A stretch of 64,000 nt of DNA, from the NCBI RefSeq assembly GCF_001419985.1, contig NZ_LJAL01000006.1:62001-126000 (forward strand), in the 5' to 3' direction. The notes below the pieces were generated by a model, which ran no database searches, was not told the DNA's origin, and saw nothing but the letters and a program-made list of their open reading frames with translations. This DNA comes from Loktanella sp. 5RATIMAR09 (GTDB lineage Bacteria > Pseudomonadota > Alphaproteobacteria > Rhodobacterales > Rhodobacteraceae). Positions 1 to 64,000 of the stretch are shown here, piece after piece (the stretch's first letter is position 1; every line of letters starts with the position of its first letter). The translations under genes and the position numbers were made by a program.

Positions 1-2
1 AA

Positions 3-842
3 TCATCCATAGATCACCTGTGGGGCTTGATAGATCAGAATACGGAAATCACCCATGCGGCGAAATCCGATCGCTTCATAGGCCGTGCATGCCTGCGGTG
101 AGGCCGCAAAAAGACTGGCGGTCTCAACGCCCGATGCGCGGGCCTGCGCCAGATGCAATGCAACGGCGCGGCGGGCCTGACCGCGGCCGCGCAGAGCAGG
201 CGGCGTATAGACGCCGCCGATCTGCACTGCCTCGGGCAGCACCGCATTGAAACCGGTCATGGCAACGGGCGTTGTGCCATCATAAAGCACGCGGTGGGTA
301 TCCGCCGAGATGTATCCAACGATATCCTTCACGGCCGTCATGGCAAGATCCTCGCCCGGCATGGGCATCACCTCTTGCAGATAGGCACGCCGCCACCCCA
401 CCACCAGCTTGCGGGGCGCATCTTCGAGGGGAACCAGACGAAAACCGGTGACATCAGGCACGACCAGATCATTCAACGACAGCGCATAGAGCGGCTCTAT
501 TTCGTCTAGCCCCGGATCGCCGGACAAGGCCAGGACGGCGCGCAGACCTGCAACCTGCGTCGCATCCCCCAAAATCCCTTTCACGTTCCGGCCCTGCAAA
601 ATAACCTTCGCATCCCCCCAACAACCCGTGGGGCATTGCGGAAACACAATTCCCTCTTGCGAAACGCCAAGCACGTCGGTCAGCCAACCTGCCTGCCAAC
701 GCAGCCAAAACCGCATCGCGCGGGCATGCCCGCCCGCCATGCCAAACCGGCGCAGGTTCGACAGAGGAAACATCGACGTGGCGATGTGTTGCTTCAAAAA
801 TGCCTCGATCGCGGGACGGTCAGCGTCAAGCGCCGCGATCAT
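3..842 (-). CDS. GNAT family N-acetyltransferase
   Basis: A 279-residue protein whose C-terminal third is a GNAT acetyltransferase domain. The acetyl-CoA pyrophosphate-binding loop is visible as an R-G-R-G-x-A/G segment at residues 218-223 after the strand VQIGGVYT. The typical C-terminal AYEAIGFRR strand-helix is at about 254-262. The first 130 residues have no motif I can name, so the substrate is unknown. It overlaps the upstream rsmE stop by four bases (ATGA), so the two are probably co-translated. It may modify a small molecule or a protein N-terminus; the sequence does not decide between these. Confidence 0.85.
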   Translation of the reverse strand: MIAALDADRPAIEAFLKQHIATSMFPLSNLRRFGMAGGHARAMRFWLRWQAGWLTDVLGVSQEGIVFPQCPTGCWGDAKVILQGRNVKGILGDATQVAGLRAVLALSGDPGLDEIEPLYALSLNDLVVPDVTGFRLVPLEDAPRKLVVGWRRAYLQEVMPMPGEDLAMTAVKDIVGYISADTHRVLYDGTTPVAMTGFNAVLPEAVQIGGVYTPPALRGRGQARRAVALHLAQARASGVETASLFAASPQACTAYEAIGFRRMGDFRILIYQAPQVIYG

Positions 843-1561
843 CGCCAGTCGCCCAAGGCCTGCTGCCAGACGGTGAGCGCCGCAACGGCAGCAGTATCGG
901 CGCGCAAAATACGCGGACCAAGGCTGACGGCATGCGCAAACGGCAAGGCGCGCAGACGGTCACGCTCGGCCGGTGAAAACCCGCCTTCCGGCCCGATCAG
1001 AATTGCCCAAGGGCCGCGCGTTTGGGGCAACGCCACAGGATCGCCGATCAAAACTTCGTCACAGAACATCAACTGCCGATCGGGTTGCCAGTCTTTCAGG
1101 ATACGGTCCAGCTTGGTCAGATCATCAACAGGCGGGACAAAAGTACCGCCACATTGCTCGGCGGCCTCGACGGCATGGGCCTGTAATTTGTCCTGCCGGA
1201 TACGATTGGCGCTCTGGGTAAAATCGGTTTGCACCGGACAAATCCGTGCAGCCCCCATCTCCACGGCCTTTTCCACGATAAAGGCCGTGCGTTCCTTGCG
1301 GATCGGCGCGAACAAGAACCACAAATCAGGCGGATCTTGCTGGGGCTTCGTCCGGGCAGAACACAAAAGTATTCCACCTTTCTTGCCAACCTTGACAACC
1401 TCGGCATCCCATTCACCATCGGTCCCGTTGATCAGCGACAGCACCGCACCTTGCTCCAGCCGCATCACCCCGAAAAGGTAATGGGCCTGCTCGCGCGTCA
1501 GCGGAACCGTTTGCTCTTTCCCCAGAGCCTGATCTACATAAAGCCGAACCTTGGATGCCAT
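839..1561 (-). CDS. rsmE: 16S rRNA (uracil-1498-N3)-methyltransferase RsmE
   Basis: A 240-residue SPOUT-class methyltransferase that methylates N3 of U1498 of 16S rRNA using S-adenosylmethionine. The N-terminal PUA-like part carries HYLFGVMRL at about 27-35. The SAM-binding trefoil knot is shown by IGPEGGFSPAE (189-199) and LGPRILRADTAAVAAL (214-229), the family signature. Length is normal. It is divergent from ubiA (11 bases between start codons) and heads a two-gene unit with the GNAT gene. Confidence 0.95.
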   Translation of the reverse strand: MASKVRLYVDQALGKEQTVPLTREQAHYLFGVMRLEQGAVLSLINGTDGEWDAEVVKVGKKGGILLCSARTKPQQDPPDLWFLFAPIRKERTAFIVEKAVEMGAARICPVQTDFTQSANRIRQDKLQAHAVEAAEQCGGTFVPPVDDLTKLDRILKDWQPDRQLMFCDEVLIGDPVALPQTRGPWAILIGPEGGFSPAERDRLRALPFAHAVSLGPRILRADTAAVAALTVWQQALGDWR

Positions 1562-1572
1562 GAGCGGACCAT

Positions 1573-2538
1573 ATGACCGAAAATTCCCAGATGCCAGAGC
1601 AGAGCGGCACCGTTGCCGACGCCGTCAAAGACAATTGGGTGGACCGCCTTGCCCCGGCGTTCAGCCGGCCCTATCTGCGGCTGAGCCGCGCCGACCGCCC
1701 GATCGGGACATGGTTGCTTTATCTGCCCTGCCTTTGGGGACTATCGCTCGCGGTATTGGCGACGGGCAGCTACGGCATCCATGATCTTTGGACAATTGCC
1801 GGATGCGGCATCGGGGCGTTTTTGATGCGTGGCGCAGGCTGCACGTGGAACGACATTACCGACCGCGATGTTGACGGATCGGTAGCGCGCACACGGTCGC
1901 GGCCTATTCCGTCGGGGCAGGTCACTGTGCGTGGCGCGCTGATGTGGATGGTCGCACAAGCACTTGTCGCTTTCCTGATCCTGATCTCGTTCTATCCCAC
2001 AGCCATCGTTCTTGGCATCCTCGCGCTGGCACCGGTCGCGATCTATCCTTTCGCCAAACGCTTCACTTGGTGGCCGCAGGTGTTCCTCGGGATCGCGTTC
2101 AACTGGGGGGCCTTGCTTGCGTGGGCCGCGCATACCAACAGCATCGGCCCTGTGCCCATCGTGCTCTATCTTGCAGGCATCGCATGGACGCTGTTTTATG
2201 ACACCATCTATGCGTTTCAGGACGCAGAGGATGACGCGCTGATCGGGGTGAAATCCACCGCGCGGCTATTCGGCGAAGACGCCCGCAAATGGCTGCGTTT
2301 CTTTTTGACTGTCACGATCGTACTTTTTGGTCTGGCTGTCCTGCTTGCGGCCTCGGAGCGGTCGGTCCTGTCGCTTGTTATCGCGATTGGCGGGCCCTGG
2401 GCGCTGGGCTGGCACCTCACATGGCAACTCAGCCGCTTTGATCCTGATGACAACGACGGGTTGTTGCGGCTCTTCCGTTCAAACAGGAACGCCGGACTTA
2501 TCCCTCTGCCGTTTTTCGCCTTAGCCCTTCTGGTGTGA
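1573..2538 (+). CDS. ubiA: 4-hydroxybenzoate polyprenyltransferase UbiA
   Basis: A 321-residue integral membrane prenyltransferase that attaches the polyprenyl chain to 4-hydroxybenzoate in ubiquinone synthesis. The first Asp-rich motif NDITDRDVD is at 93-101, followed by the RPIPSGQ loop. The second, YDTIYAFQDAEDD, is at 209-221 and is followed by GVKSTARLFG. About eight hydrophobic segments are evident. An N-terminal hydrophilic stretch of about 30 residues is slightly longer than in E. coli UbiA. Ubiquinone links it to the ETF-QO gene further along. Confidence 0.95.
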   Translation: MTENSQMPEQSGTVADAVKDNWVDRLAPAFSRPYLRLSRADRPIGTWLLYLPCLWGLSLAVLATGSYGIHDLWTIAGCGIGAFLMRGAGCTWNDITDRDVDGSVARTRSRPIPSGQVTVRGALMWMVAQALVAFLILISFYPTAIVLGILALAPVAIYPFAKRFTWWPQVFLGIAFNWGALLAWAAHTNSIGPVPIVLYLAGIAWTLFYDTIYAFQDAEDDALIGVKSTARLFGEDARKWLRFFLTVTIVLFGLAVLLAASERSVLSLVIAIGGPWALGWHLTWQLSRFDPDDNDGLLRLFRSNRNAGLIPLPFFALALLV

Positions 2539-2592
2539 TTGAACACTGGGGCGGCTGGGCCTATGCAGAGACCAAACGAGTAGTGGACCCAG

Positions 2593-4503
2593 ATGCGCCT
2601 ATCCGCCATTTTCATACGCCTGATTGTTTTCGCCGCCGCAGCCTTTCTGTCGGTCGCGGCCGCCCGTACCACGGTGTCGGTCGTCGAAGAGCGCTCGGTG
2701 CTGGCCGTGCAGGAAACCCTTGTAGATCAGGGCTACGACTGGGCCTCGGTGCTTGGTGACGGGCTTCAGGTCATCCTCGAAGGCGAGGCACCGACAGAAG
2801 CCGTACGCTTTCGCGCCATCTCGGCTGCTGGCGGCATGGTTGATGCAAGCCGTGTGATCGACAATCTTTTGGTCGCCGATTCGGCAATCATCCAGCCCCC
2901 GCAATTCGCGATCGAAATCCTGCGCAACAATTCCGGTGTTTCGCTCATCGGGCTGATCCCCGCCACAACCGACCGCGCAGCACTGGCCGCGCGGATCACC
3001 GATATCGCCGATGGCCTGCCGGTGACCGACCTTCTGGAGGTCGCAGACTACCCGACGCCAGCGAACTGGCGCGCCGCAGTAAACTATGCCCTGCGGTCGC
3101 TCGAGATTTTGAACAAATCGAAGATTTCGGTGAACGCGAACCGCGTGATCGTAAATGCGATCTCTGATAGCCCCGAAGAAAAGCGCCGCTTCGAGGTTGC
3201 ACTGGCGCGGAACATGCCCAACGGGGTCCGCGTCTCGGTCGAGATCAGTGCGCCGCGACCGGTCATTTCGCCTTTCACAACACGGTTCATTCTTGACGAG
3301 GAAGGCGCACGTTTTGATGCCTGTGCCGTCGACACCGAAGAGGCGCTGAACCAGATCATGGCCGCCGCGACCGCGGCCGGCTTTGATGCGCAGGCGAACT
3401 GTGTCTTCGCACTCGGCGCGCCGTCACGCACATGGGGCGAGGCCGTTGCACAGTCCATAACCGCGGTGAAAAACATCGGCGGCGGCACGATCACCGTCTC
3501 TGACACGGACGTTACGCTCATCGCACCGGCGGGCACCGGCCAAGCGACCTTTGACAACATCGTGGGACGGCTGGAAAATTCGCTTCCCGATGCCTTCGCC
3601 TTGACTGCCGAACTGCCTGATCTTCCCAGCAATACGGCCGAAGAGTTGCCCCAGTTCACAGCCACGCTCAGCCCCGAGGGCGAAGTGCAACTGCGCGGGC
3701 GTGTGCCCGATGACATCACCAATACAGTCGTCGAAAATTTCGCCAGCGCCCGTTTTGCCCAGCGCAATATCACGATGGGGACACGGGTGGCAGCCGACCT
3801 TCCCTCGGGCTGGTCGGTGCGCGTTCTGGCGGGAATTGAAGCGCTCTCGGAACTCTCTAATGGCGCGGTGATCGTTGAGCCGGAAAATTTGACGGTCCGC
3901 GGCAATACCGGCAACGAGAATGCCAGCGCCGCAGTCTCGCGGTTGCTGATTGAAAAACTGGGCCAGACCGCCGATTTCGATATCGACATCACCTATGTCA
4001 AAGAGCTTGACCCGATCGCAGGCCTGCCCACTCCGGAAGAGTGCATCGCCCAGATCACCGCAGCCACTGAGGGACGCAAAATCACCTTTGACCCTGGTTC
4101 GGCCGATCTGACAATCGACACACAACCTGTCGTGGACGATATTGCAGACATCCTCAAAAAATGTGGCGATCTGCGGATCAGGGTGTCCGGCTTTACCGAC
4201 AGTCAGGGGCGTGAAGTGATGAACCAGCAGTTGTCCCAAGACCGCGCCGATGCGGTTCTGACAGCTCTGCGCGCACGCCGCGTGCCGGTCTCCACTTTCG
4301 AATCGATCGGTTTTGGCGAAGAGAATCCGATCGCTGACAATGACACCGAAGAAGGCCGCGAGGCAAACCGGCGGATCGAGTTCAGCCTGATCCTGCCCGA
4401 ACCACCCGCCGAGGACGTGTCGATCCTTGATGAACTGGCCGAAGACGTGACCGGAGAAGAGGCCGCGACAGATGCAGATGACAGCGCAGCAGAAAGCGAA
4501 TAG
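2593..4503 (+). CDS. OmpA family envelope protein with long periplasmic N-terminal part
   Basis: A 636-residue exported protein. Residues 1-24 are a signal peptide or membrane anchor (hydrophobic run ending VAAA). The middle about 450 residues are repetitive alpha/beta segments suggestive of BON-like domains. The C-terminal OmpA/MotB peptidoglycan-binding domain is at about 490-600, with SGFTDSQG, a Q-LSQDRADAV helix and ANRRIEF. The last 35 residues are acidic. It probably ties the envelope to peptidoglycan. A small coiled-coil membrane protein follows 9 bases downstream and is likely co-transcribed. Confidence 0.85.
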   Translation: MRLSAIFIRLIVFAAAAFLSVAAARTTVSVVEERSVLAVQETLVDQGYDWASVLGDGLQVILEGEAPTEAVRFRAISAAGGMVDASRVIDNLLVADSAIIQPPQFAIEILRNNSGVSLIGLIPATTDRAALAARITDIADGLPVTDLLEVADYPTPANWRAAVNYALRSLEILNKSKISVNANRVIVNAISDSPEEKRRFEVALARNMPNGVRVSVEISAPRPVISPFTTRFILDEEGARFDACAVDTEEALNQIMAAATAAGFDAQANCVFALGAPSRTWGEAVAQSITAVKNIGGGTITVSDTDVTLIAPAGTGQATFDNIVGRLENSLPDAFALTAELPDLPSNTAEELPQFTATLSPEGEVQLRGRVPDDITNTVVENFASARFAQRNITMGTRVAADLPSGWSVRVLAGIEALSELSNGAVIVEPENLTVRGNTGNENASAAVSRLLIEKLGQTADFDIDITYVKELDPIAGLPTPEECIAQITAATEGRKITFDPGSADLTIDTQPVVDDIADILKKCGDLRIRVSGFTDSQGREVMNQQLSQDRADAVLTALRARRVPVSTFESIGFGEENPIADNDTEEGREANRRIEFSLILPEPPAEDVSILDELAEDVTGEEAATDADDSAAESE

Positions 4504-4512
4504 ACGAAACCA

Positions 4513-4836
4513 ATGAACAGAACAGAATTCATCATCGCAACGGCCGTCATTCTTTTTGTGGCCTTTGTTCTGGGGTGGTTTGCAAGCTGGCTGGTGAACC
4601 GTTTTACGCGCGTGACCAAGGCCGAGATCGGCGAATTGGACAAGATGGCCCAAGCGCTGCACGAAGCCGAAGAAACCCGCGATCAGGCGATCACCTATCT
4701 GCAACAACGCGAAGCCGAAATTACCAACCAGCTCAGCCAGACCGAAGCGGAACTGCGCGCGGCAATGGACGGTTTGCGCGAAGCACGCCAGGAAGCCGAA
4801 GAGCTGCGCGGCTATATTGAGCGCAAAGAAGGTTGA
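4513..4836 (+). CDS. Small membrane-anchored coiled-coil protein
   Basis: A 107-residue protein with one N-terminal transmembrane helix (about 5-27) and a charged heptad-rich remainder (AEIGELDKMAQALHEAEETR and onward), predicting a long coiled coil in the cytoplasm. I recognise no family function. It begins 9 bases after the OmpA-family gene and ends 6 bases before the convergent tsaC stop. A structural or scaffolding role together with the OmpA protein is inference from position only. Confidence 0.7.
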   Translation: MNRTEFIIATAVILFVAFVLGWFASWLVNRFTRVTKAEIGELDKMAQALHEAEETRDQAITYLQQREAEITNQLSQTEAELRAAMDGLREARQEAEELRGYIERKEG

Positions 4837-4842
4837 AACGGG

Positions 4843-5790
4843 CTAGCGCGGGGCGGCTGCGCGTTTCAGGCGGTCATTGATCGCCTGCCCCAATCCATGA
4901 TCCGGAATAGGTGAAACGGCAATCCTGTCGGCCCCCATTGCGTCAAGTTGATGCAAGCAGGCGAAAAGACGCGCCGCCGCCTCGGTCAGATCGCCCGCAA
5001 CTGACAGGTTCAGATCCGCCTCGACCGGACCAAACCCCAGCAGAACTTCGCCCGCTTCGGCGTAAGGTGCGTTCAAACGCACCTTACCCTGCGGCGCGTA
5101 ATGCGATTCCAACTGCCCGGGTGCGGTCGGCTTGGCCGGGTCAGCCGGGCGCGCCAGAGGACGCCCCAGACAGGCCTCAAGCGCCTCGCAGGGAATACCA
5201 CCTGCGCGCAACAATGCCGGTTCACCCACGCAATTCACAATCGTTGATTCCACGCCGACCGGACAGGCACCACCGTCCACGACGGCATCAGTCCGGTCCC
5301 CCAGCCCGGCCGCAACATGGGCGGGGGTCGTCGGGCTGACACGGCCCGAAGGATTGGCTGAAGGTGCGGCCACAGGACCACCAAAACGCGCAAGCATCCC
5401 GCGCGCTACAGGATGATCCGGAACGCGGACCCCCAAAGTTCCGAGCCCCGCCGTCACCAGTTGCGACACCCCAGCATCGGCCCGCAGTGGCAACACCAGC
5501 GTCAGTGCACCGGGCCAGAACGCCTGCGCCAGCGCACGCGCCGTGTCATTGAAAACGCAATACGTCTCGGCCCCGGCCAAATCTGCCACATGCACGATCA
5601 ACGGGTTGAAACTGGGGCGGCCCTTGGCGGCAAAAATCCTTGCGACCGCCGTATCATTGCGTGCATCTGCACCCAACCCGTAGACTGTCTCGGTCGGAAA
5701 AGAGACCAATCCGCCACCCGCCAGCAAGGCCGCGGCCTTTTCCAAACCGGCAACATCCGGCGGCAGTATCAGGGATTGTTCATGGGTCAT
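4843..5790 (-). CDS. tsaC: L-threonylcarbamoyladenylate synthase (Sua5/TsaC)
   Basis: A 315-residue Sua5-type enzyme making threonylcarbamoyl-AMP from threonine, bicarbonate and ATP, the first step of t6A37 tRNA modification. The YrdC domain shows FPTETVYGLGADA (31-43), KGRP (56-59) and SANPSG. The extra C-terminal Sua5 domain starts after about residue 215 (SHYAP linker), so this is the long form. I start at the ATG giving MTHEQSL, where similarity begins. An in-frame upstream ATG at 5844 would add 18 residues with no family resemblance. Neither start has a strong ribosome binding site. Confidence 0.92.
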   Translation of the reverse strand: MTHEQSLILPPDVAGLEKAAALLAGGGLVSFPTETVYGLGADARNDTAVARIFAAKGRPSFNPLIVHVADLAGAETYCVFNDTARALAQAFWPGALTLVLPLRADAGVSQLVTAGLGTLGVRVPDHPVARGMLARFGGPVAAPSANPSGRVSPTTPAHVAAGLGDRTDAVVDGGACPVGVESTIVNCVGEPALLRAGGIPCEALEACLGRPLARPADPAKPTAPGQLESHYAPQGKVRLNAPYAEAGEVLLGFGPVEADLNLSVAGDLTEAAARLFACLHQLDAMGADRIAVSPIPDHGLGQAINDRLKRAAAPR

Positions 5791-5903
5791 GACGTGGCGT
5801 TTTGGTTGATGGGGGGCCGCCCTGCGATAGATTGGCCACATCACGGATGCTTAGCCCGCACCACGGCTTTTGCCAAGCGGCTGCATAATTTGGAGATGAA
5901 GCA

Positions 5904-7607
5904 ATGCCTTATCACGCGCCTGTCAGCGATTTCCGGTTCTTGATGGACCATGTGGTCGGCTTTGATCAGGTCACAGCGACCGATCATTATGCTGAAGCCA
6001 CGCCTGATATGACCCAAGCGATTCTTGCCGAAGCCGCCAAGATGTCCGAAGACATCATCGCCCCGCTGAACCGCGCAGGCGATCTGCATCCTGCCCATCT
6101 CGAGAACGGCATTGTGCGCACCAGCCCCGGTTTTGCCCAAGGGTACGACGCTATCGCGACAGGTGGCTGGATCGGCATGTCCGCCAGTCAGGAGAACGGC
6201 GGCCTTGGCCTGCCCATGACCCTCACAACTTCGGTCAATGAAATGCTCGCGGGAGCCTGCCTTGCACTGCAACTCAGCCCGCTGATGACCCAAGGCCAGA
6301 TCGAAGCGCTGGAACACCATGCCTCGGATACACTCAAGGACCTCTACATTCCCAAGCTGATTTCCGGCGAATGGAGCGGCACGATGAACCTGACAGAACC
6401 ACAAGCGGGGTCTGATGTGGGTGCCTTGCGCACCAAGGCCGAACCCAATGGCGACGGGACTTATGCGATCACCGGCCAGAAAATCTATATCAGCTGGGCC
6501 GACAATGATTTCACGCAGAACGTCTGCCATCTTGTGCTGGCGCGCCTGCCGGACGGTGTGGCGGGCACCAAGGGTATCAGCCTGTTCATGGTCCCAAAAC
6601 TGATCCCCGATGCCGATGGAAACCCCGGGACACCGAACGATTTGCGCGTGGTCAGCCTTGAACACAAAATGGGGCTTCATGGCTCACCCACTGCCGTGAT
6701 GGAATATTCCGGCGCGACCGGTTGGCTCGTGGGTGAAGAACACGGCGGGATGGCCGCCATGTTTACCATGATGAACAATGCCCGACTGGGTGTCGCCACA
6801 CAGGGCGTCGGCATCGCCGAGGCCGCGCTGCAACATGCCCTTGCCTATGCCCAAGACCGCAAACAGGGCAAAGCCGCCGGAAGCGGTGCGATCCTTGAAC
6901 ATGCGGACGTGCGGCGCATGCTGACCACGATGAAGGCCGACACCTATGCCGCACGCGCGATCACATTGATGAACGCTGTGGCAATCGACATGGCCCATGC
7001 CACCGGCAGCGCCGAATGGCAGGCGCGCGCGGCCTTCCTGACGCCCATCAGCAAAGCATTCTGTACCGATGTGGGCTGCGACGTTGCTGCAACCGGTATT
7101 CAGGTCCATGGCGGTATGGGCTTTATCGAGGAAACCGGCGCCGCCCAATACGCCCGCGACGTGCGCGTGGCCACAATTTACGAGGGCACCAACGGCATTC
7201 AGGCCATGGACCTTGTGGCGCGCAAACTGATGGATGGGGGCGAGGCTGCATTCCGTATCCTCGAAGAGATCGAACAGGGTGCCGAAGCTGCCAAAGCGAC
7301 CCATCCACAACTGGCCGAGGCGGTCTGGCAAGCGGCAGAGAGCCTGCGCGAAACCACCGAATGGCTGGCGGCTCAAGAGGATCTGAACGCCCGCTTTGCA
7401 GGCGCGGTCCCCTACCTGCGGGCCTTTGGCCGGGTTCTTGGCGGGCATGCGCATCTTGCCAGCGCCGTCAAAGGCGACGCAAGCCGCGCCCGCCTTGCAA
7501 CCTTCTACATTAAACGTATGCTCCCCGAACACACGGGCCTTTTGGCACACACACGTGAAGGGGCAACCGATCTTATGGCCATCACCGCAGACGATCTTGC
7601 CGCCTAA
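5904..7607 (+). CDS. Acyl-CoA dehydrogenase, DmdC-like
   Basis: A 567-residue FAD enzyme of the long bacterial acyl-CoA dehydrogenase branch that includes DmdC (3-methylmercaptopropionyl-CoA dehydrogenase of DMSP demethylation). The FAD/substrate segments MNLTEPQAGSDVGAL and IYISWADNDF, the helix GIQVHGGMGFIEETG, and YEGTNGIQAMDL are present; the Glu of YEGTNG is residue 427, the expected catalytic base. The final about 140 residues form the extra C-terminal domain of this branch. It is coupled by one base (TAATG) to the next gene. The substrate cannot be settled by eye; a medium-chain fatty acyl-CoA is the alternative. Confidence 0.88.
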   Translation: MPYHAPVSDFRFLMDHVVGFDQVTATDHYAEATPDMTQAILAEAAKMSEDIIAPLNRAGDLHPAHLENGIVRTSPGFAQGYDAIATGGWIGMSASQENGGLGLPMTLTTSVNEMLAGACLALQLSPLMTQGQIEALEHHASDTLKDLYIPKLISGEWSGTMNLTEPQAGSDVGALRTKAEPNGDGTYAITGQKIYISWADNDFTQNVCHLVLARLPDGVAGTKGISLFMVPKLIPDADGNPGTPNDLRVVSLEHKMGLHGSPTAVMEYSGATGWLVGEEHGGMAAMFTMMNNARLGVATQGVGIAEAALQHALAYAQDRKQGKAAGSGAILEHADVRRMLTTMKADTYAARAITLMNAVAIDMAHATGSAEWQARAAFLTPISKAFCTDVGCDVAATGIQVHGGMGFIEETGAAQYARDVRVATIYEGTNGIQAMDLVARKLMDGGEAAFRILEEIEQGAEAAKATHPQLAEAVWQAAESLRETTEWLAAQEDLNARFAGAVPYLRAFGRVLGGHAHLASAVKGDASRARLATFYIKRMLPEHTGLLAHTREGATDLMAITADDLAA

Positions 7608-8644
7608 TGCCTGACGACCAACGCGGCATCCGGTATCCTTTTCAGGATCCGCCCGCAGAGGGTGCGGCGATCACGGTCGCACCCGGCGTGCTGTGGATGC
7701 GCCTGCCCCTGCCGATGAAACTGGATCACGTCAATGTCTACGCGCTGGACGACGGTGACAGCTGGACAGTGATCGACACAGGTTTTGCGTCCAAACGCGG
7801 GCGGGCGATCTGGGGCAAACTTCTGGAAGGTCCGCTGGCCGGCAAACCCGTCGGCCGTGTCATTGTCACCCACCACCACCCCGATCACGTCGGGCTGGCC
7901 GCGTGGTTCATGGACCAAGGTGCAAGTCTCGCCATGCCGCGCACCGGATGGCTGATGGCGCGGATGCTGACGCTGGATGTGCAAGTAGTGCCAAACGCGC
8001 AAGCGCTGCATTTCTACACCCGCGCAGGCATGGACCCCGCGGTGCTGGAAACCCGCAAAACCGAACGCCCCTTCAATTTTGCCGATTGCGTCGCGCCGCT
8101 GCCGCTGGGCTATACCCGACTGGTGGATGGCGAAACACTCACAATGGGCGGGCGCACATGGGATATCCGCATGGGCGACGGCCACGCCCCCGAGCATGCA
8201 ACCTTCTGGAGCCGCGATGACAATCTGGTGATCGCGGGCGACCAGCTTTTGCCGTCAATCAGCCCGAACCTCGGCGTCTATCCCACAGAACCCGAGGCCG
8301 ATCCGGTCACCGACTGGCTGAATTCCTGCGAGAAGTTCCAAAGCGTGGCACAGACCGATCACCTCGTGCTTGGTGGTCATAAACTGCCCTTCACGGGGCT
8401 GCCGACACGGCTGGCACAGCTGATCGACAACCACCATGGCGCACTGAAACGGCTGATGCAGCACCTGACGGAACCCCATAGCGCTGGCGAGTGTTTCATC
8501 CCGCTTTTCAAACGCAACATCAGCGGGGGCGAATACGTTCTGGCCCTGGTCGAGGCGGTCGCCCACCTTAATCACCTGCACCAGGCGGGCCTTGTTACAC
8601 GGCAACTGCGCAATGATGGCGCATGGGCTTATCAGGCGGCTTAG
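7607..8644 (+). CDS. MBL-fold metallo-hydrolase
   Basis: A 345-residue metallo-beta-lactamase-fold hydrolase. The metal-binding motif is THHHPDH with His89, His91, Asp93 and His94; later ligands lie in GDGHAPEH and in HLVLGGHKLPF. The architecture resembles the LACTB2/glyoxalase II group with a C-terminal winged helix (about 270-345). Its start overlaps the acyl-CoA dehydrogenase stop, so it is translationally coupled and may act on a thioester from the same pathway (inference). Its stop overlaps that of the convergent glutamine amidotransferase gene. Confidence 0.88.
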   Translation: MPDDQRGIRYPFQDPPAEGAAITVAPGVLWMRLPLPMKLDHVNVYALDDGDSWTVIDTGFASKRGRAIWGKLLEGPLAGKPVGRVIVTHHHPDHVGLAAWFMDQGASLAMPRTGWLMARMLTLDVQVVPNAQALHFYTRAGMDPAVLETRKTERPFNFADCVAPLPLGYTRLVDGETLTMGGRTWDIRMGDGHAPEHATFWSRDDNLVIAGDQLLPSISPNLGVYPTEPEADPVTDWLNSCEKFQSVAQTDHLVLGGHKLPFTGLPTRLAQLIDNHHGALKRLMQHLTEPHSAGECFIPLFKRNISGGEYVLALVEAVAHLNHLHQAGLVTRQLRNDGAWAYQAA

Positions 8645-9408
8645 GCCGCGACCAATCCATCAAGCGTTTCTACCCCTGCGACCGTCATCGCACACATCGT
8701 ATCGGTCGGAATGGCGCTCCACCGTGCAGCGGTCCCGCACAAAGGCTCGGACGCGAGCGAACGGCCGCCGTTATCCAATACACCCGAGGCATAAAGAGAC
8801 GGTGCGTTGCCCACAGTCGCATGGCGGAACGCAAAAAGCGTTTCACCATCGGAGAAAACACATGTGATCTTGATCGGGCCATCATCGCCGGCAGGGCCAA
8901 TTTGCGCGAGCGTCGTTCGCATCGCCGCAGCCGGATCAACCTCAAGCCCGTTTGCCAGCAAGGTGAAGAATATCATCTCACTGTCGGTCGTGCCCTGCAG
9001 CGCCTCAAACAGATGATCGGGAAGAGCGGCGAGCATCCTGCGACGGATCGCTTTGAAATGCGGGATCTGACCGTTGTGGCAAAACGACCATTTGCCAAAC
9101 TTGAACGGATGACAGTTCGCGCGGCTGGTCTCGCCCACAGTGGACGCACGGATATGCGCGATAAACAGGCGCGAATGCACCATGCGGCACAGGTTTGTCA
9201 GGTTCTCATCCGCCCACGCCGGCAGGACATCGCGGTAAAGACCGGGGGCAGTATCCGCGCCATACCAGCTGATCCCGAAGCCATCACCATTCACGGTCAG
9301 CTTGGCTTCATTCGCATGCTGACTTTGCGCCAGCAACGAATGGGCCGGACGCACAATGATGTTTTCAAGCGGAATTTCAGGGCCGGTATAGGCCGCGATT
9401 CGGCACAT
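8641..9408 (-). CDS. Class II glutamine amidotransferase
   Basis: A 255-residue Ntn-hydrolase. The start is set by the chemistry: MCRIAAYTG places the nucleophilic Cys at position 2. The longer reading frame upstream would bury it and overlaps the next gene. NGDGFGISWYG, HIRAST, HPFKFGKWSFCHNGQI and TDSEMIFF are the family motifs (oxyanion hole and glutamine binding). No synthase domain is fused, as in YafJ/EgtC-type proteins. Its start is one base from the end of the DUF6356 gene upstream, so they form a two-gene unit. Confidence 0.9.
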   Translation of the reverse strand: MCRIAAYTGPEIPLENIIVRPAHSLLAQSQHANEAKLTVNGDGFGISWYGADTAPGLYRDVLPAWADENLTNLCRMVHSRLFIAHIRASTVGETSRANCHPFKFGKWSFCHNGQIPHFKAIRRRMLAALPDHLFEALQGTTDSEMIFFTLLANGLEVDPAAAMRTTLAQIGPAGDDGPIKITCVFSDGETLFAFRHATVGNAPSLYASGVLDNGGRSLASEPLCGTAARWSAIPTDTMCAMTVAGVETLDGLVAA

Positions 9409-9409
9409 C

Positions 9410-9649
9410 CTAGTGGCGGCTTTCGATCCGGGCGTGAAGGCGCTTGAGAATACGGCTCGCGGTGGTTTCACACAGTGCAGGCACAATCGCATGAACCAGA
9501 GCGGCAAGCGCTGCGGTACCCAGCCAGAACGCAAAGCCGAATGCAAAACGCATATGCTGGAGATAGCTCTCGTCCACAGTGGCAGGGTGATCAAGGAAAA
9601 TTGCCGCAAGCGGATTTTTTCGGGATGAACTGTGCGATGCGTCAGACAT
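9410..9649 (-). CDS. DUF6356 family membrane protein
   Basis: A 79-residue protein starting MSDASHSSSRK. The start is chosen by a good AAGGAA ribosome binding site 9 bases upstream; the reading frame extends 21 codons further without family resemblance. It has a short N-terminal soluble part with LDHPATVDESYLQHM and one hydrophobic helix (about 33-57). This matches DUF6356, small proteins common in Rhodobacterales and Sphingomonadales of unknown role. It is divergent from the Lrp-family gene and followed directly by the glutamine amidotransferase. Confidence 0.75.
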   Translation of the reverse strand: MSDASHSSSRKNPLAAIFLDHPATVDESYLQHMRFAFGFAFWLGTAALAALVHAIVPALCETTASRILKRLHARIESRH

Positions 9650-9722
9650 AAGAGCGTGTTCCTTTTTTGCTTTCTGGCAAATTATAGAAAACCAGCGGTA
9701 CACCGATCCCAAATATAATTGC

Positions 9723-9756
9723 TAATCGGGTATTTCTTGGGATAACATCCCGATTA
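9723..9756. promoter_or_regulatory. Probable Lrp operator overlapping the regulator start
   Basis: Nested inverted repeats sit between the divergent DUF6356 and Lrp genes. The outer arms TAATCGGG (9723-9730) and CCCGATTA (9749-9756) match perfectly. The inner GGGAT-aac-ATCCC occupies 9739-9751. The outer arm reaches the first base of the Lrp start codon. This is a natural place for autorepression by the neighbouring regulator; the binding protein is inferred from adjacency. Confidence 0.55.
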
Positions 9757-10217
9757 TGGGCCATTCTTTAGACACTATAGACCGCGCTATCCTGCGGATC
9801 CTCCAGATTGATGCCACGCTGTCGGTCGATGACGTCAGCGATGCTGTGAACCTGTCGCGCAACGCCTGTTGGCGGCGGATCAAAGCGCTCGAGCAATCGG
9901 GTGTGATTAAAGGGCGTGTCGCACTGGTCGATCCCGCCAGCGTGGGGGTGCCATTGACGGTGATGGTCCTGATCCGCACGAATGCCCATGACGCGCATTG
10001 GATGAAGCGGTTCCAGGCGACGCTCCACAGCTTTCCGGAAGTCGTCGGCGCCTACCGGATGACGGGCGATCTTGACTATGTCCTGCGTGTCCGCGTGGCA
10101 GATGTGCCAGCCTATGACGCCTTCTACAAACGGCTGACCTCGCGGATTTCTGTCTCGGATATCTCGGCCAGTTTCGTTATGGAGGAGATCAAGGAAACAA
10201 CCGCGGTGCCGCTATGA
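9756..10217 (+). CDS. Lrp/AsnC family transcriptional regulator
   Basis: A 153-residue feast/famine regulator: N-terminal winged helix-turn-helix (DRAILRILQIDATLSVDDV, then NLSRNACWRRIKALEQSGVI) followed by an AsnC_trans_reg/RAM ligand-binding domain (residues 70-150, with YRMTGDLDYVLRVRVAD). No Shine-Dalgarno is seen before the ATG and no other early start exists, so the message may be leaderless or weakly translated. It overlaps the DUF6173 gene by ATGA. The effector is probably an amino acid; which one is unknown. Confidence 0.93.
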   Translation: MGHSLDTIDRAILRILQIDATLSVDDVSDAVNLSRNACWRRIKALEQSGVIKGRVALVDPASVGVPLTVMVLIRTNAHDAHWMKRFQATLHSFPEVVGAYRMTGDLDYVLRVRVADVPAYDAFYKRLTSRISVSDISASFVMEEIKETTAVPL

Positions 10218-10693
10218 CAAAGACGACTATGGAAATTGAAACGTCAGCCGAATTGCTGGAAAACGACATCCTGCCAAAGTGCCGCGAGATTCATACGAAC
10301 CCTGACGCCCAACCCCTCACGGGGCATAAAACGCCCAACGCGCTCAACACGCCCAACGCGCAAAAGAGCCCCGCGCAATGGGCCTATGAACGTATCATCA
10401 TGTATATTCAGAACTTTGAAGCGCAGCTGGACAACGATCACGAGGTCGGACTGGGACTTGCCGGGGGCAACACCGGTGTGATCAAGATCGAGGGTCTGGG
10501 CTATTATGATCCAGACATCGTGACCTACTACGGCATCGACAACAGCGGCGCGCGCACCCAGTTGATCCAGCACGTCAGCCAGCTGAATGTCACCTTGGTC
10601 GCCAGCCCAAAACACAGCGACCAGCCCGAACCCAAAAGGATCGGGTTCCAGCTGGCCACAGCTTTGGATAACGACGCAGATGTGACCACCTGA
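10214..10693 (+). CDS. DUF6173 family protein
   Basis: A 159-residue soluble protein matching DUF6173, a family of unknown function frequent in Rhodobacterales. The conserved block begins at SPAQWAYERIIMYIQNFEAQ (about residue 53) and runs through HEVGLGLAGG, IKIEGLGYYDPDIVTYYG and RIGFQL. The N-terminal 45 residues include a short direct repeat (TPNALNTPNAQ). Translational coupling to the Lrp regulator suggests a shared role. Confidence 0.75.
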   Translation: MTKTTMEIETSAELLENDILPKCREIHTNPDAQPLTGHKTPNALNTPNAQKSPAQWAYERIIMYIQNFEAQLDNDHEVGLGLAGGNTGVIKIEGLGYYDPDIVTYYGIDNSGARTQLIQHVSQLNVTLVASPKHSDQPEPKRIGFQLATALDNDADVTT

Positions 10694-10757
10694 CCGCGTG
10701 ACAGCGCGAAATGAATCGGCTATGCGCAGTACAAACAGACAACGAAGGAGCCAACCG

Positions 10758-10892
10758 ATGGCTGACCACAAACACGGTGAAATGGATATTACTGCTCAGG
10801 AAAAAGCCTTTGAGGGTTTCATGAGCATGACAACGAAGGCAACGATCGCAATTGTTGTTTTCCTGATCTTCCTCGCGCTGATCGCTGTATAA
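10758..10892 (+). CDS. aa3-type cytochrome c oxidase subunit IV
   Basis: A 44-residue protein beginning MADHKHGEMDITAQEKAFEG with one C-terminal transmembrane helix (about 26-43). This is the characteristic tiny subunit IV of alphaproteobacterial aa3 oxidases. A strong GAAGGAG ribosome binding site lies 7 bases upstream and decides this start over a frame extension of 20 codons. The catalytic oxidase subunits are not in the window. Confidence 0.9.
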   Translation: MADHKHGEMDITAQEKAFEGFMSMTTKATIAIVVFLIFLALIAV

Positions 10893-10898
10893 TCTGTC

Positions 10899-11513
10899 GT
10901 GAACCGGCGCAGTTTTCTAGTCGGCCTTCCGCTGGCGCTTTCAGCTTGCACCGCCCAAGAGGTGTGGGCCCCTGATGATCTTGTGACGCGGGCAATCCAC
11001 CGTAAGCCCGGACGCAATTACCTGACCCTTTATACGATGAAGTATGTGCGCACCGATGCCGGCGCGCATACCGCACTCCTGATCAACGCGAGCCAGCGGG
11101 TGCTCTTTGATCCTGCGGGCACGTTCGAGCAAGAGGTCATGCCTGAACGCAATGACGTGCTCTTTGGGGTCACCCCACGGCTGGAAAAGTTCTATGTCAG
11201 CTTCCATGCACGAGAAACATTCTACGTCGTCGGACAAACGGTTGACGTCTCACCCGAGGTTGCCGAACAGGCGCTGAATACCGCGCTTGTTTCCGGCCCG
11301 GTCCCTCAGGCGCACTGCGCCCGTGCGACATCGCGCCTTCTGCGACAGCTTCCGGGGTTCGAAGGCATTGGTCAGACTTGGCGGCCGAACAGGGTCGAAA
11401 AAGATTTCGCCAAACTTTCTGGTGTCACGACCTTGGAGTACCGCGAAAACGACTCTGACGACAAAACCCTCGCACTGGCAGAGATCTCAGCCATCCTCAG
11501 AGAACGGCCGTGA
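10899..11513 (+). CDS. Putative lipoprotein of unknown function
   Basis: A 204-residue protein with a GTG start. Residues 1-20 form a lipoprotein signal: MNRRSFLVGLP, then the lipobox LSAC with Cys17. The twin Arg at positions 3-4 is short of a full Tat motif. The mature part has TDAGAHTALLINASQRVLFDPAGTF and HCARATSRLLRQLPG; the latter has the look of a cysteine-containing active-site region, but I cannot place the family. It starts 6 bases after coxIV and ends overlapping the convergent azlD gene by 17 bases. Confidence 0.7.
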   Translation: MNRRSFLVGLPLALSACTAQEVWAPDDLVTRAIHRKPGRNYLTLYTMKYVRTDAGAHTALLINASQRVLFDPAGTFEQEVMPERNDVLFGVTPRLEKFYVSFHARETFYVVGQTVDVSPEVAEQALNTALVSGPVPQAHCARATSRLLRQLPGFEGIGQTWRPNRVEKDFAKLSGVTTLEYRENDSDDKTLALAEISAILRERP

Positions 11514-11832
11514 TCCCAATTCCGGCGTAAAGCGTGACGGCACCGGCGAAAATGGCCCAGAGCACGTTGCGTGTCCAAAGACCGGCCGCGATCGTGGCGA
11601 TTGCCGCCAACATCCGCACAGGATCGAACTGCCCGTCGGTTGCCACCGGCCACAGCACCAAAGGCGCCACCATCGCAGGCAACACCGCAACAGGTGTAAA
11701 GCGCAGCAGGCGCAGCACAAACTGCGGCATCGGACGGTCACCAATCAGACCCAAAAACGAGAACCGGATCAAAAAAGTCCCGACCCCCATCAGGGCGATA
11801 ATCATCCAGATTTCAGCTGTTGAGTAGTTCAT
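11497..11832 (-). CDS. azlD: AzlD family branched-chain amino acid export subunit
   Basis: A 111-residue membrane protein with about four helices. MGVGTFLIRFSFLGL and LRFTPVAVLPAMVAPLVL are the AzlD signature. With AzlC it forms an exporter of branched-chain amino acids or analogues. I start at MNYSTAEI, whose ATG overlaps the azlC stop (ATGA at 11829-11832). Its 3' end overlaps the convergent lipoprotein gene by 17 bases. Confidence 0.9.
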   Translation of the reverse strand: MNYSTAEIWMIIALMGVGTFLIRFSFLGLIGDRPMPQFVLRLLRFTPVAVLPAMVAPLVLWPVATDGQFDPVRMLAAIATIAAGLWTRNVLWAIFAGAVTLYAGIGITAVL

Positions 11833-12551
11833 TTCGCACGCGTCTCCAGCCAAACCTCGACCAATGCGCCTGTCAGCATCGCCGCTCCCGCCGCAATCAA
11901 CAGGCCGGTTCCCGACGGCAACCCCGCCAATAACAGCCCCACAGACACCGACACTGCCGCCGCAGCAGCATGCGCCAGCGATTTCACCATCGGTGCGACC
12001 AGAGCCAAGAACATAATGGGCATAATGAAATCAAGCGCCCAAGCATCAGAGATCGACTTGCCTGCCACAACACCGACATATGTCATCAAAAACCACAGTG
12101 GCGTTATCGGCGTGGCTGCCCCGACAAAATAGGCAAACCGTTCCGGCACGGTCATCGCCGGGCGCGCCTCGTAACGCGAGATCGACAGCAAATAGGGCTG
12201 ATCGAAGTTCAGATAGGCGACACAGGCCCGCTGCCACAAAGGGGCAGCCCCGAGATAGGGCACAAGCGATGCCGAATACATCGCCATCCGCAAGTTGACC
12301 GCCAAAGCCGCCAACAAGACAAAGGCAATGCTCGCATTTTCGACCATCATCTGAAGGGCCGCAAACTGGGACGCGCCTGCAATGACCAGCACCGAAAACC
12401 CCATCGCCTGTGCCAAGGTCAGGCCCGCATCGGTGGCAATCACACCAAACACCATGGCAAAAGGTGCGGCGACCAGAACAAATGGCGCACCATCACGCAA
12501 CCCGGCCCAATACGCCGAAGTTGCAGATGTTTTCATGGTAGAAGTCGTCAT
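11829..12551 (-). CDS. azlC: AzlC family branched-chain amino acid exporter
   Basis: A 240-residue integral membrane protein of the LIV-E/AzlC family: RDGAPFVLVAAPFAMVFGV (19-37), GASQFAALQMM and NLRMAMYSASLVPYLG are conserved features. About six or seven helices are evident. It is the large subunit of the AzlCD exporter and is translationally coupled to azlD. It is divergent from fdhD with 62 bases between starts. The nearest regulator candidate in the window is the Lrp-family gene at 9756, but a link is only inferred. Confidence 0.92.
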   Translation of the reverse strand: MTTSTMKTSATSAYWAGLRDGAPFVLVAAPFAMVFGVIATDAGLTLAQAMGFSVLVIAGASQFAALQMMVENASIAFVLLAALAVNLRMAMYSASLVPYLGAAPLWQRACVAYLNFDQPYLLSISRYEARPAMTVPERFAYFVGAATPITPLWFLMTYVGVVAGKSISDAWALDFIMPIMFLALVAPMVKSLAHAAAAAVSVSVGLLLAGLPSGTGLLIAAGAAMLTGALVEVWLETRAK

Positions 12552-12613
12552 GGCTTTGCCCTAGCCTCACGCAGGTTATATCTGCCTTTACCCACGCGCA
12601 CAGGAAATGACAA

Positions 12614-13495
12614 TTGGCACAGAACTTCGATACCTCTGGCTACCTGATCGCCCCTGATCCGGGTGCTGCGCGCCTGACGCGGGCGGTCACCGGCACGGAT
12701 CAGACAGGGGCACGCGTTGCACTCAACGTGGTCGAAGAACGGCCGCTGACCATCTTTCTCAATTCCCGGGAAATTGTCACCGCAATGACGATCGGCGACT
12801 ACCCCACCTATCTGGCACTTGGTTTTCTGCGCAATCAGGGCATGTTGCGCGCGGATGATGTCATCACAGGTGTGGACTACGAAGAAGAACTCGAGACTGT
12901 TGTGGTGCGCACCGAAGCGCAAACCAGCTATGAGGACAAACTCAAGAAAAAGACCCGTACCAGCGGCTGCGCTGTCGGCACGGTCTTCGGTGACATGATG
13001 GAAGGGCTTGAAGGTGTCACCCTGCCACCCGTCCGGGTCCGTACCTCCGATCTTTACGCGCTGGCCGCACAGATCAACCGTACGCCGTCACTCTACCTTG
13101 AGGCAGGCGCAATTCACGGCACGATCCTGTGTCAGGGCAACCGCCCGCTGGTCTATATGGAGGATGTGGGCCGCCACAACGCCGTCGATAAAATCGCCGG
13201 TTGGATGCTCTCTGAAGGGGTCAGCGCTGCTGACAAAATCCTCTACACCACAGGCCGTCTGACATCTGAGATGGTGATCAAAACCGCAATGATGGGCATC
13301 CCTGTGCTCGCCTCCCGCTCCGGTTTTACCGCGTGGGGGGTCGAAATCGCCAATCAGATCGGCCTCACCCTGATTGGCCGGATGAAGGGCCAACGTTTTG
13401 TCTGCCTCTCGGGCGAAGAGCGCCTGATCCGCGACGCAGACCCCACCCTTATCGCCGACGAACCCCGCAAAATGGGACGCAAAGCAAGCACATGA
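12614..13495 (+). CDS. fdhD: Formate dehydrogenase accessory sulfurtransferase FdhD
   Basis: A 293-residue protein that transfers sulfur to the molybdenum cofactor of formate dehydrogenase. Conserved blocks are EERPLTIFLN, DYPTYLALGFLRNQGML, SGCAVGTVFGD and YMEDVGRHNAVDKIAGW, then TGRLTSEMVIKTA and SRSG. The usual Cys-x-x-Cys loop is reduced to one Cys (Cys119 in TSGCAVG). The start is a TTG preceded by AGGA 8 bases upstream; no nearby in-frame ATG exists. It leads the molybdenum-cofactor gene run. Confidence 0.93.
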   Translation: MAQNFDTSGYLIAPDPGAARLTRAVTGTDQTGARVALNVVEERPLTIFLNSREIVTAMTIGDYPTYLALGFLRNQGMLRADDVITGVDYEEELETVVVRTEAQTSYEDKLKKKTRTSGCAVGTVFGDMMEGLEGVTLPPVRVRTSDLYALAAQINRTPSLYLEAGAIHGTILCQGNRPLVYMEDVGRHNAVDKIAGWMLSEGVSAADKILYTTGRLTSEMVIKTAMMGIPVLASRSGFTAWGVEIANQIGLTLIGRMKGQRFVCLSGEERLIRDADPTLIADEPRKMGRKAST

Positions 13496-13501
13496 CCCCT
13501 G

Positions 13502-13534
13502 CATCATCTTGCCCGATACACTCCCGCCGGAGGC
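13502..13534 (+). repeat. 33-bp intercistronic repeat, copy 1
   Basis: CATCATCTTGCC, then 7 variable bases, then CTCCCGCCGGAGGC. The same 12 + 7 + 14 arrangement occurs at 63729-63761 with identical flanking blocks and a different 7-base middle. This copy lies between fdhD and mobA. Function unknown. Confidence 0.8.
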
Positions 13535-13565
13535 TCCGACAGGCAGCCCAAACGCAGGTTTTCCG

Positions 13566-14153
13566 ATGAAGCACCCCCTCGGCGTCATTCTCGCAGGCGG
13601 CCAGGCCACACGCATGGGTGGCGGCGACAAGGGGCTGTTGCCCTTGGGCAGCGGGACAATCCTGTCGCATGTGATCGACCGGTTAGAACCGCAGGTCGCA
13701 GGCCTCGCGTTGAACGCCAATGGCGATCCCGCGCGTTTTGCCCACCTGCGCCTGCCAGTGATCGCTGACAGCATCGACGGTTTCGCAGGCCCGCTCTCGG
13801 GTGTGCTCGCGGGGCTGGACTGGGCTGCCACACAAGGGGCCAGCCACATCGTGACTGCCGCCGCCGATACGCCGTTCTTTCCATGCGATCTGGTGCCGCG
13901 CCTGCTGCAATCTGCCGAAGACGCAAGCACGCAAATCGCCCTGTCCCGCACACCGGATGGCCGCCACCCTACTTTCGGGCTGTGGCCCACCGCCCTGCGC
14001 GATGACCTGCGCGCGGCCCTCAATGACGGGTTGCGCAAGGTTGTATTGTGGACAGATAAACACGGCTGCGCCACCGCCGCATTCCCCGACGATGCGGCCT
14101 TCTTTAACGTCAACACCCCTCAGGACCTCGTCAAAGCGGAACATATGCTATGA
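13566..14153 (+). CDS. mobA: Molybdenum cofactor guanylyltransferase MobA
   Basis: A 195-residue nucleotidyltransferase that joins GMP to molybdopterin. The signature LAGGQATRMGGGDKGLLPLG (residues 9-28) binds GTP. SHIVTAAADTPFFPCDL holds the metal-binding Asp, and GRHPTFGLW is the C-terminal conserved segment. I start at MKHPLG, where similarity starts. Nineteen in-frame upstream codons come from the repeat element and are not protein-like. It is translationally coupled to mobB. Confidence 0.95.
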   Translation: MKHPLGVILAGGQATRMGGGDKGLLPLGSGTILSHVIDRLEPQVAGLALNANGDPARFAHLRLPVIADSIDGFAGPLSGVLAGLDWAATQGASHIVTAAADTPFFPCDLVPRLLQSAEDASTQIALSRTPDGRHPTFGLWPTALRDDLRAALNDGLRKVVLWTDKHGCATAAFPDDAAFFNVNTPQDLVKAEHML

Positions 14154-14641
14154 AAATTTACGGTGTCACGGGCTTTAAGAACGCAGGCAAAACCGGCCTC
14201 ATGGAACGGCTGGTCACAGAGATCACGCGCCGCGGCTTCACGGTCTCAACCCTGAAACACGCGCACCACAGCTTTGATGTCGATCACCCCGGCAAAGACA
14301 GCTATCGCCACCGCCACGCAGGGGCCCATCAGGTACTGCTGTCGTCAGCGACCCGCTGGGCCCTCATGACAGAATTGCGCGACAATGACGAAGTCCCGCT
14401 GGCTGAGCTCTTGGCAAAACTCGACCCTGTCGATCTGATCTTGGTAGAAGGTTACAAACGCGACGCCCACCCCAAGATCGAGGCGTACCGCGCCGAAAAC
14501 AAGCACCCCATTCTTGCACAAGAAGACCCCACCGTGCGCGCAGTCGCAAGCGATTGCGCGCTTGATGTGACACAACCGCGCTTTGATCTGAACGATACAT
14601 CAGCCATCGCCGATTTCATCCTTTCCGAGGTTGGCCTGTGA
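14150..14641 (+). CDS. mobB: Molybdopterin-guanine dinucleotide biosynthesis protein MobB
   Basis: A 163-residue P-loop GTPase that assists MobA. The Walker A motif GFKNAGKT is at residues 8-15. STLKHAHHSFDVDHPGKDS and RHAGAHQVL are the family blocks, and LILVEGYKRDAHPKIE is the Walker B region. It overlaps mobA by ATGA and the next gene by a GTGA, so the run is tightly coupled. Confidence 0.95.
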   Translation: MKIYGVTGFKNAGKTGLMERLVTEITRRGFTVSTLKHAHHSFDVDHPGKDSYRHRHAGAHQVLLSSATRWALMTELRDNDEVPLAELLAKLDPVDLILVEGYKRDAHPKIEAYRAENKHPILAQEDPTVRAVASDCALDVTQPRFDLNDTSAIADFILSEVGL

Positions 14642-16728
14642 TTTTCGACACCTTTCTCATGGTCGACTGGTCAGGCGGCAATGACCGCGGGGCGACCCCG
14701 AAGAAAGACGCCATCTGGGCCTGTGCGGCGCGCGGCGGCATGGCCGATGCGCCTCTTTACATGCGCAACCGCCACGTTGCCGAAGAATGGATCACCGATT
14801 TTCTGAAAGCTGAAACAAAGGCTGGCCGCCGCGTTCTTGTGGGTTTTGACTTTGCCTTTGGATACCCCGCAGGTTTTGGCAAAGCCCTGATCGGCACTGA
14901 CGACCCATTCGCCCTGTGGGACTGGTTCGCCGCGCGCGTGCAAGACGACCCGAAATCCAACAACCGCTTTGATCTGGCCGGGGAAATCAACGCGCAATTC
15001 CCCGGCACGGGCCCCTTCTGGGGTAACGGCCTGCAACGCGATATTCCGCATCTGCCGCGCAAAGGATTGGCACGCGACGGCCACGGCATGCTTGAGAAAC
15101 GCAAGGCTGAAGCGCAGGCCAAAGGCGCGTTTCCCGTCTGGCAGCTTTCGGGTGCGGGGGCGGTGGGCAGTCAGGTGATCATGGGATTGCCCACGCTCGC
15201 CCGCCTGCGCAAAACCTTTGGCGAGAAACTGACCACTTGGCCCTTCGAACCGCTTACCACGCCCATCGCGCTGGTCGAAATCTGGCCATCACTCATTGCC
15301 AAAACCATTTCCGCTACCTTGCCCGAGGGTCAGATCAAGGACGCCCATCAGGTGCAGGTTCTGGCAGAAACGCTCTCGGCGATGTCCGCAGAAGACCTTG
15401 CACGCCTCCTTGATGTCCCCGCCAACACAGAAGGCTGGATTCTTGGCCTTGGCCATGAAGCGCTGCTGACACAAGAGGGCCTTCCACCCCCGCTGAAAAA
15501 CGACTGTTTTGCGATGCCGCAAGGCGCGCATTGGACACCCGTGGACACCGCCCTCGCGCATTTGCGCCGTGAGCTGTCCTGCGTCACAGGCACGCGGAAC
15601 ATTCCCATCACAGATGCCGCAAACCACATTCTGGCAGCGGATGTCATGGCCGCACGCGCGCATCCGCCCGCCCCCAATGCCGCCGTTGACGGCTATGGGT
15701 TCGCAGGCCCCGCGCCCGCAGGCATCAACCGCCTGCCCTTGGTGCAGGGCCGCGCGGCCGCAGGCGCGCCATTTGCCGGCAAAGTGCCCGCAGGCCATGC
15801 AATCCGTATTCTGACAGGGGCGAACCTGCCGCAAGGCGTGGACACCGTCGTCCTGCAAGAAGACGTCAGCGCGACCACCTCTCATGTCAGCTTTCACGGC
15901 CCGATCAAACAGGGCGCGAATGCGCGCAAAGCAGGTGAGGATATGCAGGCGGGGCAGGTCATCGTGCATGCAGGGCGCAAGCTTACTGCAGCTGACCTTG
16001 GCATGATGGCCGCTGCTGGAGTGGACAAACTCCGCGTCTTTCAGAAACTGAAGGTCGGTATCCTCTCGACCGGAGACGAGTTGCGCGATCCCGGCGATGC
16101 GGCGACCGACGGGCAGATCTTTGATGCAAACCGCCCCATGCTTACGGCTTTGGTCGGGCAATGGGGTTACGATGTCATCGACCTTGGCCGCGCCCCCGAC
16201 AACCGCGACCGCCTGCGTGACATTCTGGATGACGCCGCAGGCCGCTGCGATGTCATCGTATCATCCGGTGGCGCATCTGCGGGGGACGAAGACCATATGT
16301 CTGCCCTGCTTAAAGACACAGGGTCCTTCGCGCTCTGGCGGATTGCCATGAAACCCGGACGCCCACTTGCCATGGGGCAATGGCAGGGAAAGCCCGTCTT
16401 CGGGCTGCCCGGCAATCCGGTCGCTGCGATGGTCTGCGCACTGGTTTTTGTCGCGCCTGCATTGCGGGTTCTGGCAGGTGGAACATGGCAAACGCCCACG
16501 CGGTATTTGGTGCCCGCCGGTTTCGCCAAATCCAAAAAAGAAGGCCGCCGCGAATACCTGCGCGCGCGGATCGAAAACGGCGCCGCAGTTGTTTTCCCGT
16601 CCGAAGGATCCGGCCGCGTATCGGGGCTAAGCTGGGCAACAGGGCTTGTGGAACTTACCGATCCGGCGCAAAAGGTCGCGCCCGGTGATCCGGTCGCCTT
16701 TATTCCATTCCATAGTTTTGATGCATGA
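14638..16728 (+). CDS. Fusion: RNase H-like/DUF429-like domain + MoeA molybdopterin molybdenumtransferase
   Basis: A 696-residue two-domain protein with a GTG start. Residues 1-290 form an RNase H/actin-like domain: an Asp at position 10 in MVDWSGG and a second in VGFDFAFGYP (68-77). These are arranged like the acidic residues of DUF429-type predicted nucleases. Residues 300-696 are a full MoeA: PPAPNAAVDGYGF, RILTGANLPQGVDTVV, VGILSTGDEL, VSSGGASAGDEDH and GLPGNPVAAM. MoeA inserts molybdate into the dithiolene of molybdopterin. The role of the N-terminal domain is unknown. It is coupled on both sides (mobB and a GNAT gene). Confidence 0.88.
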   Translation: MIFDTFLMVDWSGGNDRGATPKKDAIWACAARGGMADAPLYMRNRHVAEEWITDFLKAETKAGRRVLVGFDFAFGYPAGFGKALIGTDDPFALWDWFAARVQDDPKSNNRFDLAGEINAQFPGTGPFWGNGLQRDIPHLPRKGLARDGHGMLEKRKAEAQAKGAFPVWQLSGAGAVGSQVIMGLPTLARLRKTFGEKLTTWPFEPLTTPIALVEIWPSLIAKTISATLPEGQIKDAHQVQVLAETLSAMSAEDLARLLDVPANTEGWILGLGHEALLTQEGLPPPLKNDCFAMPQGAHWTPVDTALAHLRRELSCVTGTRNIPITDAANHILAADVMAARAHPPAPNAAVDGYGFAGPAPAGINRLPLVQGRAAAGAPFAGKVPAGHAIRILTGANLPQGVDTVVLQEDVSATTSHVSFHGPIKQGANARKAGEDMQAGQVIVHAGRKLTAADLGMMAAAGVDKLRVFQKLKVGILSTGDELRDPGDAATDGQIFDANRPMLTALVGQWGYDVIDLGRAPDNRDRLRDILDDAAGRCDVIVSSGGASAGDEDHMSALLKDTGSFALWRIAMKPGRPLAMGQWQGKPVFGLPGNPVAAMVCALVFVAPALRVLAGGTWQTPTRYLVPAGFAKSKKEGRREYLRARIENGAAVVFPSEGSGRVSGLSWATGLVELTDPAQKVAPGDPVAFIPFHSFDA

Positions 16729-17303
16729 AAATTACCGTCGGAATACCCGAAAAAGACCGCGAGGAAGCGGCTACCCTCTACTGGGATGCCTTTGGCGAGA
16801 AGCTCGGCTTCACGATGGGGCCCAAGTATCAGGCTTTGAGGTTTGTGCGTGCGGTTCTGCGGCCGGATCATGGCATTTGCGCCCATGACGACGACGGGCG
16901 GCTGTTGGGCATTGCAGGGTTCAAGACCGCGCAAGGGGCTTTGGTGGGTGGCGATTTCAGTGACCTGCGCAGGGTCTATGGCTGGGTCAGTGCCGCTATT
17001 CGCTGTTCGCTTCTGTCCCTGCTGGAACGCGATACCGAAAACGAACGCTTCTTGATGGACGGTCTGTTTGTCGCCCCCGAAGCGCGCGGAATGGGTGTGG
17101 GCACCGCACTGCTTGACGCGATCGTCGATGAAGCAAGGCGGCGGGGTTTTGACCAAGTGAGGCTGGATGTGGTTGACACCAACCCGCGCGCCAAGGCGCT
17201 GTACCGTTACGTGGGTTTCAAAGAGGTCAAGACCGTCAGAATTGGGCTCTTGAAACACATCTTCGGCTTCAGCGCCTCAACGACCATGGTGCGCGACGTC
17301 TAG
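16725..17303 (+). CDS. GNAT family N-acetyltransferase
   Basis: A 192-residue acetyltransferase. LFVAPEARGMGVGTALLDAI holds the acetyl-CoA loop (R-G-M-G-V-G), followed by RLDVVDTNPRAKALYRYVGF. It overlaps the MoeA fusion stop by ATGA and so is the last gene of the molybdenum-cofactor run, although no known cofactor step needs an acetyltransferase. The stop overlaps that of the convergent mbfA gene. Confidence 0.9.
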   Translation: MKITVGIPEKDREEAATLYWDAFGEKLGFTMGPKYQALRFVRAVLRPDHGICAHDDDGRLLGIAGFKTAQGALVGGDFSDLRRVYGWVSAAIRCSLLSLLERDTENERFLMDGLFVAPEARGMGVGTALLDAIVDEARRRGFDQVRLDVVDTNPRAKALYRYVGFKEVKTVRIGLLKHIFGFSASTTMVRDV

Positions 17304-18277
17304 CCCGCACCAATCAACGCACCCGCCCCGAAGACCAGAGCACCCCCCAGAACCACCTGAAAAATGGCCTTGAGCCACGGTGTCTGCATATAGCGGTTCT
17401 GGATCCAGGCAATCGCCCAAAGCTCGATAAAAACAACCATCAAGGCGATGATCGTGGCGGTCCAGAAATCCGTGATCAGATAGGGCAAAGCATGACCCAG
17501 ACCACCGATCGTTGTCATCACACCCGCCGCCAAACCGCGTTTGTAGGGCGACCCCCGCCCCGAGATCTGGCCATCATCAGACGCGGCTTCCGTGAAGCCC
17601 ATTGAAATACCGGCACCCACCGATGCCGCCAAACCGACAAGGAAGGTGGTCCATGTATCCTGGGTCGCGAATGCTACCGCAAAGATCGGCGCAAGGGTCG
17701 AGACAGAACCGTCCATCAAACCGGCAAGCCCCGGCTGCACCCACGTCAGTACAAACTGCCGGTGCGCCGCAGTTTCTTCCTCTGATTTGGTGTCACCTGC
17801 AAGATGCGCTTCGGCCAACTCATGGGCTTTGTCCGAATGACCTGCCTCAGCAGCCGCGAGATCACCCAGGAGTTTGCGCGTGGCGGCATCGCGCGTCGCG
17901 GCGGCGGCAGCCAGATAGAACCGCTCCGCGTCACGCTCCATCTGGGCGGCCTCATCGCGGATGCGTTCAAGCCCGAGGTTTTCGACCAGCCAGACCGGAC
18001 GGCGGGCATAGAACCCCGAAACATGTTCGCGACGGATCAGTGGAATCACTTCGCCGAAACGTGTGCGGTGCAATTCGATCAGTCGTTGGCGATGGCCGTC
18101 CTCTTCTTTGGCCATCCCGTCAAAGATGGCCGCTGAGGCGGGGTACTCCGCACGCAGCCTTTCCGCGTAGCCGCGATAGATACGGGCATCATCCTCTTCT
18201 GATGAAATCGCGAGCGCCAGAACCTCTTGTTCTGACAGTTCACTAAAGCGACGGCGGTAACCGAATGATTGCAACAT
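17300..18277 (-). CDS. mbfA: MbfA-like iron exporter (ferritin-like + VIT1 domains)
   Basis: A 325-residue protein joining an N-terminal ferritin-like four-helix domain (about 1-160) to a C-terminal CCC1/VIT1 membrane domain (about 180-325). The ferritin part shows EEDDARIYRGYAERL, MAKEEDGHRQRL, ERDAERFYLAAA and AAAEAGHSDKAHEL, giving the repeated Glu/ExxH iron ligands. The membrane part has LMDGSVSTLAPIFAVAFAT and GISMGFTEAASDDG. In Bradyrhizobium and Agrobacterium this protein exports iron and protects against peroxide stress. An ICE-like box sits just upstream. Confidence 0.9.
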   Translation of the reverse strand: MLQSFGYRRRFSELSEQEVLALAISSEEDDARIYRGYAERLRAEYPASAAIFDGMAKEEDGHRQRLIELHRTRFGEVIPLIRREHVSGFYARRPVWLVENLGLERIRDEAAQMERDAERFYLAAAAATRDAATRKLLGDLAAAEAGHSDKAHELAEAHLAGDTKSEEETAAHRQFVLTWVQPGLAGLMDGSVSTLAPIFAVAFATQDTWTTFLVGLAASVGAGISMGFTEAASDDGQISGRGSPYKRGLAAGVMTTIGGLGHALPYLITDFWTATIIALMVVFIELWAIAWIQNRYMQTPWLKAIFQVVLGGALVFGAGALIGAG

Positions 18278-18292
18278 GCGCGCGATCCTTTC

Positions 18293-18307
18293 TTAGAATG
18301 GTTCTAA
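18293..18307. promoter_or_regulatory. Iron control element (ICE)-like box, probable Irr site
   Basis: TTAGAA-TGG-TTCTAA, a perfect 6-3-6 palindrome with extra flanking A/T, ends 15 bases before the mbfA start codon and abuts its AAAGGA ribosome binding site. It matches the ICE box bound by Irr in alphaproteobacteria, known to control mbfA in Bradyrhizobium and Agrobacterium. Irr itself is not in the window. Confidence 0.75.
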
Positions 18308-18367
18308 ATTATGATCTGCCGCGGAAATCTCAAGCAAAAAATTGAACCAGATCGTTCAGCATACATC

Positions 18368-18397
18368 TTGCAATCTGAACTAATCGGTTTAGATATA
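18368..18397 (+). promoter_or_regulatory. Possible sigma-70 promoter for the small secreted protein
   Basis: TTGCAA at 18368-18373 and GATATA at 18392-18397 are 18 bases apart, about 30 bases before the ATG at 18429. The region between them contains CTAA-5-TTAG, an inverted repeat that could be an operator. Weak evidence, from sequence only. Confidence 0.35.
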
Positions 18398-18428
18398 TGT
18401 CACGCATAGAAAAAAGCAGGACCCCGCC

Positions 18429-18617
18429 ATGTCTCGTCTCTTCTTTATCCTGATTGCCGCCGGCATTGCTGTCGCAGCGGGCGCCGTCTCTGCCCAGTCA
18501 ACGCAGACGGATACATCTACGCAGACCCAAACGTCTCAACCCTCACCTGAGACGACCAAAGGCTGTGCCAACCTTGGCACGCTTTCCAGCGAAACTTGCA
18601 CCCTGCTGGGCAAGTAG
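18429..18617 (+). CDS. Small secreted Thr/Gln-rich protein
   Basis: A 62-residue protein with a clear signal peptide (residues 1-22, ending AVSAQ) and a mature part of about 40 residues rich in Ser, Thr and Gln (QTDTSTQTQTSQP). It ends with two cysteines in GCANLGTLSSETCTLLGK that could form a disulfide. No family recognised. It is divergent from mbfA and may share iron regulation through the intervening region, which is inference. Confidence 0.6.
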   Translation: MSRLFFILIAAGIAVAAGAVSAQSTQTDTSTQTQTSQPSPETTKGCANLGTLSSETCTLLGK

Positions 18618-18723
18618 CGCTGTAGCAGCGACGGGGTTGGATTCTCCTGGCGCTCTGTCGCTGCTATGTCCTTGCCGCAAGTGAACTGATCGTTCTATGA
18701 TGAAGACCTGTAAGGAGCCCAAG

Positions 18724-19341
18724 ATGCCCGACGGCACAATCGAACCCAAAAAAGGACGGAAATTTGATCAGGTGCTGGAAGGCGCCAGACAAGTTTTTCT
18801 ATCCGACGGTTTCGAAGGGGCCTCTGTTGATGACATCGCCAAGGCGGCAGGTGTGTCAAAGGCAACGCTTTACAGCTATTTTCCCGATAAGCGCTTTTTG
18901 TTCATGCAAGTGGCCAAGACGGAATGTGCGCTTCAGGCCGAACATGCGATCGAAACGATCGATATGGATGCGCCTGTGCGCAAAGTGCTCAATGCAATTG
19001 CCGTCGAGATGGTTGATTTCATTACATCGCAATTCGGCAAACGCATTTTCCGGATTTGCGTGGGCGAAAGCGACCGTTTCCCTGAGTTGGGGCGTGAATT
19101 TTACGAAAGCGGGCCGCTTTTGATCCGCAGCAGGTTGGTGGATTTCTTCCACAAAGCCGTGGAAAAGAACGAACTGGTGATCACTGATTTCGAACTCGCC
19201 GCAGAGCAATTCCATGAACTCTGCAAGGCCGACCTTTTTCCGCGCATGGTGTTCAACATGGATGATGAATTCACGCCAGCCGAGAAACAGCGCGTGATCG
19301 ACGGTGCAGTCGATATGTTCATGGCGCGCTACGGGGTTTAA
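18724..19341 (+). CDS. TetR/AcrR family transcriptional regulator
   Basis: A 205-residue repressor-type regulator. The N-terminal TetR helix-turn-helix spans about 12-58 (VLEGARQVFLSDGFEGASVD, then GVSKATLYSYFPDKRFLF). The C-terminal helical domain (TetR_C type, with FRICVGESDRFPELGREFYE) binds the ligand. The start is set by a GTAAGGAG ribosome binding site 7 bases upstream of MPDGTIEP; an in-frame ATG 27 bases earlier lacks one. The target is unknown; the small secreted protein upstream is a neighbour on the same strand. Confidence 0.92.
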   Translation: MPDGTIEPKKGRKFDQVLEGARQVFLSDGFEGASVDDIAKAAGVSKATLYSYFPDKRFLFMQVAKTECALQAEHAIETIDMDAPVRKVLNAIAVEMVDFITSQFGKRIFRICVGESDRFPELGREFYESGPLLIRSRLVDFFHKAVEKNELVITDFELAAEQFHELCKADLFPRMVFNMDDEFTPAEKQRVIDGAVDMFMARYGV

Positions 19342-20069
19342 TCCAGCCGCCGCACCTCGACATTGCGACCTTGAGCTTTTTTGATCTCGAACCGGCCTGT
19401 CTTTTCCAACAGATCACTCAGTTTCGGGCTACCGTAGGTGCGTGGATCAAAGTCGGGGCTGGCACGGGTGATATACTGACCAAGCTGGCCAAGCGAAAAC
19501 CACTCACCCTCGGGATCAATACTATTCATTGCCTTGATGACCAGCGGGATCGCCCCTGATGGCGGTTGCCGGTCGTTTGTGGCTTGCTCGGACTTACCGG
19601 TTTTCTGCGGCTTTTCCGTTTCCTTTTCGACGCTGACAATATTTTCGATGAGGATAAAGCGATTGCAGACATTGCGCAGACTGACCGGGGCTTTGCTTTC
19701 GCCAATACCGATCACCTCGACCCCGTTTTCGCGCATCCGGTTGGCAAGGGCGGTGAAATCACTGTCCGAGGACACCAGCACAAACCCGTCAAAGCGGCCT
19801 GTGTGCAGAATATCCATCGCATCAATTACCAGCCCGATGTCACTGGCGTTCTTGCCCTTGGTATTGGCGGTTTCCTGATTGGCGACCATGCCCAACTCCA
19901 TGACCACCTTTTTCCAATTGCCCAGCGCGGGACTGGACCAATCGCCATAGACACGACGTAACGCAGGTTCACCGTAGGTGGTGATCTCACGCATGATATC
20001 GGCGGCATATTTGGCTGGGATATTATCGGCATCAATCAAGACGGCCAGCAGCATACGGTCTTTGGACAC
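19338..20069 (-). CDS. NYN domain (LabA/DUF88-like) protein with C-terminal LOTUS/OST-HTH domain
   Basis: A 243-residue predicted RNA-active protein. The NYN PIN-like nuclease domain (about 6-150) shows the acidic residues: VLIDADNIPAKYA, then ASDIGLVIDAMDILHTGRFD and VLVSSDSDFTALANRMRE. A linker leads to a C-terminal OST-HTH/LOTUS-like RNA-binding domain (about 175-243). I choose a GTG start preceded by GAGGAA at 8 bases; the frame continues 33 codons upstream but overlaps a terminator hairpin. The stop overlaps the convergent TetR stop. Confidence 0.85.
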   Translation of the reverse strand: MSKDRMLLAVLIDADNIPAKYAADIMREITTYGEPALRRVYGDWSSPALGNWKKVVMELGMVANQETANTKGKNASDIGLVIDAMDILHTGRFDGFVLVSSDSDFTALANRMRENGVEVIGIGESKAPVSLRNVCNRFILIENIVSVEKETEKPQKTGKSEQATNDRQPPSGAIPLVIKAMNSIDPEGEWFSLGQLGQYITRASPDFDPRTYGSPKLSDLLEKTGRFEIKKAQGRNVEVRRLD

Positions 20070-20167
20070 GGGGGTTTCCTCGACTTGGGGTGATTTGAAA
20101 TCGCTACGGCAACACGTAAACGCTACCGCGTTCGGTTCAGAGATGGAACCAGGTTCCCTCAAACGCA

Positions 20168-20194
20168 AAAGGCCCGATCTACGACCGGGCCTTT
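20168..20194 (-). terminator. Rho-independent-type terminator after frmA
   Basis: Inverted repeat AAAGGCCCG / CGGGCCTTT with an 8-base loop, 19 bases downstream of the frmA stop codon. On the minus strand the stem is followed by a short T-rich stretch. Confidence 0.75.
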
Positions 20195-20212
20195 GTGATC
20201 ATGGCGTTCGTT

Positions 20213-21325
20213 CTAAAATTCGACGACCGCGCGGATCGATTTACCCTCATGCATCAGATCAAAGCCCTTGTTGATGTCATCAAGGCTCAGCTTGTGGGTA
20301 ATCATCGGGTCGATCTCGATCTTGCCCTGCATGTACCAGTCCACGATCTTGGGCACATCGGTCCGGCCACGCGCACCACCAAAGGCAGTCCCCCGCCAGC
20401 TGCGGCCTGTCACCAACTGGAACGGTCGCGTCGATATTTCGGCACCCGCAGGGGCCACACCGATGATAATGCTTTCGCCCCAGCCCTTATGCGCCGCTTC
20501 CAGTGCTGTGCGCATCACGCCCACATTGCCGGTCGCATCAAAGGTATAGTCCGCACCACCGCCTGTCAGCGCAACCAGATGCGCCACCAGATCACCGTTA
20601 ACTTCGCTGGGGTTCACAAAATCGGTCATACCGAAACGTGTGGCCATCTCGACCTTGCCGGGGTTCAGATCAACGCCGACAATCTGATCCGCACCGGCCA
20701 GTCGCAGGCCCTGGATCACGTTCAGGCCAATGCCCCCCAAACCAAAGACAATCGCGGTCGACCCGATCTCGACCTTGGCCGTGTTAATCACCGCGCCAAT
20801 GCCCGTCGTGACACCGCAGCCGATATAGCAAATCTTGTCGAACGGCGCGTCTTCACGCACTTTCGCCAAGGCGATCTCGGGCAGAACGGTGTGGTTCGCA
20901 AAGGTCGAACAGCCCATATAATGCAGGATCGGCGTGCCATCGAGCATGGAAAAGCGCGAGGTGCCATCCGGCATCACGCCCGCACCTTGGGTGCTGCGGA
21001 TCTTCTGGCACAGGTTGGTTTTCGGGTTCAGACAATACTCGCACTCGCGGCACTCGGGTGTGTAAAGCGGGATCACGTGATCGCCGGGTTTGAGGCTCGT
21101 GACACCGGGGCCGACCTCAAGCACAACGCCCGCACCTTCATGTCCAAGGATCGCAGGAAACGCGCCCTCAGGATCGGCGCCCGAACGTGTGAATTCATCG
21201 GTATGGCATAGACCGGTCGCCTTGATTTCGACCAGCACCTCACCGGCCTTGGGACCGTCGAGGTTCACTTCCATCACTTCCAGCGGCTTGCCCGCCTCAA
21301 GTGCCACGGCTGCACGTGTGCGCAT
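20213..21325 (-). CDS. frmA: S-(hydroxymethyl)glutathione dehydrogenase / class III alcohol dehydrogenase
   Basis: A 370-residue zinc- and NAD-dependent enzyme oxidising S-hydroxymethylglutathione (formaldehyde adduct) to S-formylglutathione. Catalytic zinc ligands lie in GLCHTDEF and GHEGAG. The structural zinc loop is CRECEYCLNPKTNLC. The nucleotide-binding glycines are in FGLGGIGLNV, followed by GVDLNPGK. Length is exactly that of the class. A strong AAGGAG ribosome binding site precedes the ATG. The partner hydrolase fghA is about 13 kb away, not adjacent. Also called adhC, adhI or flhA in related bacteria. Confidence 0.96.
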   Translation of the reverse strand: MRTRAAVALEAGKPLEVMEVNLDGPKAGEVLVEIKATGLCHTDEFTRSGADPEGAFPAILGHEGAGVVLEVGPGVTSLKPGDHVIPLYTPECRECEYCLNPKTNLCQKIRSTQGAGVMPDGTSRFSMLDGTPILHYMGCSTFANHTVLPEIALAKVREDAPFDKICYIGCGVTTGIGAVINTAKVEIGSTAIVFGLGGIGLNVIQGLRLAGADQIVGVDLNPGKVEMATRFGMTDFVNPSEVNGDLVAHLVALTGGGADYTFDATGNVGVMRTALEAAHKGWGESIIIGVAPAGAEISTRPFQLVTGRSWRGTAFGGARGRTDVPKIVDWYMQGKIEIDPMITHKLSLDDINKGFDLMHEGKSIRAVVEF

Positions 21326-21435
21326 ATCGGATATCTCCTTTTTAATTACCTAGACGATCAGTCAAACAGCACAAAAGTTCAACCACTCTGTGCGCTCTGC
21401 CTTGTGTTTGAGACCAAACACCGGAAAATGGCAGG

Positions 21436-21699
21436 ATGAAACATTATCTCGCACTGATCCTTGTTGCCGGTTGCACCGCAGCCCAAGCCCCGTTGCCCCC
21501 GCAGAGCGAAGACACTTGTGGCGCTTCGCAATTCACGGGTCTCATCGGGCAACATTCAACGGCCCTTGAACGGACGTTGTTGCTTGGCCCTGTCCGCGTG
21601 ATCAGGCCGGGCGATGCCGTCACAATGGATTTCCGGACCGACCGCGTGAATTTCCGGATCGGCGAAGACGAAACAATCCAGCGGATTGACTGCGGCTAA
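21436..21699 (+). CDS. Peptidase inhibitor I78 family lipoprotein
   Basis: An 87-residue exported protein. Residues 1-17 form a short lipoprotein-type signal (LILVAGC). The I78 signature follows: CGASQFTGLIGQ, then GPVRVIRPGDAVTMDFRTDR and the terminal IQRIDCG. The two domain cysteines are expected to pair. Members inhibit serine proteases in the periplasm; the target is unknown. Confidence 0.85.
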   Translation: MKHYLALILVAGCTAAQAPLPPQSEDTCGASQFTGLIGQHSTALERTLLLGPVRVIRPGDAVTMDFRTDRVNFRIGEDETIQRIDCG

Positions 21700-21720
21700 A
21701 GCTGTGGAGGAAACGAAAGT

Positions 21721-21767
21721 CCCCGATGTCACGAACTGGGTGGGGGCTATTGGCCGCAACATCGGGG
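21721..21767. other. Intergenic inverted repeat, possible RNA structure
   Basis: CCCCGATGT (21721-21729) pairs perfectly with ACATCGGGG (21759-21767) in the 214-base space between the I78 gene and the DUF2794 gene. The loop contains AACTGGG, which could pair with CCCAGTT about 75 bases further on. It could be a terminator-like structure or a leader RNA. No T-run follows. Confidence 0.35.
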
Positions 21768-21913
21768 TAGCATTTCGCTATGATCAATTGTTCGCAACCA
21801 GTTGTGTTCCCAGTTGGCAGGCGTTGTGACGCTGCGTCGTTCATTTCATGGCAGAACAATGGCAATGAAAGATGGGCCCTTGATTTTGTTGGGGTTTGGC
21901 GCAACTCTGGACT

Positions 21914-22249
21914 ATGACTATTCAACCGCTCTCTCAGTTTCACGCGCCCGAACAGGTCGCTTTCCACCGGACAGAACTGAATGTGATTCTCGGCCTCTAC
22001 GGACGCATGGTCGCCGCAGGCGAATGGCGTGACTACGGCATGTCCCATCTCCGCGATGTTGCCGTATTCTCGGTTTTTCGCCGCACCGCTGAACACCCGC
22101 TCTACCGCATCGAAAAGCGGCCAAAGCTACGGATGCGGCAAGGACAGTATGCCGTCATCGGGATGGACGGACAAATCCTCAAGCGCGGGAATGATCTGCG
22201 TCAGGTCCTGCGCGTGCTTGAACGCAAACTGATCCGCGCTATCGACTAG
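21914..22249 (+). CDS. DUF2794 domain-containing protein
   Basis: A 111-residue soluble protein matching DUF2794, an alphaproteobacterial family of unknown function. Conserved features are FHRTELNVILGLYGRMVAAGEWRDY (split here as FHRTEL and ILGLYGRMVAAGEWRDYG), then RRTAEHPLYRIEKRPKLR and the terminal ILKRGNDLRQVLRVLERKL. I start at MTIQPLSQFH. Its stop overlaps that of the convergent NlpC/P60 gene. Confidence 0.88.
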   Translation: MTIQPLSQFHAPEQVAFHRTELNVILGLYGRMVAAGEWRDYGMSHLRDVAVFSVFRRTAEHPLYRIEKRPKLRMRQGQYAVIGMDGQILKRGNDLRQVLRVLERKLIRAID

Positions 22250-23061
22250 AGCCGTTTGCGCGCAACAACGGGGCCGTCACCCTGCGCCGCGATCCGCAAG
22301 ATTGCTCGTTCTACCGGTTCATAGGCGGTCGCCATATGATGGGCATTCGCGTGGATCAGCGTGGTATCATCCACCATCATCCCCACATGGCCTTTCCAGA
22401 ACAGCAGATCACCGCGCTGGTATGCGCCTTCAAAAGATGCCCCCAGATCGGCCTGCTGCATATCGCTGTCAGCCGGACAGAGGATCGCACAGGCCTGCAA
22501 AGCCGCCGCGACCAATCCCGAACAATCAATGCCACGGGTAGAATTCCCACCCCAGAGATAAGGCACACCGAAATGCAACTGCGCGACTGTCGCCGGATCG
22601 GTCAAGGGGCGGTCCAAGGCGCGCAGGTGGCTTTTGGGAACAAATCCGACATTCGTTTCAAAAAACCTGCGCCGTTCATCCAACACCGTCACCCGCGCAC
22701 CGAATGGTAGCCCATGCAGATCGGGGGATTTGAAGTCTTCCTCCGCATAGGCATGGGTCGCGGCGGTCGCGACAAAATGCGATGGCGGCGTCACAGTGGC
22801 CAACTGGTCTGACGGCACATAACCCACATAACCGTCGACCCCTTGAACAAAGGACCAACCATTCCAATCCTCAAACACATTGACGAGGGCCCCCAGCAAC
22901 AGTTGCCTGTCACGCGGCCCATCAGGTGCCGCGCGCAAATCCACAACCGGCGCGGCAACCATCGCGGGCCAGCCCTCGAGATAGCGTTCGGCATCAACCT
23001 GCCCCGCCAGATGCATCGCTGCGACACGGCCATTCGCGGGGGTCATGCGCCTGTCGGTCAC
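22246..23061 (-). CDS. C40 family peptidase (NlpC/P60)
   Basis: A 271-residue cysteine peptidase of the gamma-D-glutamyl-diaminopimelate type. Two bacterial SH3-like segments fill residues 30-140. The NlpC/P60 domain follows with YLWGGNSTRGIDCSGLV (catalytic Cys), GDLLFWKGHVGMM (catalytic His) and the third His in LIHANAHH. No signal peptide is visible, so it probably acts on imported cell-wall peptides in the cytoplasm. It is coupled (ATGA) to the leucyl aminopeptidase gene, which fits joint peptide degradation. Confidence 0.92.
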   Translation of the reverse strand: MTDRRMTPANGRVAAMHLAGQVDAERYLEGWPAMVAAPVVDLRAAPDGPRDRQLLLGALVNVFEDWNGWSFVQGVDGYVGYVPSDQLATVTPPSHFVATAATHAYAEEDFKSPDLHGLPFGARVTVLDERRRFFETNVGFVPKSHLRALDRPLTDPATVAQLHFGVPYLWGGNSTRGIDCSGLVAAALQACAILCPADSDMQQADLGASFEGAYQRGDLLFWKGHVGMMVDDTTLIHANAHHMATAYEPVERAILRIAAQGDGPVVARKRL

Positions 23062-24437
23062 AACTTCAGCATCTCTGGCAGGGCCTCGAGCACCGCGCGC
23101 GCGCCCATGCCAACACCGCCACGCGGACGGGACGGCGCCGCAGTTGGCTGCCAGCCGTAAATGTCGAAATGCATATAGGGGCTTTCCACAAAACGGCGCA
23201 GAAACAAGGCCGCCGTGATAGACCCCGCAAAACCACCCTTGGGCGCGTTATCCAGATCGGCGATCCCGGGCTCGATCATCGCCTCATAGGGTTCATGGAA
23301 CGGCATCCGCCAGACCGGATCGGCAACCTTGCGCGCGGCCTTCGCAAGCGCATCGGCGTGATCATCATTGTCGGTATAGAACGGCGAGATATCCGCCCCC
23401 ACCGCCACACGCGCAGCCCCCGTGAGCGTCGCCATTGAAATCACAAGCGCCGGATCATCCTCATCCGACAGTGTCAGCGCGTCAGCCAACACCAAGCGTC
23501 CCTCGGCATCTGTATTGTTGATCTCGACCGTCAGACCCTTGCGCGATGTCAGAATATCCTGCGGCCGGAAAGCATTGCCATCAATGCTGTTTTCCACCGC
23601 AGGGATCAACACACGCAGACGCAAAGGCAGATCCAGCGCCATGATCATATGCGCAAGGCCCAGCACCGTCGCTGCACCACCCATGTCTTTCTTCATCAAC
23701 CCCATCGAACTGCCGGGCTTGATGTTCAGTCCACCGGTGTCAAAGCATACGCCCTTGCCCACAAGCGTCAGCTGCGGGCCAGTGTCTCCCCAGCGCATGT
23801 CAATCAAACGCGGTGCGCGCGATGATGCACGCCCGACCGTATGGATCATCGGGAAATTGCTGGTGATCAGATCATCGCCTATAACCACATTGATGCTGGC
23901 CTCATGTTCTGACGCCAAGGCGCGCGCGGCCTCTTCCAGCTCGTCAGGTCCCATATCCGAGGGTGGCGTATTGATCAGTTCACGCGTCAGCGCCTCGCCA
24001 TTTGCAATAATCGCGATCCGGCCGGCATCGACATCCTCAGGCGCAACAAGACGCGCGGCAGGTTTGGAGGGCTTGGTGTAGCGGTCATAATTATATCCGG
24101 CCAAAAGCCAAGCAAGTGCGGCTTCTTCAAGTTCATCGCCGCGCAGGCCGCTTGCGATCGTATATGTCCCTGCTGGCAGCTTTTGCGCGGCAGCCCCCAT
24201 ATGGAACCTGTCGCGCACGCGCCGGGCCGCTGTCCCGTAACCCACCAGAACCCGTGCAATTCCCCCCTTGGCATCGGGTAAACAGAGCACCTGCCCCAAA
24301 GATCCGTTAAAATCCTGCGCCTCGGCCCAAGTCCGCGCCTCCGGGGACAGGGCCTCCAGCGCGGTATCAACGCCATCACTTTCGATGACATCGACAGGGA
24401 TTGCGGCATCGCTTGGGTCTGCAAAGGCAAGTGGCAT
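23058..24437 (-). CDS. Leucyl aminopeptidase family protein (M17)
   Basis: A 459-residue cytosolic metallo-exopeptidase removing N-terminal residues from peptides. The M17 signature NTDAEGRLVLADAL is present. Metal and catalytic residues lie in GKGVCFDTGGLNIKPGSSM and in KKDMGGAA. The N-terminal about 150 residues are the variable PepA-like cap. It leads the NlpC/P60 gene in a two-gene unit. Confidence 0.94.
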   Translation of the reverse strand: MPLAFADPSDAAIPVDVIESDGVDTALEALSPEARTWAEAQDFNGSLGQVLCLPDAKGGIARVLVGYGTAARRVRDRFHMGAAAQKLPAGTYTIASGLRGDELEEAALAWLLAGYNYDRYTKPSKPAARLVAPEDVDAGRIAIIANGEALTRELINTPPSDMGPDELEEAARALASEHEASINVVIGDDLITSNFPMIHTVGRASSRAPRLIDMRWGDTGPQLTLVGKGVCFDTGGLNIKPGSSMGLMKKDMGGAATVLGLAHMIMALDLPLRLRVLIPAVENSIDGNAFRPQDILTSRKGLTVEINNTDAEGRLVLADALTLSDEDDPALVISMATLTGAARVAVGADISPFYTDNDDHADALAKAARKVADPVWRMPFHEPYEAMIEPGIADLDNAPKGGFAGSITAALFLRRFVESPYMHFDIYGWQPTAAPSRPRGGVGMGARAVLEALPEMLKL

Positions 24438-24510
24438 GACGGGTCCTTCTGAAAATGGTCACACCCAACCCTAACTTTCTGCCCAGAGCCTGCAAGCGCG
24501 GATCACACCG

Positions 24511-24930
24511 TCACGAGAAATCCCTGAAATTCCACACCTCGCTGACCGCCATGTCAAATCCCCGCTCAAGCCGCGCCATGGTCGCATCGAGCGCGATCCA
24601 GTCCTTTTGCGCAACACAGGCACAGACGTGGCCCGCCGCGACAGAGACCTCTGTCAGCCCAATATGATCGGCGACCACACCAATGCGCACCGCAGGGCGC
24701 TGCATCTTGGCGAATGCGTCGGCAGCACGGGCGCGCTGCAACATGTCCAGCCGCATTGCGATATCTTCCAACATACGGCAGACAATCGCCTCGGCGTCAT
24801 CGTCATCCTTTTCGGCAAACAATCGGATAAGCGGCGAAGGATCAAAGAACATCCGATGCTGACAATGGAGAACAACCACATCAGAAGATGGGCCAGAAAA
24901 ACGTGCGGGGAAGGGTGTTATATTTTCCAT
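24511..24930 (-). CDS. Conserved protein of unknown function
   Basis: A 139-residue soluble, mostly helical protein. It contains IVCRMLEDIAMRLDMLQRA (a predicted amphipathic helix), then VRIGVVADHIGLTEVSVAAG and a C-terminal EVWNFRDFS. A Cys-Ala-Cys pair occurs in VCACVAQKD. I do not recognise the family. It is divergent from the carbonic anhydrase gene and 73 bases upstream of the aminopeptidase. Confidence 0.65.
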   Translation of the reverse strand: MENITPFPARFSGPSSDVVVLHCQHRMFFDPSPLIRLFAEKDDDDAEAIVCRMLEDIAMRLDMLQRARAADAFAKMQRPAVRIGVVADHIGLTEVSVAAGHVCACVAQKDWIALDATMARLERGFDMAVSEVWNFRDFS

Positions 24931-24974
24931 GACCGTCGTTTTACGACGACAAGGTTCCCAGAAGGTTGAGACAA

Positions 24975-24990
24975 GAGTGAAAAATCACTC
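24975..24990. promoter_or_regulatory. Possible operator before the carbonic anhydrase gene
   Basis: GAGTGA-aaaa-TCACTC, a perfect 6-4-6 inverted repeat, in the 112-base divergent region, 52 bases before the carbonic anhydrase start. The regulator is unknown. Confidence 0.4.
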
Positions 24991-25042
24991 GAAATTCATG
25001 AAAATGCCACGTATCCCTGCGACAGTAATGAAAGACGCGCCT

Positions 25043-25690
25043 ATGGAACATGCCCGCCCCCTTCCGGCCTATCTGGTCAACCGCTATCACGGTTGGAAGG
25101 CAACGATTTATACAGAAAACCGTGGCTGGTACCGGCGTCTGGCCGAAGACGGACAACACCCGCGCTCAATGGTGATTTCCTGCTGCGACAGCCGTGTGCA
25201 CGTGACATCAATCTTTGGCGCGGATCAGGGCGAGTTCTTTATTCACCGCAACATCGCCAATCTGGTGCCGCCCTTCAACCCTGACGGCCACCATCACGGC
25301 ACCTCTGCGGCCGTGGAATATGCGATTTCAGGCCTGAAAGTGGCGCATCTCATCGTTCTGGGGCACTCTGGCTGCGGCGGGGTAGAAGGCTGCTACAACA
25401 TGTGTTCCGGCAAAGCCCCCGAGCTGGAAGAGTCCAGCAGCTTTGTGGGCCGCTGGATGGAAATCCTGCGCCCGGGCTATGAGGCACTGGACCCGGGCGA
25501 TGATGCGACCCGCAAGACCGCGCTTGAAAAGGCATCTGTCGTGATCTCTTTGAGAAACCTGATGACATTTCCCTTCGTAAAAACGGCAGTCGAGAGTGAG
25601 CGCCTGTCGATCCACGGCCTGTGGAATGATATCGGCGAGGGTGGCCTCGAAGCCTATGATCCCAAAAAAGAGATGTTTTATCCAATTTAA
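25043..25690 (+). CDS. Beta-class carbonic anhydrase
   Basis: A 215-residue zinc enzyme interconverting CO2 and bicarbonate. The class signature Cys47-x-Asp49-x-Arg51 (SCCDSRV) and His108-x-x-Cys111 (GHSGCGG) supply the zinc ligands and the Asp/Arg dyad. I start at MEHARPLP because similarity begins there; an ATG 15 bases earlier (25028) is a possible alternative. It is followed after 63 bases by sbtA and sbtB on the same strand, suggesting an inorganic-carbon cassette. Confidence 0.94.
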   Translation: MEHARPLPAYLVNRYHGWKATIYTENRGWYRRLAEDGQHPRSMVISCCDSRVHVTSIFGADQGEFFIHRNIANLVPPFNPDGHHHGTSAAVEYAISGLKVAHLIVLGHSGCGGVEGCYNMCSGKAPELEESSSFVGRWMEILRPGYEALDPGDDATRKTALEKASVVISLRNLMTFPFVKTAVESERLSIHGLWNDIGEGGLEAYDPKKEMFYPI

Positions 25691-25753
25691 AACCAATCGT
25701 TCCGCGGATCATCGGGCAGCGCGAAATCACGCATATTCAAGGACTGAGGCGAA

Positions 25754-26731
25754 ATGCAGGAAATCCTATCACTGGCAGGCGCCAATCTGGTTTCACCTAT
25801 CATCCTCAGCTTTGCCTTGGGCCTTACGGCGGCTTTGGCGCGCTCCGACCTGACCATCCCCGAGGCGGTCGCCAAAGGCATGTCGATCTATCTTTTGTTC
25901 GCCATCGGTTTCAAAGGCGGCGTCGCAGTCAGCACGCATGGCATTGACCAAACGCTCATCCTGTCGCTGGTTGCAGGCCTGATTCTTTCTTTCGGATTGC
26001 CACTGGTTGCCTTTGCGCTGCTACGCGTCATGACGGGCCTGTCCAACATCGACGCCGCTGCGGTGGCCGCGCACTACGGGTCGATCAGTATCGTGACTTT
26101 CGTGGCCGCCACCTCTGTGCTGCAAGGCCGCTTGATCGACAGTGAAGGCTACATGGTCGCTGTCGCCGCCGTCATGGAGGCCCCCGCGATCCTGTCCGCC
26201 CTCTGGCTTGTCGCCCGCAGCGGTGCCGGTGGCAAGATGGAGCCGGGTCTGATGCGCGAACTGCTGCTGAACGGATCAATTGTCCTGCTGGTCGGCGCGT
26301 TCTTTATCGGCGCAATCACCGGCGAACAGGGACTTGCGGAAATCAGCCCCTTCATCGTGGCCCCCTTCAAAGGCGTGCTCTGTCTTTTCCTGCTCGACAT
26401 GGGCCTGATTGCGGGGCGTGGCCTGCGGCAATCGCGCGGGGTGGTCAGTATCGGGGCTGTCGGCTTTGCGATCCTGATGCCGCTGGTTGGCGCAATGATC
26501 GGACTGGGTGCCGGTCTGCTCGTCGGCCTCTCGCTCGGCGGCGTGGTGCTGATGATGGTGCTCAGCGCCTCGGCCAGTTATATCGCTGTGCCCGCCGCAA
26601 TGCGCGTGGCCCTGCCCGAAGCGAACCCTTCGGTCTATCTGACCCTGTCACTCGGGGTCACCTTTCCCTTTAACCTCACGCTTGGCATTCCGCTTTACCT
26701 TGCCTTAGCGCAAATCGTTGTCGGAGGCTGA
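25754..26731 (+). CDS. sbtA: Sodium-dependent bicarbonate transporter SbtA
   Basis: A 325-residue membrane protein with about ten helices in two halves: first half LVSPIILSFALGLTAALARSD, then YLLFAIGFKGGVAV and AAVAAHYGSISIVTFVAA. The second half has a matching FLLDMGLIAGRGL and SASASYIAVPAAMR. These Gly/Ser-rich repeats are the SbtA signature. In cyanobacteria SbtA imports bicarbonate with sodium. The next gene, starting one base after the stop, is its PII-like partner. Confidence 0.93.
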   Translation: MQEILSLAGANLVSPIILSFALGLTAALARSDLTIPEAVAKGMSIYLLFAIGFKGGVAVSTHGIDQTLILSLVAGLILSFGLPLVAFALLRVMTGLSNIDAAAVAAHYGSISIVTFVAATSVLQGRLIDSEGYMVAVAAVMEAPAILSALWLVARSGAGGKMEPGLMRELLLNGSIVLLVGAFFIGAITGEQGLAEISPFIVAPFKGVLCLFLLDMGLIAGRGLRQSRGVVSIGAVGFAILMPLVGAMIGLGAGLLVGLSLGGVVLMMVLSASASYIAVPAAMRVALPEANPSVYLTLSLGVTFPFNLTLGIPLYLALAQIVVGG

Positions 26732-26732
26732 C

Positions 26733-27041
26733 ATGCAAACCCATACAGCAAAACGGGTCGAAATCGTGATTGAGGCCCCTTTGGAGAACCGCCTGACAAA
26801 GGCCCTGACCGAGGCAGGGGTGACCGGCTTTACGATCTTGCCCGTATTGGGCGGTTCCGGACGGTCGGGGGTTTGGACCCGCGAAGGTCAGGTTGGCCGC
26901 GCCGGCATGGTGCAGGTTGTCTGCCTGATCAAGCCGGAGCGGCTTGACGGATTGCTGGATGCCGCATTCAGCGTGGTGGAAAAGCACATCGGCGTGGTGA
27001 GTATCACGGACGCACAGGTGCTGCGGGCGGAGCGGTTCTAG
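26733..27041 (+). CDS. sbtB: PII-like regulator SbtB
   Basis: A 102-residue PII-fold signalling protein. AKRVEIVIEAPLENRLTKAL, then GFTILPVLGGSGRSGVW and the T-loop region, followed by VQVVCLIKPERLDGLLDAAF match the SbtB layout. SbtB binds adenine nucleotides and closes SbtA. The C-terminal extension with a redox Cys pair seen in some cyanobacterial forms is absent. The start one base after sbtA (TGACATG) shows co-translation. Confidence 0.9.
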   Translation: MQTHTAKRVEIVIEAPLENRLTKALTEAGVTGFTILPVLGGSGRSGVWTREGQVGRAGMVQVVCLIKPERLDGLLDAAFSVVEKHIGVVSITDAQVLRAERF

Positions 27042-27093
27042 ACGCCCCAATCCGCCGCGTGCATCGCGTGCCAACGACCGGTCGAACGCGCAA

Positions 27094-27126
27094 CACTGTC
27101 TATTCAAATATCCTGAATTGACAGTG
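27094..27126. other. Imperfect hairpin downstream of sbtB
   Basis: CACTGTC (27094-27100) and GACAGTG (27120-27126) with inner TTCA/TGAA pairing, in the 267-base space between sbtB and the next gene. Possible terminator for sbtB or 5' structure; no T-run follows. The rest of the gap shows AT-rich stretches that may hold the promoter of the next gene. Confidence 0.35.
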
Positions 27127-27308
27127 GTGGGGGCAACCTTGCGTCCTTCGCGTCCGAACCGGGCCTGTTCAGAGCGATCTGGAACCCGCCTTAACCAATT
27201 CTTAACAACTGCCACAAAAACATGTGCCAAATCACAGAACAGCGCGGATCATTACGCTACTGTCCTCCATATTCTACGTCGTATTTTTAAAAGAATTGGA
27301 GCAATCAA

Positions 27309-28040
27309 ATGGCTAATGAAGAACTGTATGTTGGACAAAAACTCACTGCTGTGTTGGAGGATGTCGAAACCAACACCGCGATCGCAACATGGGAATATGA
27401 AATCCTTGCGGTAGCAGACAAGCTGGATGCCTCTCAGGGGCTTGAGACCAGACTGATTTCGGAAAACTGGATCAGCCCCGAAGCAAGATCCATCCACTCA
27501 ATGGAAGAAAGCGCCGCGGGCGCCGCGCTTGAAGGCAGCGCCGACACCGCGCTTGAAGTCACGAAATTTGCATGGGATTTCATCAAGGATAACAAGGCCG
27601 TCAGCAACGCCAAAGACACGACGACTTCCGTAATCCTGAAGGACACTGATCCGCTGGATTATCAGAATGCAAAGGAAGGCAAAACCAGCGACATCCGGTT
27701 CTATGTCCACGATTCACTCATCAAGGACTGGATTTTGGTGGATGTCACCTCGCGCTTGCAAGGCACCTATCATGCCACCCCAAGCAAGCCGGAGATGGCC
27801 TTCGGCCACTACTTGCCCTCGGTGCATTTCAATGTGGTCAAAATATTCGTCGGCTTTTCGTTCCGGCTTGATGCCCATGCCGAGGTAACCGCGCCCTCTA
27901 ACCTTGGCCCGAAAGATGATGTGCAGCCGCAGGTCGGCATCTACGCCAAATTCAAGGTCAGCTGGTTGAGCAGCCATACCTATACCGCATCATTCGGTGC
28001 CAACGGCCTGCGGGGTTTCAGCTTTAAGGGCTGGAACTAG
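27309..28040 (+). CDS. Unrecognised protein, 243 residues
   Basis: A soluble protein with no signal peptide and no membrane segment. The N-terminal 60 residues are acidic (MANEELYVGQKLTAVLEDVE), followed by an Ala/Glu-rich helix (EESAAGAALEGSADTALEVT), then a beta-rich second half (DIRFYVHDSLIKDWILVDVTS; FNVVKIFVGFSFRLDAHAEV; FGANGLRGFSFKGWN). AGAATTGGAG before the ATG is a plausible ribosome binding site. I do not recognise a family. It stands alone with its own upstream region. Confidence 0.7.
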   Translation: MANEELYVGQKLTAVLEDVETNTAIATWEYEILAVADKLDASQGLETRLISENWISPEARSIHSMEESAAGAALEGSADTALEVTKFAWDFIKDNKAVSNAKDTTTSVILKDTDPLDYQNAKEGKTSDIRFYVHDSLIKDWILVDVTSRLQGTYHATPSKPEMAFGHYLPSVHFNVVKIFVGFSFRLDAHAEVTAPSNLGPKDDVQPQVGIYAKFKVSWLSSHTYTASFGANGLRGFSFKGWN

Positions 28041-28046
28041 TACAAG

Positions 28047-28076
28047 GGGCGGGGCGGCTGACGCTCTACCCCGCCC
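28047..28076. terminator. Possible bidirectional terminator hairpin
   Basis: GGGCGGGG (28047-28054) pairs with CCCCGCCC (28069-28076), 14-base loop, just after the orphan gene and reaching into the last codons of the convergent zapE. No T-run. Confidence 0.4.
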
Positions 28077-29118
28077 AGTCCGCTGACTGCATCTCGCGCA
28101 ATCGGCTGGCGGTGCGTTCAAATTCGAACGTGCCTGTGCCCTCGACATAGAGCATTTCAGGCACGGCTGCGGCAGAGCAGATCAGCTGCACCTTCGCCTC
28201 GTACAATGCGTCGATCAATGTGACGAAACGCTTTGCCTCATTGAAGTTATGCCGCGACAAGATCGGGATGTCCTCCAGGATCAGCACCCGCACCGCATCT
28301 GCAAGTGCCAGATAGTCCCCCGCGCCCAATGGCCGGCCACAAAGATCAAAAAATTTTGCCCGCGCGACCCCGTTGTGAAACTGTGGCAAGGTGACTTCGC
28401 GCCCTTTGACATGCAGCACCAGCGTTTCAGACACCCCGTTGCTCAGGTGCTCCCAGATTGTGGCGATGGCTTGGTGCGCGGCCGCATTATTGGGTGTGAA
28501 ATAGCTGGGAGTGCCCGCCAACCTGTCCTGACGGTAGTCCCGCGGGCTAGCCAATTCATGCACCACCATCCGCTCTTTCAGCAAGGCAATGAACGGCGTG
28601 AACAGCTGACGGTTCAATCCGTCCTTGTAGAGATCGTCCGGCGGGCGGTTCGATGTCGTGACAATGACCACACCGCGCGCAAAAAGGGCTTCAAACAGCC
28701 GTCCAACAAGCATCGCATCGGTGATGTCGGAAATCTGCATCTCGTCGAACGCCAGAAAGCGCACTTCATCCGCCAGCTTTGCGGCGACCGGGGCCAATGC
28801 ATCATCCACGCCGGTCTTGCGCGCCGCCGTCATCTCGCTATGAACCCATTGCATAAATGCATGAAAGTGGCGGCGCTGTTTCGGAACCGTGACCAGATCA
28901 TAAAGCAGGTCCATCAGCATCGACTTGCCACGCCCGACCCCACCCCACATGTAAACACCGGCAACCGGCGCGGGCGCTTTACGAAAGAGACCACGTTTCA
29001 CAGGGGTTTCAACAGCGGCGCGCACGCGTTCCAATTCGGGCAGAACCCCGATCTGGGCATCGTCCGCATGCAGCCTGCCTGCGGCAACCGCCGCGTGATA
29101 TGCCTCTTGTACTGTCAT
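28066..29118 (-). CDS. zapE: Cell division protein ZapE (AFG1-like ATPase)
   Basis: A 350-residue AFG1/LACE1-family ATPase that acts at the Z-ring during division. The Walker A segment is YMWGGVGRGKSMLMDLLYD, Walker B is RFLAFDEMQISDI, and the sensor TTSNRPPDDLYKDGLNR is present. The C-terminal region with HNFNEAKRFVTLIDALYE is typical. Length matches the family. It is the last gene of a long minus-strand run. Confidence 0.94.
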   Translation of the reverse strand: MTVQEAYHAAVAAGRLHADDAQIGVLPELERVRAAVETPVKRGLFRKAPAPVAGVYMWGGVGRGKSMLMDLLYDLVTVPKQRRHFHAFMQWVHSEMTAARKTGVDDALAPVAAKLADEVRFLAFDEMQISDITDAMLVGRLFEALFARGVVIVTTSNRPPDDLYKDGLNRQLFTPFIALLKERMVVHELASPRDYRQDRLAGTPSYFTPNNAAAHQAIATIWEHLSNGVSETLVLHVKGREVTLPQFHNGVARAKFFDLCGRPLGAGDYLALADAVRVLILEDIPILSRHNFNEAKRFVTLIDALYEAKVQLICSAAAVPEMLYVEGTGTFEFERTASRLREMQSADWAG

Positions 29119-29207
29119 CGCGTTTGGATAGCGCGCAGCCCTGCCGATGAAAAGCGCGTCATGTGTGCAAGGTTGCAGAATATCGGTGCAAAGGCGCTGC
29201 GATCTAT

Positions 29208-29843
29208 CTACCGCTTGCGCCGCAGATAGATCTCGACACCCAGAAGATAGGGCAAAAAGAACGCGAAATTCTGCACCAAATCAAAGCCGCCCGTGAATTG
29301 CGTGTTCGACCAGAGCCCGTCGGTCGCCAGATACCAAAGACCATAGTGGACACGGTAGAACCACGACCCCAGCGCCAGCCAGAAAAAACGCAAAGCCCAT
29401 GCGTTGTGGTCCACAAAACGCCCCGCCCGTGCATGGCGGATCGTTTGCAGCGCAGTCCCCAGCACCAGCGCCCCGTAGAGCGAAAACCCGATATCCATCG
29501 GCAATCCACCAATTGTGCCGCGCAGCACAATATAGACAAGCCCGCCCGCTGCGGTCGCGACGCCGGCTACGACAATCAACCGCCCCGACCAGCGGTGTAA
29601 CGCAGGCCACCGCCGCCGGATTTGAGGGATCAGTTGGAAAGGCACCAATGCGGTAATTGCAGCACCCGTCGCCATGTGGACGAAAACAGAGACATTCGCG
29701 ACGGCAATGTCGGACTGTATGTAGTGCGGCTCTGGCAGGGCATCCCTGAGGCCCGATTGCCCGAAATCAATTGCATAAAGTGCAAAGGGCAGTGTCAGCA
29801 GTGCCAAAAGAACCAGCGACGATGTTTGCAAAATCGGTCTCAT
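29208..29843 (-). CDS. DUF2306 domain-containing membrane protein
   Basis: A 211-residue membrane protein with about six helices: VLLALLTLPFALYAIDFG, then VFVHMATGAAITALVPFQLIP, WSGRLIVVAGVATAAGGLVYIVL, GFSLYGALVLGTALQTIRHAR, ALRFFWLALGSWFYRVHYGLWY and FFLPYLLGVEIYL. The conserved His residues of VHMATGA and LHRWSGR are the DUF2306 pattern, suggestive of heme or metal binding. Function unknown. Confidence 0.85.
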   Translation of the reverse strand: MRPILQTSSLVLLALLTLPFALYAIDFGQSGLRDALPEPHYIQSDIAVANVSVFVHMATGAAITALVPFQLIPQIRRRWPALHRWSGRLIVVAGVATAAGGLVYIVLRGTIGGLPMDIGFSLYGALVLGTALQTIRHARAGRFVDHNAWALRFFWLALGSWFYRVHYGLWYLATDGLWSNTQFTGGFDLVQNFAFFLPYLLGVEIYLRRKR

Positions 29844-29947
29844 GGACGATCCAGATAACGCATTTCAAACCCTGCGCCAGTTTTGATTGTAGCGCGGAAA
29901 CCAGAGTACCGAAGCGAAAGATGCGCCAGCCTGACACCTTGAATCTG

Positions 29948-30877
29948 TCAATCCCGCAGCGTGGTGCGCAAAGCTGCTGCCAGTTCGGCCTTATGCGTGT
30001 AAGGCATTGCGTGATCCGCCCCCTCCACGACCTCTTGCCGCGCTTGCCTGTTCCATAATCCCAAAAGACCCACAGCGCGGATCGGGATCACGGGATCTTC
30101 CCGCGCCCAGATTGCCGCGACAGAGATGCCCTGACGGTGCAGTTTGCGATGATCGTCTTCCTGGTTCTCATTGAGCATTCCACGCCGCGATAACAACTGC
30201 GCAGGCAGATAACCGCGCCGCTTCAATTCCTTGCGTTGCGCGCTCAAGACCTGCTCGATTTCGGGCGTTTCACCACGAGAGGGGATTGCTTTGCGCATGC
30301 GGTCATGGGCAAAAGCGGCATGCACCCAATCCCCTAGCAGCGGCACCCGCCGACAAAACCGCGAAAAACGGCTTTCGTTTGTGGCAATACCGGAACTCGC
30401 GATCAGGATCACCTGCTTCACGCTATGGGGGTATTCACTGGCAAATGCTGTCGCAATGCCGCCACCCATGGAAAAACCGGCAATCGTGATTTCTTCTGTG
30501 ATGCCCTGATCTGCGCAAAGATCGGCCAATTGCCGCACGAAAAACGCACGATCCTGTTTGCCGGCGGGGGCATCCGACAATCCACGCCCGTAAAGGTCGT
30601 ACATCAAGACACGATACCCCAAACGGCCCAAGCCCTCTGCAACACCCTCAATCGCGATCATCGGGGTGGAGATTCCATGCACGACAACAGCCACCGGACC
30701 GCGCGCAGACCCTGCCCAGCGGAAATGGGTCACGCCTTGGGACAGTGTCACAAACTCACCACGCGCGCTCTGGCGTTCTGCGTCACCGATCTCAGGCCGC
30801 CGGCGTTCAACCAAAAACGGTTGCGCCGCAACATAGGCACCTAACGCGACCACCAGAACAATAAGCACCCAAAACAC
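29948..30877 (-). CDS. Alpha/beta hydrolase
   Basis: A 309-residue alpha/beta-hydrolase-fold protein with an N-terminal hydrophobic helix (1-17) that probably anchors it to the membrane. VVVHGISTPM gives the oxyanion region. IAGFSMGGGIATAF is the nucleophile elbow (Ser of GFSMGG). The acid is likely in WAREDPVIPI and the His in EGADHAMPY. The DLYGRGLSDAPAG block is shared with meta-cleavage hydrolases. Substrate unknown. Confidence 0.88.
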   Translation of the reverse strand: MFWVLIVLVVALGAYVAAQPFLVERRRPEIGDAERQSARGEFVTLSQGVTHFRWAGSARGPVAVVVHGISTPMIAIEGVAEGLGRLGYRVLMYDLYGRGLSDAPAGKQDRAFFVRQLADLCADQGITEEITIAGFSMGGGIATAFASEYPHSVKQVILIASSGIATNESRFSRFCRRVPLLGDWVHAAFAHDRMRKAIPSRGETPEIEQVLSAQRKELKRRGYLPAQLLSRRGMLNENQEDDHRKLHRQGISVAAIWAREDPVIPIRAVGLLGLWNRQARQEVVEGADHAMPYTHKAELAAALRTTLRD

Positions 30878-30912
30878 GACCGATGTCCCTTTCCAAGACC
30901 TTCAGCGGGCTC

Positions 30913-31827
30913 TTAACCCTCTGCCGACCAGGCTTCCAGTATGTATCGGCTTGTCATCAGATCCAGATGCGCGCCGCCGCCATTCTTAAACAGGGTAATC
31001 TCGTCGTCATTATGGCGCTTGAACTGGTCAAGCTGATAATAGTCAGCGACCACATCTGCTGCATCAAATGCGCCAGAGGCGATCGGGATTTTCAACTCGC
31101 CGATATGCCCGATTGTCGTCTCGCGGCTGTCGACAAAGACCCGCGCCTGTTGGAGCGCCGCATCATCCACCTCGCGCATATCGGGGCGATAGGCCCCGAT
31201 CAGGTCAACATGCTGGCCGGGTTGCAGCCACGCGCCCTTGATCACCGGATCGGTCGACATTGTGGCCGACGTGATCACGTCGGCACCGCGCACCGCCTGC
31301 TCCAGATCCACCGCGACCGTAACATCCGGGTGCTGCGCCTGAAATGCCTTGGCACCCTCGGGCGAGCGGTTCCAGATTGTAAACGCCGCATCGGGAAAGG
31401 CCGCGCCATAGGCTTCATAAAGCGAATGTCCCACAGTACCCGCACCCACGATCAGGATATTCCGGCTATCGGGTCGTGCCAGACGCCGCGCGGCCAACAG
31501 GCTGTCGCCTGCGGTTTTCCACTTGGTCACCAGCGCAAAATCAAGGATCGCCTCCAGCGCACCATCCTGACCCGAGAACAGGTTCACCGCCCCGCCAATC
31601 GCAGGTTTGCCTGTGGCCTTGTTGCCGGGAAAAATCGTGGCGCATTTGACGGCAAGACCGAGGCCCGCAATCCACGCCGAACGATTCAACAGCGTGTTGT
31701 TCCCTTCATAAAGAAACACATCCGCCACGTCCGCCTTCGGCCCGTCATGCCCCGCAGCCAAAGCATCGGTCAGCGCCAGCCAATCCAGTTTCTTCTGGCC
31801 TTCCTCGAAAGGGATCATCACAGTCAT
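30913..31827 (-). CDS. Ornithine cyclodeaminase / mu-crystallin family protein
   Basis: A 304-residue NAD(P)-binding protein. The Rossmann segment is ILIVGAGTVGHSLYEAY, preceded by the substrate-side block KCATIFPGNKATGKPAIGGA and followed by VITSATMSTDPVIKGAWLQPGQHVDLIGAYRPD. Family members include ornithine cyclodeaminase, alanine dehydrogenase and ketimine reductases; the exact reaction cannot be told. It overlaps the HAD gene by ATGA. Confidence 0.88.
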   Translation of the reverse strand: MTVMIPFEEGQKKLDWLALTDALAAGHDGPKADVADVFLYEGNNTLLNRSAWIAGLGLAVKCATIFPGNKATGKPAIGGAVNLFSGQDGALEAILDFALVTKWKTAGDSLLAARRLARPDSRNILIVGAGTVGHSLYEAYGAAFPDAAFTIWNRSPEGAKAFQAQHPDVTVAVDLEQAVRGADVITSATMSTDPVIKGAWLQPGQHVDLIGAYRPDMREVDDAALQQARVFVDSRETTIGHIGELKIPIASGAFDAADVVADYYQLDQFKRHNDDEITLFKNGGGAHLDLMTSRYILEAWSAEG

Positions 31828-32447
31828 TGCGCCGCCTCCTTACCGAGCACGCCTTCTGCGACCAAACGGTCGGCCCAGCCCTGAGGGTGTTCAAATAGAT
31901 GCGTCTGCCATCCGCGCGACGCAGCGGCATTGATATTGTCGATCCGGTCGTCGGTGAACAGCAAGCCGTCAGGCGGCACACCGCAATCCGCCTCGACGCG
32001 GGCATAGATCTCGGCATCTGGCTTGATCACGCCCATATGCCCCGAAATATACCGGCGGTCGAATTCGCCCAAGAAGGGATAAACAGGTTCCGCAATCTCG
32101 AAGGTCTGGATGCCAAAATTTGTCAGCGCAAAAACAGGTACATCCGCCGCACGCAAGGCCCGCAACAAGCGGACCGAATGATCAATCGCAGGGGCCGCCA
32201 TATCAATCCAGCGATCATGCCACATCATCACTTCATCGTGCCATTCGGGGTTGGACTTGGCCGCCGCCGCAATCGTGGCGTGAAAATTGCCGCCACGGTC
32301 CACCTCATCATTGATCCCGTGCAGGTCAATCGCGGCAAACATCGCGCGGCGGCGTTCTTTGCCAATCATGCTGTCGAAAAACCGCTCGGGCTGCCATTCG
32401 ATCAGCACGTTTCCAATGTCAAAGACAACCGCTTGAACGCCCGCCAT
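31824..32447 (-). CDS. HAD family hydrolase
   Basis: A 207-residue haloacid dehalogenase-like phosphatase. Motif I is VVFDIGNVLIEWQP: the second Asp of the usual DxD is replaced by Gly-Asn, as in the YihX/sEH-N group. Motif II is FALTNFG, and motifs III/IV are GVIKPDAEIYARV and LLFTDDRIDNINAA. It is likely a small-molecule phosphatase of the YihX (glucose-1-phosphatase) type. Coupled to the downstream cyclodeaminase-like gene. Confidence 0.9.
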   Translation of the reverse strand: MAGVQAVVFDIGNVLIEWQPERFFDSMIGKERRRAMFAAIDLHGINDEVDRGGNFHATIAAAAKSNPEWHDEVMMWHDRWIDMAAPAIDHSVRLLRALRAADVPVFALTNFGIQTFEIAEPVYPFLGEFDRRYISGHMGVIKPDAEIYARVEADCGVPPDGLLFTDDRIDNINAAASRGWQTHLFEHPQGWADRLVAEGVLGKEAAQ

Positions 32448-32478
32448 GGCCTGCTCCTTTTATTCCGTTCGTGACAGA

Positions 32479-33423
32479 CTAACGCCGCAAGGGACGCTGT
32501 AAAGCAACCGGTTTCGCGCGCGCCTCGCGCCAGACCATGAAAAGCCCGGCCCCAAGGATCAAAGCCATTCCGACAAAATCCCACAGGTCAGGAAATTCGT
32601 CAAAAACCACGATCCCCCAGACCACGGCCATGGGTAGCGCAAGGTATTCAAACGGCGCGACATAAGACGCCTCGGCAACGCGGTAGGCCTGAGAGATCAG
32701 ATACCCCGCAACCGCAGTTCCTGTACCGATCAGCAGGAAAATCGGGTAGTCCGCAACAGCGGGCCAGCTCCATGCGCGGAACAAGAAGGCCAGGGACAGG
32801 TCACTTTGATCGCCAAAACGCCCATCCCCTGCGACCAGACCAAACGAGACCCCGACAATGAGAAAAACAACCTGAATATAAAACGCCATCGTCGCCGCAC
32901 TCTCGGTGCCGCCGATCCGGCGGGTCAGGATATGCAGCCCCGCATAGCAAATCGCCGCGGCCAACGGCAGAAGTGATGCAATCTGAAATGCTGCAGTCCC
33001 GGGGCGCATCATCACCAGCACACCGATCAACCCCACAGCAATGGCAGCCCAGCGCCTTGGGCCCACCACCTCGCCCAGAAAGACCACCGAGAACAGGGTG
33101 ATGACCAGAGGGCTGACAAAAAAGATCGCCACCGCATCAGCCAAAGGCATCGCCGCCAGCCCCAGAAAGAACGTCATATTTGCAAAGACCACGCAAAGGC
33201 CACGCAGGAGGTGCATCTTCAGCCGCTTGGTTCGCGCGATGGCCCAGCCCGACGTGAAGGGCGCGATCACGGCCATGATGACGAACAGTCCGATCAGCGA
33301 ACGGATCAGCACCACCTGATGCAGTGCGTACCCCCCGCTGAGGAACTTGATAGCTACGTCATTGATCGAAAAAAACAGCACCGCGACCGCCGCACAAATG
33401 GCGCCCAGCTTGCCAGGTGACAT
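32479..33423 (-). CDS. DMT family transporter (EamA)
   Basis: A 314-residue drug/metabolite transporter with ten predicted helices in two EamA repeats (INDVAIKFLSGGYALHQVVLIRSLIGL in the first, then ALPMAVVWGIVVFDEFPD in the second). It probably exports an amino acid or metabolite. I start at MSPGKLG, 5 bases after the yaiI stop. A TTG three codons upstream overlaps that stop and is an alternative. Confidence 0.9.
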   Translation of the reverse strand: MSPGKLGAICAAVAVLFFSINDVAIKFLSGGYALHQVVLIRSLIGLFVIMAVIAPFTSGWAIARTKRLKMHLLRGLCVVFANMTFFLGLAAMPLADAVAIFFVSPLVITLFSVVFLGEVVGPRRWAAIAVGLIGVLVMMRPGTAAFQIASLLPLAAAICYAGLHILTRRIGGTESAATMAFYIQVVFLIVGVSFGLVAGDGRFGDQSDLSLAFLFRAWSWPAVADYPIFLLIGTGTAVAGYLISQAYRVAEASYVAPFEYLALPMAVVWGIVVFDEFPDLWDFVGMALILGAGLFMVWREARAKPVALQRPLRR

Positions 33424-33428
33424 CTGCG

Positions 33429-33875
33429 TCAAAGCTTGGCCGCCGCGCGCACAGCGCGCTCCAATGCGTCCAGAAACCGCGCCCTGTCTGCCTTGCTGAA
33501 CGGTTTACCCCCACCCTGACGAAACGGATCAGCGGCACGCATATCGGTCATCAAATCACGGGTGGCCAGCACATTGCCGATATTGGCCTGCGTCAGCGCC
33601 TCGCCGTTGTGTTTGACCACAAGCGCACCGTTTTCAATACAGCGCGCCGCCAAGGGAATATCACCCGTGATCACCACATCGCCCTTGGTTGCACGATCTG
33701 CGATCCACATATCCGCCACATCAGGGCCATCGGGCACCACGACAGTTTCGACAAATGGGTTGGCCGAAGGGCGGATACCACCGTTCGACACCACAAACAT
33801 CTTCAGCTTATGCCGCGTGCCGACACGTTCGGCCTCGGCCTTGACCGGGCAGGCATCGGCATCCACGTAGATCAC
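33429..33875 (-). CDS. YaiI/YqxD family protein (UPF0178)
   Basis: A 148-residue protein of the NYN/PIN-like UPF0178 family. [17 protein letters not shown] gives the first acidic cluster, and [20 protein letters not shown] is also conserved, as are [17 protein letters not shown] and [24 protein letters not shown]. Predicted nuclease fold; biological role unknown. The GTG start overlaps the fghA stop (GTGA). Confidence 0.92.
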
Positions 33876-34699
33876 GCGTAAAGCGCCTCGGCGTGAAAGG
33901 CCACATGATCCTCCATGAAGGTTGCGATGAAGAAATATGAATGGTCATACCCCTTCTGCAACCGGATCTGGCCCTCTTGGCGCCTGTCCGCCATCGCTTG
34001 CGCGAAAGCGGCGGTCCCCAGCAGATCACCAAACTGATCCTCGGTGCCGGTATCAATCAGGATCGGCCCGTCAAAGCCCATGCCCTGCATCAGCAAGGTC
34101 GCGTCATGGGGGCCCCAATTTGCCTCGTCACCCCAATAGGCGGCAAACTGTTTGCGGCCCCAATCGCTGGCGGTCGGGTGACAGATCGGCGCAAAGGCCG
34201 ACACCGAGCGGAACCGCCCCGGCACGGCCATGGCCATCGTCAACGCCCCATGCCCGCCCATCGAATGCCCTGTGATTGACTGGCGCGACATATCCACCGG
34301 AAATTTCTCGGCCAGCAGTGCGGGCAGTTCCTCGGTGACATAGGTCCACATCTTGAAATGCTGGTCCCAAGGTGCCTGGGTCGCATCAATATAGAACCCT
34401 GCCCCTTGACCCAGATCATAGGCTTCATCATCGGGCACATCCTCACCGCGCGGCGACGTATCCGGATATACCAGCGCGATACCCTGCTCGGCGGCCCATG
34501 CCTGCGCACCGGCCTTGGTCATGGCGTTTTCATGGGTGCAGGTCAGACCCGACAGGAACCACAGGACCGGCACAGGGCCATCTGCGGCCTCGGCAGGCAC
34601 AAAGACCGCAAAGGTCATGTCACAAGAACAGGCCGCTGATGCGTGCTTGTAAACACCTTGCGTGCCGCCAAAGACGCGGTTTTCCGAGATCGTTTCCAT
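33872..34699 (-). CDS. fghA: S-formylglutathione hydrolase
   Basis: A 275-residue esterase-D-family hydrolase that converts S-formylglutathione to formate and glutathione, the second step of formaldehyde oxidation. [14 protein letters not shown] holds the nucleophilic Ser; Asp is in [12 protein letters not shown] and His in [31 protein letters not shown] and [12 protein letters not shown] are the class signatures. It completes the pathway begun by frmA at 20-21 kb. Upstream is an AEC transporter gene, 37 bases away. Confidence 0.95.
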
Positions 34700-34736
34700 A
34701 TGCTTCCCTTTCGTTTGTCCAAGGGCTAGCGCAGGT

Positions 34737-35666
34737 TCAGAAGCTTGTCACCCATGCAATGACCAAGGACACTGTCACAACACTTGCCGCAGTAGAGATC
34801 AGGATCGCGGCAGATACGCGGGTGGGGGCCACTCCATAGTGCTGTGCCAGAATATAGACATTGCCCGCGACAGGCAGCGCAGCAGCGGCAATCATGACAC
34901 CCGCAGTATAGGGATCAACGTCGAAAAGCATCAGGGCGGCAAATGCCACCGCAGCCGGATGCAGGATCAATTTGCAGAACGATAGCCAGCCTGCGATGGC
35001 CACACGCTCGGCCGATTTGGTGGCGAGCGAGGCACCGATCGCAAAGAGCGCACCGGGTGTTGCGGCGGCCCCCAGCAAGGTCAGAAATTCGTTTACCGGA
35101 ACAGGCACGGGAATATTATTGGCCGACACCAACAGACCCAACGAGATCGAGACAATCATCGGGTTCTTGATCAGCCCGACCGTGACTGTCCACAACACGC
35201 GCGGTGACATCCGCCCGTCGCGGGAACCTGTGATCAGAATCACAATCAGACTGCCAAAGACGATCAGATCAACTGCCAAGACCATCATGACGGGGCCGAC
35301 GGCACCCTCACCCAAAAGCAGGACCAACATCGGGATACCCAGAAAGCCCACATTGCCGATCACGGCACATTGGCCCTCGACCGCCGCTTCGGTCATCGGC
35401 AGACCGCGCCTGCGAGCCACAGCAACAGCGAGCAGGTAGATCACCGTTGTGGCACTCAGGTAGGCCAGCACGAATTGCCAATCAAGGATCTCTGCCAGCG
35501 ACAGGTTGGCCGAAAAACGAAACAGCATCGCCGAAAGCGCAAAATAGAACACGAATTTCGTCAGATAGGCCGTGGCCTCGGGGGTGAAGAACTTGGTCAG
35601 TCCCGATCCATAGCCCAGCGCGATGAGCATGAAGAAAGGCAGTGTCTGAAGAAAAATATCCCACAT
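34737..35666 (-). CDS. AEC family transporter
   Basis: A 309-residue auxin-efflux-carrier-family membrane protein with ten predicted helices. The first helix LPFFMLIALGYGSGL and the conserved breaks GNVGFLGIPMLVLLLGEGA and LPVAGNVYILAQHYG match the family. Members move small organic acids such as malate or malonate; the substrate here is unknown. Five bases separate it from the upstream gene. Confidence 0.9.
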   Translation of the reverse strand: MWDIFLQTLPFFMLIALGYGSGLTKFFTPEATAYLTKFVFYFALSAMLFRFSANLSLAEILDWQFVLAYLSATTVIYLLAVAVARRRGLPMTEAAVEGQCAVIGNVGFLGIPMLVLLLGEGAVGPVMMVLAVDLIVFGSLIVILITGSRDGRMSPRVLWTVTVGLIKNPMIVSISLGLLVSANNIPVPVPVNEFLTLLGAAATPGALFAIGASLATKSAERVAIAGWLSFCKLILHPAAVAFAALMLFDVDPYTAGVMIAAAALPVAGNVYILAQHYGVAPTRVSAAILISTAASVVTVSLVIAWVTSF

Positions 35667-35671
35667 GCGGG

Positions 35672-36673
35672 TTAATCAAACGTCCCTGTGGTGCGGGCCA
35701 GCAGCATGAACGCCCGCGACGTGCGGGTTTCAGCGAGCGCGAGCAAATCCGTATCGGTGGCGTCTTCTGCGAAGGTGACAAGGAACTGATCATAGCACCG
35801 CAGAAAATGATGCACTGCGTCCCGGAAAATAGCATCTTCGCGGGTCCGCCTGCTCAACTGGGACAGGTGGGTCTGATCACGGATACCACCCAGCTGCTCG
35901 ACCGACCGCCCCCGTTCGCCCTTGGCAAACCGGCGCCAAATATCCGCACTGACAGGTGCAGGGCGCAGATCATCCATATAGATGCCATCTTGCGACAAAA
36001 GCGTCAGCACATCCTGACTGGCCTGCACCAGTTTGCGCGCATCACGGTCACGCAGGGCGCGGCGCAGGGCCCCGAAACCGTCCGTATCGTTTTCATCATT
36101 CGGAAAGTGCAGCGCCTTGACCAGATCGGGGCGCGCGATCGGCTGGCGCGCCACTTCGGACGGCGTATCAAGCGCCAAGGCCGGCTGGTCTGCAGGCATT
36201 TGTGGCGCGGCGCGCGGGACAATCAGCCGGGACACCTCGCGCCGCGAGGCGAACTGCGACGCGGGCGGGTCTTGTGGAACCTGCGGTGCGGCTGCAGTTT
36301 CCGGCGGCGGAGGGGATTTTGGCACTGCAGGTCGGGCGGCGGCGGGCACTTTTGCAGCGGTTTTACTGGCCAGCATATCGGCAAGCCGGTCGATGCTGGT
36401 CTGCGCCTGAAACAACTCGTGGCGCAGATTGCGCACGGCCCGCGCCGAGGCGACAGCCACCCAGATCAACGCCGCAGGCAGGATAATCGCGAGCGCGACA
36501 AGAACAAACCACGCGGTCGCAAAGCCATCTGCCGGTGCCGGGTCTGGCCACGTCAGCCAGAACAGAAACGTCGCTGCAATGACCCATGCGACTGACGCCG
36601 CAATGGCCAAAGGCTCGCCCTGGCCAAGACCTGCGTCCGAACCGGCACGATCAGTGTTGGGCTTCTGCGCCAT
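35672..36673 (-). CDS. Membrane-anchored protein with Pro/Ala-rich linker, unknown function
   Basis: A 333-residue protein. Two transmembrane helices lie at about 23-42 and 52-75, then a short coiled coil (LRHELFQAQTSIDRLADML), a Pro/Ala-rich linker (105-175), and a soluble helical C-terminal domain (from about 185 to the end) with DGFGALRRALRDRDARKLVQ and FRDAVHHFLRCYDQFL. The C-terminal domain is well conserved-looking but unnamed. It lies 14 bases downstream of greA. Confidence 0.75.
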   Translation of the reverse strand: MAQKPNTDRAGSDAGLGQGEPLAIAASVAWVIAATFLFWLTWPDPAPADGFATAWFVLVALAIILPAALIWVAVASARAVRNLRHELFQAQTSIDRLADMLASKTAAKVPAAARPAVPKSPPPPETAAAPQVPQDPPASQFASRREVSRLIVPRAAPQMPADQPALALDTPSEVARQPIARPDLVKALHFPNDENDTDGFGALRRALRDRDARKLVQASQDVLTLLSQDGIYMDDLRPAPVSADIWRRFAKGERGRSVEQLGGIRDQTHLSQLSRRTREDAIFRDAVHHFLRCYDQFLVTFAEDATDTDLLALAETRTSRAFMLLARTTGTFD

Positions 36674-36687
36674 GTGCTGCGCACTTC

Positions 36688-37158
36688 CTATTTGAAGGTA
36701 ATCGACAAGATCTCGTAGCTGCGCACACCACCGGGCGTGCGGACCTCGACGCTGTCACCTTCGTCCTTGCCGATCAGCGCCCGCGACAATGGCGACTTCA
36801 TATTCAGCTTGCCGCTTTCAATATCCGCCTCATATTCGCCGACGATCTGATAGGTCTTTTCCTCATCAGTGTCCTCGTCGACCAACGTCACAGTCGCCCC
36901 GAATTTTACGGTGCCCGACAGTTTGGCAGGATCAATCACATCCGCCAGCGAAATGACGCCTTCAAGCTCTTTCACGCGCCCTTCGATAAAGGACTGCTTT
37001 TCCTTGGCCGAGTGATATTCCGCGTTCTCGGACAAATCGCCATGCTCACGCGCCTCCGAGATCGCACGGATGATGGCCGGGCGTTCCACGGATTTCAGGT
37101 GCTTGAGTTCGGCATCCAGCTTGTCAAAGCCAGCGCGGGTCAAAGGTATCTTATCCAT
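36688..37158 (-). CDS. greA: Transcription elongation factor GreA
   Basis: A 156-residue factor that rescues backtracked RNA polymerase. The N-terminal coiled coil (residues 10-75) carries [21 protein letters not shown], with the conserved acidic tip residues. The C-terminal FKBP-like domain includes [28 protein letters not shown] and [10 protein letters not shown]. It is the first gene of the minus-strand run reaching zapE. Confidence 0.97.
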
Positions 37159-37362
37159 CGTTACTCCCCTCCCGGGGGAAAATCATTCGTCCAGCGTTCA
37201 TAGTCTATTAGGCAGAGGCCAAGTCAAGGCTTAGCCGCGATTTGATGTCGCGTGCGCCAATTTTGACGTCGTGTCTTGATTGCCCCTTAATCCCGCATCA
37301 GGTAACCCTTGCTACGACTGAATAAAAGGGGGCAAGCGCCCCGTATTTAGAAGGATGTGCCG

Positions 37363-39009
37363 ATGGCCGAGATTGAACGCGAAGCAATGGAATATGATGT
37401 GGTGATCGTGGGCGCAGGCCCTGCCGGTCTCTCTGCCGCAATCCGGCTGAAGCAATTGGATGCTGATCTGAATGTGGTCGTCCTTGAAAAAGGGTCCGAA
37501 GTCGGCGCGCATATCCTGTCAGGTGCGGTCCTTGATCCTGTTGGCCTGAACAAGCTGATCCCCGATTGGAAAGAAAAAGGCGCACCGCTGAACGTGCCGG
37601 TCAAGGAAGACAACTTTTATATGCTGGGCGAAGCGGGCCAAATCCGGATCCCCAACTTTGTCATGCCGCCGCTGATGAACAACCACGGCAATTACATCGT
37701 GTCCATGGGCAACGTGTGCCGCTGGATGGCCGAACAAGCCGAAGAAATGGGCGTCGAGATTTTCCCCGGCATGTCCTGCTCTGAAATCGTCTATGGTGAA
37801 AACGGCGAAGTCAAAGGCGTGGTCGCCGGTGAATTCGGCAAGAACGCTGACGGCACTCCCGGCCCATCGTACGAACCGGGCATGGAACTGCACGGCAAAT
37901 ACGTGTTTTTGGGCGAAGGCGTGCGCGGGTCGCTGTCAAAACAAGTGATCGCGAAGTACGACCTTGCCGCCAAATCCGACGTGCAGAAATACGGCCTTGG
38001 CATGAAGGAAATCTGGGAAATCGACCCCGAAAAGCACTCCGAAGGTACCGTGACCCACACCATGGGCTGGCCTTTGGAAGGCAACGCAGGCGGCGGGTCT
38101 TTCATCTATCACCTTGAGAACAATCAAGTTTACGTGGGATTCGTCGTTCACCTGAACTATAAAAACCCCCACGTCTTTCCTTACATGGAATTCCAGCGGT
38201 TCAAGCACCACCCAAAGGTCGCCGAACTGCTCAAAGGCGGCAAGCGGGTTGCCTATGGTGCGCGCGCGATTTCCGAGGGCGGCTATCAATCCATGCCGCA
38301 ACTTGAATTCCCCGGCGGCGCTTTGCTGGGTTGTGCGGCTGGCATGGTCAACGTGCCACGGATCAAGGGCAACCATAACGCAATGCTGTCCGGCATCGCA
38401 GCGGCAGAGGCTGCGGTGGAGGCGATTAAGGCCGGTCGCGGTGGCGATCTACTCGACGGCTATGACAAGGCCGTGCGCAAGGGCGAGATCGGCGAAGACC
38501 TGAAAAAAGTGCGCAACGTCAAACCACTCTGGTCTAAATACGGCCTGCTTGCATCGCTCGGCATCGGCGGCATGGACATGTGGATGAACACCTTTGGGCT
38601 TGGCTTCCTTGGCACCTTGGCGCACGGCAAATCCGACGCACACGCAACCGAAGAAGCCAGCAAGCACAAGGAAATCGACTATCCCAAGCCGGATGGCAAA
38701 CTGTCCTTCGACCGGCTGACCAACGTCGCCTTCAGCTTTACCAACCACGAGGAAAGCCAGCCTGCGCACCTGCACCTGACCGACCCCGACGTGCCTGTAA
38801 ACGTGAACCTTGCGAAATACGCCGGACCATCAGCACGGTATTGCCCGGCGGGCGTGTATGAGTTTGTAGGCGAAGGTGCTGACACCAAGTTCCAGATCAA
38901 CTTCCAGAACTGCGTGCACTGCAAAACCTGCGATATCAAGGACCCAAGCCAGAACATCACGTGGACAGTGCCACAAGGTGGAGACGGGCCGAACTATCCG
39001 AATATGTAG
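37363..39009 (+). CDS. Electron transfer flavoprotein-ubiquinone oxidoreductase
   Basis: A 548-residue membrane-associated FAD and [4Fe-4S] enzyme passing electrons from ETF to ubiquinone. The dinucleotide motif YDVVIVGAGPAGLSAAIRL is at the N-terminus. The cluster ligands are the Cys of YCPAG and NCVHCKTCDIKDP near the C-terminus. Length fits. I start at MAEIERE with AAGGA 7 bases upstream; a GTG two codons earlier overlaps that site. It serves acyl-CoA dehydrogenases such as the one at 5.9 kb. Confidence 0.95.
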   Translation: MAEIEREAMEYDVVIVGAGPAGLSAAIRLKQLDADLNVVVLEKGSEVGAHILSGAVLDPVGLNKLIPDWKEKGAPLNVPVKEDNFYMLGEAGQIRIPNFVMPPLMNNHGNYIVSMGNVCRWMAEQAEEMGVEIFPGMSCSEIVYGENGEVKGVVAGEFGKNADGTPGPSYEPGMELHGKYVFLGEGVRGSLSKQVIAKYDLAAKSDVQKYGLGMKEIWEIDPEKHSEGTVTHTMGWPLEGNAGGGSFIYHLENNQVYVGFVVHLNYKNPHVFPYMEFQRFKHHPKVAELLKGGKRVAYGARAISEGGYQSMPQLEFPGGALLGCAAGMVNVPRIKGNHNAMLSGIAAAEAAVEAIKAGRGGDLLDGYDKAVRKGEIGEDLKKVRNVKPLWSKYGLLASLGIGGMDMWMNTFGLGFLGTLAHGKSDAHATEEASKHKEIDYPKPDGKLSFDRLTNVAFSFTNHEESQPAHLHLTDPDVPVNVNLAKYAGPSARYCPAGVYEFVGEGADTKFQINFQNCVHCKTCDIKDPSQNITWTVPQGGDGPNYPNM

Positions 39010-39013
39010 ACGA

Positions 39014-39039
39014 TCAAGGGCCCCGCGAGGGGCCCTTGA
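39014..39039. terminator. Strong hairpin terminator after ETF-QO
   Basis: An 11-bp perfect stem TCAAGGGCCCC / GGGGCCCTTGA with a GCGA loop, 4 bases after the ETF-QO stop codon and 20 bases before the end of the convergent VPLPA gene. It can serve both directions. Confidence 0.8.
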
Positions 39040-39058
39040 TGAGACATAGAAATCGGAA

Positions 39059-39712
39059 TTAAGCGATTTTCTTGCGCGAAAGAAAACCCAAGCCCGCAAG
39101 CCCCGCTAGCAAAAGCAATACTGAGGCAGGTAGAGGTACAGGGGCGAGCGATATGTTCGTCAGCTTATCGCTACCCCCATCGGTCAGGCCGCGAAAACGC
39201 ACAGCAGCATTTTCAGCAAGCGCCAAAAATGACGACTCCAATGCTGCTGCGGTCTGATTGGTTGCAAGCGTAAAAATATACGTCGCCGTCTGGGCTATAC
39301 CAATCGCGCCCTGAGGACTTCCGCCGCCTTCGTAATCGCCGCCAGTGCCGACACCAACATTCAACGCGAGACCACCGAAGCTGGCCAACGTCTGTGCGCC
39401 GCTAAACTCTTGCAGGGAAAAAGACGTGTCGATCAACACACCTGTTACGCTGGTTACGTCCGGAAGAACAAACCCAAATGCCGTCAGGAAACCACCAGTG
39501 GTCGCGTCCGAGGTGTTTGTGGCCAGAACGGTCAGGTTTACAAGATCTTGGCCAGCATCGGCGAATGTCAAATCCAATGTAGCCGAGGTCCCGAGGTCCG
39601 CATCGTTGGTCGATGCAGAGCCGCCACCAAAATCAAAATTCAAAGTCGCCGCCGGGCTTGCTGTGGCGAAGGAAACTGCGGCAATGGCCGCCATGAGAGT
39701 TTTAGCAAACAT
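39059..39712 (-). CDS. VPLPA-CTERM sorting domain protein
   Basis: A 217-residue exported protein. It has a signal peptide (MFAKTLMAAIAAVSFATASPAA, cleaved near 22) and a C-terminal sorting tripartite signal: VPLPAS, a hydrophobic helix, then RKKIA. The middle is a beta-rich domain with few charged residues (DLTFADAGQDLVNLTV). Such proteins are processed by an exosortase and moved to the cell surface; no exosortase gene is in the window. An AAGAGG ribosome binding site fixes this start over a frame extension of 12 codons. The 271 bases upstream hold no gene that I can see. Confidence 0.85.
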   Translation of the reverse strand: MFAKTLMAAIAAVSFATASPAATLNFDFGGGSASTNDADLGTSATLDLTFADAGQDLVNLTVLATNTSDATTGGFLTAFGFVLPDVTSVTGVLIDTSFSLQEFSGAQTLASFGGLALNVGVGTGGDYEGGGSPQGAIGIAQTATYIFTLATNQTAAALESSFLALAENAAVRFRGLTDGGSDKLTNISLAPVPLPASVLLLLAGLAGLGFLSRKKIA

Positions 39713-39983
39713 ACTGCACCTCTTACTAACTGCGACAATCTGTACCACAATTTCGTGCGGTCGAATAGCAGTAATTAAGGCAAGAAAATGACTGGAACCC
39801 AGCGAAATTCGGAGAACTCCAAGTCAAATGCGCGATAAGCACAGTATTGTTGATAAATTAGAAACAAATCTGTTGCAAAAACCTCTGCTACGGTGCCAAT
39901 GAGCGACAAGTTTCGCTGCAACAGCTGTTCTAAAATTCAGCATTGTCGCAGCGATACGGCCAGCGGGTGACCCACTCCTGCCC

Positions 39984-41630
39984 CTACCGCAGCACATACC
40001 CGCTCGGCCATGTCAGCGTATAGTCCAGCGTCACCTCTTGGCTGGCACCCGCTGCCACTTCCAGATCCCATTCCAAGATGCCGCGCATCCCGTCCGGATC
40101 ACGGCGCGTGACTGCGGGCCTTGCGGTAAACTCCACCTCAAGATCGTCCTGCTCGGAATAGGGGATCGCATCGCGCAGTTTTACGTCCCATGCCTGACCT
40201 GTCAGGTTTTCCAACGTCATGACCGCCTGTTCGGTCAACTGGTTTGCGCTGGTAAAGACCCCCACATCGCCTTCGGATTTATTCGGCACCGCGCGGGTCA
40301 GGCGCACACCATCCAGCGGACCGAAGCCCATTTCCGTATCCGCCCCTGCCGCGAGCAAAGGCAACTGACCGAACCCGATCATCGTACCGTCCGCGTAGAG
40401 AAGCGCCTGTCCGGGCAACATGACCTCGCCAGTGTCATTGGTAAATTCCGCCATACGATATGCGATCTGGTCACGGCTGGGCACCGCCTCGGCCCAGACA
40501 TCCGCATTGAAATTCAGGGTATCCAGTGGCAGGCGCAGATCCTCGACACCGTTGCGGATATCAACCCGGCCCGGATAAATGTAGGTAACGGTTGCGCCGC
40601 TGAAATCAGCCTTGGCCGTCACGGCCATCGGCGCCGCTGCAACCTCGGCCATGGCACCTGAACGCGACAGGGATTGCACGCTATCAGCCATCATCATCGC
40701 ACCGTCATCACGGCCCAGTTCATCCTCGGATATGATCCGCCGCAAAGGTGCCCAAACACCGCTTGGTCCGGTCTGCTCGCCCGGCCGCGCCGTTGAAAGG
40801 ATCAACTGCACATCATTCCAGTCCTGCCCAGTTTGCTGGCTGATCACGACCGAGCGCTCGACCGCCAAAGCCGCCTCTGCACCAGTGGTCAGGCGCATGT
40901 CATAGACAGGAGACCAATTGGCAAACCCCTCGACCGAGCTGACATCGACGGTCACCTCGCCCGCCTCGGCCACTGCCAAGGTAAAGGTCAGGACAGCCCC
41001 CTGCTGTTCAGGGGACAGGAGCGCCGCCAAGGTCTGACGGGCATCTTCCAAAGCCTCTACGTCATCTTTCCGCGCCCGTTCAGCCGCCAACGCCTCTTGC
41101 TCGGCGGCAAATGCGGCTTCACGCACAGCCAAAGTTTCGGCACCGACCATCTGTGCGAGAGCCTGAATATCGGACGCATTCAAAGCCTCGCTTGCGCTGG
41201 CCTGTGACAGGCTTTGCAAAAAGGAAACCTGTTCTTCGGCGGCCTGCACGCGCAGGCGGATTTGCGCAATCGCGGCGTCACGCTCCCGCAAGACACCTTC
41301 CAGCCGCTCTACCTCATCGCGCGCGGCAACAATTGCGGGGGCGCTTTGGTCGGGTGTCACCGGCAAGCGATCAAAGGCAAGGTTCACCGCCCCCAACTGC
41401 GCCCCGTCAGAGGCCGCCAAACGCAGCCCTGCGGTCGACAGGCCCTCTGGCATGTGCGGCACAACAATCTCGTGCTGGCCCGCAGGCAGATCAAGGCTGA
41501 TCTGCCGCGTGACAGTCGCGAGCCCGGGATAGATCGTAACGGTATCCACCCGCGCCTGCGCACTGAAAGTGTCGGCGAGTGACGGGGCGGCGAGTGCAAT
41601 CAGGCTTGTCGTCAGAAAAAGGCGAAACAT
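39984..41630 (-). CDS. DUF4139 domain-containing protein (MuiA-like)
   Basis: A 548-residue secreted protein: signal peptide 1-19 (ending SLAD), a DUF4140-like N-terminal beta domain (25-100), a long coiled coil (about 100-205, EVERLEGVLRERDAAIAQIR), then the DUF4139 beta domain to the C-terminus (VEGFANWSPVYDMRLTT; LLYADGTMIGFGQLPLLAAG). Annotated in other genomes as mucoidy inhibitor-like; the actual function is unknown. It is probably periplasmic. Confidence 0.85.
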   Translation of the reverse strand: MFRLFLTTSLIALAAPSLADTFSAQARVDTVTIYPGLATVTRQISLDLPAGQHEIVVPHMPEGLSTAGLRLAASDGAQLGAVNLAFDRLPVTPDQSAPAIVAARDEVERLEGVLRERDAAIAQIRLRVQAAEEQVSFLQSLSQASASEALNASDIQALAQMVGAETLAVREAAFAAEQEALAAERARKDDVEALEDARQTLAALLSPEQQGAVLTFTLAVAEAGEVTVDVSSVEGFANWSPVYDMRLTTGAEAALAVERSVVISQQTGQDWNDVQLILSTARPGEQTGPSGVWAPLRRIISEDELGRDDGAMMMADSVQSLSRSGAMAEVAAAPMAVTAKADFSGATVTYIYPGRVDIRNGVEDLRLPLDTLNFNADVWAEAVPSRDQIAYRMAEFTNDTGEVMLPGQALLYADGTMIGFGQLPLLAAGADTEMGFGPLDGVRLTRAVPNKSEGDVGVFTSANQLTEQAVMTLENLTGQAWDVKLRDAIPYSEQDDLEVEFTARPAVTRRDPDGMRGILEWDLEVAAGASQEVTLDYTLTWPSGYVLR

Positions 41631-41730
41631 GAATGGTCTCCTGCATATGTCATGTAGCTTTATACGGGCTTTGACGGATGGCAGGACAGGATCCTTGGCA
41701 GAGATTGAAAAAATTTGTCAGCGGTACGAA

Positions 41731-41758
41731 AAAAGGGCGCCCCGCGGGACGCCCTTTC
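41731..41758 (-). terminator. Rho-independent terminator after asd
   Basis: AAAGGGCG / CGCCCTTT with an inner CCC/GGG, followed on the minus strand by six T residues (reverse of 41731-41735 and neighbours). It sits 20 bases past the asd stop codon. Good stem and T-run. Confidence 0.85.
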
Positions 41759-41777
41759 CAAATACGTGACTGATCAA

Positions 41778-42800
41778 TCAGCCCTTTTTCAGGCACTCAC
41801 GTCCCAGCAATTCCGCGATCTGCACCGCATTCAATGCCGCACCCTTGCGCAGGTTGTCGGACACGCACCACAGGTTCAGACCATGATCAATCGTGCTGTC
41901 CTGACGGATGCGGCTGATGAAGGTCGCAAAATCGCCGACGCATTCGATCGGGGTGACATAGCCACCGTCTTCACGCTTGTCGATCACCATGACACCAGGG
42001 CTTTCGCGCAGGATATCGCGGGCTTCGTCTTCGTCCAAAAACTCTTCAAACTCGATATTGATCGCCTCGGAATGGCCGACAAAAACCGGGACACGCACAC
42101 AGGTGGCCGTGACCTTGATCTTTGGATCAACGATTTTCTTGGTCTCGGCGACCATCTTCCATTCTTCTTTGGTTTCGCCGCTGTCCATGAACACATCAAT
42201 ATGCGGAATCACGTTGAAAGCGATCTGCTTGGTGAACTGCTTGGGCGGTTTGCTGTCGGTGGGGTTATAGATTGACTTGGTCTGGTCCCAAAGCTCATCA
42301 ATCCCGCCCTTACCGGCACCCGACACGGATTGATAGGTGCTGACAACAACGCGCTTGATCGTGGCACGGTCATGCAGTGGCTTGAGGGCGACAACCATTT
42401 GGGCGGTCGAACAGTTCGGGTTCGCAATGATGTTCTTCTTGGCGTACCCGTGCACAGCTTGCGGGTTCACCTCGGGCACGATCAGCGGCACGTCAGCATC
42501 ATAGCGGTACAGCGACGAGTTATCGATCACCACACAACCGGCTTTGGCAGCCTTGGGTGCATAAATCTTTGTGGCCTCGGACCCGACCGCAAAAAGCGCC
42601 ATGTCCCAGCCGGTAAAATCGAACGTATCAAGGTCTTTGGTCTTCAGGGTTTTCTCGCCAAAGCTGACCTCGGTGCCCAGCGATTTACGGCTGGCAAGTA
42701 CGGCAATCTCGTCCACGGGAAAGGCCCGTTCGGCGAGGATGTTCAGCATTTCGCGGCCCACATTACCTGTGGCACCGACAACGGCGATTCGATAGCCCAT
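41778..42800 (-). CDS. asd: Aspartate-semialdehyde dehydrogenase
   Basis: A 340-residue NADP enzyme making aspartate semialdehyde for lysine, diaminopimelate, threonine and methionine synthesis. VVGATGNVGREMLNIL binds NADP. IIANPNCSTAQMVVAL contains the nucleophilic Cys. QSVSGAGKGG and VPVFVGHSEAINIEFEE supply the substrate-binding Arg/His region. Length fits. A strong terminator follows. Confidence 0.96.
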   Translation of the reverse strand: MGYRIAVVGATGNVGREMLNILAERAFPVDEIAVLASRKSLGTEVSFGEKTLKTKDLDTFDFTGWDMALFAVGSEATKIYAPKAAKAGCVVIDNSSLYRYDADVPLIVPEVNPQAVHGYAKKNIIANPNCSTAQMVVALKPLHDRATIKRVVVSTYQSVSGAGKGGIDELWDQTKSIYNPTDSKPPKQFTKQIAFNVIPHIDVFMDSGETKEEWKMVAETKKIVDPKIKVTATCVRVPVFVGHSEAINIEFEEFLDEDEARDILRESPGVMVIDKREDGGYVTPIECVGDFATFISRIRQDSTIDHGLNLWCVSDNLRKGAALNAVQIAELLGRECLKKG

Positions 42801-42997
42801 TTGGCTGGCTCCTTGTTACAGATGCGCCCCTTTAACGCGTGGGGTCACCAAGGGAAAGGGGGGCGGGCATCGCGCACCCAAAGACGACCCGCGTATTACA
42901 GGCATCTTCGGTTCGGAGTTGTATCACAAGCCATCTGTGTGAATTCGCAGTTTCTTAATGCTCAGGCGCTACGAGATGTGCGGAAAGGGTTCTCTGC

Positions 42998-43291
42998 ATG
43001 AAGAATGTACTATTCATAACGATCGCAACGGCGACGGTGCTTGCATCACCGGGGCTCGGCCTGATCGCGCAGGAAAAACCGGAAACCGGCGATCTCGCAC
43101 TGGTGATCGCATGGCCTTTTGGCGGGTCGATTGACCGTGTGCTTCACGCGTCAGAGATGACAGATGCCTATCCTAATCGCGCGCCGCTGGGCGCCTTTGT
43201 TCACTTGGAAACACCGCATAGCTACCACGTCCTTATCGAAAACGGAGCCTGGCTGGTACTGCGCGGTGAGGAGATATTGAAACTATGCTAG
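42998..43291 (+). CDS. Small secreted protein of unknown function
   Basis: A 97-residue protein with a signal peptide (about 1-25, [20 protein letters not shown]). The mature part has [20 protein letters not shown] and [24 protein letters not shown] with a terminal Cys. No family recognised. It overlaps the chemoreceptor gene by 7 bases, so the two are probably co-translated and may work together. Confidence 0.6.
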
Positions 43292-44850
43292 CATCGGTGA
43301 CACCTAACACGTCAGTACATCATCAGCCGGCAAATGAACGCTTGGTCCAGCAGATTGCCAACTGGATCCTGGCACCTGTTCCTGCCGTGGCAGCCTACGC
43401 CGTGAACGATTTGTCAAACTGGTGGTTTTTTGCCGCGACCGGGCTGTTGCTCGGCGTGCTTGGCAACGTGGCGACAAGGTTTTCAGCCGAACTGCGCGAC
43501 TACGTGATCAGCTTTTGCTTTGTGGGTCAGTGCATCCTGCTGACATCCGCACTTGTTGGCCACCCGTGGCAGATCGATTCGCATATGCTCTTCTTTGCGG
43601 TCCTCGCGATCGTATCGACGTTGGGTAGTCCGCGCGCACTCGTATTCGCCACCGTGCTGGTGGCCCTGCATCACATCTCGCTCAGTATCTTTCTCCCCAA
43701 ACTTGTGTTCCCAAGCGGGGACCTCGTCGGAAATCTTGAGCGGGCCGCCCTTCATGCCGCGATCGTTTTGCTTGAAAGTGGTGTACTGCTCGTCTCGCTG
43801 ATCAATCGCGCCGCTGCGGAGTCAGCCCTGCAGATCGAACGCGCTGCCCTGCAAGAACAGACCGAGGTCGCCAACCAATCGCGCCAAGCTGCCAGAAAAA
43901 GTCAGGATGACGCAGAAGTCGTCGTGAAAACGCTCCAAAGCCATCTGGAGGACTTGGCACGGGGCGTTTTGGACTGCCCGATCAAGGCTGAGTTTCCGAA
44001 GGACTATGTGCAATTGCGCCTCAGCTTTAACGCCGCGATCAAGAAGCTTGGTGAAACGCTTGGGCAGGTTTCCGGCGCTGCGGCCAATATCAAAACAAAT
44101 GTTGCCAACATGAGCCAGTCTTCCGAAGATCTTTCCAGAAGGTCCGAAACACAGGCGGCCACTTTGGAAGAGACAGCAGCCGCGCTCGAAGAAATTACGG
44201 TGTCCGTAAGGCAGGCTGCGCAAGGCGCACAAAGCGCCAAGACGATCGCAGCCGACACGCGGCAAGATGCCGAAAGAACCGGCAACATCGTGGCGGACGC
44301 GATTGCCGCAATGACAGCTATCGAAGCGTCATCCGATCAAATCTCAAGCATCATTGGCGTCATTGATGACATCGCTTTTCAGACAAATCTGCTGGCCTTG
44401 AATGCCGGCGTGGAGGCAGCCCGCGCTGGCGACGCCGGGCGCGGATTCGCCGTAGTCGCCACCGAGGTCCGCGGTTTGGCGCATCGGTCAGCGGATTCTG
44501 CAACCGAAATCAAAGGCTTGATCGAACAAAGTACTCTGCAAGTGCGCAACGGCGTCGAATTCATTGGCAAAGCCGGTGAAGCAATTGGTGGCATCGTGGC
44601 GCGGGTCAATGAAATCTCCACCGCTATCGCCGAAATTGCCAGCGCATCTGAAGAACAATCTCGCGGACTGAGTGAAATCAACGTTGGCGTCAGCGAACTT
44701 GATACCGTCACCCAGCGGAACGCCGCAATGGCAGGTGCGCTGACGACGAGCGGCTATGAATTGAACGCCTATGCGCAAGAGCTTGCGGTGTTGGTACAGC
44801 AATTCCAACTGGCTCAGAATCAGGGCAGTTTCGGGCAGGCTGCGGCCTAG
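43285..44850 (+). CDS. Methyl-accepting chemotaxis protein with polytopic membrane domain
   Basis: A 521-residue chemoreceptor. Residues 20-175 hold five or six hydrophobic helices with very short loops and no periplasmic ligand domain. A linker with a HAMP-like helix follows (about 205-260). The cytoplasmic signalling domain (265-505) contains the hairpin tip [20 protein letters not shown] and [20 protein letters not shown], which contacts CheA/CheW. The C-terminus lacks a CheR-binding pentapeptide. The signal probably enters through the membrane part or a partner. Confidence 0.93.
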
Positions 44851-44988
44851 AGCGCAGTGCGCAACCGGACACAACCGGCTGTTCGAAGCGTAGGTATCAC
44901 CTGCCGGGGGCGTCACGCCAAACGTCAATATGCAAAGCACGTTGTCGCGCCCCCTAGACACCCGTCGCGCCGGGCCTAAGGTGACACT

Positions 44989-46200
44989 ATGACATCACCC
45001 AACACCCCCCTGTTTCGTCAAGCCGCGCCCCGTGGGCTTTGCACCGATTGCGGCGTATCACGCATGGCGGACCCAAGCGCATGTGGCAAAGCCTGCCAGT
45101 TCATCAAGCCAGATTATCCCAAGCATGAGGCCTATATTCACGGGCGTACAGCAAGAGACGTTGGCGACGAGCGTTTCTTCGGGGTTTCGCGCGCCATGTA
45201 CCGTGCAGCGCTGACACCTGCGCGCGAGGGCGCACAATGGACAGGCCTTACCACCCGCTTTGCCGAGCGGCTGCTTGAAACCGGCGCGGTGGATGCCGTG
45301 CTGACGATGGTACCCGATGCGGAGGACAAATGGCGACCCCGCCCCGCGATTATCACCGACTCTGCCGACATGCGATACGCGCGCGGCATGCGGATGGGTT
45401 ATGCCCCGCTTTTGGCATTGCTTGAACCAGCCTTGGCGGCAGGACATCGCAGAATCGCCGTAATCGGCATTCCTTGCCAAATCTACGCCTTGCGCGCAAT
45501 TGAGGCAGATCTGGGGTTCGAACGGATATACGTGATCGGCACCCCCTGCTCTGACAACACAACGACCGAGAATTTCCACAGCTTTCTTGCACGGCTGACA
45601 GATGCGCCTGACACAGTCACCTATCTGGAATTCCGCGCCGATTATCAGGTCGAGTTGCGCTTTAGCGATGGCGGCAAACGGCTGATCCCGTTCTTGAAAC
45701 TCCCACTTTCGGACCTGCCATCTGATTTTTTTCCAACGACCTGCCGCACCTGCGTGGATTACACCAACCGGCTGGCCGATATCACGGTGGGCTATATGGC
45801 CGGCGAAGGGGAACAATGGCTGATTGTGCGCAACCAGCGCGGCAAAGAGATATTAGACGCCCTTGGCGATGAAGTATCGCTCGCATCACCGGGATCACGC
45901 GGTCAGCGCCAAAGCTCGGTCAAAGGGTTCGTCGAAAACACGCGTCTTGCGGCAGGGGGGCTTCCGTTGCGTCGCATGCCCAACTGGCTGCGCGGAATCA
46001 TGGCATGGGTCATGCCGCGGGTCGGGCCGCGCGGTCTGGAGTTTGCCCGTGCACGGGTTGAAATGAAGGCCGCCGAAACCATCCTGCACCTGCGCCGCGA
46101 AGAGCCTGCAAAGATCAAAAACATGGTGCCAGAGCATGTCTGGAACCTTGCCAAACCCTACGGGATTGCACCGGAGGAGAACGAGCGGGTCGATCCCTAA
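44989..46200 (+). CDS. FrhB/BciB-like Fe-S flavoprotein
   Basis: A 403-residue protein of the coenzyme F420 hydrogenase beta-subunit family. Cys18 and Cys21 (GLCTDCG) and Cys32/Cys36 at the N-terminus, plus GIPCQIYAL, GTPCSDN and TTCRTCVDYTNRLADITVGYM, are the Fe-S and flavin-site residues. The pattern fits BciB, the ferredoxin-dependent divinyl chlorophyllide reductase of phototrophs, as well as general FrhB proteins. No photosynthesis gene is in the window, so the substrate is open. Its stop overlaps that of the Lrp gene. Confidence 0.8.
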   Translation: MTSPNTPLFRQAAPRGLCTDCGVSRMADPSACGKACQFIKPDYPKHEAYIHGRTARDVGDERFFGVSRAMYRAALTPAREGAQWTGLTTRFAERLLETGAVDAVLTMVPDAEDKWRPRPAIITDSADMRYARGMRMGYAPLLALLEPALAAGHRRIAVIGIPCQIYALRAIEADLGFERIYVIGTPCSDNTTTENFHSFLARLTDAPDTVTYLEFRADYQVELRFSDGGKRLIPFLKLPLSDLPSDFFPTTCRTCVDYTNRLADITVGYMAGEGEQWLIVRNQRGKEILDALGDEVSLASPGSRGQRQSSVKGFVENTRLAAGGLPLRRMPNWLRGIMAWVMPRVGPRGLEFARARVEMKAAETILHLRREEPAKIKNMVPEHVWNLAKPYGIAPEENERVDP

Positions 46201-46655
46201 ACCGGCATTGCAGTTGTCTGGCGCACGGTGCGCAACGCAAAGGACGATTGCATCTGCGCCACCCCCGGAAGCGTCGCCAGATAGCGGCGGTGGATGCGGG
46301 CGAAATCCTCGGTATCCCCGGCGAGGACCTTCAACAGATAATCCGCTGTCCCGGCCATCAGGTGACATTCAAGCACATCAGGGACCAACGCCACGGCACG
46401 CTCAAAAGCATCGAGCACCTCATCGGCCTGTCCGCTCAGCGTTATCTCCACAAAAACCGTCGTCGGACGACCCACCTTGCGGGGGTCAAGCAGCGCCACA
46501 TAATCCCGGATGAAGCCGTCCTTTTCCAACCGCTGCACACGCCGGTGACAGGCCGAAGCGGACAGGTTTGCCTTTTCCGACAATTCCGCGTTCGAGATGC
46601 GGCCTTTCTTCTGCAGCACCTCGAGGATTCTGCGATCAATACTGTCAAGTTCCAT
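46197..46655 (-). CDS. Lrp/AsnC family regulator, probably AldR-like
   Basis: A 152-residue Lrp-type regulator: N-terminal winged helix (LDSIDRRILEVLQKKGRISN, then LSASACHRRVQRLEKDGFIRD) and a RAM ligand domain (about 65-148) with CHLMAGTADYLLKVLAGD. The start MELDSIDRR is clear; the frame continues upstream only through the antisense of ald. It is divergent from alanine dehydrogenase, the classic arrangement for an alanine-responsive activator of ald. Confidence 0.93.
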   Translation of the reverse strand: MELDSIDRRILEVLQKKGRISNAELSEKANLSASACHRRVQRLEKDGFIRDYVALLDPRKVGRPTTVFVEITLSGQADEVLDAFERAVALVPDVLECHLMAGTADYLLKVLAGDTEDFARIHRRYLATLPGVAQMQSSFALRTVRQTTAMPV

Positions 46656-46687
46656 TTTCCGCACGATCCTTCGAATAAATGGTTGAT

Positions 46688-46778
46688 TTGCACACAGTTC
46701 TACCGTCAAAACGCCGAAAGACCAAGGACACTTCAATGAAGTTGCACACAGGCGTCGCAATAGTACAATTACACACAG
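46688..46778. promoter_or_regulatory. Three TTGCACACAG-type direct repeats before ald
   Basis: TTGCACACAG at 46688-46697 and again at 46742-46751, with TTACACACAG at 46769-46778. The spacings are 54 and 27 bases (exactly 2:1). They fill the divergent space between the Lrp regulator and ald, as expected for a multimeric Lrp-family protein. Regulator assignment is by position. Confidence 0.6.
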
Positions 46779-46790
46779 GAGGAACAGGTC

Positions 46791-47909
46791 GTGCATATTG
46801 GATGCCCAACTGAGATCAAACCACAGGAATTTCGCGTCGGCCTGACACCGAACGCGGCCTTTGAAGCCGTCAATCACGGTCACACCGTCACAATCCAGAC
46901 TGGCGCAGGCAATGGCGCGGGCTTTACAGACGCCGATTACATTGATGCAGGAGCCGCGATTGTGGGGACTGCGGCAGAGGTGTTCGAAAAAGCCGATATG
47001 GTTGTAAAAGTGAAAGAACCACAACCCAAAGAACGCAAAATGCTGCGTGAAGGGCAGATTTTGTTTACGTATCTGCATCTGGCCCCGGACCCTGAGCAGA
47101 CCAAAGACCTGATCGATTCTGGTGCAACCTGCATTGCCTACGAAACAGTGACCGACGATCGTGGCGGGCTGCCGCTCTTGGCGCCTATGTCCGAGGTCGC
47201 GGGACGCCTTGCGCCGCAGGTCGGCGCATGGACCCTGCAAAAAGCCAACGGCGGGCGCGGCGTTCTGATGGGGGGCGTGCCGGGTGTCGGTCCGGCCCGC
47301 GTGTTGGTGATCGGCGGTGGCGTTGTCGGCACGCATGCGGCGCGTATCGCGGCGGGCATGGGCGCTGATGTCACCGTATTGGACCGGGCCCTGCCACGTC
47401 TGCGCTATCTGGACGATACGTTCGGCGGCGTCTTCAAGAACGGCTACGCAAATGCGGGCAACACAATCGAACTGGCCCGTCAGGCCGACATGATCATCGG
47501 CGCGGTCCTGATCCCGGGTGCTGCGGCACCCAAGCTGATCTCGCGGGCACAACTGTCCGAGCTGAAACCGGGTGCGGCACTGGTTGACGTGGCGATTGAC
47601 CAAGGTGGCTGCTTTGAGACGTCCAAGGCCACAACCCACGAAGATCCGGTCTATGATGTCGACGGGATCATGCACTACTGCGTGGCCAACATGCCGGGTG
47701 CTGTGGCGCGCACGTCTACGATTGCGCTTGGCAATGCCACGATGCCGTTCATGCTCGCATTAGCCGACAAGGGCTGGCGGCAGGCCTGCGAAGATGATCC
47801 ACATCTGCTGAACGGTCTGAATGTCCACGCAGGCAACTTGACCTACTATGCCGTCGGCAAGGCCTTGGGGATCGATGTCTTGTCGCCATCCTTGGCGCTG
47901 AAGGCGTAA
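46791..47909 (+). CDS. ald: Alanine dehydrogenase
   Basis: A 372-residue NAD enzyme interconverting alanine with pyruvate and ammonium. It has a GTG start preceded by a strong AGGAGGAAC. The N-terminal MHIGCPTEIKPQEFRVGLTP is typical. KVKEPQPKER carries the pyruvate-binding Lys, TYLHLAPDPE the catalytic His, and VLVIGGGVVGTHAARIAAGM the NAD fold. Length is normal. It lets the cell grow on or release alanine nitrogen, under the adjacent Lrp regulator. Confidence 0.96.
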   Translation: MHIGCPTEIKPQEFRVGLTPNAAFEAVNHGHTVTIQTGAGNGAGFTDADYIDAGAAIVGTAAEVFEKADMVVKVKEPQPKERKMLREGQILFTYLHLAPDPEQTKDLIDSGATCIAYETVTDDRGGLPLLAPMSEVAGRLAPQVGAWTLQKANGGRGVLMGGVPGVGPARVLVIGGGVVGTHAARIAAGMGADVTVLDRALPRLRYLDDTFGGVFKNGYANAGNTIELARQADMIIGAVLIPGAAAPKLISRAQLSELKPGAALVDVAIDQGGCFETSKATTHEDPVYDVDGIMHYCVANMPGAVARTSTIALGNATMPFMLALADKGWRQACEDDPHLLNGLNVHAGNLTYYAVGKALGIDVLSPSLALKA

Positions 47910-47916
47910 ACAGACA

Positions 47917-47947
47917 AAAGGGCCCGCTTGGCAAAAGCGGGCCCTTT
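47917..47947. terminator. Bidirectional terminator between ald and mscL
   Basis: A 13-bp stem AAAGGGCCCGCTT / AAGCGGGCCCTTT with a 5-base loop, 8 bases after the ald stop and 19 bases from the end of the convergent mscL. A/T-rich tails on both sides. Confidence 0.85.
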
Positions 47948-47966
47948 ATTCATAAAGCAGACAGGA

Positions 47967-48401
47967 TCAGGCGTTCGCCTTGAGCGCATCGCGGATTTCG
48001 GCCAGCAGTTCTTCTGCTGTCGGGCCTTTTGGTGCTTCCGGCGCTGCCTCTTTCTCTTTCATCGCGGCGTCTTTGACCTTGTTGACCATCTTCACCAGCA
48101 TGAAGACAACGAAGGCGATGATCAGAAAATTGATGACGGCCATGATGAAGGCACCGTAAGCAAAGATTGATGCACCTGCTTCACGCGCGGCATCCAATGA
48201 CGCGCCTGCGGGTACTTCTCCGGCGAGTACCGCGTAATTGTTTGTGAAATCAGCGCCACCGGATACAAGACCGATGATAGGGTTGATCAGATCACCCACC
48301 AGCGATGTGACAATGGCCGTGAATGCGGCACCGATGATGATACCAACGGCCATGTCCATGACATTCCCCTTGGCAATAAACGTCTTGAATTCATTAAGCA
48401 T
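47967..48401 (-). CDS. mscL: Large-conductance mechanosensitive channel MscL
   Basis: A 144-residue channel that opens under osmotic downshock. [20 protein letters not shown] begins the protein; the first helix is [19 protein letters not shown] and the second is [24 protein letters not shown]. The C-terminal bundle is [14 protein letters not shown]. The start is set by family alignment; the frame runs 53 codons upstream without meaning. The periplasmic loop has an insertion ([17 protein letters not shown]) like other alphaproteobacterial forms. Confidence 0.95.
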
Positions 48402-48560
48402 TACTTGTCCCCATTTCTTGTTTTTCAGCCGGCAGATTTTTCTTATTGCGGCTGCGCGCACAGTATTAGCTATATTTTTGAACAGTGGAACGGGTTTTTG
48501 TTCGCGGGTTTTCACCCTACCTTGGCTGGATTGCAAAACGAGATAGAAGGACCACCACAC

Positions 48561-49256
48561 ATGGCCGATTTATCGGACTTTCCGATCACACATCGCTGGC
48601 CCGCCAAGGACCCATCCGTGATCCAGCTTTATTCATTTCCCACACCCAACGGAGTCAAAGTCTCTATCGCGCTTGAAGAGATGGGACTGCCGTATGAACC
48701 GCACCTTGTCACGCTCAGCGATGCCGATGTGAAAAGCGATGCCTTTCTGTCGCTGAACCCCAACAACAAAATCCCCGCAATCATTGATCCGAATGGCCCT
48801 GACGGCGCGATTGGCCTGTTCGAAAGCGGTGCAATCCTGCTTTATCTGGCCGAAAAGTCCGGCAAGTTCATCGGCACGACAACGGCAGACAAGCACAAAA
48901 TCACCCAGTGGCTGATGTTCCAGATGGGTGGCCTCGGACCGATGTTGGGCCAAATGGGGTTCTTCTACAAATTTGCAGGCGCAAAGATCGAAGACCCCCG
49001 CCCGCGTGAACGCTACCGCGATGAGGCGATCCGTCTTTTGGCAGTTCTCGACAAGGAACTGGCTGGCAAAGACTGGATCGCGGGCGATTACTCCATCGCT
49101 GATATGGCGATTGCGCCGTGGATCAATGCGCTGGGGTTCTACGGCACGAAAGACGAGGTCGGTTATGACGATTTGAAAAACGTGCCAGCCTATGTCGCGC
49201 GGTTTCTCGAACGGCCTGCGGTGGACAAGGCGATGAACATACCGCCCCGCCCGTAA
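48561..49256 (+). CDS. Glutathione S-transferase (YghU/Nu-class-like)
   Basis: A 231-residue GST. The thioredoxin-like N-terminal domain has [34 protein letters not shown] and [15 protein letters not shown] (glutathione binding). The helical C-terminal domain shows [19 protein letters not shown] and [11 protein letters not shown]. The TPNG stretch and NPNNKIPAI resemble Nu-class (YghU/YfcG) enzymes with disulfide-bond reductase activity. GAAGGA precedes the ATG. The stop codon lies in a 26-bp palindrome. Confidence 0.9.
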
Positions 49257-49278
49257 GATGGGTTTAAACCCATCTTAC
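49253..49278. terminator. 26-bp perfect palindrome holding both convergent stop codons
   Basis: GTAAGATGGGTTT followed by its exact reverse complement. The TAA of the GST gene (49254-49256) and the TAA of ytoQ on the other strand (49275-49277) occupy symmetric positions in the two arms. It probably terminates both transcripts. Confidence 0.75.
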
Positions 49279-49724
49279 GCTGGCAACGTTCCGTTCAAAA
49301 CGTAAGCGAGGATATCAACCACCTGCTGCGGCTCTTCCACAACGGCAAGCGCCGCAGCGTCAACCTCTTTGAGCGGATGCTGATGGTCCGGCCCATGCAT
49401 CACAATCAGCGATTTGCCGAGTGCCGCAGCATACCCCGCATCAAAGGCTGCGTTCCACTGCTTGTATTTGTCGCCAAAGCGGACCACCACGATATCGGCA
49501 TTCTGTAGCCCGTGTCGCGTGCGGATCGCATTGAGGTTCGCACCTTTATTGTCGTGCCAAAACTTTTTGTCTTCCGCACCCATAATCGCCACACCGCAAT
49601 CGTCCGAAGCGGCATGGTCCGTCACCGGCGCGTCAAACACCACATCAAGCCCGGCTGCACCATTGATGATCTGATCGCGCCAGTCGGTGTGGATTTCGCC
49701 AGAAAGATAAATCCTCAGGGTCAT
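49275..49724 (-). CDS. YtoQ family protein
   Basis: A 149-residue protein of the YtoQ family: LRIYLSGEIHTDWRDQIING, then DAPVTDHAASDDCGVAIMG, NAIRTRHGLQNADIVVVRFGDKYKQWNAAFDAGYAAALGKSLIV (nucleoside 2-deoxyribosyltransferase-like fold). Function unknown. I start at MTLRIYLSG. It is 49 bases downstream of pheT and may be co-transcribed with it. Confidence 0.88.
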   Translation of the reverse strand: MTLRIYLSGEIHTDWRDQIINGAAGLDVVFDAPVTDHAASDDCGVAIMGAEDKKFWHDNKGANLNAIRTRHGLQNADIVVVRFGDKYKQWNAAFDAGYAAALGKSLIVMHGPDHQHPLKEVDAAALAVVEEPQQVVDILAYVLNGTLPA

Positions 49725-49773
49725 ATTGGGGCTCCTTCGTTTGTTTCTTACAGGTCGTGGGCCGAGCGCGGAA

Positions 49774-52170
49774 TCATCCGCGCAGCACACCACCCGTGGC
49801 TTTTGTCACTTTCTCGACGATCCGGGCGCTGACCGCTTCGATATCGGCGTCCTTCAACGTCGCCTCTGTCGGCTGCAAGCGCACCGTCACAGCGAGGGAT
49901 TTCTTGCCCTCACCCAGCGACCCACCAATGAATTCGTCAAAGACGCGTACATCCGCGATCAGGTTCTTGTCAGCGCCGGCAGCTGCGTTGACCAGCGTCA
50001 GTGCTTCAACCTGCGCATCAACGACAAAGGCAAAATCGCGCTCGACCGCTTGCAGATCCGTCGCAACGAGTGCTGCACGTGTGGCGGTCTTGTTCTTGCG
50101 CAGGGGGACTTCATCGGGCCAGATGGTAAAGGCCACCGCAGGCCCTTTGATATCCATCTCGCGCAGCACGCGCGGGTGCAATTCGCCGAAGATACCCAAG
50201 ACCTTCTTGGGGCCAAGGCAGATCTTGCCATGCCGTCCGGGGTGCCACCAATCGGGCGCGCCACGCAGGATCTGGACCTTCGCAGGCGCCCCGATTGCGG
50301 CAAGGATCGCCTCGGCATCGGCCTTGGCATCGTACAGATCAACAGGCCGCGCCGTTCCGTGCACATCCTTGGGGCCCGTCCGCCCGATCAGGACACCCGA
50401 GACCAGCATGTGCTGTTCACCCGGTTCACCGCCGTGAAATCCTGCGCCAACCTCGAACAAGGCCATGTCCATGAAACCCCGTGTCTGATTGCGTGCTGCT
50501 GCACGCAAAAGCCCGGGCAGCAATGCAGGCCGCATATGCGACATCTCGGAACTGATCGGGTTTTCAAGCATGGTCGCGTCGTCGCCACCGCCAAAAAGCT
50601 TGGCCGCCTCGGCATCAATAAAGCTGTAGGTTACACATTCGTTGTAGCCCAGCGCCGCCGCTGTCCGGCGTGCCGCCTGTTGGCGCATCTGACCCTGCGT
50701 CAGGATCGGCTTGGGAACGCCCGCGTCAATCCGCGGCAAAGGCTTGCCTTTGAGCTTCGTCAAGGACGCGATCCGCGCGACTTCTTCTACCAGATCCGCC
50801 TCGCCCTGCACATCGGGGCGCCAAGACGGCACATGGGCCATATTGCCTTCCATCACAAAACCAAGATCGGTCAATGTGCTGCGCTGGGTGGATTCCGAAA
50901 TCTCCATCCCCACCAGCGAGATCACGCGCTTGGCGTCAAGTTTATAGGCGCGCGACGTATCGGGCACAGCACCTGCCTGGACCACCTCGGAGACCTCGCC
51001 ACCCGCATGGTCGACGATCATCCGCACCGCGTGTTCAAGCCCCTCTGGCGTGAACGCAGGGTCAACACCGCGTTCAAACCGGTACCGCGCATCCGAGTTG
51101 ATCTTGAGCGCGCGGCCCGTGTAGGCAATCTGGACAGGATCCCAATATGCGCTTTCAACAAAGACATTGACCGTCTCTTCGGTGCAGCCTGTTTCAAGCC
51201 CGCCCATGATCCCGGCGATACTTTCAGGGCCCTTGTCATCAGAAATCACCATCTGGCCTGCTTGCAGGGTGTAGTGTTTGTCATCAAGCGCAGTAAGGGT
51301 TTCACCACCAGCGGCGCGATGGACGCGCAGGTTGCCCTGCACCTTGTCAACGTCAAAGACATGCAACGGGCGGTTCAGGTCATAGGTAAACCAGTTGGTT
51401 ACATCGACGAGGAAACTGATGGGGCGCAACCCGATGGCGCGCAGCTGTGCTTGCAGCCAATCAGGGCTGGGGCCGTTCTTGACGCCTTTGATCAGGCGAC
51501 CACAGAAGACGGGGCAGCCGTCCAACGTATCCTCGGCAATACTCACGCCAAGATCGGCCTTGAAGGACGCTGGCACAGGATCAACCGAGAGGGGAAGCAG
51601 TTTACCGATACCGCGCGCGGCCAGATCACGGGCGATACCACGAACGCCAAGGGCATCGGGGCGGTTCGGCGTGATCGCGATCTCGATCACAGGGTCAACC
51701 TTGTCGGGGCTGTTGACGGCCAGCCAATCGGTGAACTTCTGTCCCACCTCGCCCGAGGGCAGTTCGATGATCCCGTCATGTTCCTCGGACAATTCCATCT
51801 CGCGCTCGGAACACATCATGCCATAGCTTTCGATGCCGCGGATCTTGCCCACACCGATGGTCGTGTCGATACCGGGGACATAGGTGCCGGGGCTGGCAAT
51901 CACCACGGTGATGCCTGCACGCGCATTGGGTGCGCCACAGATGATCTGGGTCATGCCACCCGCCGTTTCGACCTGACAGACCTGAAGCTTGTCCGCGTCA
52001 GGGTGCTTTTCGGCCGAAATCACTTTGCCGATGGAGAAATCCGCCAGCTTGTCGATGGGGTTTTCGATCCCTTCCACCTCAAGCCCCAGATCGGTCAGCG
52101 CATAGGCGATGTCAGCGACAGAGGCGTCAGTGTCGAGGTGGTGTTTCAACCAGGAAAGCGTGAATTTCAT
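49774..52170 (-). CDS. pheT: Phenylalanine-tRNA ligase beta subunit
   Basis: A 798-residue subunit. MKFTLSWLKHHLDTDASVAD begins the protein; an N-terminal tRNA-binding OB domain (about 38-150) holds KLQVCQVETAGGMTQIICGAPNAR. Then come the B3/B4 editing region (from about 200), B5 (SLVGMEISESTQRSTLTDLGF) and the C-terminal ferredoxin-like anticodon-binding domain (ERDFAFVVDAQVEALTL). Full length. It is separated from pheS by about 1.5 kb carrying three other genes, although the two are usually adjacent. Confidence 0.97.
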   Translation of the reverse strand: MKFTLSWLKHHLDTDASVADIAYALTDLGLEVEGIENPIDKLADFSIGKVISAEKHPDADKLQVCQVETAGGMTQIICGAPNARAGITVVIASPGTYVPGIDTTIGVGKIRGIESYGMMCSEREMELSEEHDGIIELPSGEVGQKFTDWLAVNSPDKVDPVIEIAITPNRPDALGVRGIARDLAARGIGKLLPLSVDPVPASFKADLGVSIAEDTLDGCPVFCGRLIKGVKNGPSPDWLQAQLRAIGLRPISFLVDVTNWFTYDLNRPLHVFDVDKVQGNLRVHRAAGGETLTALDDKHYTLQAGQMVISDDKGPESIAGIMGGLETGCTEETVNVFVESAYWDPVQIAYTGRALKINSDARYRFERGVDPAFTPEGLEHAVRMIVDHAGGEVSEVVQAGAVPDTSRAYKLDAKRVISLVGMEISESTQRSTLTDLGFVMEGNMAHVPSWRPDVQGEADLVEEVARIASLTKLKGKPLPRIDAGVPKPILTQGQMRQQAARRTAAALGYNECVTYSFIDAEAAKLFGGGDDATMLENPISSEMSHMRPALLPGLLRAAARNQTRGFMDMALFEVGAGFHGGEPGEQHMLVSGVLIGRTGPKDVHGTARPVDLYDAKADAEAILAAIGAPAKVQILRGAPDWWHPGRHGKICLGPKKVLGIFGELHPRVLREMDIKGPAVAFTIWPDEVPLRKNKTATRAALVATDLQAVERDFAFVVDAQVEALTLVNAAAGADKNLIADVRVFDEFIGGSLGEGKKSLAVTVRLQPTEATLKDADIEAVSARIVEKVTKATGGVLRG

Positions 52171-52262
52171 GGGTCCGTCCTGCGGGTTAAATCTGTTGGG
52201 GTGGGATTAGCGGATTACGCCGCAATGGGAAAGGGGGCGATACGCAGCGGTGAGGTCCCGGA

Positions 52263-52469
52263 TCAGGTCCGGGACTGCGGATCGCTGCGACGCTGGTGGG
52301 CCGCTGCCCATTTGGACACGAGCCAAGCAGGGATCAGGATGACACCCCAGCCTGCCGCGTTGATCAGCGTCAGCCGCAGGGCCAGATCACGGGGCATGTC
52401 CGAAGTCCACATGGCAATGTGGCCGCCAATGATGAAGGTCAGCAGGATGATGAGCCAGAGCCGTTGCAT
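52263..52469 (-). CDS. Small membrane protein, unknown function
   Basis: A 68-residue protein with two hydrophobic helices (about 3-20 and 32-52) and a basic C-terminal tail. No family recognised. It lies 92 bases before pheT on the same strand and downstream of a pair of GC-rich inverted repeats. Protein-like composition, but support is modest. Confidence 0.55.
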   Translation of the reverse strand: MQRLWLIILLTFIIGGHIAMWTSDMPRDLALRLTLINAAGWGVILIPAWLVSKWAAAHQRRSDPQSRT

Positions 52470-52492
52470 GGTCTAGATATAGCGTTGTGGCC

Positions 52493-52551
52493 GCCGGGGA
52501 AAACCCCGGCCTACCGTGTCGCGTTCGTTGTAGGCCGGGGCTTGCCCCGGC
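52493..52551. repeat. Pair of inverted GC-rich extragenic repeats
   Basis: Copy A (52493-52514) is GCCGGGG-aaaa-CCCCGGC followed by CTAC. Copy B (52530-52551) is its reverse complement, GTAG then GCCGGGG-cttg-CCCCGGC. Only the loop differs. Each forms a 7-bp hairpin and the two can also pair with each other. They are REP-like, in the space between the ASCH and small membrane protein genes. Confidence 0.8.
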
Positions 52552-52557
52552 ACACGG

Positions 52558-52986
52558 TCAAAGCTCCCGCCCTGCCAGATCCTCGACCAATTCGAAATGT
52601 TCAAACACCAGCTTCATTTCGGGATCAAACCCGCCGTTCCGTTTGAAATAGGCTTTGTGATCCTTGCGCCAGCCCAGAAGGCTGTCGTTCTCGCCCTCGG
52701 CCAGCGCCATCTCTTCGGTCACGTCGCAATAGCGGATTTCCTGCACCTTGGTCGTTCGGATGACCAGCGCGGGCGTGCCGTCCCAGTTGGCCGCAATATC
52801 GCAGCGGCCGACGACGGGCATCGCCTCGGGCTCATCTGCGAAATCGGCCAGCGCGGCGCAGGTGGCGGTTTTCTTGCCTTGGCGGACCAGCGCGATGAGG
52901 TGTTGGCAGAGTTGCGCGCTATCGCCGAATTTGAACGTCCCCGCGCCGGGGTATGTGTCTTGCAGGTCTTCGGTGTCGTTGGTCAT
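52558..52986 (-). CDS. ASCH domain-containing protein
   Basis: A 142-residue ASCH-fold protein (RNA-binding-related PUA-like fold). The characteristic block is LVRQGKKTATCAALADF, followed by PVVGRCDIAANWDGTPALVIRTTKVQEIRYCDVTEEMALAEGE and GWRKDHKAYF. Some members act as amidohydrolases on N4-acylated cytidine, but these have a different length; here the activity is unknown. It lies in the interrupted phe cluster. Confidence 0.88.
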   Translation of the reverse strand: MTNDTEDLQDTYPGAGTFKFGDSAQLCQHLIALVRQGKKTATCAALADFADEPEAMPVVGRCDIAANWDGTPALVIRTTKVQEIRYCDVTEEMALAEGENDSLLGWRKDHKAYFKRNGGFDPEMKLVFEHFELVEDLAGREL

Positions 52987-53296
52987 GGGGGGCCTTTTCG
53001 TGCGTGGGTTTCACCCACCCTACATCGGTTTGAAGCAGAACGGGAGGGCAGCGCGGCTATGAGTTCGGAAGCGCATGTAGGGTGGGTGAAACCCACCTTT
53101 GCAGGCAACAGAAGGGCAGCGCCCGGACCTCGGGGGGGCGCCGAGGCGGTGCGGTTTGGCGGGGGTGTTGGAATGATCGCCTGTTCAGTGACAGGGTGCA
53201 GCGTTGCAATAGCGCCCTCCCCATGGGGGAGGTCCGGGCGCTGCCCGGCGAGCCGGGCGGCACATTTGTTAGATTGGAGAGAATTCAGCGATATCG
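52987..53296. repeat. Non-coding patch of inverted repeats
   Basis: No gene seen in these 310 bases. Two perfect inverted pairs are present: 53004-53025 with 53075-53096 (22 bases, core GGGTGGGTGAAACCC) and 53114-53131 with 53229-53246 (18 bases, core GCAGCGCCCGG). The composition is GC-rich, then turns AT-rich at about 53270 where the next gene ends. The repeats are REP-like or miniature-element-like. Confidence 0.75.
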
Positions 53297-53710
53297 TTAA
53301 TCTAGATCAAGATACTTAAGCAAATAAACTGTCAAGATACTGACGACAATTGGCAGTAGGATTGAAGTCATTGCTTTGTCCATCCACCGGACTAAAGCTT
53401 TCCATGTCCGCTTGTACCAGATGTTATCGCGATGTTCCTGAAGTGCCCTATGGCCAAAACTACTCACCGAATAGGTAGTGCATTCGGGACGACCACTCCT
53501 TTCCGTTATCTTTCCTTCTTCTGCCAAGAAGTCCAAGTGTGCCTTAGTGCGAGAACTCAGATCATGATTACTTAGAAACACTGCCTTTTGATCATTGGCG
53601 TAGTTATGACTTGAAACATAATCATGGTCTGAAAAGTCAACTCCTTGCCCCGAGTCTTCGTCTTCTATCAGCATCAGCAGCTTAACAGCGAAAGAGCGGT
53701 CAATCTTCAC
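53297..53710 (-). CDS. HTH-like protein with C-terminal membrane helix, AT-rich
   Basis: A 137-residue protein with a GTG start that overlaps the pheS stop (GTGA). Residues 40-95 look like a winged helix ([20 protein letters not shown], then [19 protein letters not shown]). A C-terminal transmembrane helix follows at about 115-132 ([19 protein letters not shown]). The gene is visibly richer in A/T than its neighbours, suggesting transfer. No family recognised. It sits between pheS and a repeat patch. Confidence 0.6.
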
Positions 53711-54780
53711 CTACTCAACCCACCATGCAGCGTCGGCACATCCAGCGCGCTGAACCCATAGTGCCGCAACCACCGCAGATCACTGTCAAAGAACGCCCGC
53801 AGATCCGGTATCCCGTATTTCAGCATCGCGATCCGGTCGATGCCCATGCCGAAGGCGAAGCCTTGCCATTCCGCCGGATCAATCCCGCCAGCCTCAAGCA
53901 CCTTGGGGTGCACCATGCCGGAGCCCAGAATTTCCAGCCAGTCATCGCCCTCGCCCACTTTGAGCGTGCCGCCTTCCCATGAACAGCGGATATCGACCTC
54001 GGCCGATGGCTCGGTGAAGGGGAAGTGCGAGGCGCGGAAGCGGATGTCGACGTGGTCGACCTCGAAGTAGCTTTTGACGAACTCTTCCAGCACCCATTTC
54101 AGGTTCGCCATCGAGATGTCTTTGTCAATCGCCAGCCCCTCGACCTGATGGAACATCGGCGTGTGCGTCTGGTCATAATCGGCGCGGTACACGCGACCGG
54201 GGCAGATGATACGGGTGGGCGCGCCTGTCGCCTCCATCGAGCGGATTTGCACCGGGCTGGTGTGCGTGCGCAACACATGCGGCGGGCGGTCATCGCCTGC
54301 GGCGCGGTGCGTATAGAACGTGTCCATCTCGGCCCGTGCCGGATGGTGGCCGGGGATGTTCAGGGCGTCAAAGTTGTACCAGTCACTTTCGATCTGCGGG
54401 CCTTCGGCGACGCGAAACCCCATGTCGGCAAAGATCGCGGTGACCTCTTCGGTCACTTGGGAAATGGGGTGGATCGAACCCTGCCGCGTCTGGCGCGCAG
54501 GCAGCGTCACATCAAGCCATTCACCGCGCAGCCGCGCATCAAGGGCTGCATCGGCCAGCGCCATTTTCTTGGCCGCAAGGGCCGAGTTGATCTCGTCCTT
54601 GAGCGCATTGAGCGCAGGGCCTGCGGTCTGGCGTTCTTCGGGCGTCATCTTGCCCAATTCGCGCATTTGCAAACTGATCTCGCCCTTTTTGCCCACGGCC
54701 TGCACACGCAGGTCTTCGATGGCGGCCTCATCGGCGGCATCGGCAATCAGGCCAAGGTATTTTTGTTTCAGATCGTCCAT
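53707..54780 (-). CDS. pheS: Phenylalanine-tRNA ligase alpha subunit
   Basis: A 357-residue catalytic subunit of PheRS. An N-terminal coiled coil (1-90) binds tRNA. The class II core carries motif 2, [11 protein letters not shown], and [19 protein letters not shown]; motif 3 is [18 protein letters not shown]. Length fits alphaproteobacteria. The stop is overlapped by a foreign-looking gene. Pairs with pheT downstream. Confidence 0.97.
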
Positions 54781-54976
54781 GCCGCACCTCTTGCAATCAT
54801 CCCCGCGGAGTTAGCGAAATGACGCCACGGTTGCAAGAAGCGTTCAGCCTTGGTGCGGCGACCGTGCCCACCGCGCCGGAGTTGGAACCTATGGGTCCGC
54901 CCTAGGGCAATCTAGGGCAAAACAATATCGGCTCGCGAGGTGTGGACTTTCGCCGGAGAGAGCCGCCTGCCAAATG

Positions 54977-55606
<630 letters not shown>

Positions 55607-56137
55607 ATTGAACAAATCATTGGTCCTTCTTAACCCGCACGCGATACACAAACGGTTGGCATCCGGCATTCCAGTGGCCTGCTGATCGCTTGGGGATATG
55701 TTCCAATTAAGACGGAATATTGATAATTTTCTGCAAATTGTGAATCCATAAGCAGAGGGACTATCTGAAAAACACAGCGACGAGATGCCATCCCGTTGCG
55801 CGGCGGCTGAACTTTGGGCGCGCCTGAACGCTCTTTTGCTGGCGGAACTTGACCTTCCAGCGGATTATGAGTGCTGACCGCAGCGCGCGGCGTTCTTGCA
55901 TGATCTTGGCAAACTGACGGTGGGCAACCATCCGGCAGCATATGAAAAATAGTCAGACATGGCGAGAAAGGGCCAAGGCCTTTCGCGACATTGCACCCGT
56001 TGCACCCGTTGCCGGGGCGCACCCTGAACGTGAGGGTGGAAAGGGATATCGCAAGGGATTGGGGGGCATGAAATCGAGCAGCCTTCGCGCCCGCGTTACC
56101 GCAAACCCATTCACATGATCTGCCGAACTCTCTGACG
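55607..56137. other. Long non-coding gap between rplT and the Gly/Asn-repeat gene
   Basis: No convincing gene. One 58-codon frame on the plus strand (55942-56118, MKNSQTWRERAKAF...) has a short repeat APVAPVAG, but lacks a ribosome binding site. The bases near 55700-55740 are AT-rich and may hold the promoter of the pilin-like gene. Confidence 0.4.
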
Positions 56138-56166
56138 AAAAAAGCCGCCCAGTTTCCTGAGCGGCA
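56138..56166 (-). terminator. Rho-independent terminator after rplT
   Basis: On the minus strand GCCGCTC / GGGCGGC (one wobble pair) is followed directly by six T residues. It is 26 bases past the rplT stop, so rpmI-rplT form a unit ending before pheS. Confidence 0.85.
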
Positions 56167-56191
56167 TTTGTTTTCCGGTCGGGTGCGGGGC

Positions 56192-56554
56192 TTATGCAGC
56201 CAGCGCATCCTTGGCTTTGCCGACAACAGCGGCAAATGCCTCAGGCTCGTTCACGGCCAGATCTGCCAGAACCTTACGGTCCACTTCGATGCCGGCCAGT
56301 GTCAGACCGTTGATGAACTTGGAATAGTTCAGTGTTTCATCAACCGAGCGCACACCTGCGTTGATCCGCTGGATCCACAAAGCGCGGAAATTGCGCTTGC
56401 GGTTGTGGCGGTCACGGGTTGCATATTGGTTGGCCTTGTCGACCGCTTGCGCCGCGACCTTGAAGGTCTTGGAGCGGCGATCATAATAACCTTTGGCAGC
56501 GTCGAGTACTTTTTTGTGACGACGGTGCGTGACGGTTCCACCTTTAACGCGCAT
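56192..56554 (-). CDS. rplT: 50S ribosomal protein L20
   Basis: A 120-residue ribosomal protein. [20 protein letters not shown] starts it, then [20 protein letters not shown] and [21 protein letters not shown], the L20 hallmark, and the C-terminal globular part ([26 protein letters not shown]). L20 binds 23S rRNA and can repress its own operon. It follows rpmI by 17 bases. Confidence 0.98.
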
Positions 56555-56571
56555 ATCTCAAATCCCTCTAA

Positions 56572-56772
56572 TTAACGTGCGTAAGGCATCATCGGCTTGA
56601 TGATACCCTCGTCTTGCTTGCTCAATGTGGTTGTCCCACGAGCGTTCCGGAGGAATTTGTTGGTGCGCTTGATCATACCGTGACGCTTGCCAGCTTGGCC
56701 CGCCAGGATACGGCCAGTTGCCGTCACTTTGAACCGCTTTTTGCAGCTCGATTTCGTTTTCATCTTCGGCAT
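56572..56772 (-). CDS. rpmI: 50S ribosomal protein L35
   Basis: A 66-residue protein: [20 protein letters not shown], then [19 protein letters not shown] and the terminal [19 protein letters not shown] 5 bases before the ATG fixes the start; an ATG five codons upstream overlaps that site. infC is not adjacent in this window. Confidence 0.97.
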
Positions 56773-56925
56773 TTCCGTCTCCTTCAAAGGTTCGGTCTAA
56801 TCGCGCGACTCGGCATGCCATCTCGGCCGGACGCGCGGGCTCAGGCGCGGCTGATACGACAGGGGTGGGGGTATTGCAAGAGGTGTTTCACCTTTTGACC
56901 TGCCTTGAAAGACAAAGCACGGGCT

Positions 56926-57153
56926 TCAGGTGCCGATCACCGACGCCACGACACGGACGATCACATCATCAACCGTATCAAGCGCATAGGCCCCGGGGTT
57001 TTCCTGCGCGGCATAGGCCATGCTTCCGGCACCAATCACCAGCAAAGCTAGGGCTGTTTTGGGCCAGCGCCAATCGGAATAGGCGCTGACAGCCGAGGGG
57101 ATTGCAAAGGCGACCATCGTCAAACCGATCACAAAGATAAGATCATAGTCCAT
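56926..57153 (-). CDS. Small membrane protein, unknown function
   Basis: A 75-residue protein with two hydrophobic helices (about 4-24 and 33-49) and a C-terminal amphipathic part (VDDVIVRVVASVIGT). It lies between pyk and rpmI on the same strand, 28 bases after the pyk stop. No named family recognised. Confidence 0.65.
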   Translation of the reverse strand: MDYDLIFVIGLTMVAFAIPSAVSAYSDWRWPKTALALLVIGAGSMAYAAQENPGAYALDTVDDVIVRVVASVIGT

Positions 57154-57181
57154 GGTGCCCTGCCGATATTGCTGTGCGATA

Positions 57182-58627
57182 TTACTCTTGTTCTACTGCG
57201 TAAATCAAACGCTCAGCACAAGGGGCAACCCGCAAGATATTCGTAGATCCCGGTGTATTGAAGGGCACACCTGCGGTGACGACAATCATGTCGTCCTCAC
57301 CCGCAAGGTTCTGGGCCTTTGCGGCACGGACTGCGGCAATCACCGCATCCTTAAACCGGTCCACATGGCCGGAGAGCACACAGTTCGTGCCCCATGACAG
57401 GCACAGCCGCCGCGCGGTTGTGATGTGATTGGTCAAGGCAATGATCGGCACGCGCGGGCGTTCACGCGACACTAAAAGCGCTGTCCGGCCTGATTGCGAG
57501 AAACAGCAGATCGCTTTGACGTCGGTCGTCTCGGCGATTTCACGGGCGGCGGATACGATCCCGTCGGCAACCGTCTTGCCGTCGGACTTGCGCGAGGCCT
57601 CGATAATTTCGGTGTAGGTCGGGTCGGCTTCGACTTCGGCGGCCACATTGCTCATCGTGTTGACGGCCTCGATCGGGAAAGAGCCCGCAGCGGATTCCGC
57701 AGACAGCATGATCGCGTCGGCGCCTTCATAGATCGCGGTGGCCACGTCCGATACCTCGGCACGTGTCGGCATCGGGCTGTCGATCATGGATTCGAGCATT
57801 TGCGTTGCCACAATCACGGGTTTCGCCGCCGCGCGGCATTTGCGTACCAGTTGTTTCTGGATAGGTGGCACGTTCTGTACGGGCAGTTCGACGCCCAGAT
57901 CGCCACGCGCGACCATGATGCCGTCAGACACGGCAAGGATGCTGTCAAAGACCTTCACCGCGTTCGGCTTTTCGATTTTCGACAGGATCGCGGCACGGCC
58001 TTTGGCCAGCTCGCGCGCCTCTTCCACATCTGCGGGGCGCTGCACGAACGAAAGTGCCAGCCAGTCAACACCCAGATCGCACACGAATTCCAGATCCTTG
58101 CGGTCTTTTTCCGACAAAGCGGCCAGTGGCAGGATCACGTCAGGGACGTTCACACCTTTGCGGTTGGAAATCGTGCCGCCCACGATGACTTCGCAATTGG
58201 CAAAGGTCGCGCCACAGTCTTTGACCCGCAGTTTGATCTTACCATCATTCACCAGCAGATGCGCACCCGGCTCAAGCGCGTCAAAGATTTCTTTATGCGG
58301 CAGCTTTACGCGGTGCACATCGCCCTCGGCATCGTCCAGATCAAGACGGAAGTCCGCACCCGGTACCAGTTCTTCTTCCCCATTGGCGAACACACCGACC
58401 CGCAGTTTCGGTCCCTGCAAATCTGCCAGAATGGCAATCGGGCTATCGAGGTCTTTTTCCACCTGCCGGATGATCGCATGGCGCGCTTTGATCTCTGCAT
58501 GATCCCCGTGCGACATGTTCAGCCGGAACACATCGGCACCGGCCTCGTGGAGGGCGCGGATCATCTCGTAATCGTTGGAAGCAGGGCCAAGTGTTGCGAC
58601 GATTTTCACATTGCGGTGGCGTCTCAT
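57182..58627 (-). CDS. pyk: Pyruvate kinase
   Basis: A 481-residue glycolytic enzyme. MRRHRNVKIVATLGPASNDY, then FRLNMSHGDHAEI, ILADLQGPKLRVG and LSKIEKPNAVK (catalytic Lys), GIMVARGDLGVELP and VATQMLESMIDSPMPTRAEVSDVA are all present; the C-terminal allosteric domain follows. I choose the ATG with AAGGA six bases upstream; an ATG two codons earlier overlaps that site. A LacI-type operator lies 26 bases upstream. Confidence 0.97.
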   Translation of the reverse strand: MRRHRNVKIVATLGPASNDYEMIRALHEAGADVFRLNMSHGDHAEIKARHAIIRQVEKDLDSPIAILADLQGPKLRVGVFANGEEELVPGADFRLDLDDAEGDVHRVKLPHKEIFDALEPGAHLLVNDGKIKLRVKDCGATFANCEVIVGGTISNRKGVNVPDVILPLAALSEKDRKDLEFVCDLGVDWLALSFVQRPADVEEARELAKGRAAILSKIEKPNAVKVFDSILAVSDGIMVARGDLGVELPVQNVPPIQKQLVRKCRAAAKPVIVATQMLESMIDSPMPTRAEVSDVATAIYEGADAIMLSAESAAGSFPIEAVNTMSNVAAEVEADPTYTEIIEASRKSDGKTVADGIVSAAREIAETTDVKAICCFSQSGRTALLVSRERPRVPIIALTNHITTARRLCLSWGTNCVLSGHVDRFKDAVIAAVRAAKAQNLAGEDDMIVVTAGVPFNTPGSTNILRVAPCAERLIYAVEQE

Positions 58628-58651
58628 AGTCATTCCTTCGTACATCGCTAC

Positions 58652-58665
58652 CGTTAGCGGTAACA
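58652..58665. promoter_or_regulatory. LacI-family-type operator upstream of pyk
   Basis: CGTTAGCGGTAACA contains GTTA-n-CG-n-TAAC, a perfect palindrome at 58653-58664 allowing for the two n positions. It matches the general LacI-family consensus and my recollection of CceR-type sites for central carbon genes in Rhodobacter. It is 26 bases before the pyk start codon. Confidence 0.55.
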
Positions 58666-58744
58666 GATTGGGTTGCGCCCTTATTGCGCAATTCCATTCC
58701 TGCTTCAACTAGCCTAAATCCTGTGTCAAAGGAATGACACCGCT

Positions 58745-59482
58745 ATGACACATGACCCTTACGAAATCATTGGTGAGAACCGCACCGGACGCTGGCTGAT
58801 TGCCTGTGATCACGCCACAAATACCGTGCCCGATTGGGTGCACGGTGGTGACCTGGGCCTGCCTGAGGCGGATATGCAGCGCCATATCGCCTATGATATC
58901 GGCGCCGCAGGTGTGACACGCAAATTGGCCGAAGCGCTGGACAGCCCTGCCATTCTGTCACGGTTTTCACGATTGGTATGCGACCCCAACAGGGGCGAGG
59001 ATGACCCCACGATCATGATGCGCCTTTATGATGGCACGATTATCCCGGGCAACCGCAACGCCGATGACGCCGAAAAAGAAGAACGCCTGCAGCGGCTTTA
59101 CCGGCCCTATCACGCAGCCTACGCGGATTTGGCCAATAAGATCGATCACCCGGTGATCTGTGCCGTGCATAGTTTCACGCCGCGCCTGCAGGGACGGCAT
59201 CCGCGCCCTTGGGAGATTGGCGTGCTCTATGCCGATGACGCACGGCTAGCCACGCCCTTCATGGCTGCCTGCCGCGCGGCAGGGTGGTGTACGGGCGACA
59301 ACCAGCCCTATGCAGGCCACCTGCCAGGTGACGCTGTAGACAGGCATGCCTTGCAGCATGGCCGCCCGAATGTGTTGATTGAGTTACGTCAGGACCTGAT
59401 TGCGGATGAAGCAGGACAAACCCTTTGGGCAAACCGGCTGGCCCCTATATTATCACACGTATTGGCCCAATCAGGCCTTTGA
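58745..59482 (+). CDS. N-formylglutamate amidohydrolase
   Basis: A 245-residue zinc-peptidase-like hydrolase of the FGase family. LIACDHATNTVPDW, HIAYDIGAAGVTR, FSRLVCDPNRGEDDPTIM, ICAVHSFTPRLQG and LIELRQDLIADEAG form the conserved core. FGases release formate from N-formylglutamate in histidine breakdown, though in many roseobacters the gene lacks hut neighbours, as here. The next two genes follow within 12 and 9 bases. Confidence 0.92.
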   Translation: MTHDPYEIIGENRTGRWLIACDHATNTVPDWVHGGDLGLPEADMQRHIAYDIGAAGVTRKLAEALDSPAILSRFSRLVCDPNRGEDDPTIMMRLYDGTIIPGNRNADDAEKEERLQRLYRPYHAAYADLANKIDHPVICAVHSFTPRLQGRHPRPWEIGVLYADDARLATPFMAACRAAGWCTGDNQPYAGHLPGDAVDRHALQHGRPNVLIELRQDLIADEAGQTLWANRLAPILSHVLAQSGL

Positions 59483-59494
59483 GAGGACAAGACC

Positions 59495-59788
59495 ATGGAC
59501 GACCAGACACGTATCGAGATCGAAGCCGCCGCCTTTCGCAGGTTGCAAAAGCATCTGATGGAAGACCGCACCGACGCGCAAAACATCGACATGATGAATT
59601 TGGCAGGATTCTGCCGGAATTGTCTGGCACGCTGGTATCAGGAAGCCGCGAACGAGCGCGGAATCCCCATGACCAAGGACGAAGGCCGCGAAGCGTTTTA
59701 CGGGATGACGATGGCCGAATGGAAAGCGAACTACCAGACCGAAGCAAGCGCGGCGGCCAAAGAGGCCTTCAAGGACAGCCACGGATAG
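59495..59788 (+). CDS. DUF1244 domain-containing protein
   Basis: A 97-residue soluble protein that matches DUF1244: AAAFRRLQKHLMEDRTDAQN, then MMNLAGFCRNCLARWYQEAA with a conserved Cys-x-x-Cys pair and MTKDEGREAFYGMTMAEWKA. The family is widespread in Proteobacteria with no assigned function. It forms an operon with the FGase upstream and TerB downstream. Confidence 0.92.
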   Translation: MDDQTRIEIEAAAFRRLQKHLMEDRTDAQNIDMMNLAGFCRNCLARWYQEAANERGIPMTKDEGREAFYGMTMAEWKANYQTEASAAAKEAFKDSHG

Positions 59789-59797
59789 GAAACCAAC

Positions 59798-60241
59798 ATG
59801 CTCGAACGCCTGACCGCATTCTTTGGCAATCCCACCGGCTATCACACGCCTTTGCCCGAAGCCGACGCAAGCCATGCTATGGGCGCGTTACTGGTGCGTG
59901 CCGCAAAGGCGGATCACACCTATCTGGTCGAAGAGATCGCGATGATCGACAAGATCTTGGCACAGCGCCACGGGATTAATCCGGTAGCTGCCGCCAAAAT
60001 GCGCGCTGAATGCGAGCTGCTGGAACGCAAAATTCCCAAAACCACCGATATTGCCGCAATCCTCGAAACCGCAATCGGCACAACGGAAAAGGAAGCGACA
60101 CTGCTGGCACTCTGGCAGGTCGTCTATGCGGACGGGATTACGCATGATGAAGAAGACGAGGTGCTGCACCAGATCGAAGCCGTGTTCGGTGTGGGGCCCG
60201 AGCGCGCGAAGGAGTTGCAGGCGCAAGCCCAGCACAGCTAG
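59798..60241 (+). CDS. TerB family protein
   Basis: A 147-residue helical protein of the TerB-like superfamily. AMGALLVRAAKADHTYLVEEIAMIDKIL and ATLLALWQVVYADGITHDEEDEVLHQIEAVFGV show the repeated acidic (metal-binding) helix pairs. Single-domain TerB homologues of this type are common outside tellurite-resistance loci. It ends the three-gene unit. Confidence 0.9.
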   Translation: MLERLTAFFGNPTGYHTPLPEADASHAMGALLVRAAKADHTYLVEEIAMIDKILAQRHGINPVAAAKMRAECELLERKIPKTTDIAAILETAIGTTEKEATLLALWQVVYADGITHDEEDEVLHQIEAVFGVGPERAKELQAQAQHS

Positions 60242-60559
60242 CACATCATCGGACAAGAGACACAAAGCAGCGGGCGCAGCATAAAAACGCGACAGGACAC
60301 AGCGCCGCACTTTGCCATACAGAGCGGGCAGTGGCCCCCTAATTCCTGTGCCGTGTGCCCGCAGGACCGCAAGATAGGCCGTCGTCCGCGTTGCGCCAAT
60401 CGCACCAGTGCATTCCTGTCGCGCCCACTGATCTAACTTTGCACCTTTTTTCGGCTTCTTTTCGCCAAAATGGTTCTCTAGCTCGGCTACAAAGTTGGCC
60501 AAAAATCAACATTGTGTTGGTTTTCAAACGGCCTCCGTAACCAAACGAGGTAAGAGAAT
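60242..60559. other. 318-base non-coding gap upstream of the TRAP binding protein
   Basis: No gene found. A hairpin AAAATCAAC (60502-60510) / GTTGGTTTT (60516-60524), with one G-T pair, lies 36 bases before the TRAP gene start and could be an operator or leader structure. AT content rises after about 60430, as expected for a promoter. Confidence 0.4.
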
Positions 60560-61768
60560 ATGCAGAACGCATCTATTTCCCATTGGCCTACACTCAAAAA
60601 GTGGCTCATTGCGAGTTCCTTTCTTTGCGTAGCGGCACCCGTCATCGCAGAAACCGTCACCCTGACCGCAATCAACGGGTCGACGACGGTGTCTGGTGAA
60701 CTTCTCGATTTCACCGGCGACACGTATATCATCGATTCCACCCTTGGCCCTTTGCGCGTTCAGGCCAGTTCCGTCGAGTGCAATGGCCCTGGCTGCCCCG
60801 GCGCCGAACTGAGCGCCGATGCGATTGTGGAATGGGATGTGTCCTTGTGGGGCCAGCGACGGGCCTTTACCGAACATATCGAAAAGATTGCTGAACTCGT
60901 TGACCAAAAAACCGACGGGCGGTTCACTCTGAACCTGTCTTATGGTGGCCTTGCTCCGGCGCGCGAAAACCTTGAAGGCATTCAGGCCGGGACGTTCGAG
61001 ATGGCGCAATTCTGTTCAGGATATCACCCCGAGAAAAACCCGACGATTACGGTGCTGGAGCTGCCTTTCCTCGGCGTCTCCACACTTGATCAGGAAGTCG
61101 CGGCATCCTTTGCCGTCTATGAACATCCCGCGACAGTCGCGGACATGGCGCGCTGGAATGCCACCATTCTGATGCCATCACCGCAACCACAGAACAATAT
61201 CCTTGGGGTCGGGTTCCCGCCAACCTCTCTGGCGTCATTCAACGGCATGCAAATTCGCGCCACCGGTGGCATCGGACAGGCGGTCGAGGCATTGGGCGCG
61301 GTCGCGACTGTCATTCCGGCACCACAGGTCGCAGAGGCGCTGCGTGATGGCACTGTATCAGCCGTGGCCTTTGCCCCCCATGCCCACATGGCATTCGGGA
61401 CGCTTGATAGCGGTGTCTGGTGGACAACAAACCTGAACCCCGGAACAACGAACTGCCCTGTTGTTGTGAACACGCCCGCGCTTGAACGGCTGCCCTCAGC
61501 GCACCGTGTGGCGCTCTTGTCATCCGTCGGTGAGGCGATTGATTACTACGTGGACAACTACAACGGTGCCACAATGGACGCGTGGGGCCCCGCCCTTGCG
61601 GAACGTGACATCGTTGAAATCACAATCAATGAAGAGATCACAACGGCGATCAACCGTGAAGTTGCCGGACCTGCGGCAGCGGCGTGGATTGCAGAACAAT
61701 CCGCCGCCGGTTTTCCCGCGCAAGAACTCTACGACCTTGTGAAAGAAGTGGTCGCCAATACAAACTGA
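60560..61768 (+). CDS. TRAP transporter substrate-binding protein (DctP family) with N-terminal extra domain
   Basis: A 402-residue periplasmic protein. Signal peptide to about residue 31 (CVAAPVIAET). Residues 32-80 form a small beta domain (VTLTAINGSTTVSGELLDFTG, then YIIDSTLGPLRVQASSVECNGPGCPG) not present in ordinary DctP proteins. The DctP domain follows (WGQRRAFTEHIEKIAELVDQKTDGRFTL and GMQIRATGGIGQAVEALGAV; RATG holds the carboxylate-binding Arg). No membrane subunits are nearby. A terminator follows. Confidence 0.88.
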   Translation: MQNASISHWPTLKKWLIASSFLCVAAPVIAETVTLTAINGSTTVSGELLDFTGDTYIIDSTLGPLRVQASSVECNGPGCPGAELSADAIVEWDVSLWGQRRAFTEHIEKIAELVDQKTDGRFTLNLSYGGLAPARENLEGIQAGTFEMAQFCSGYHPEKNPTITVLELPFLGVSTLDQEVAASFAVYEHPATVADMARWNATILMPSPQPQNNILGVGFPPTSLASFNGMQIRATGGIGQAVEALGAVATVIPAPQVAEALRDGTVSAVAFAPHAHMAFGTLDSGVWWTTNLNPGTTNCPVVVNTPALERLPSAHRVALLSSVGEAIDYYVDNYNGATMDAWGPALAERDIVEITINEEITTAINREVAGPAAAAWIAEQSAAGFPAQELYDLVKEVVANTN

Positions 61769-61819
61769 TGCGTGACCGGTGGGGTCAGAAACCCCGCCAC
61801 ACTGCACAATGCAAAGAAC

Positions 61820-61848
61820 AAGACCCGGCACTCAGGTGTCGGGTCTTT
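61820..61848 (+). terminator. Rho-independent terminator after the TRAP gene
   Basis: A 12-bp stem AAGACCCGGCAC / GTGTCGGGTCTT (one G-T pair) with a TCAG loop, followed by TCTATC. It is 51 bases past the TRAP stop codon and 49 bases before the end of the convergent transaminase. Confidence 0.8.
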
Positions 61849-61897
61849 CTATCTGGCAAAGCGCCCTTTCCCCATCGTGAAAAGGGGCGTGCCCCCT

Positions 61898-62764
61898 TCA
61901 GACAGCCACCTTCCGGCTTTCTTCCAGATAGATCTCGCGCAAACGCGTCGCCACAGGCCCTGGCGTTCCTGCGCCAACGGAGACACCATCCACCTCGACC
62001 ACCGGCATGACAAAGGTGCTGGCGGATGTGATAAACGCCTCATCTGCATCCTGCGCTTCGGCAATCGTAAAGCTACGCTCTTCGACCTTCATCTGCGCCT
62101 CACGTGCGAAGCGCAGCACAGCGGCACGCGTGATCCCGTGCAGAATCTCATTGCCCAGATGCCGTGTGATGATCGTATTGTTCTTGATAATGTAAGCGTT
62201 GTTCGAGGTCCCCTCGGTCACAGCCCCGTCTTCCACCATCCATGCGTCATCGACGCCGGCAGCCTTGGCCATCATCTTGCCCATTGACGGAAACAAAAGC
62301 TGCACAGTCTTGATATCGCGGCGCGCCCAGCGCTGGTCCGCGATCGAGATCACCTTGATCCCCTTTTTGGCAGCGGGGCTATCGGCCAGCCCGGGTTTGT
62401 TCTGGGTAAACAGGACAACGGTTGGTTTTGTCGTCTCAGGGTCGGGAAAGACGAAATCACGGTCATTGGGGGCACCACGGGTGATCTGCAGATAGATCAT
62501 GCCCTCTTCAATGCCGTTGAGACGGACCAGTTCGCGGTGGACCTCCAAAAGATCCGGCAGAACTTCGGGGTGCGGCATATCCAGCTCGTTCAATGACCGT
62601 TCCAGCCGTTTGGCGTGGCCTGCAAAATCAATCAGCTTGCCGTCCAGCACAGAGGTGACTTCATACACCCCGTCAGCCATCAGAAACCCGCGATCAAAAA
62701 TCGAGACTTTCGCTTCGTTTTCCGGCAGATATGCGCCGTTGACATAGACTGTCCGCATGGTCAT
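61898..62764 (-). CDS. dat: D-amino-acid transaminase (class IV)
   Basis: A 288-residue PLP enzyme of fold type IV. VYVNGAYLPENEAKVSIFDRGFLMADGVYE is typical of D-amino-acid transaminases (split: VNGAYLPENEA, FDRGFLMADGVYE). QLLFPSMGKMMAKAAGVDD holds the likely PLP Lys; VEDGAVTEGTSNNAYI and TRHLGNEILHGITRAAV bind the cofactor phosphate. The ATG at 62764 overlaps the stop of dgcA (ATGA), indicating coupling. Context favours a role in D-amino-acid catabolism rather than wall synthesis. Confidence 0.9.
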   Translation of the reverse strand: MTMRTVYVNGAYLPENEAKVSIFDRGFLMADGVYEVTSVLDGKLIDFAGHAKRLERSLNELDMPHPEVLPDLLEVHRELVRLNGIEEGMIYLQITRGAPNDRDFVFPDPETTKPTVVLFTQNKPGLADSPAAKKGIKVISIADQRWARRDIKTVQLLFPSMGKMMAKAAGVDDAWMVEDGAVTEGTSNNAYIIKNNTIITRHLGNEILHGITRAAVLRFAREAQMKVEERSFTIAEAQDADEAFITSASTFVMPVVEVDGVSVGAGTPGPVATRLREIYLEESRKVAV

Positions 62765-63720
62765 CCCCAAAGTGCTATGGTGGGCGGGTGCACGCCCAGG
62801 TGATCGAATTTCAAAGGTTCATCACGGTCTTCGGCCAATAAGAGCGGCCCGTCAAGGTCGGTAAAGGCCACGCCCTGTGCAAGGATCGTGGCAGGCGCCA
62901 TTGCAAGAGACGAGCCGACCATGCAGCCAACCATCACGCCATAGCCCTCAGCCTGTGCCTGACGTTTCAATGCCAGCGCCTCGGTCAGACCACCGGTCTT
63001 GTCCAGCTTGATGTTCACCATATCGTATTTGCCGCGCAACGCAGGCAGGCTGGCACGGTCATGACAGCTTTCATCCGCGCAAACAGGCAACGGGCGCGCG
63101 ATCTCGGCCAGCATGTCATCCATACCTGCAGGCAACGGCTGTTCCACCATTTTCACACCAAGGCGGATCAGATGCGGCGCGAGATCGGCATAGACGTCCG
63201 CCGTCCAACCCTCGTTCGCGTCAACGATAATATCGGCGTCCGGCGCGCCCCGGCGGACCGCTTCAAGGCGCGCCATATCATCGGGCGTACCAAGCTTGAT
63301 CTTGAGCAGAGGGCGGGACGCATGTTTGACGGCTTGCCGTTGCATCGCCTCGGGCGTGTCAAGCGAGAGCGTATAGGCGGTGATTTCCGAGGTGGGCACC
63401 GGCAGGCCCAACAGGTCCCATACACGTTTGCCTGCGCGCTTCGCCGCGTGATCCCAGAACGCACAATCAAGCGCATTGCGCGCGGCCCCTGCAGGCAAGG
63501 CATCAGGCAAATCGGGCCATGCACCCGTGAAACCCTCGATCTGCGCTGTCACACTCTCCAGTGTTTCGCCGTAGCGCGCGTAGGGCACGCATTCGCCCAT
63601 GCCTCGCGCGCCATCACCTTCAACGGAAACGGTCAGGACCTGCGCCTCGGTCCGTGACCCGCGACTGATCGTAAAGACCTCTGCCAATTTGAACACATCG
63701 CGCGTCACGCCGACTTTCAT
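62761..63720 (-). CDS. dgcA: Enolase-superfamily dipeptide epimerase / N-acetyl-D-glutamate racemase DgcA
   Basis: A 319-residue muconate-lactonising-enzyme-subgroup protein. Base Lys residues are in LLKIKLGTP; metal ligands are in IIVDANEGW, MVEQPLP and CADESCHD; the second Lys is in NIKLDKTGG. This is the L-Ala-D/L-Glu epimerase family. Its direct neighbour is a DUF1611 gene, the pairing reported as dgcN-dgcA, where DgcA racemises N-acetyl-D-glutamate. Context makes that function more likely than dipeptide epimerisation. Confidence 0.88.
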   Translation of the reverse strand: MKVGVTRDVFKLAEVFTISRGSRTEAQVLTVSVEGDGARGMGECVPYARYGETLESVTAQIEGFTGAWPDLPDALPAGAARNALDCAFWDHAAKRAGKRVWDLLGLPVPTSEITAYTLSLDTPEAMQRQAVKHASRPLLKIKLGTPDDMARLEAVRRGAPDADIIVDANEGWTADVYADLAPHLIRLGVKMVEQPLPAGMDDMLAEIARPLPVCADESCHDRASLPALRGKYDMVNIKLDKTGGLTEALALKRQAQAEGYGVMVGCMVGSSLAMAPATILAQGVAFTDLDGPLLLAEDRDEPLKFDHLGVHPPTIALWG

Positions 63721-63728
63721 AATGCCCT

Positions 63729-63761
63729 CATCATCTTGCCAAAAATACTCCCGCCGGAGGC
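63729..63761 (+). repeat. 33-bp intercistronic repeat, copy 2
   Basis: Same design as 13502-13534: CATCATCTTGCC, 7 different bases (AAAAATA), CTCCCGCCGGAGGC. It lies between the dgcN stop and the dgcA start, and here it is transcribed from the opposite strand relative to copy 1. Confidence 0.8.
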
Positions 63762-63762
63762 A

Positions 63763-64000
63763 TCAAAGTTCTGCCAGCGCGTCCACCAGACGGGCAGCGC
63801 CCTGACGGTAGGTGTCAACGGTCGGCAGGCCCATGCGGTCTTCGACCCCGGCCATATAGGCAAGCGCCTCTTCCTCGGACAGATGCTGGGTGTTGATCGA
63901 CACGCCGACGACCTGACAGGCAGGGTTCGCCACGCGCGCGATGGGCAGCGCGGTGTCGCGCAGTGTTTCAAGGCTTGGCAGATCATAATCCGGCAATCCG
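63763..64000 (-). CDS. dgcN: DUF1611 protein DgcN (D-glutamate N-acetyltransferase), C-terminal part only
   Basis: The last 79 codons of a DUF1611 protein that continues beyond the window. GLPDYDLPSLETLRD, then ARVANPACQVVGVSINTQHLSEEEA and MGLPTVDTYRQGAARLVDAL are typical of the C-terminal P-loop-like domain of this family. DUF1611 with an enolase-superfamily partner is the marker of the DgcN/DgcA D-glutamate pathway described in marine Proteobacteria and haloarchaea. The N-terminus and start codon are not visible. Confidence 0.82.
   Translation of the reverse strand, partial: GLPDYDLPSLETLRDTALPIARVANPACQVVGVSINTQHLSEEEALAYMAGVEDRMGLPTVDTYRQGAARLVDALAEL

Follow-up and report, generated by a model that had tools for sequence, protein, structure and literature searches.

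Locus and gene layout

The window, a stretch of 64,000 nucleotides (G000:C6:62001-126000) from a genome of 3.7 Mb in 43 contigs, ends in three minus-strand genes arranged head to tail, with all three frames open, in the transcription order dgcN, dgcA and dat. Only the 3' part of dgcN falls within it (63763..64000, minus strand; the last 78 codons, the stop and one base of the preceding codon), and reading the sequence past position 64000 recovers an intact gene of 333 aa (L002:4763-5764, minus strand, from window position 63763 to 764 bases beyond the end). After a gap of 42 bases comes dgcA (62761..63720, minus strand; 319 aa; NF042940), encoding a predicted N-acetyl-D-glutamate (N-acetyl-D-Glu) racemase of the enolase superfamily, followed by dat (61898..62758, minus strand; NF005209/PRK06680, PF01063), encoding a predicted class IV D-amino-acid transaminase. 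The dat frame begins at an ATG 2 bases past the dgcA stop, giving 286 aa, or at an in-frame ATG at 62764 that overlaps this stop (ATGA); the Dat query sequences used below began one codon late, without the Met. The preliminary description had placed the three genes consecutively on the minus strand, which the coordinates confirm, and their linkage is conserved across the genomes of the family. Judged from sequence, we consider it likely, with good confidence, that dgcN-dgcA-dat is a D-amino-acid catabolic operon centred on D-Glu. The identity of the genes by curated models, the operon-like structure, its conservation and the conserved active-site residues are observed directly.

The three gene products

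DgcN scores 547.5 bits against the NCBIfam equivalog NF041892 (cut-off 480) over residues 5-330 of 333, which upholds the earlier naming of this DUF1611 gene as dgcN. With regard to the concern that the full gene might lack acetyltransferase features, the gene is complete and encodes both DUF1611 domains (PF07755 and PF17396) and an intact P-loop, GTDCSVGKM, in which G145, T146, D147, C148, S149, G151, K152 and M153 are invariant in 30 relatives. The closest solved structure is 7xrj, titled 'N-acetyltransferase DgcN-25328' (76% identity, residues 1-332), and the named genome with the best match is that of Loktanella sp. PT4BL (97%), most of the next-ranking ones being from Yoonia and Loktanella species. 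These results support DgcN as a predicted D-Glu N-acetyltransferase that would use acetyl-CoA.

The abstract of the founding paper reportedly places DgcN in the GNAT superfamily. Pfam names P-loop and Rossmann-like domains in DgcN and gives no GNAT domain at E 0.001. A structure model built from 30 close sequences and weak in its middle (mean pLDDT 70.7, residues 174-238 mostly below 50) matches 7xrj, 2obn and 2g0t over the whole length, and its residues 1-123 match NAD- and CoA-binding Rossmann domains, including that of the succinyl-CoA synthetase alpha subunit 2nu7_A (Z 9.6, rmsd 3.5, 110 aligned). GNAT structures are absent from the 50 matches listed in either of two structure searches, an absence that is uninformative.

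DgcA exceeds its own equivalog (NF042940, 483.4 bits, cut-off 400), does not reach that of the L-Ala-D/L-Glu epimerase (PRK15129, 315.9 bits, cut-off 343) and is encoded next to dgcN, so that the enolase-superfamily gene is well named dgcA and its product is supported as a predicted N-acetyl-D-Glu racemase. Lysines K140/K142 and K238, which we take to be catalytic, and D167, E193 and D216, presumably the metal ligands, are kept in 96 aligned rows from the family.

Dat carries the PF01063 domain and exceeds the cut-off of the D-amino-acid transaminase subfamily NF005209/PRK06680 (370.3 bits, cut-off 320), in agreement with its first assignment; it does not reach the DAT equivalog TIGR01121 (222.1 bits, cut-off 277.45), which counts against the catabolic reading. 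The lysine aligned with the catalytic lysine is kept in 103 of the 103 rows examined. Dat is accordingly named here as a predicted D-amino-acid transaminase that would act on D-Ala and 2-oxoglutarate.

Conservation of the cluster within the family

We sampled the family with one genome per genus, 149 in all, counting dat at E 1e-60 and dgcN and dgcA by model cut-off. dgcN exceeds its cut-off in 113 genomes, or 114 with G108, where the gene is split at a contig end; dgcA does so in 126, with G114, where the match is partial (352.5 bits), counted too; and dat is found in 142. All three genes occur together in 114/149 genomes; 13 have dgcA and dat but lack dgcN, 15 have only dat, and none has dgcN without dgcA. 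Among the 114, dgcA starts within 300 bases after dgcN in 110, the exceptions being G005, G102 and G114 (different contigs) and G062 (64 kb apart). Likewise, 110/114 have dat downstream of dgcA at no more than 3.2 kb, sharing its contig and strand, and in 86 of them it follows within 300 bases; the exceptions are G018, G054, G090 and G137. In the best 80 of 536 matches, the set of named loci used throughout, dgcN-dgcA is found in 80/80 and dat is next in 76; the other 4 stop at a contig edge. This linkage exceeds chance, and an arrangement found family-wide does not fit the idea of the transaminase as a local addition: Dat (TRANSAMINASE) is more than a mere add-on. Because dat is present in 15/149 genomes that have neither dgcA nor dgcN, Dat also has an independent role.

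In the 13 genomes whose dgcA exceeds its cut-off and in which dgcN has no match at E 0.001 (11 of them at least 94% complete), dat is kept within 300 bases after dgcA in 12 cases (in G008 the two are on different contigs). Eight of these 12 loci have the HpcH/HpaI-type neighbour known from relatives, with dgcN missing between. The retention of dgcA without dgcN in 13/149 genomes is evidence against the pathway reading.

Upstream and downstream surroundings

The preliminary description proposed to look for a dgcR-type regulator, and we find neither a LysR/dgcR-type nor any other transcription regulator gene adjoining the window operon; its upstream neighbours are amtB and, beyond it, glnK, which encodes a PII signalling protein. 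Fifteen of the 80 named loci (best 80 of 536) resemble the window in having amtB immediately upstream in the same orientation; 14 of these also have glnK, while L083 is cut short. A gene of HpcH/HpaI type by Pfam, presumably malyl-CoA-lyase-like, lies upstream on the opposite strand in 59/80, and 6/80 have neither type. Downstream, convergent with dat, is an orphan TRAP solute-binding protein gene that occurs in none of the 80 named loci. It and the ammonium transporter gene amtB are the sole transporter genes adjoining the operon, which counts against the pathway reading.

Read-through from amtB into dgcN was considered and rejected, as a terminator-like hairpin of 10 pairs, 9 of them G-C, stands in the gap between them (L002 5978-5955); it is seen by eye in 13/15 aligned relatives and is absent from L100 and L109. 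Because this hairpin separates the two genes, dgcN is probably transcribed from its own promoter. A scan of the region gives 14 terminator-like sites versus 6.7 expected, no sigma-70-like site on the minus strand and 1 on the plus strand versus 1.7 expected. One of two 8-mers, TCGAAGAA or CGCAAGAA, occurs within 180 bases upstream of dgcN in 36/80 named loci, compared with 99/4311 control windows from the same loci and 8/616 at similar G+C, a contrast that is partly by construction because the motif was chosen from those same 80 sequences and related loci are not independent. We regard the motif as a likely, putative operator.

dgcN loci outside the family

To cover other families and classes, a further 40 dgcN loci were picked for variety from 94 genomes (class search) and 45 genomes (phylum search), two overlapping sets. 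dgcA accompanies dgcN in 36/40 of these loci and dat in 3/40 (L172, L186 and L191), and a LysR cluster gene is present in 11/40 (representative L184 tested). A sodium/glutamate symporter cluster (Glt_symporter; L188 tested) and an SDF sodium:dicarboxylate symporter cluster (L163 and L169 tested) each occur in 3/40. Since these are glutamate-type symporters, they provide evidence, in a minority of loci, for glutamate as the substrate that does not depend on the names of the models. An apparent dgcN-dgcA fusion in L169 and L171 proved to be an artefact of ORF choice, with separate dgcN frames of 349 aa (G204) and 376 aa (G208). L191 also has a TRAP DctM gene and L187 a dipeptide-type ABC ATPase; other neighbours tested, e.g., PGK, YchF and SDR, have no bearing on D-Glu.

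Proposed pathway

In the pathway that we favour, Dat would transfer the amino group of D-Ala, and probably of other D-amino acids too, to 2-oxoglutarate, yielding D-Glu, which DgcN would acetylate with acetyl-CoA to N-acetyl-D-Glu. DgcA would then take off the alpha proton of this compound and add it back to give N-acetyl-L-Glu, from which an ArgE-type deacetylase encoded elsewhere in the same genome (two candidates) could free L-Glu; alternatively, N-acetyl-L-Glu, the entry metabolite of the arginine pathway, may pass into that pathway directly. The substrates of the enzymes, the direction of Dat and this last step are predictions. The two D-Glu steps, catalysed by DgcN and DgcA, are already described, and the operon itself, well supported and mostly ordinary, will not surprise a specialist.

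The proposal that the transaminase funnels D-amino acids into D-Glu fares less simply. Such a funnel is plausible and probably right in part, but dat is spread more widely than dgcNA and is present in genomes without the glutamate racemase MurI, so that Dat probably does more than deliver D-Glu for breakdown. In Rhodobacteraceae, it would probably provide D-Glu for building the cell wall as well, which we find a more interesting point than the funnel.

Dat, MurI and the cell wall

Among the 132 good-quality genomes, dat is present in 131, and the sole exception, G085, has MurI. No match to MurI is found at E 0.001 in six of the 132 (G001, G015, G083, G090, G101 and G136), all of which have dat and an alanine racemase over cut-off. 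The near-universal presence of dat and its retention in these six genomes point to a cell-wall role; the simplest reading, on gene content, is that Dat makes the D-Glu of the wall where MurI is missing. Given that almost every genome has dat, one would expect to find it in all six in any case, and the weight of the argument lies in the absence of another known source of D-Glu. G090 has no match to PF01177, and the other five hold 16 proteins that match it. Eight of the 16 were scanned against NCBIfam (L053, L055, L056, L057, L063, L065, L072 and L068), and none of these eight reaches the glutamate racemase cut-off: L056 (G136) scores 25.4 bits to TIGR00067 (cut-off 146.65), L072 (G101) scores 62.7 bits to the amino acid racemase model TIGR00035 (cut-off 93.1), and L068 (G015) is EutA-like. 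The MurI of the window genome (G000:C2) itself scores 137.5 bits, slightly below the TIGR00067 cut-off.

These observations bear on an alternative that we hold to be possible, with a real but clearly lesser than even chance, namely that Dat mainly supplies D-Glu for peptidoglycan from D-Ala and 2-oxoglutarate and that DgcNA is a one-way drain for the excess, the cluster being a module for balance and not a nutrient pathway. The MurI-less genomes that all carry dat and alanine racemase, the lack of any PF01177 protein in G090, the position of dat directly behind dgcNA in four of the six (G001, G015, G083 and G101) and the presence of MurI in the only good genome without dat are all in its favour. 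However, 126 of the 132 good genomes, including that of the window, have a MurI match, so Dat is unneeded for this purpose there; dat in all six is unsurprising given 131/132; and other routes to D-Glu may exist in the MurI-less genomes, five of which encode additional PF01177 proteins (the eight of 16 named above were scanned).

DgcA and murein dipeptides

A second alternative to the catabolic operon concerns DgcA, which the preliminary description had separated from the dipeptide epimerases. That separation holds with respect to the missed PRK15129 cut-off and does not hold for the active site, where the residues of a dipeptide epimerase are retained. Among solved structures, the E. coli L-Ala-D/L-Glu epimerase 1jpd ranks second as a match to DgcA (E 3.8e-84). 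The C-terminal DxD, here DLDGP at 288-292, which we take to be a mark of dipeptide binding, is kept in 96/96 family rows and in every listed row of the other two DgcA groups (11/24 and 9/14 rows listed); the KxK lysines are absent in 1/14 rows from outside the alphaproteobacteria. Key epimerase-type residues are kept in all groups of the family, so a dipeptide role is possible, and the DxD motif does not discriminate, as it is also present in the listed DgcAs of gammaproteobacterial type.

That DgcA acts, or acts also, as an L-Ala-D/L-Glu epimerase on murein peptides is doubtful in our estimate. It would account for the 12 dgcN-less genomes that keep dgcA within 300 bases of dat and fits a quick tree of 70 rows (including every second named locus; 8/67 inner branches starred) with at least 6 changes in the state of dgcN presence; repeated loss of dgcN across the family is suggested only, because this tree is poorly resolved. 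Against this, it is the DgcA equivalog whose cut-off the window protein exceeds; dgcA in the 13 dgcN-less genomes also lies above the cut-off of 400, by at least 38 bits in 12 and by 15 in G008; and none of the 114 genomes counted as dgcN-positive lacks dgcA.

A broader view would join these strands in a two-way D-Glu hub of the Rhodobacteraceae, in which Dat is a physiological supplier of D-Glu to the cell wall and replaced MurI in at least six genera, DgcNA forms an irreversible drain and, in other genera, DgcA without DgcN acts on wall-derived L-Ala-D-Glu. We offer this as speculative and rather unlikely; if true, the three presence patterns would represent one system at different stages of reduction.

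The fate of N-acetyl-L-Glu

Nine Peptidase_M20 matches are found in the window genome, two of which exceed the acetylornithine deacetylase cut-off (TIGR01892, 297.7; L076, 379.8 bits, and L077, 403.4 bits), and the genome has one ArgJ. A deacetylase within the operon was considered and rejected, since no conserved deacetylase gene is found among the dgcA-dat inserts of eight relatives (L045-L052), which belong to several unrelated families: NUDIX, DUF3800, DUF6544, metallophosphoesterase, SDR, an esterase-like protein and one unassigned cluster (two loci), with one member per cluster tested. The lack of such a gene in these inserts also counts against the catabolic reading. These eight are part of a non-random sample of 20 neighbourhoods picked for a missing dgcN (12) or an insert (8). 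That the N-acetyl-L-Glu from DgcA mainly primes arginine synthesis and is not hydrolysed to L-Glu, a reading favoured by the encoded ArgJ and by the lack of a conserved deacetylase gene in the eight inserts, is improbable given the two ArgE-type deacetylases over cut-off, and a small biosynthetic need alone would not permit the growth on D-Glu seen in a relative (PMC11747546).

Comparison with known systems

Bacterial cell walls are the main source of D-Glu and D-Ala, which belong to the marine organic matter that is broken down slowly. In most genera sampled from this large family of marine bacteria, the cluster couples a step by which D-Ala enters with the D-Glu pathway, and genomes that lack MurI would lend themselves to direct genetic testing of Dat as the maker of the wall precursor. 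The DgcN-DgcA pathway is said to carry particular weight in Rhodobacterales. A search of titles and the opening lines of abstracts revealed no published description of dat within a dgcNA operon, of its spread in the family or of MurI-less Rhodobacteraceae, which is not proof of absence. According to PMC12363236, dgcN in the Tara Oceans and polar metagenomes is mostly alphaproteobacterial, and DAT is treated as able to replace one of Alr and glutamate racemase; PMC10845958 proposes DgcN-DgcA as the main D-Glu route of Shewanella WP2, from transcript levels.

The closest parallel in the same family is the Rhodobacteraceae strain LCG007, for which the accessible text of PMC11747546 annotates all three functions (D-amino acid transaminase, D-Glu N-acetyltransferase and N-acetyl-D-Glu racemase) and gives growth on D-Glu and D-Ala, as well as on D-Ser, D-Phe and D-Lys; the growth on D-Glu and D-Ala favours the catabolic reading. 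It differs in that other uses of the transaminase (D-Phe and D-Lys) are proposed and no operon of the three genes is stated in that text (PMC11747546). DgcA shares with E. coli YcjG (1jpd) its family, the acid/base lysines, the metal ligands and the DLD motif, whereas it falls under the PRK15129 cut-off and its gene is paired with dgcN. Dat aligns with the Bacillus-type D-amino acid aminotransferase (1daa, 3lqs and 9pxs) at the catalytic Lys region, the VYE motif and the Arg after the TRG loop, elements whose roles we presume to be the same, but the His two residues past that Arg in 1daa and 3lqs is Phe in Dat, and the TIGR01121 cut-off is missed. In many loci outside the alphaproteobacteria the dgc cluster is presumably LysR-controlled, unlike the window operon, which has no LysR gene beside dgcN. 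The DgcN-DgcA pathway, reportedly described by Yu et al. in 2023 (ISME J; cited in PMC12363236), is the system that the locus most plainly resembles, with both enzymes over their equivalog cut-offs and their genes adjacent and in the same order; what sets the present operon apart, along with the lack of a LysR/DgcR-type regulator beside it, is dat as the third gene and, in this clade, glnK-amtB upstream.

Genes and sites flanking the operon

We find an orphan TRAP-type solute-binding protein gene (DctP; PF03480; window 60560-61768, plus strand) lying convergent with dat, the class IV D-amino-acid transaminase gene of the dgcN-dgcA-dat operon, and its product carries approximately 100 additional residues at the N-terminus. 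No match to this protein was found in any of the 80 named relative loci (the best 80 of 536), that of Loktanella sp. PT4BL (97% by DgcN) included, with four of these loci stopping short of dat. Genes for an N-formylglutamate amidohydrolase-like FGase, DUF1244 and TerB lie on the plus strand (window 58745-60241); across the same 80 loci, FGase, DUF1244 and pyk adjoin the dat locus in many relatives too. Further into the window, a 230-residue frame (54977-55669, minus strand) appears by eye to be pilin-like in its first half, with a long Gly-Asn repeat as its tail.

On the other side, the amtB-dgcN interval, read in the fetched locus L002 (5765-6000, i.e., 765-1000 bases beyond the window end), is one place where the recurrent sites TCGAAGAA / CGCAAGAA lie; one or the other is present 5' of dgcN in 36 of the 80 loci (L082-L161), often 100 to 145 bases upstream.

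Other DUF1611 arrangements in the Rhodobacteraceae

L225-L229 (genomes G001, G101, G015, G075 and G035) encode yet another DUF1611 type, the third, roughly 400 residues in length. In all five of these fetched loci its gene is directly followed 3' by an alanine-racemase-like gene, assigned to PF01168 from the representative L225. In L230 (4354-8414; G050:C8), genes for a DgcA-like protein (35%), an M55 D-aminopeptidase and a DgcN-like protein (48%) are consecutive on one strand.

A paralogous DUF1611 and enolase-superfamily pair, ordered epimerase then DUF1611, occurs in eight loci, L217-L224 (G024, G037, G020, G090, G109, G064, G126 and G136). Its neighbours, with families named from one tested representative per cluster, include a class III aminotransferase with BKACE (5/8), GNAT (4/8), a histone-deacetylase-fold protein (4/8) and ABC transporter genes (3/8). 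Together, pair and neighbours look like a putative acetylate-racemise-deacetylate cassette, with another amino acid as substrate.
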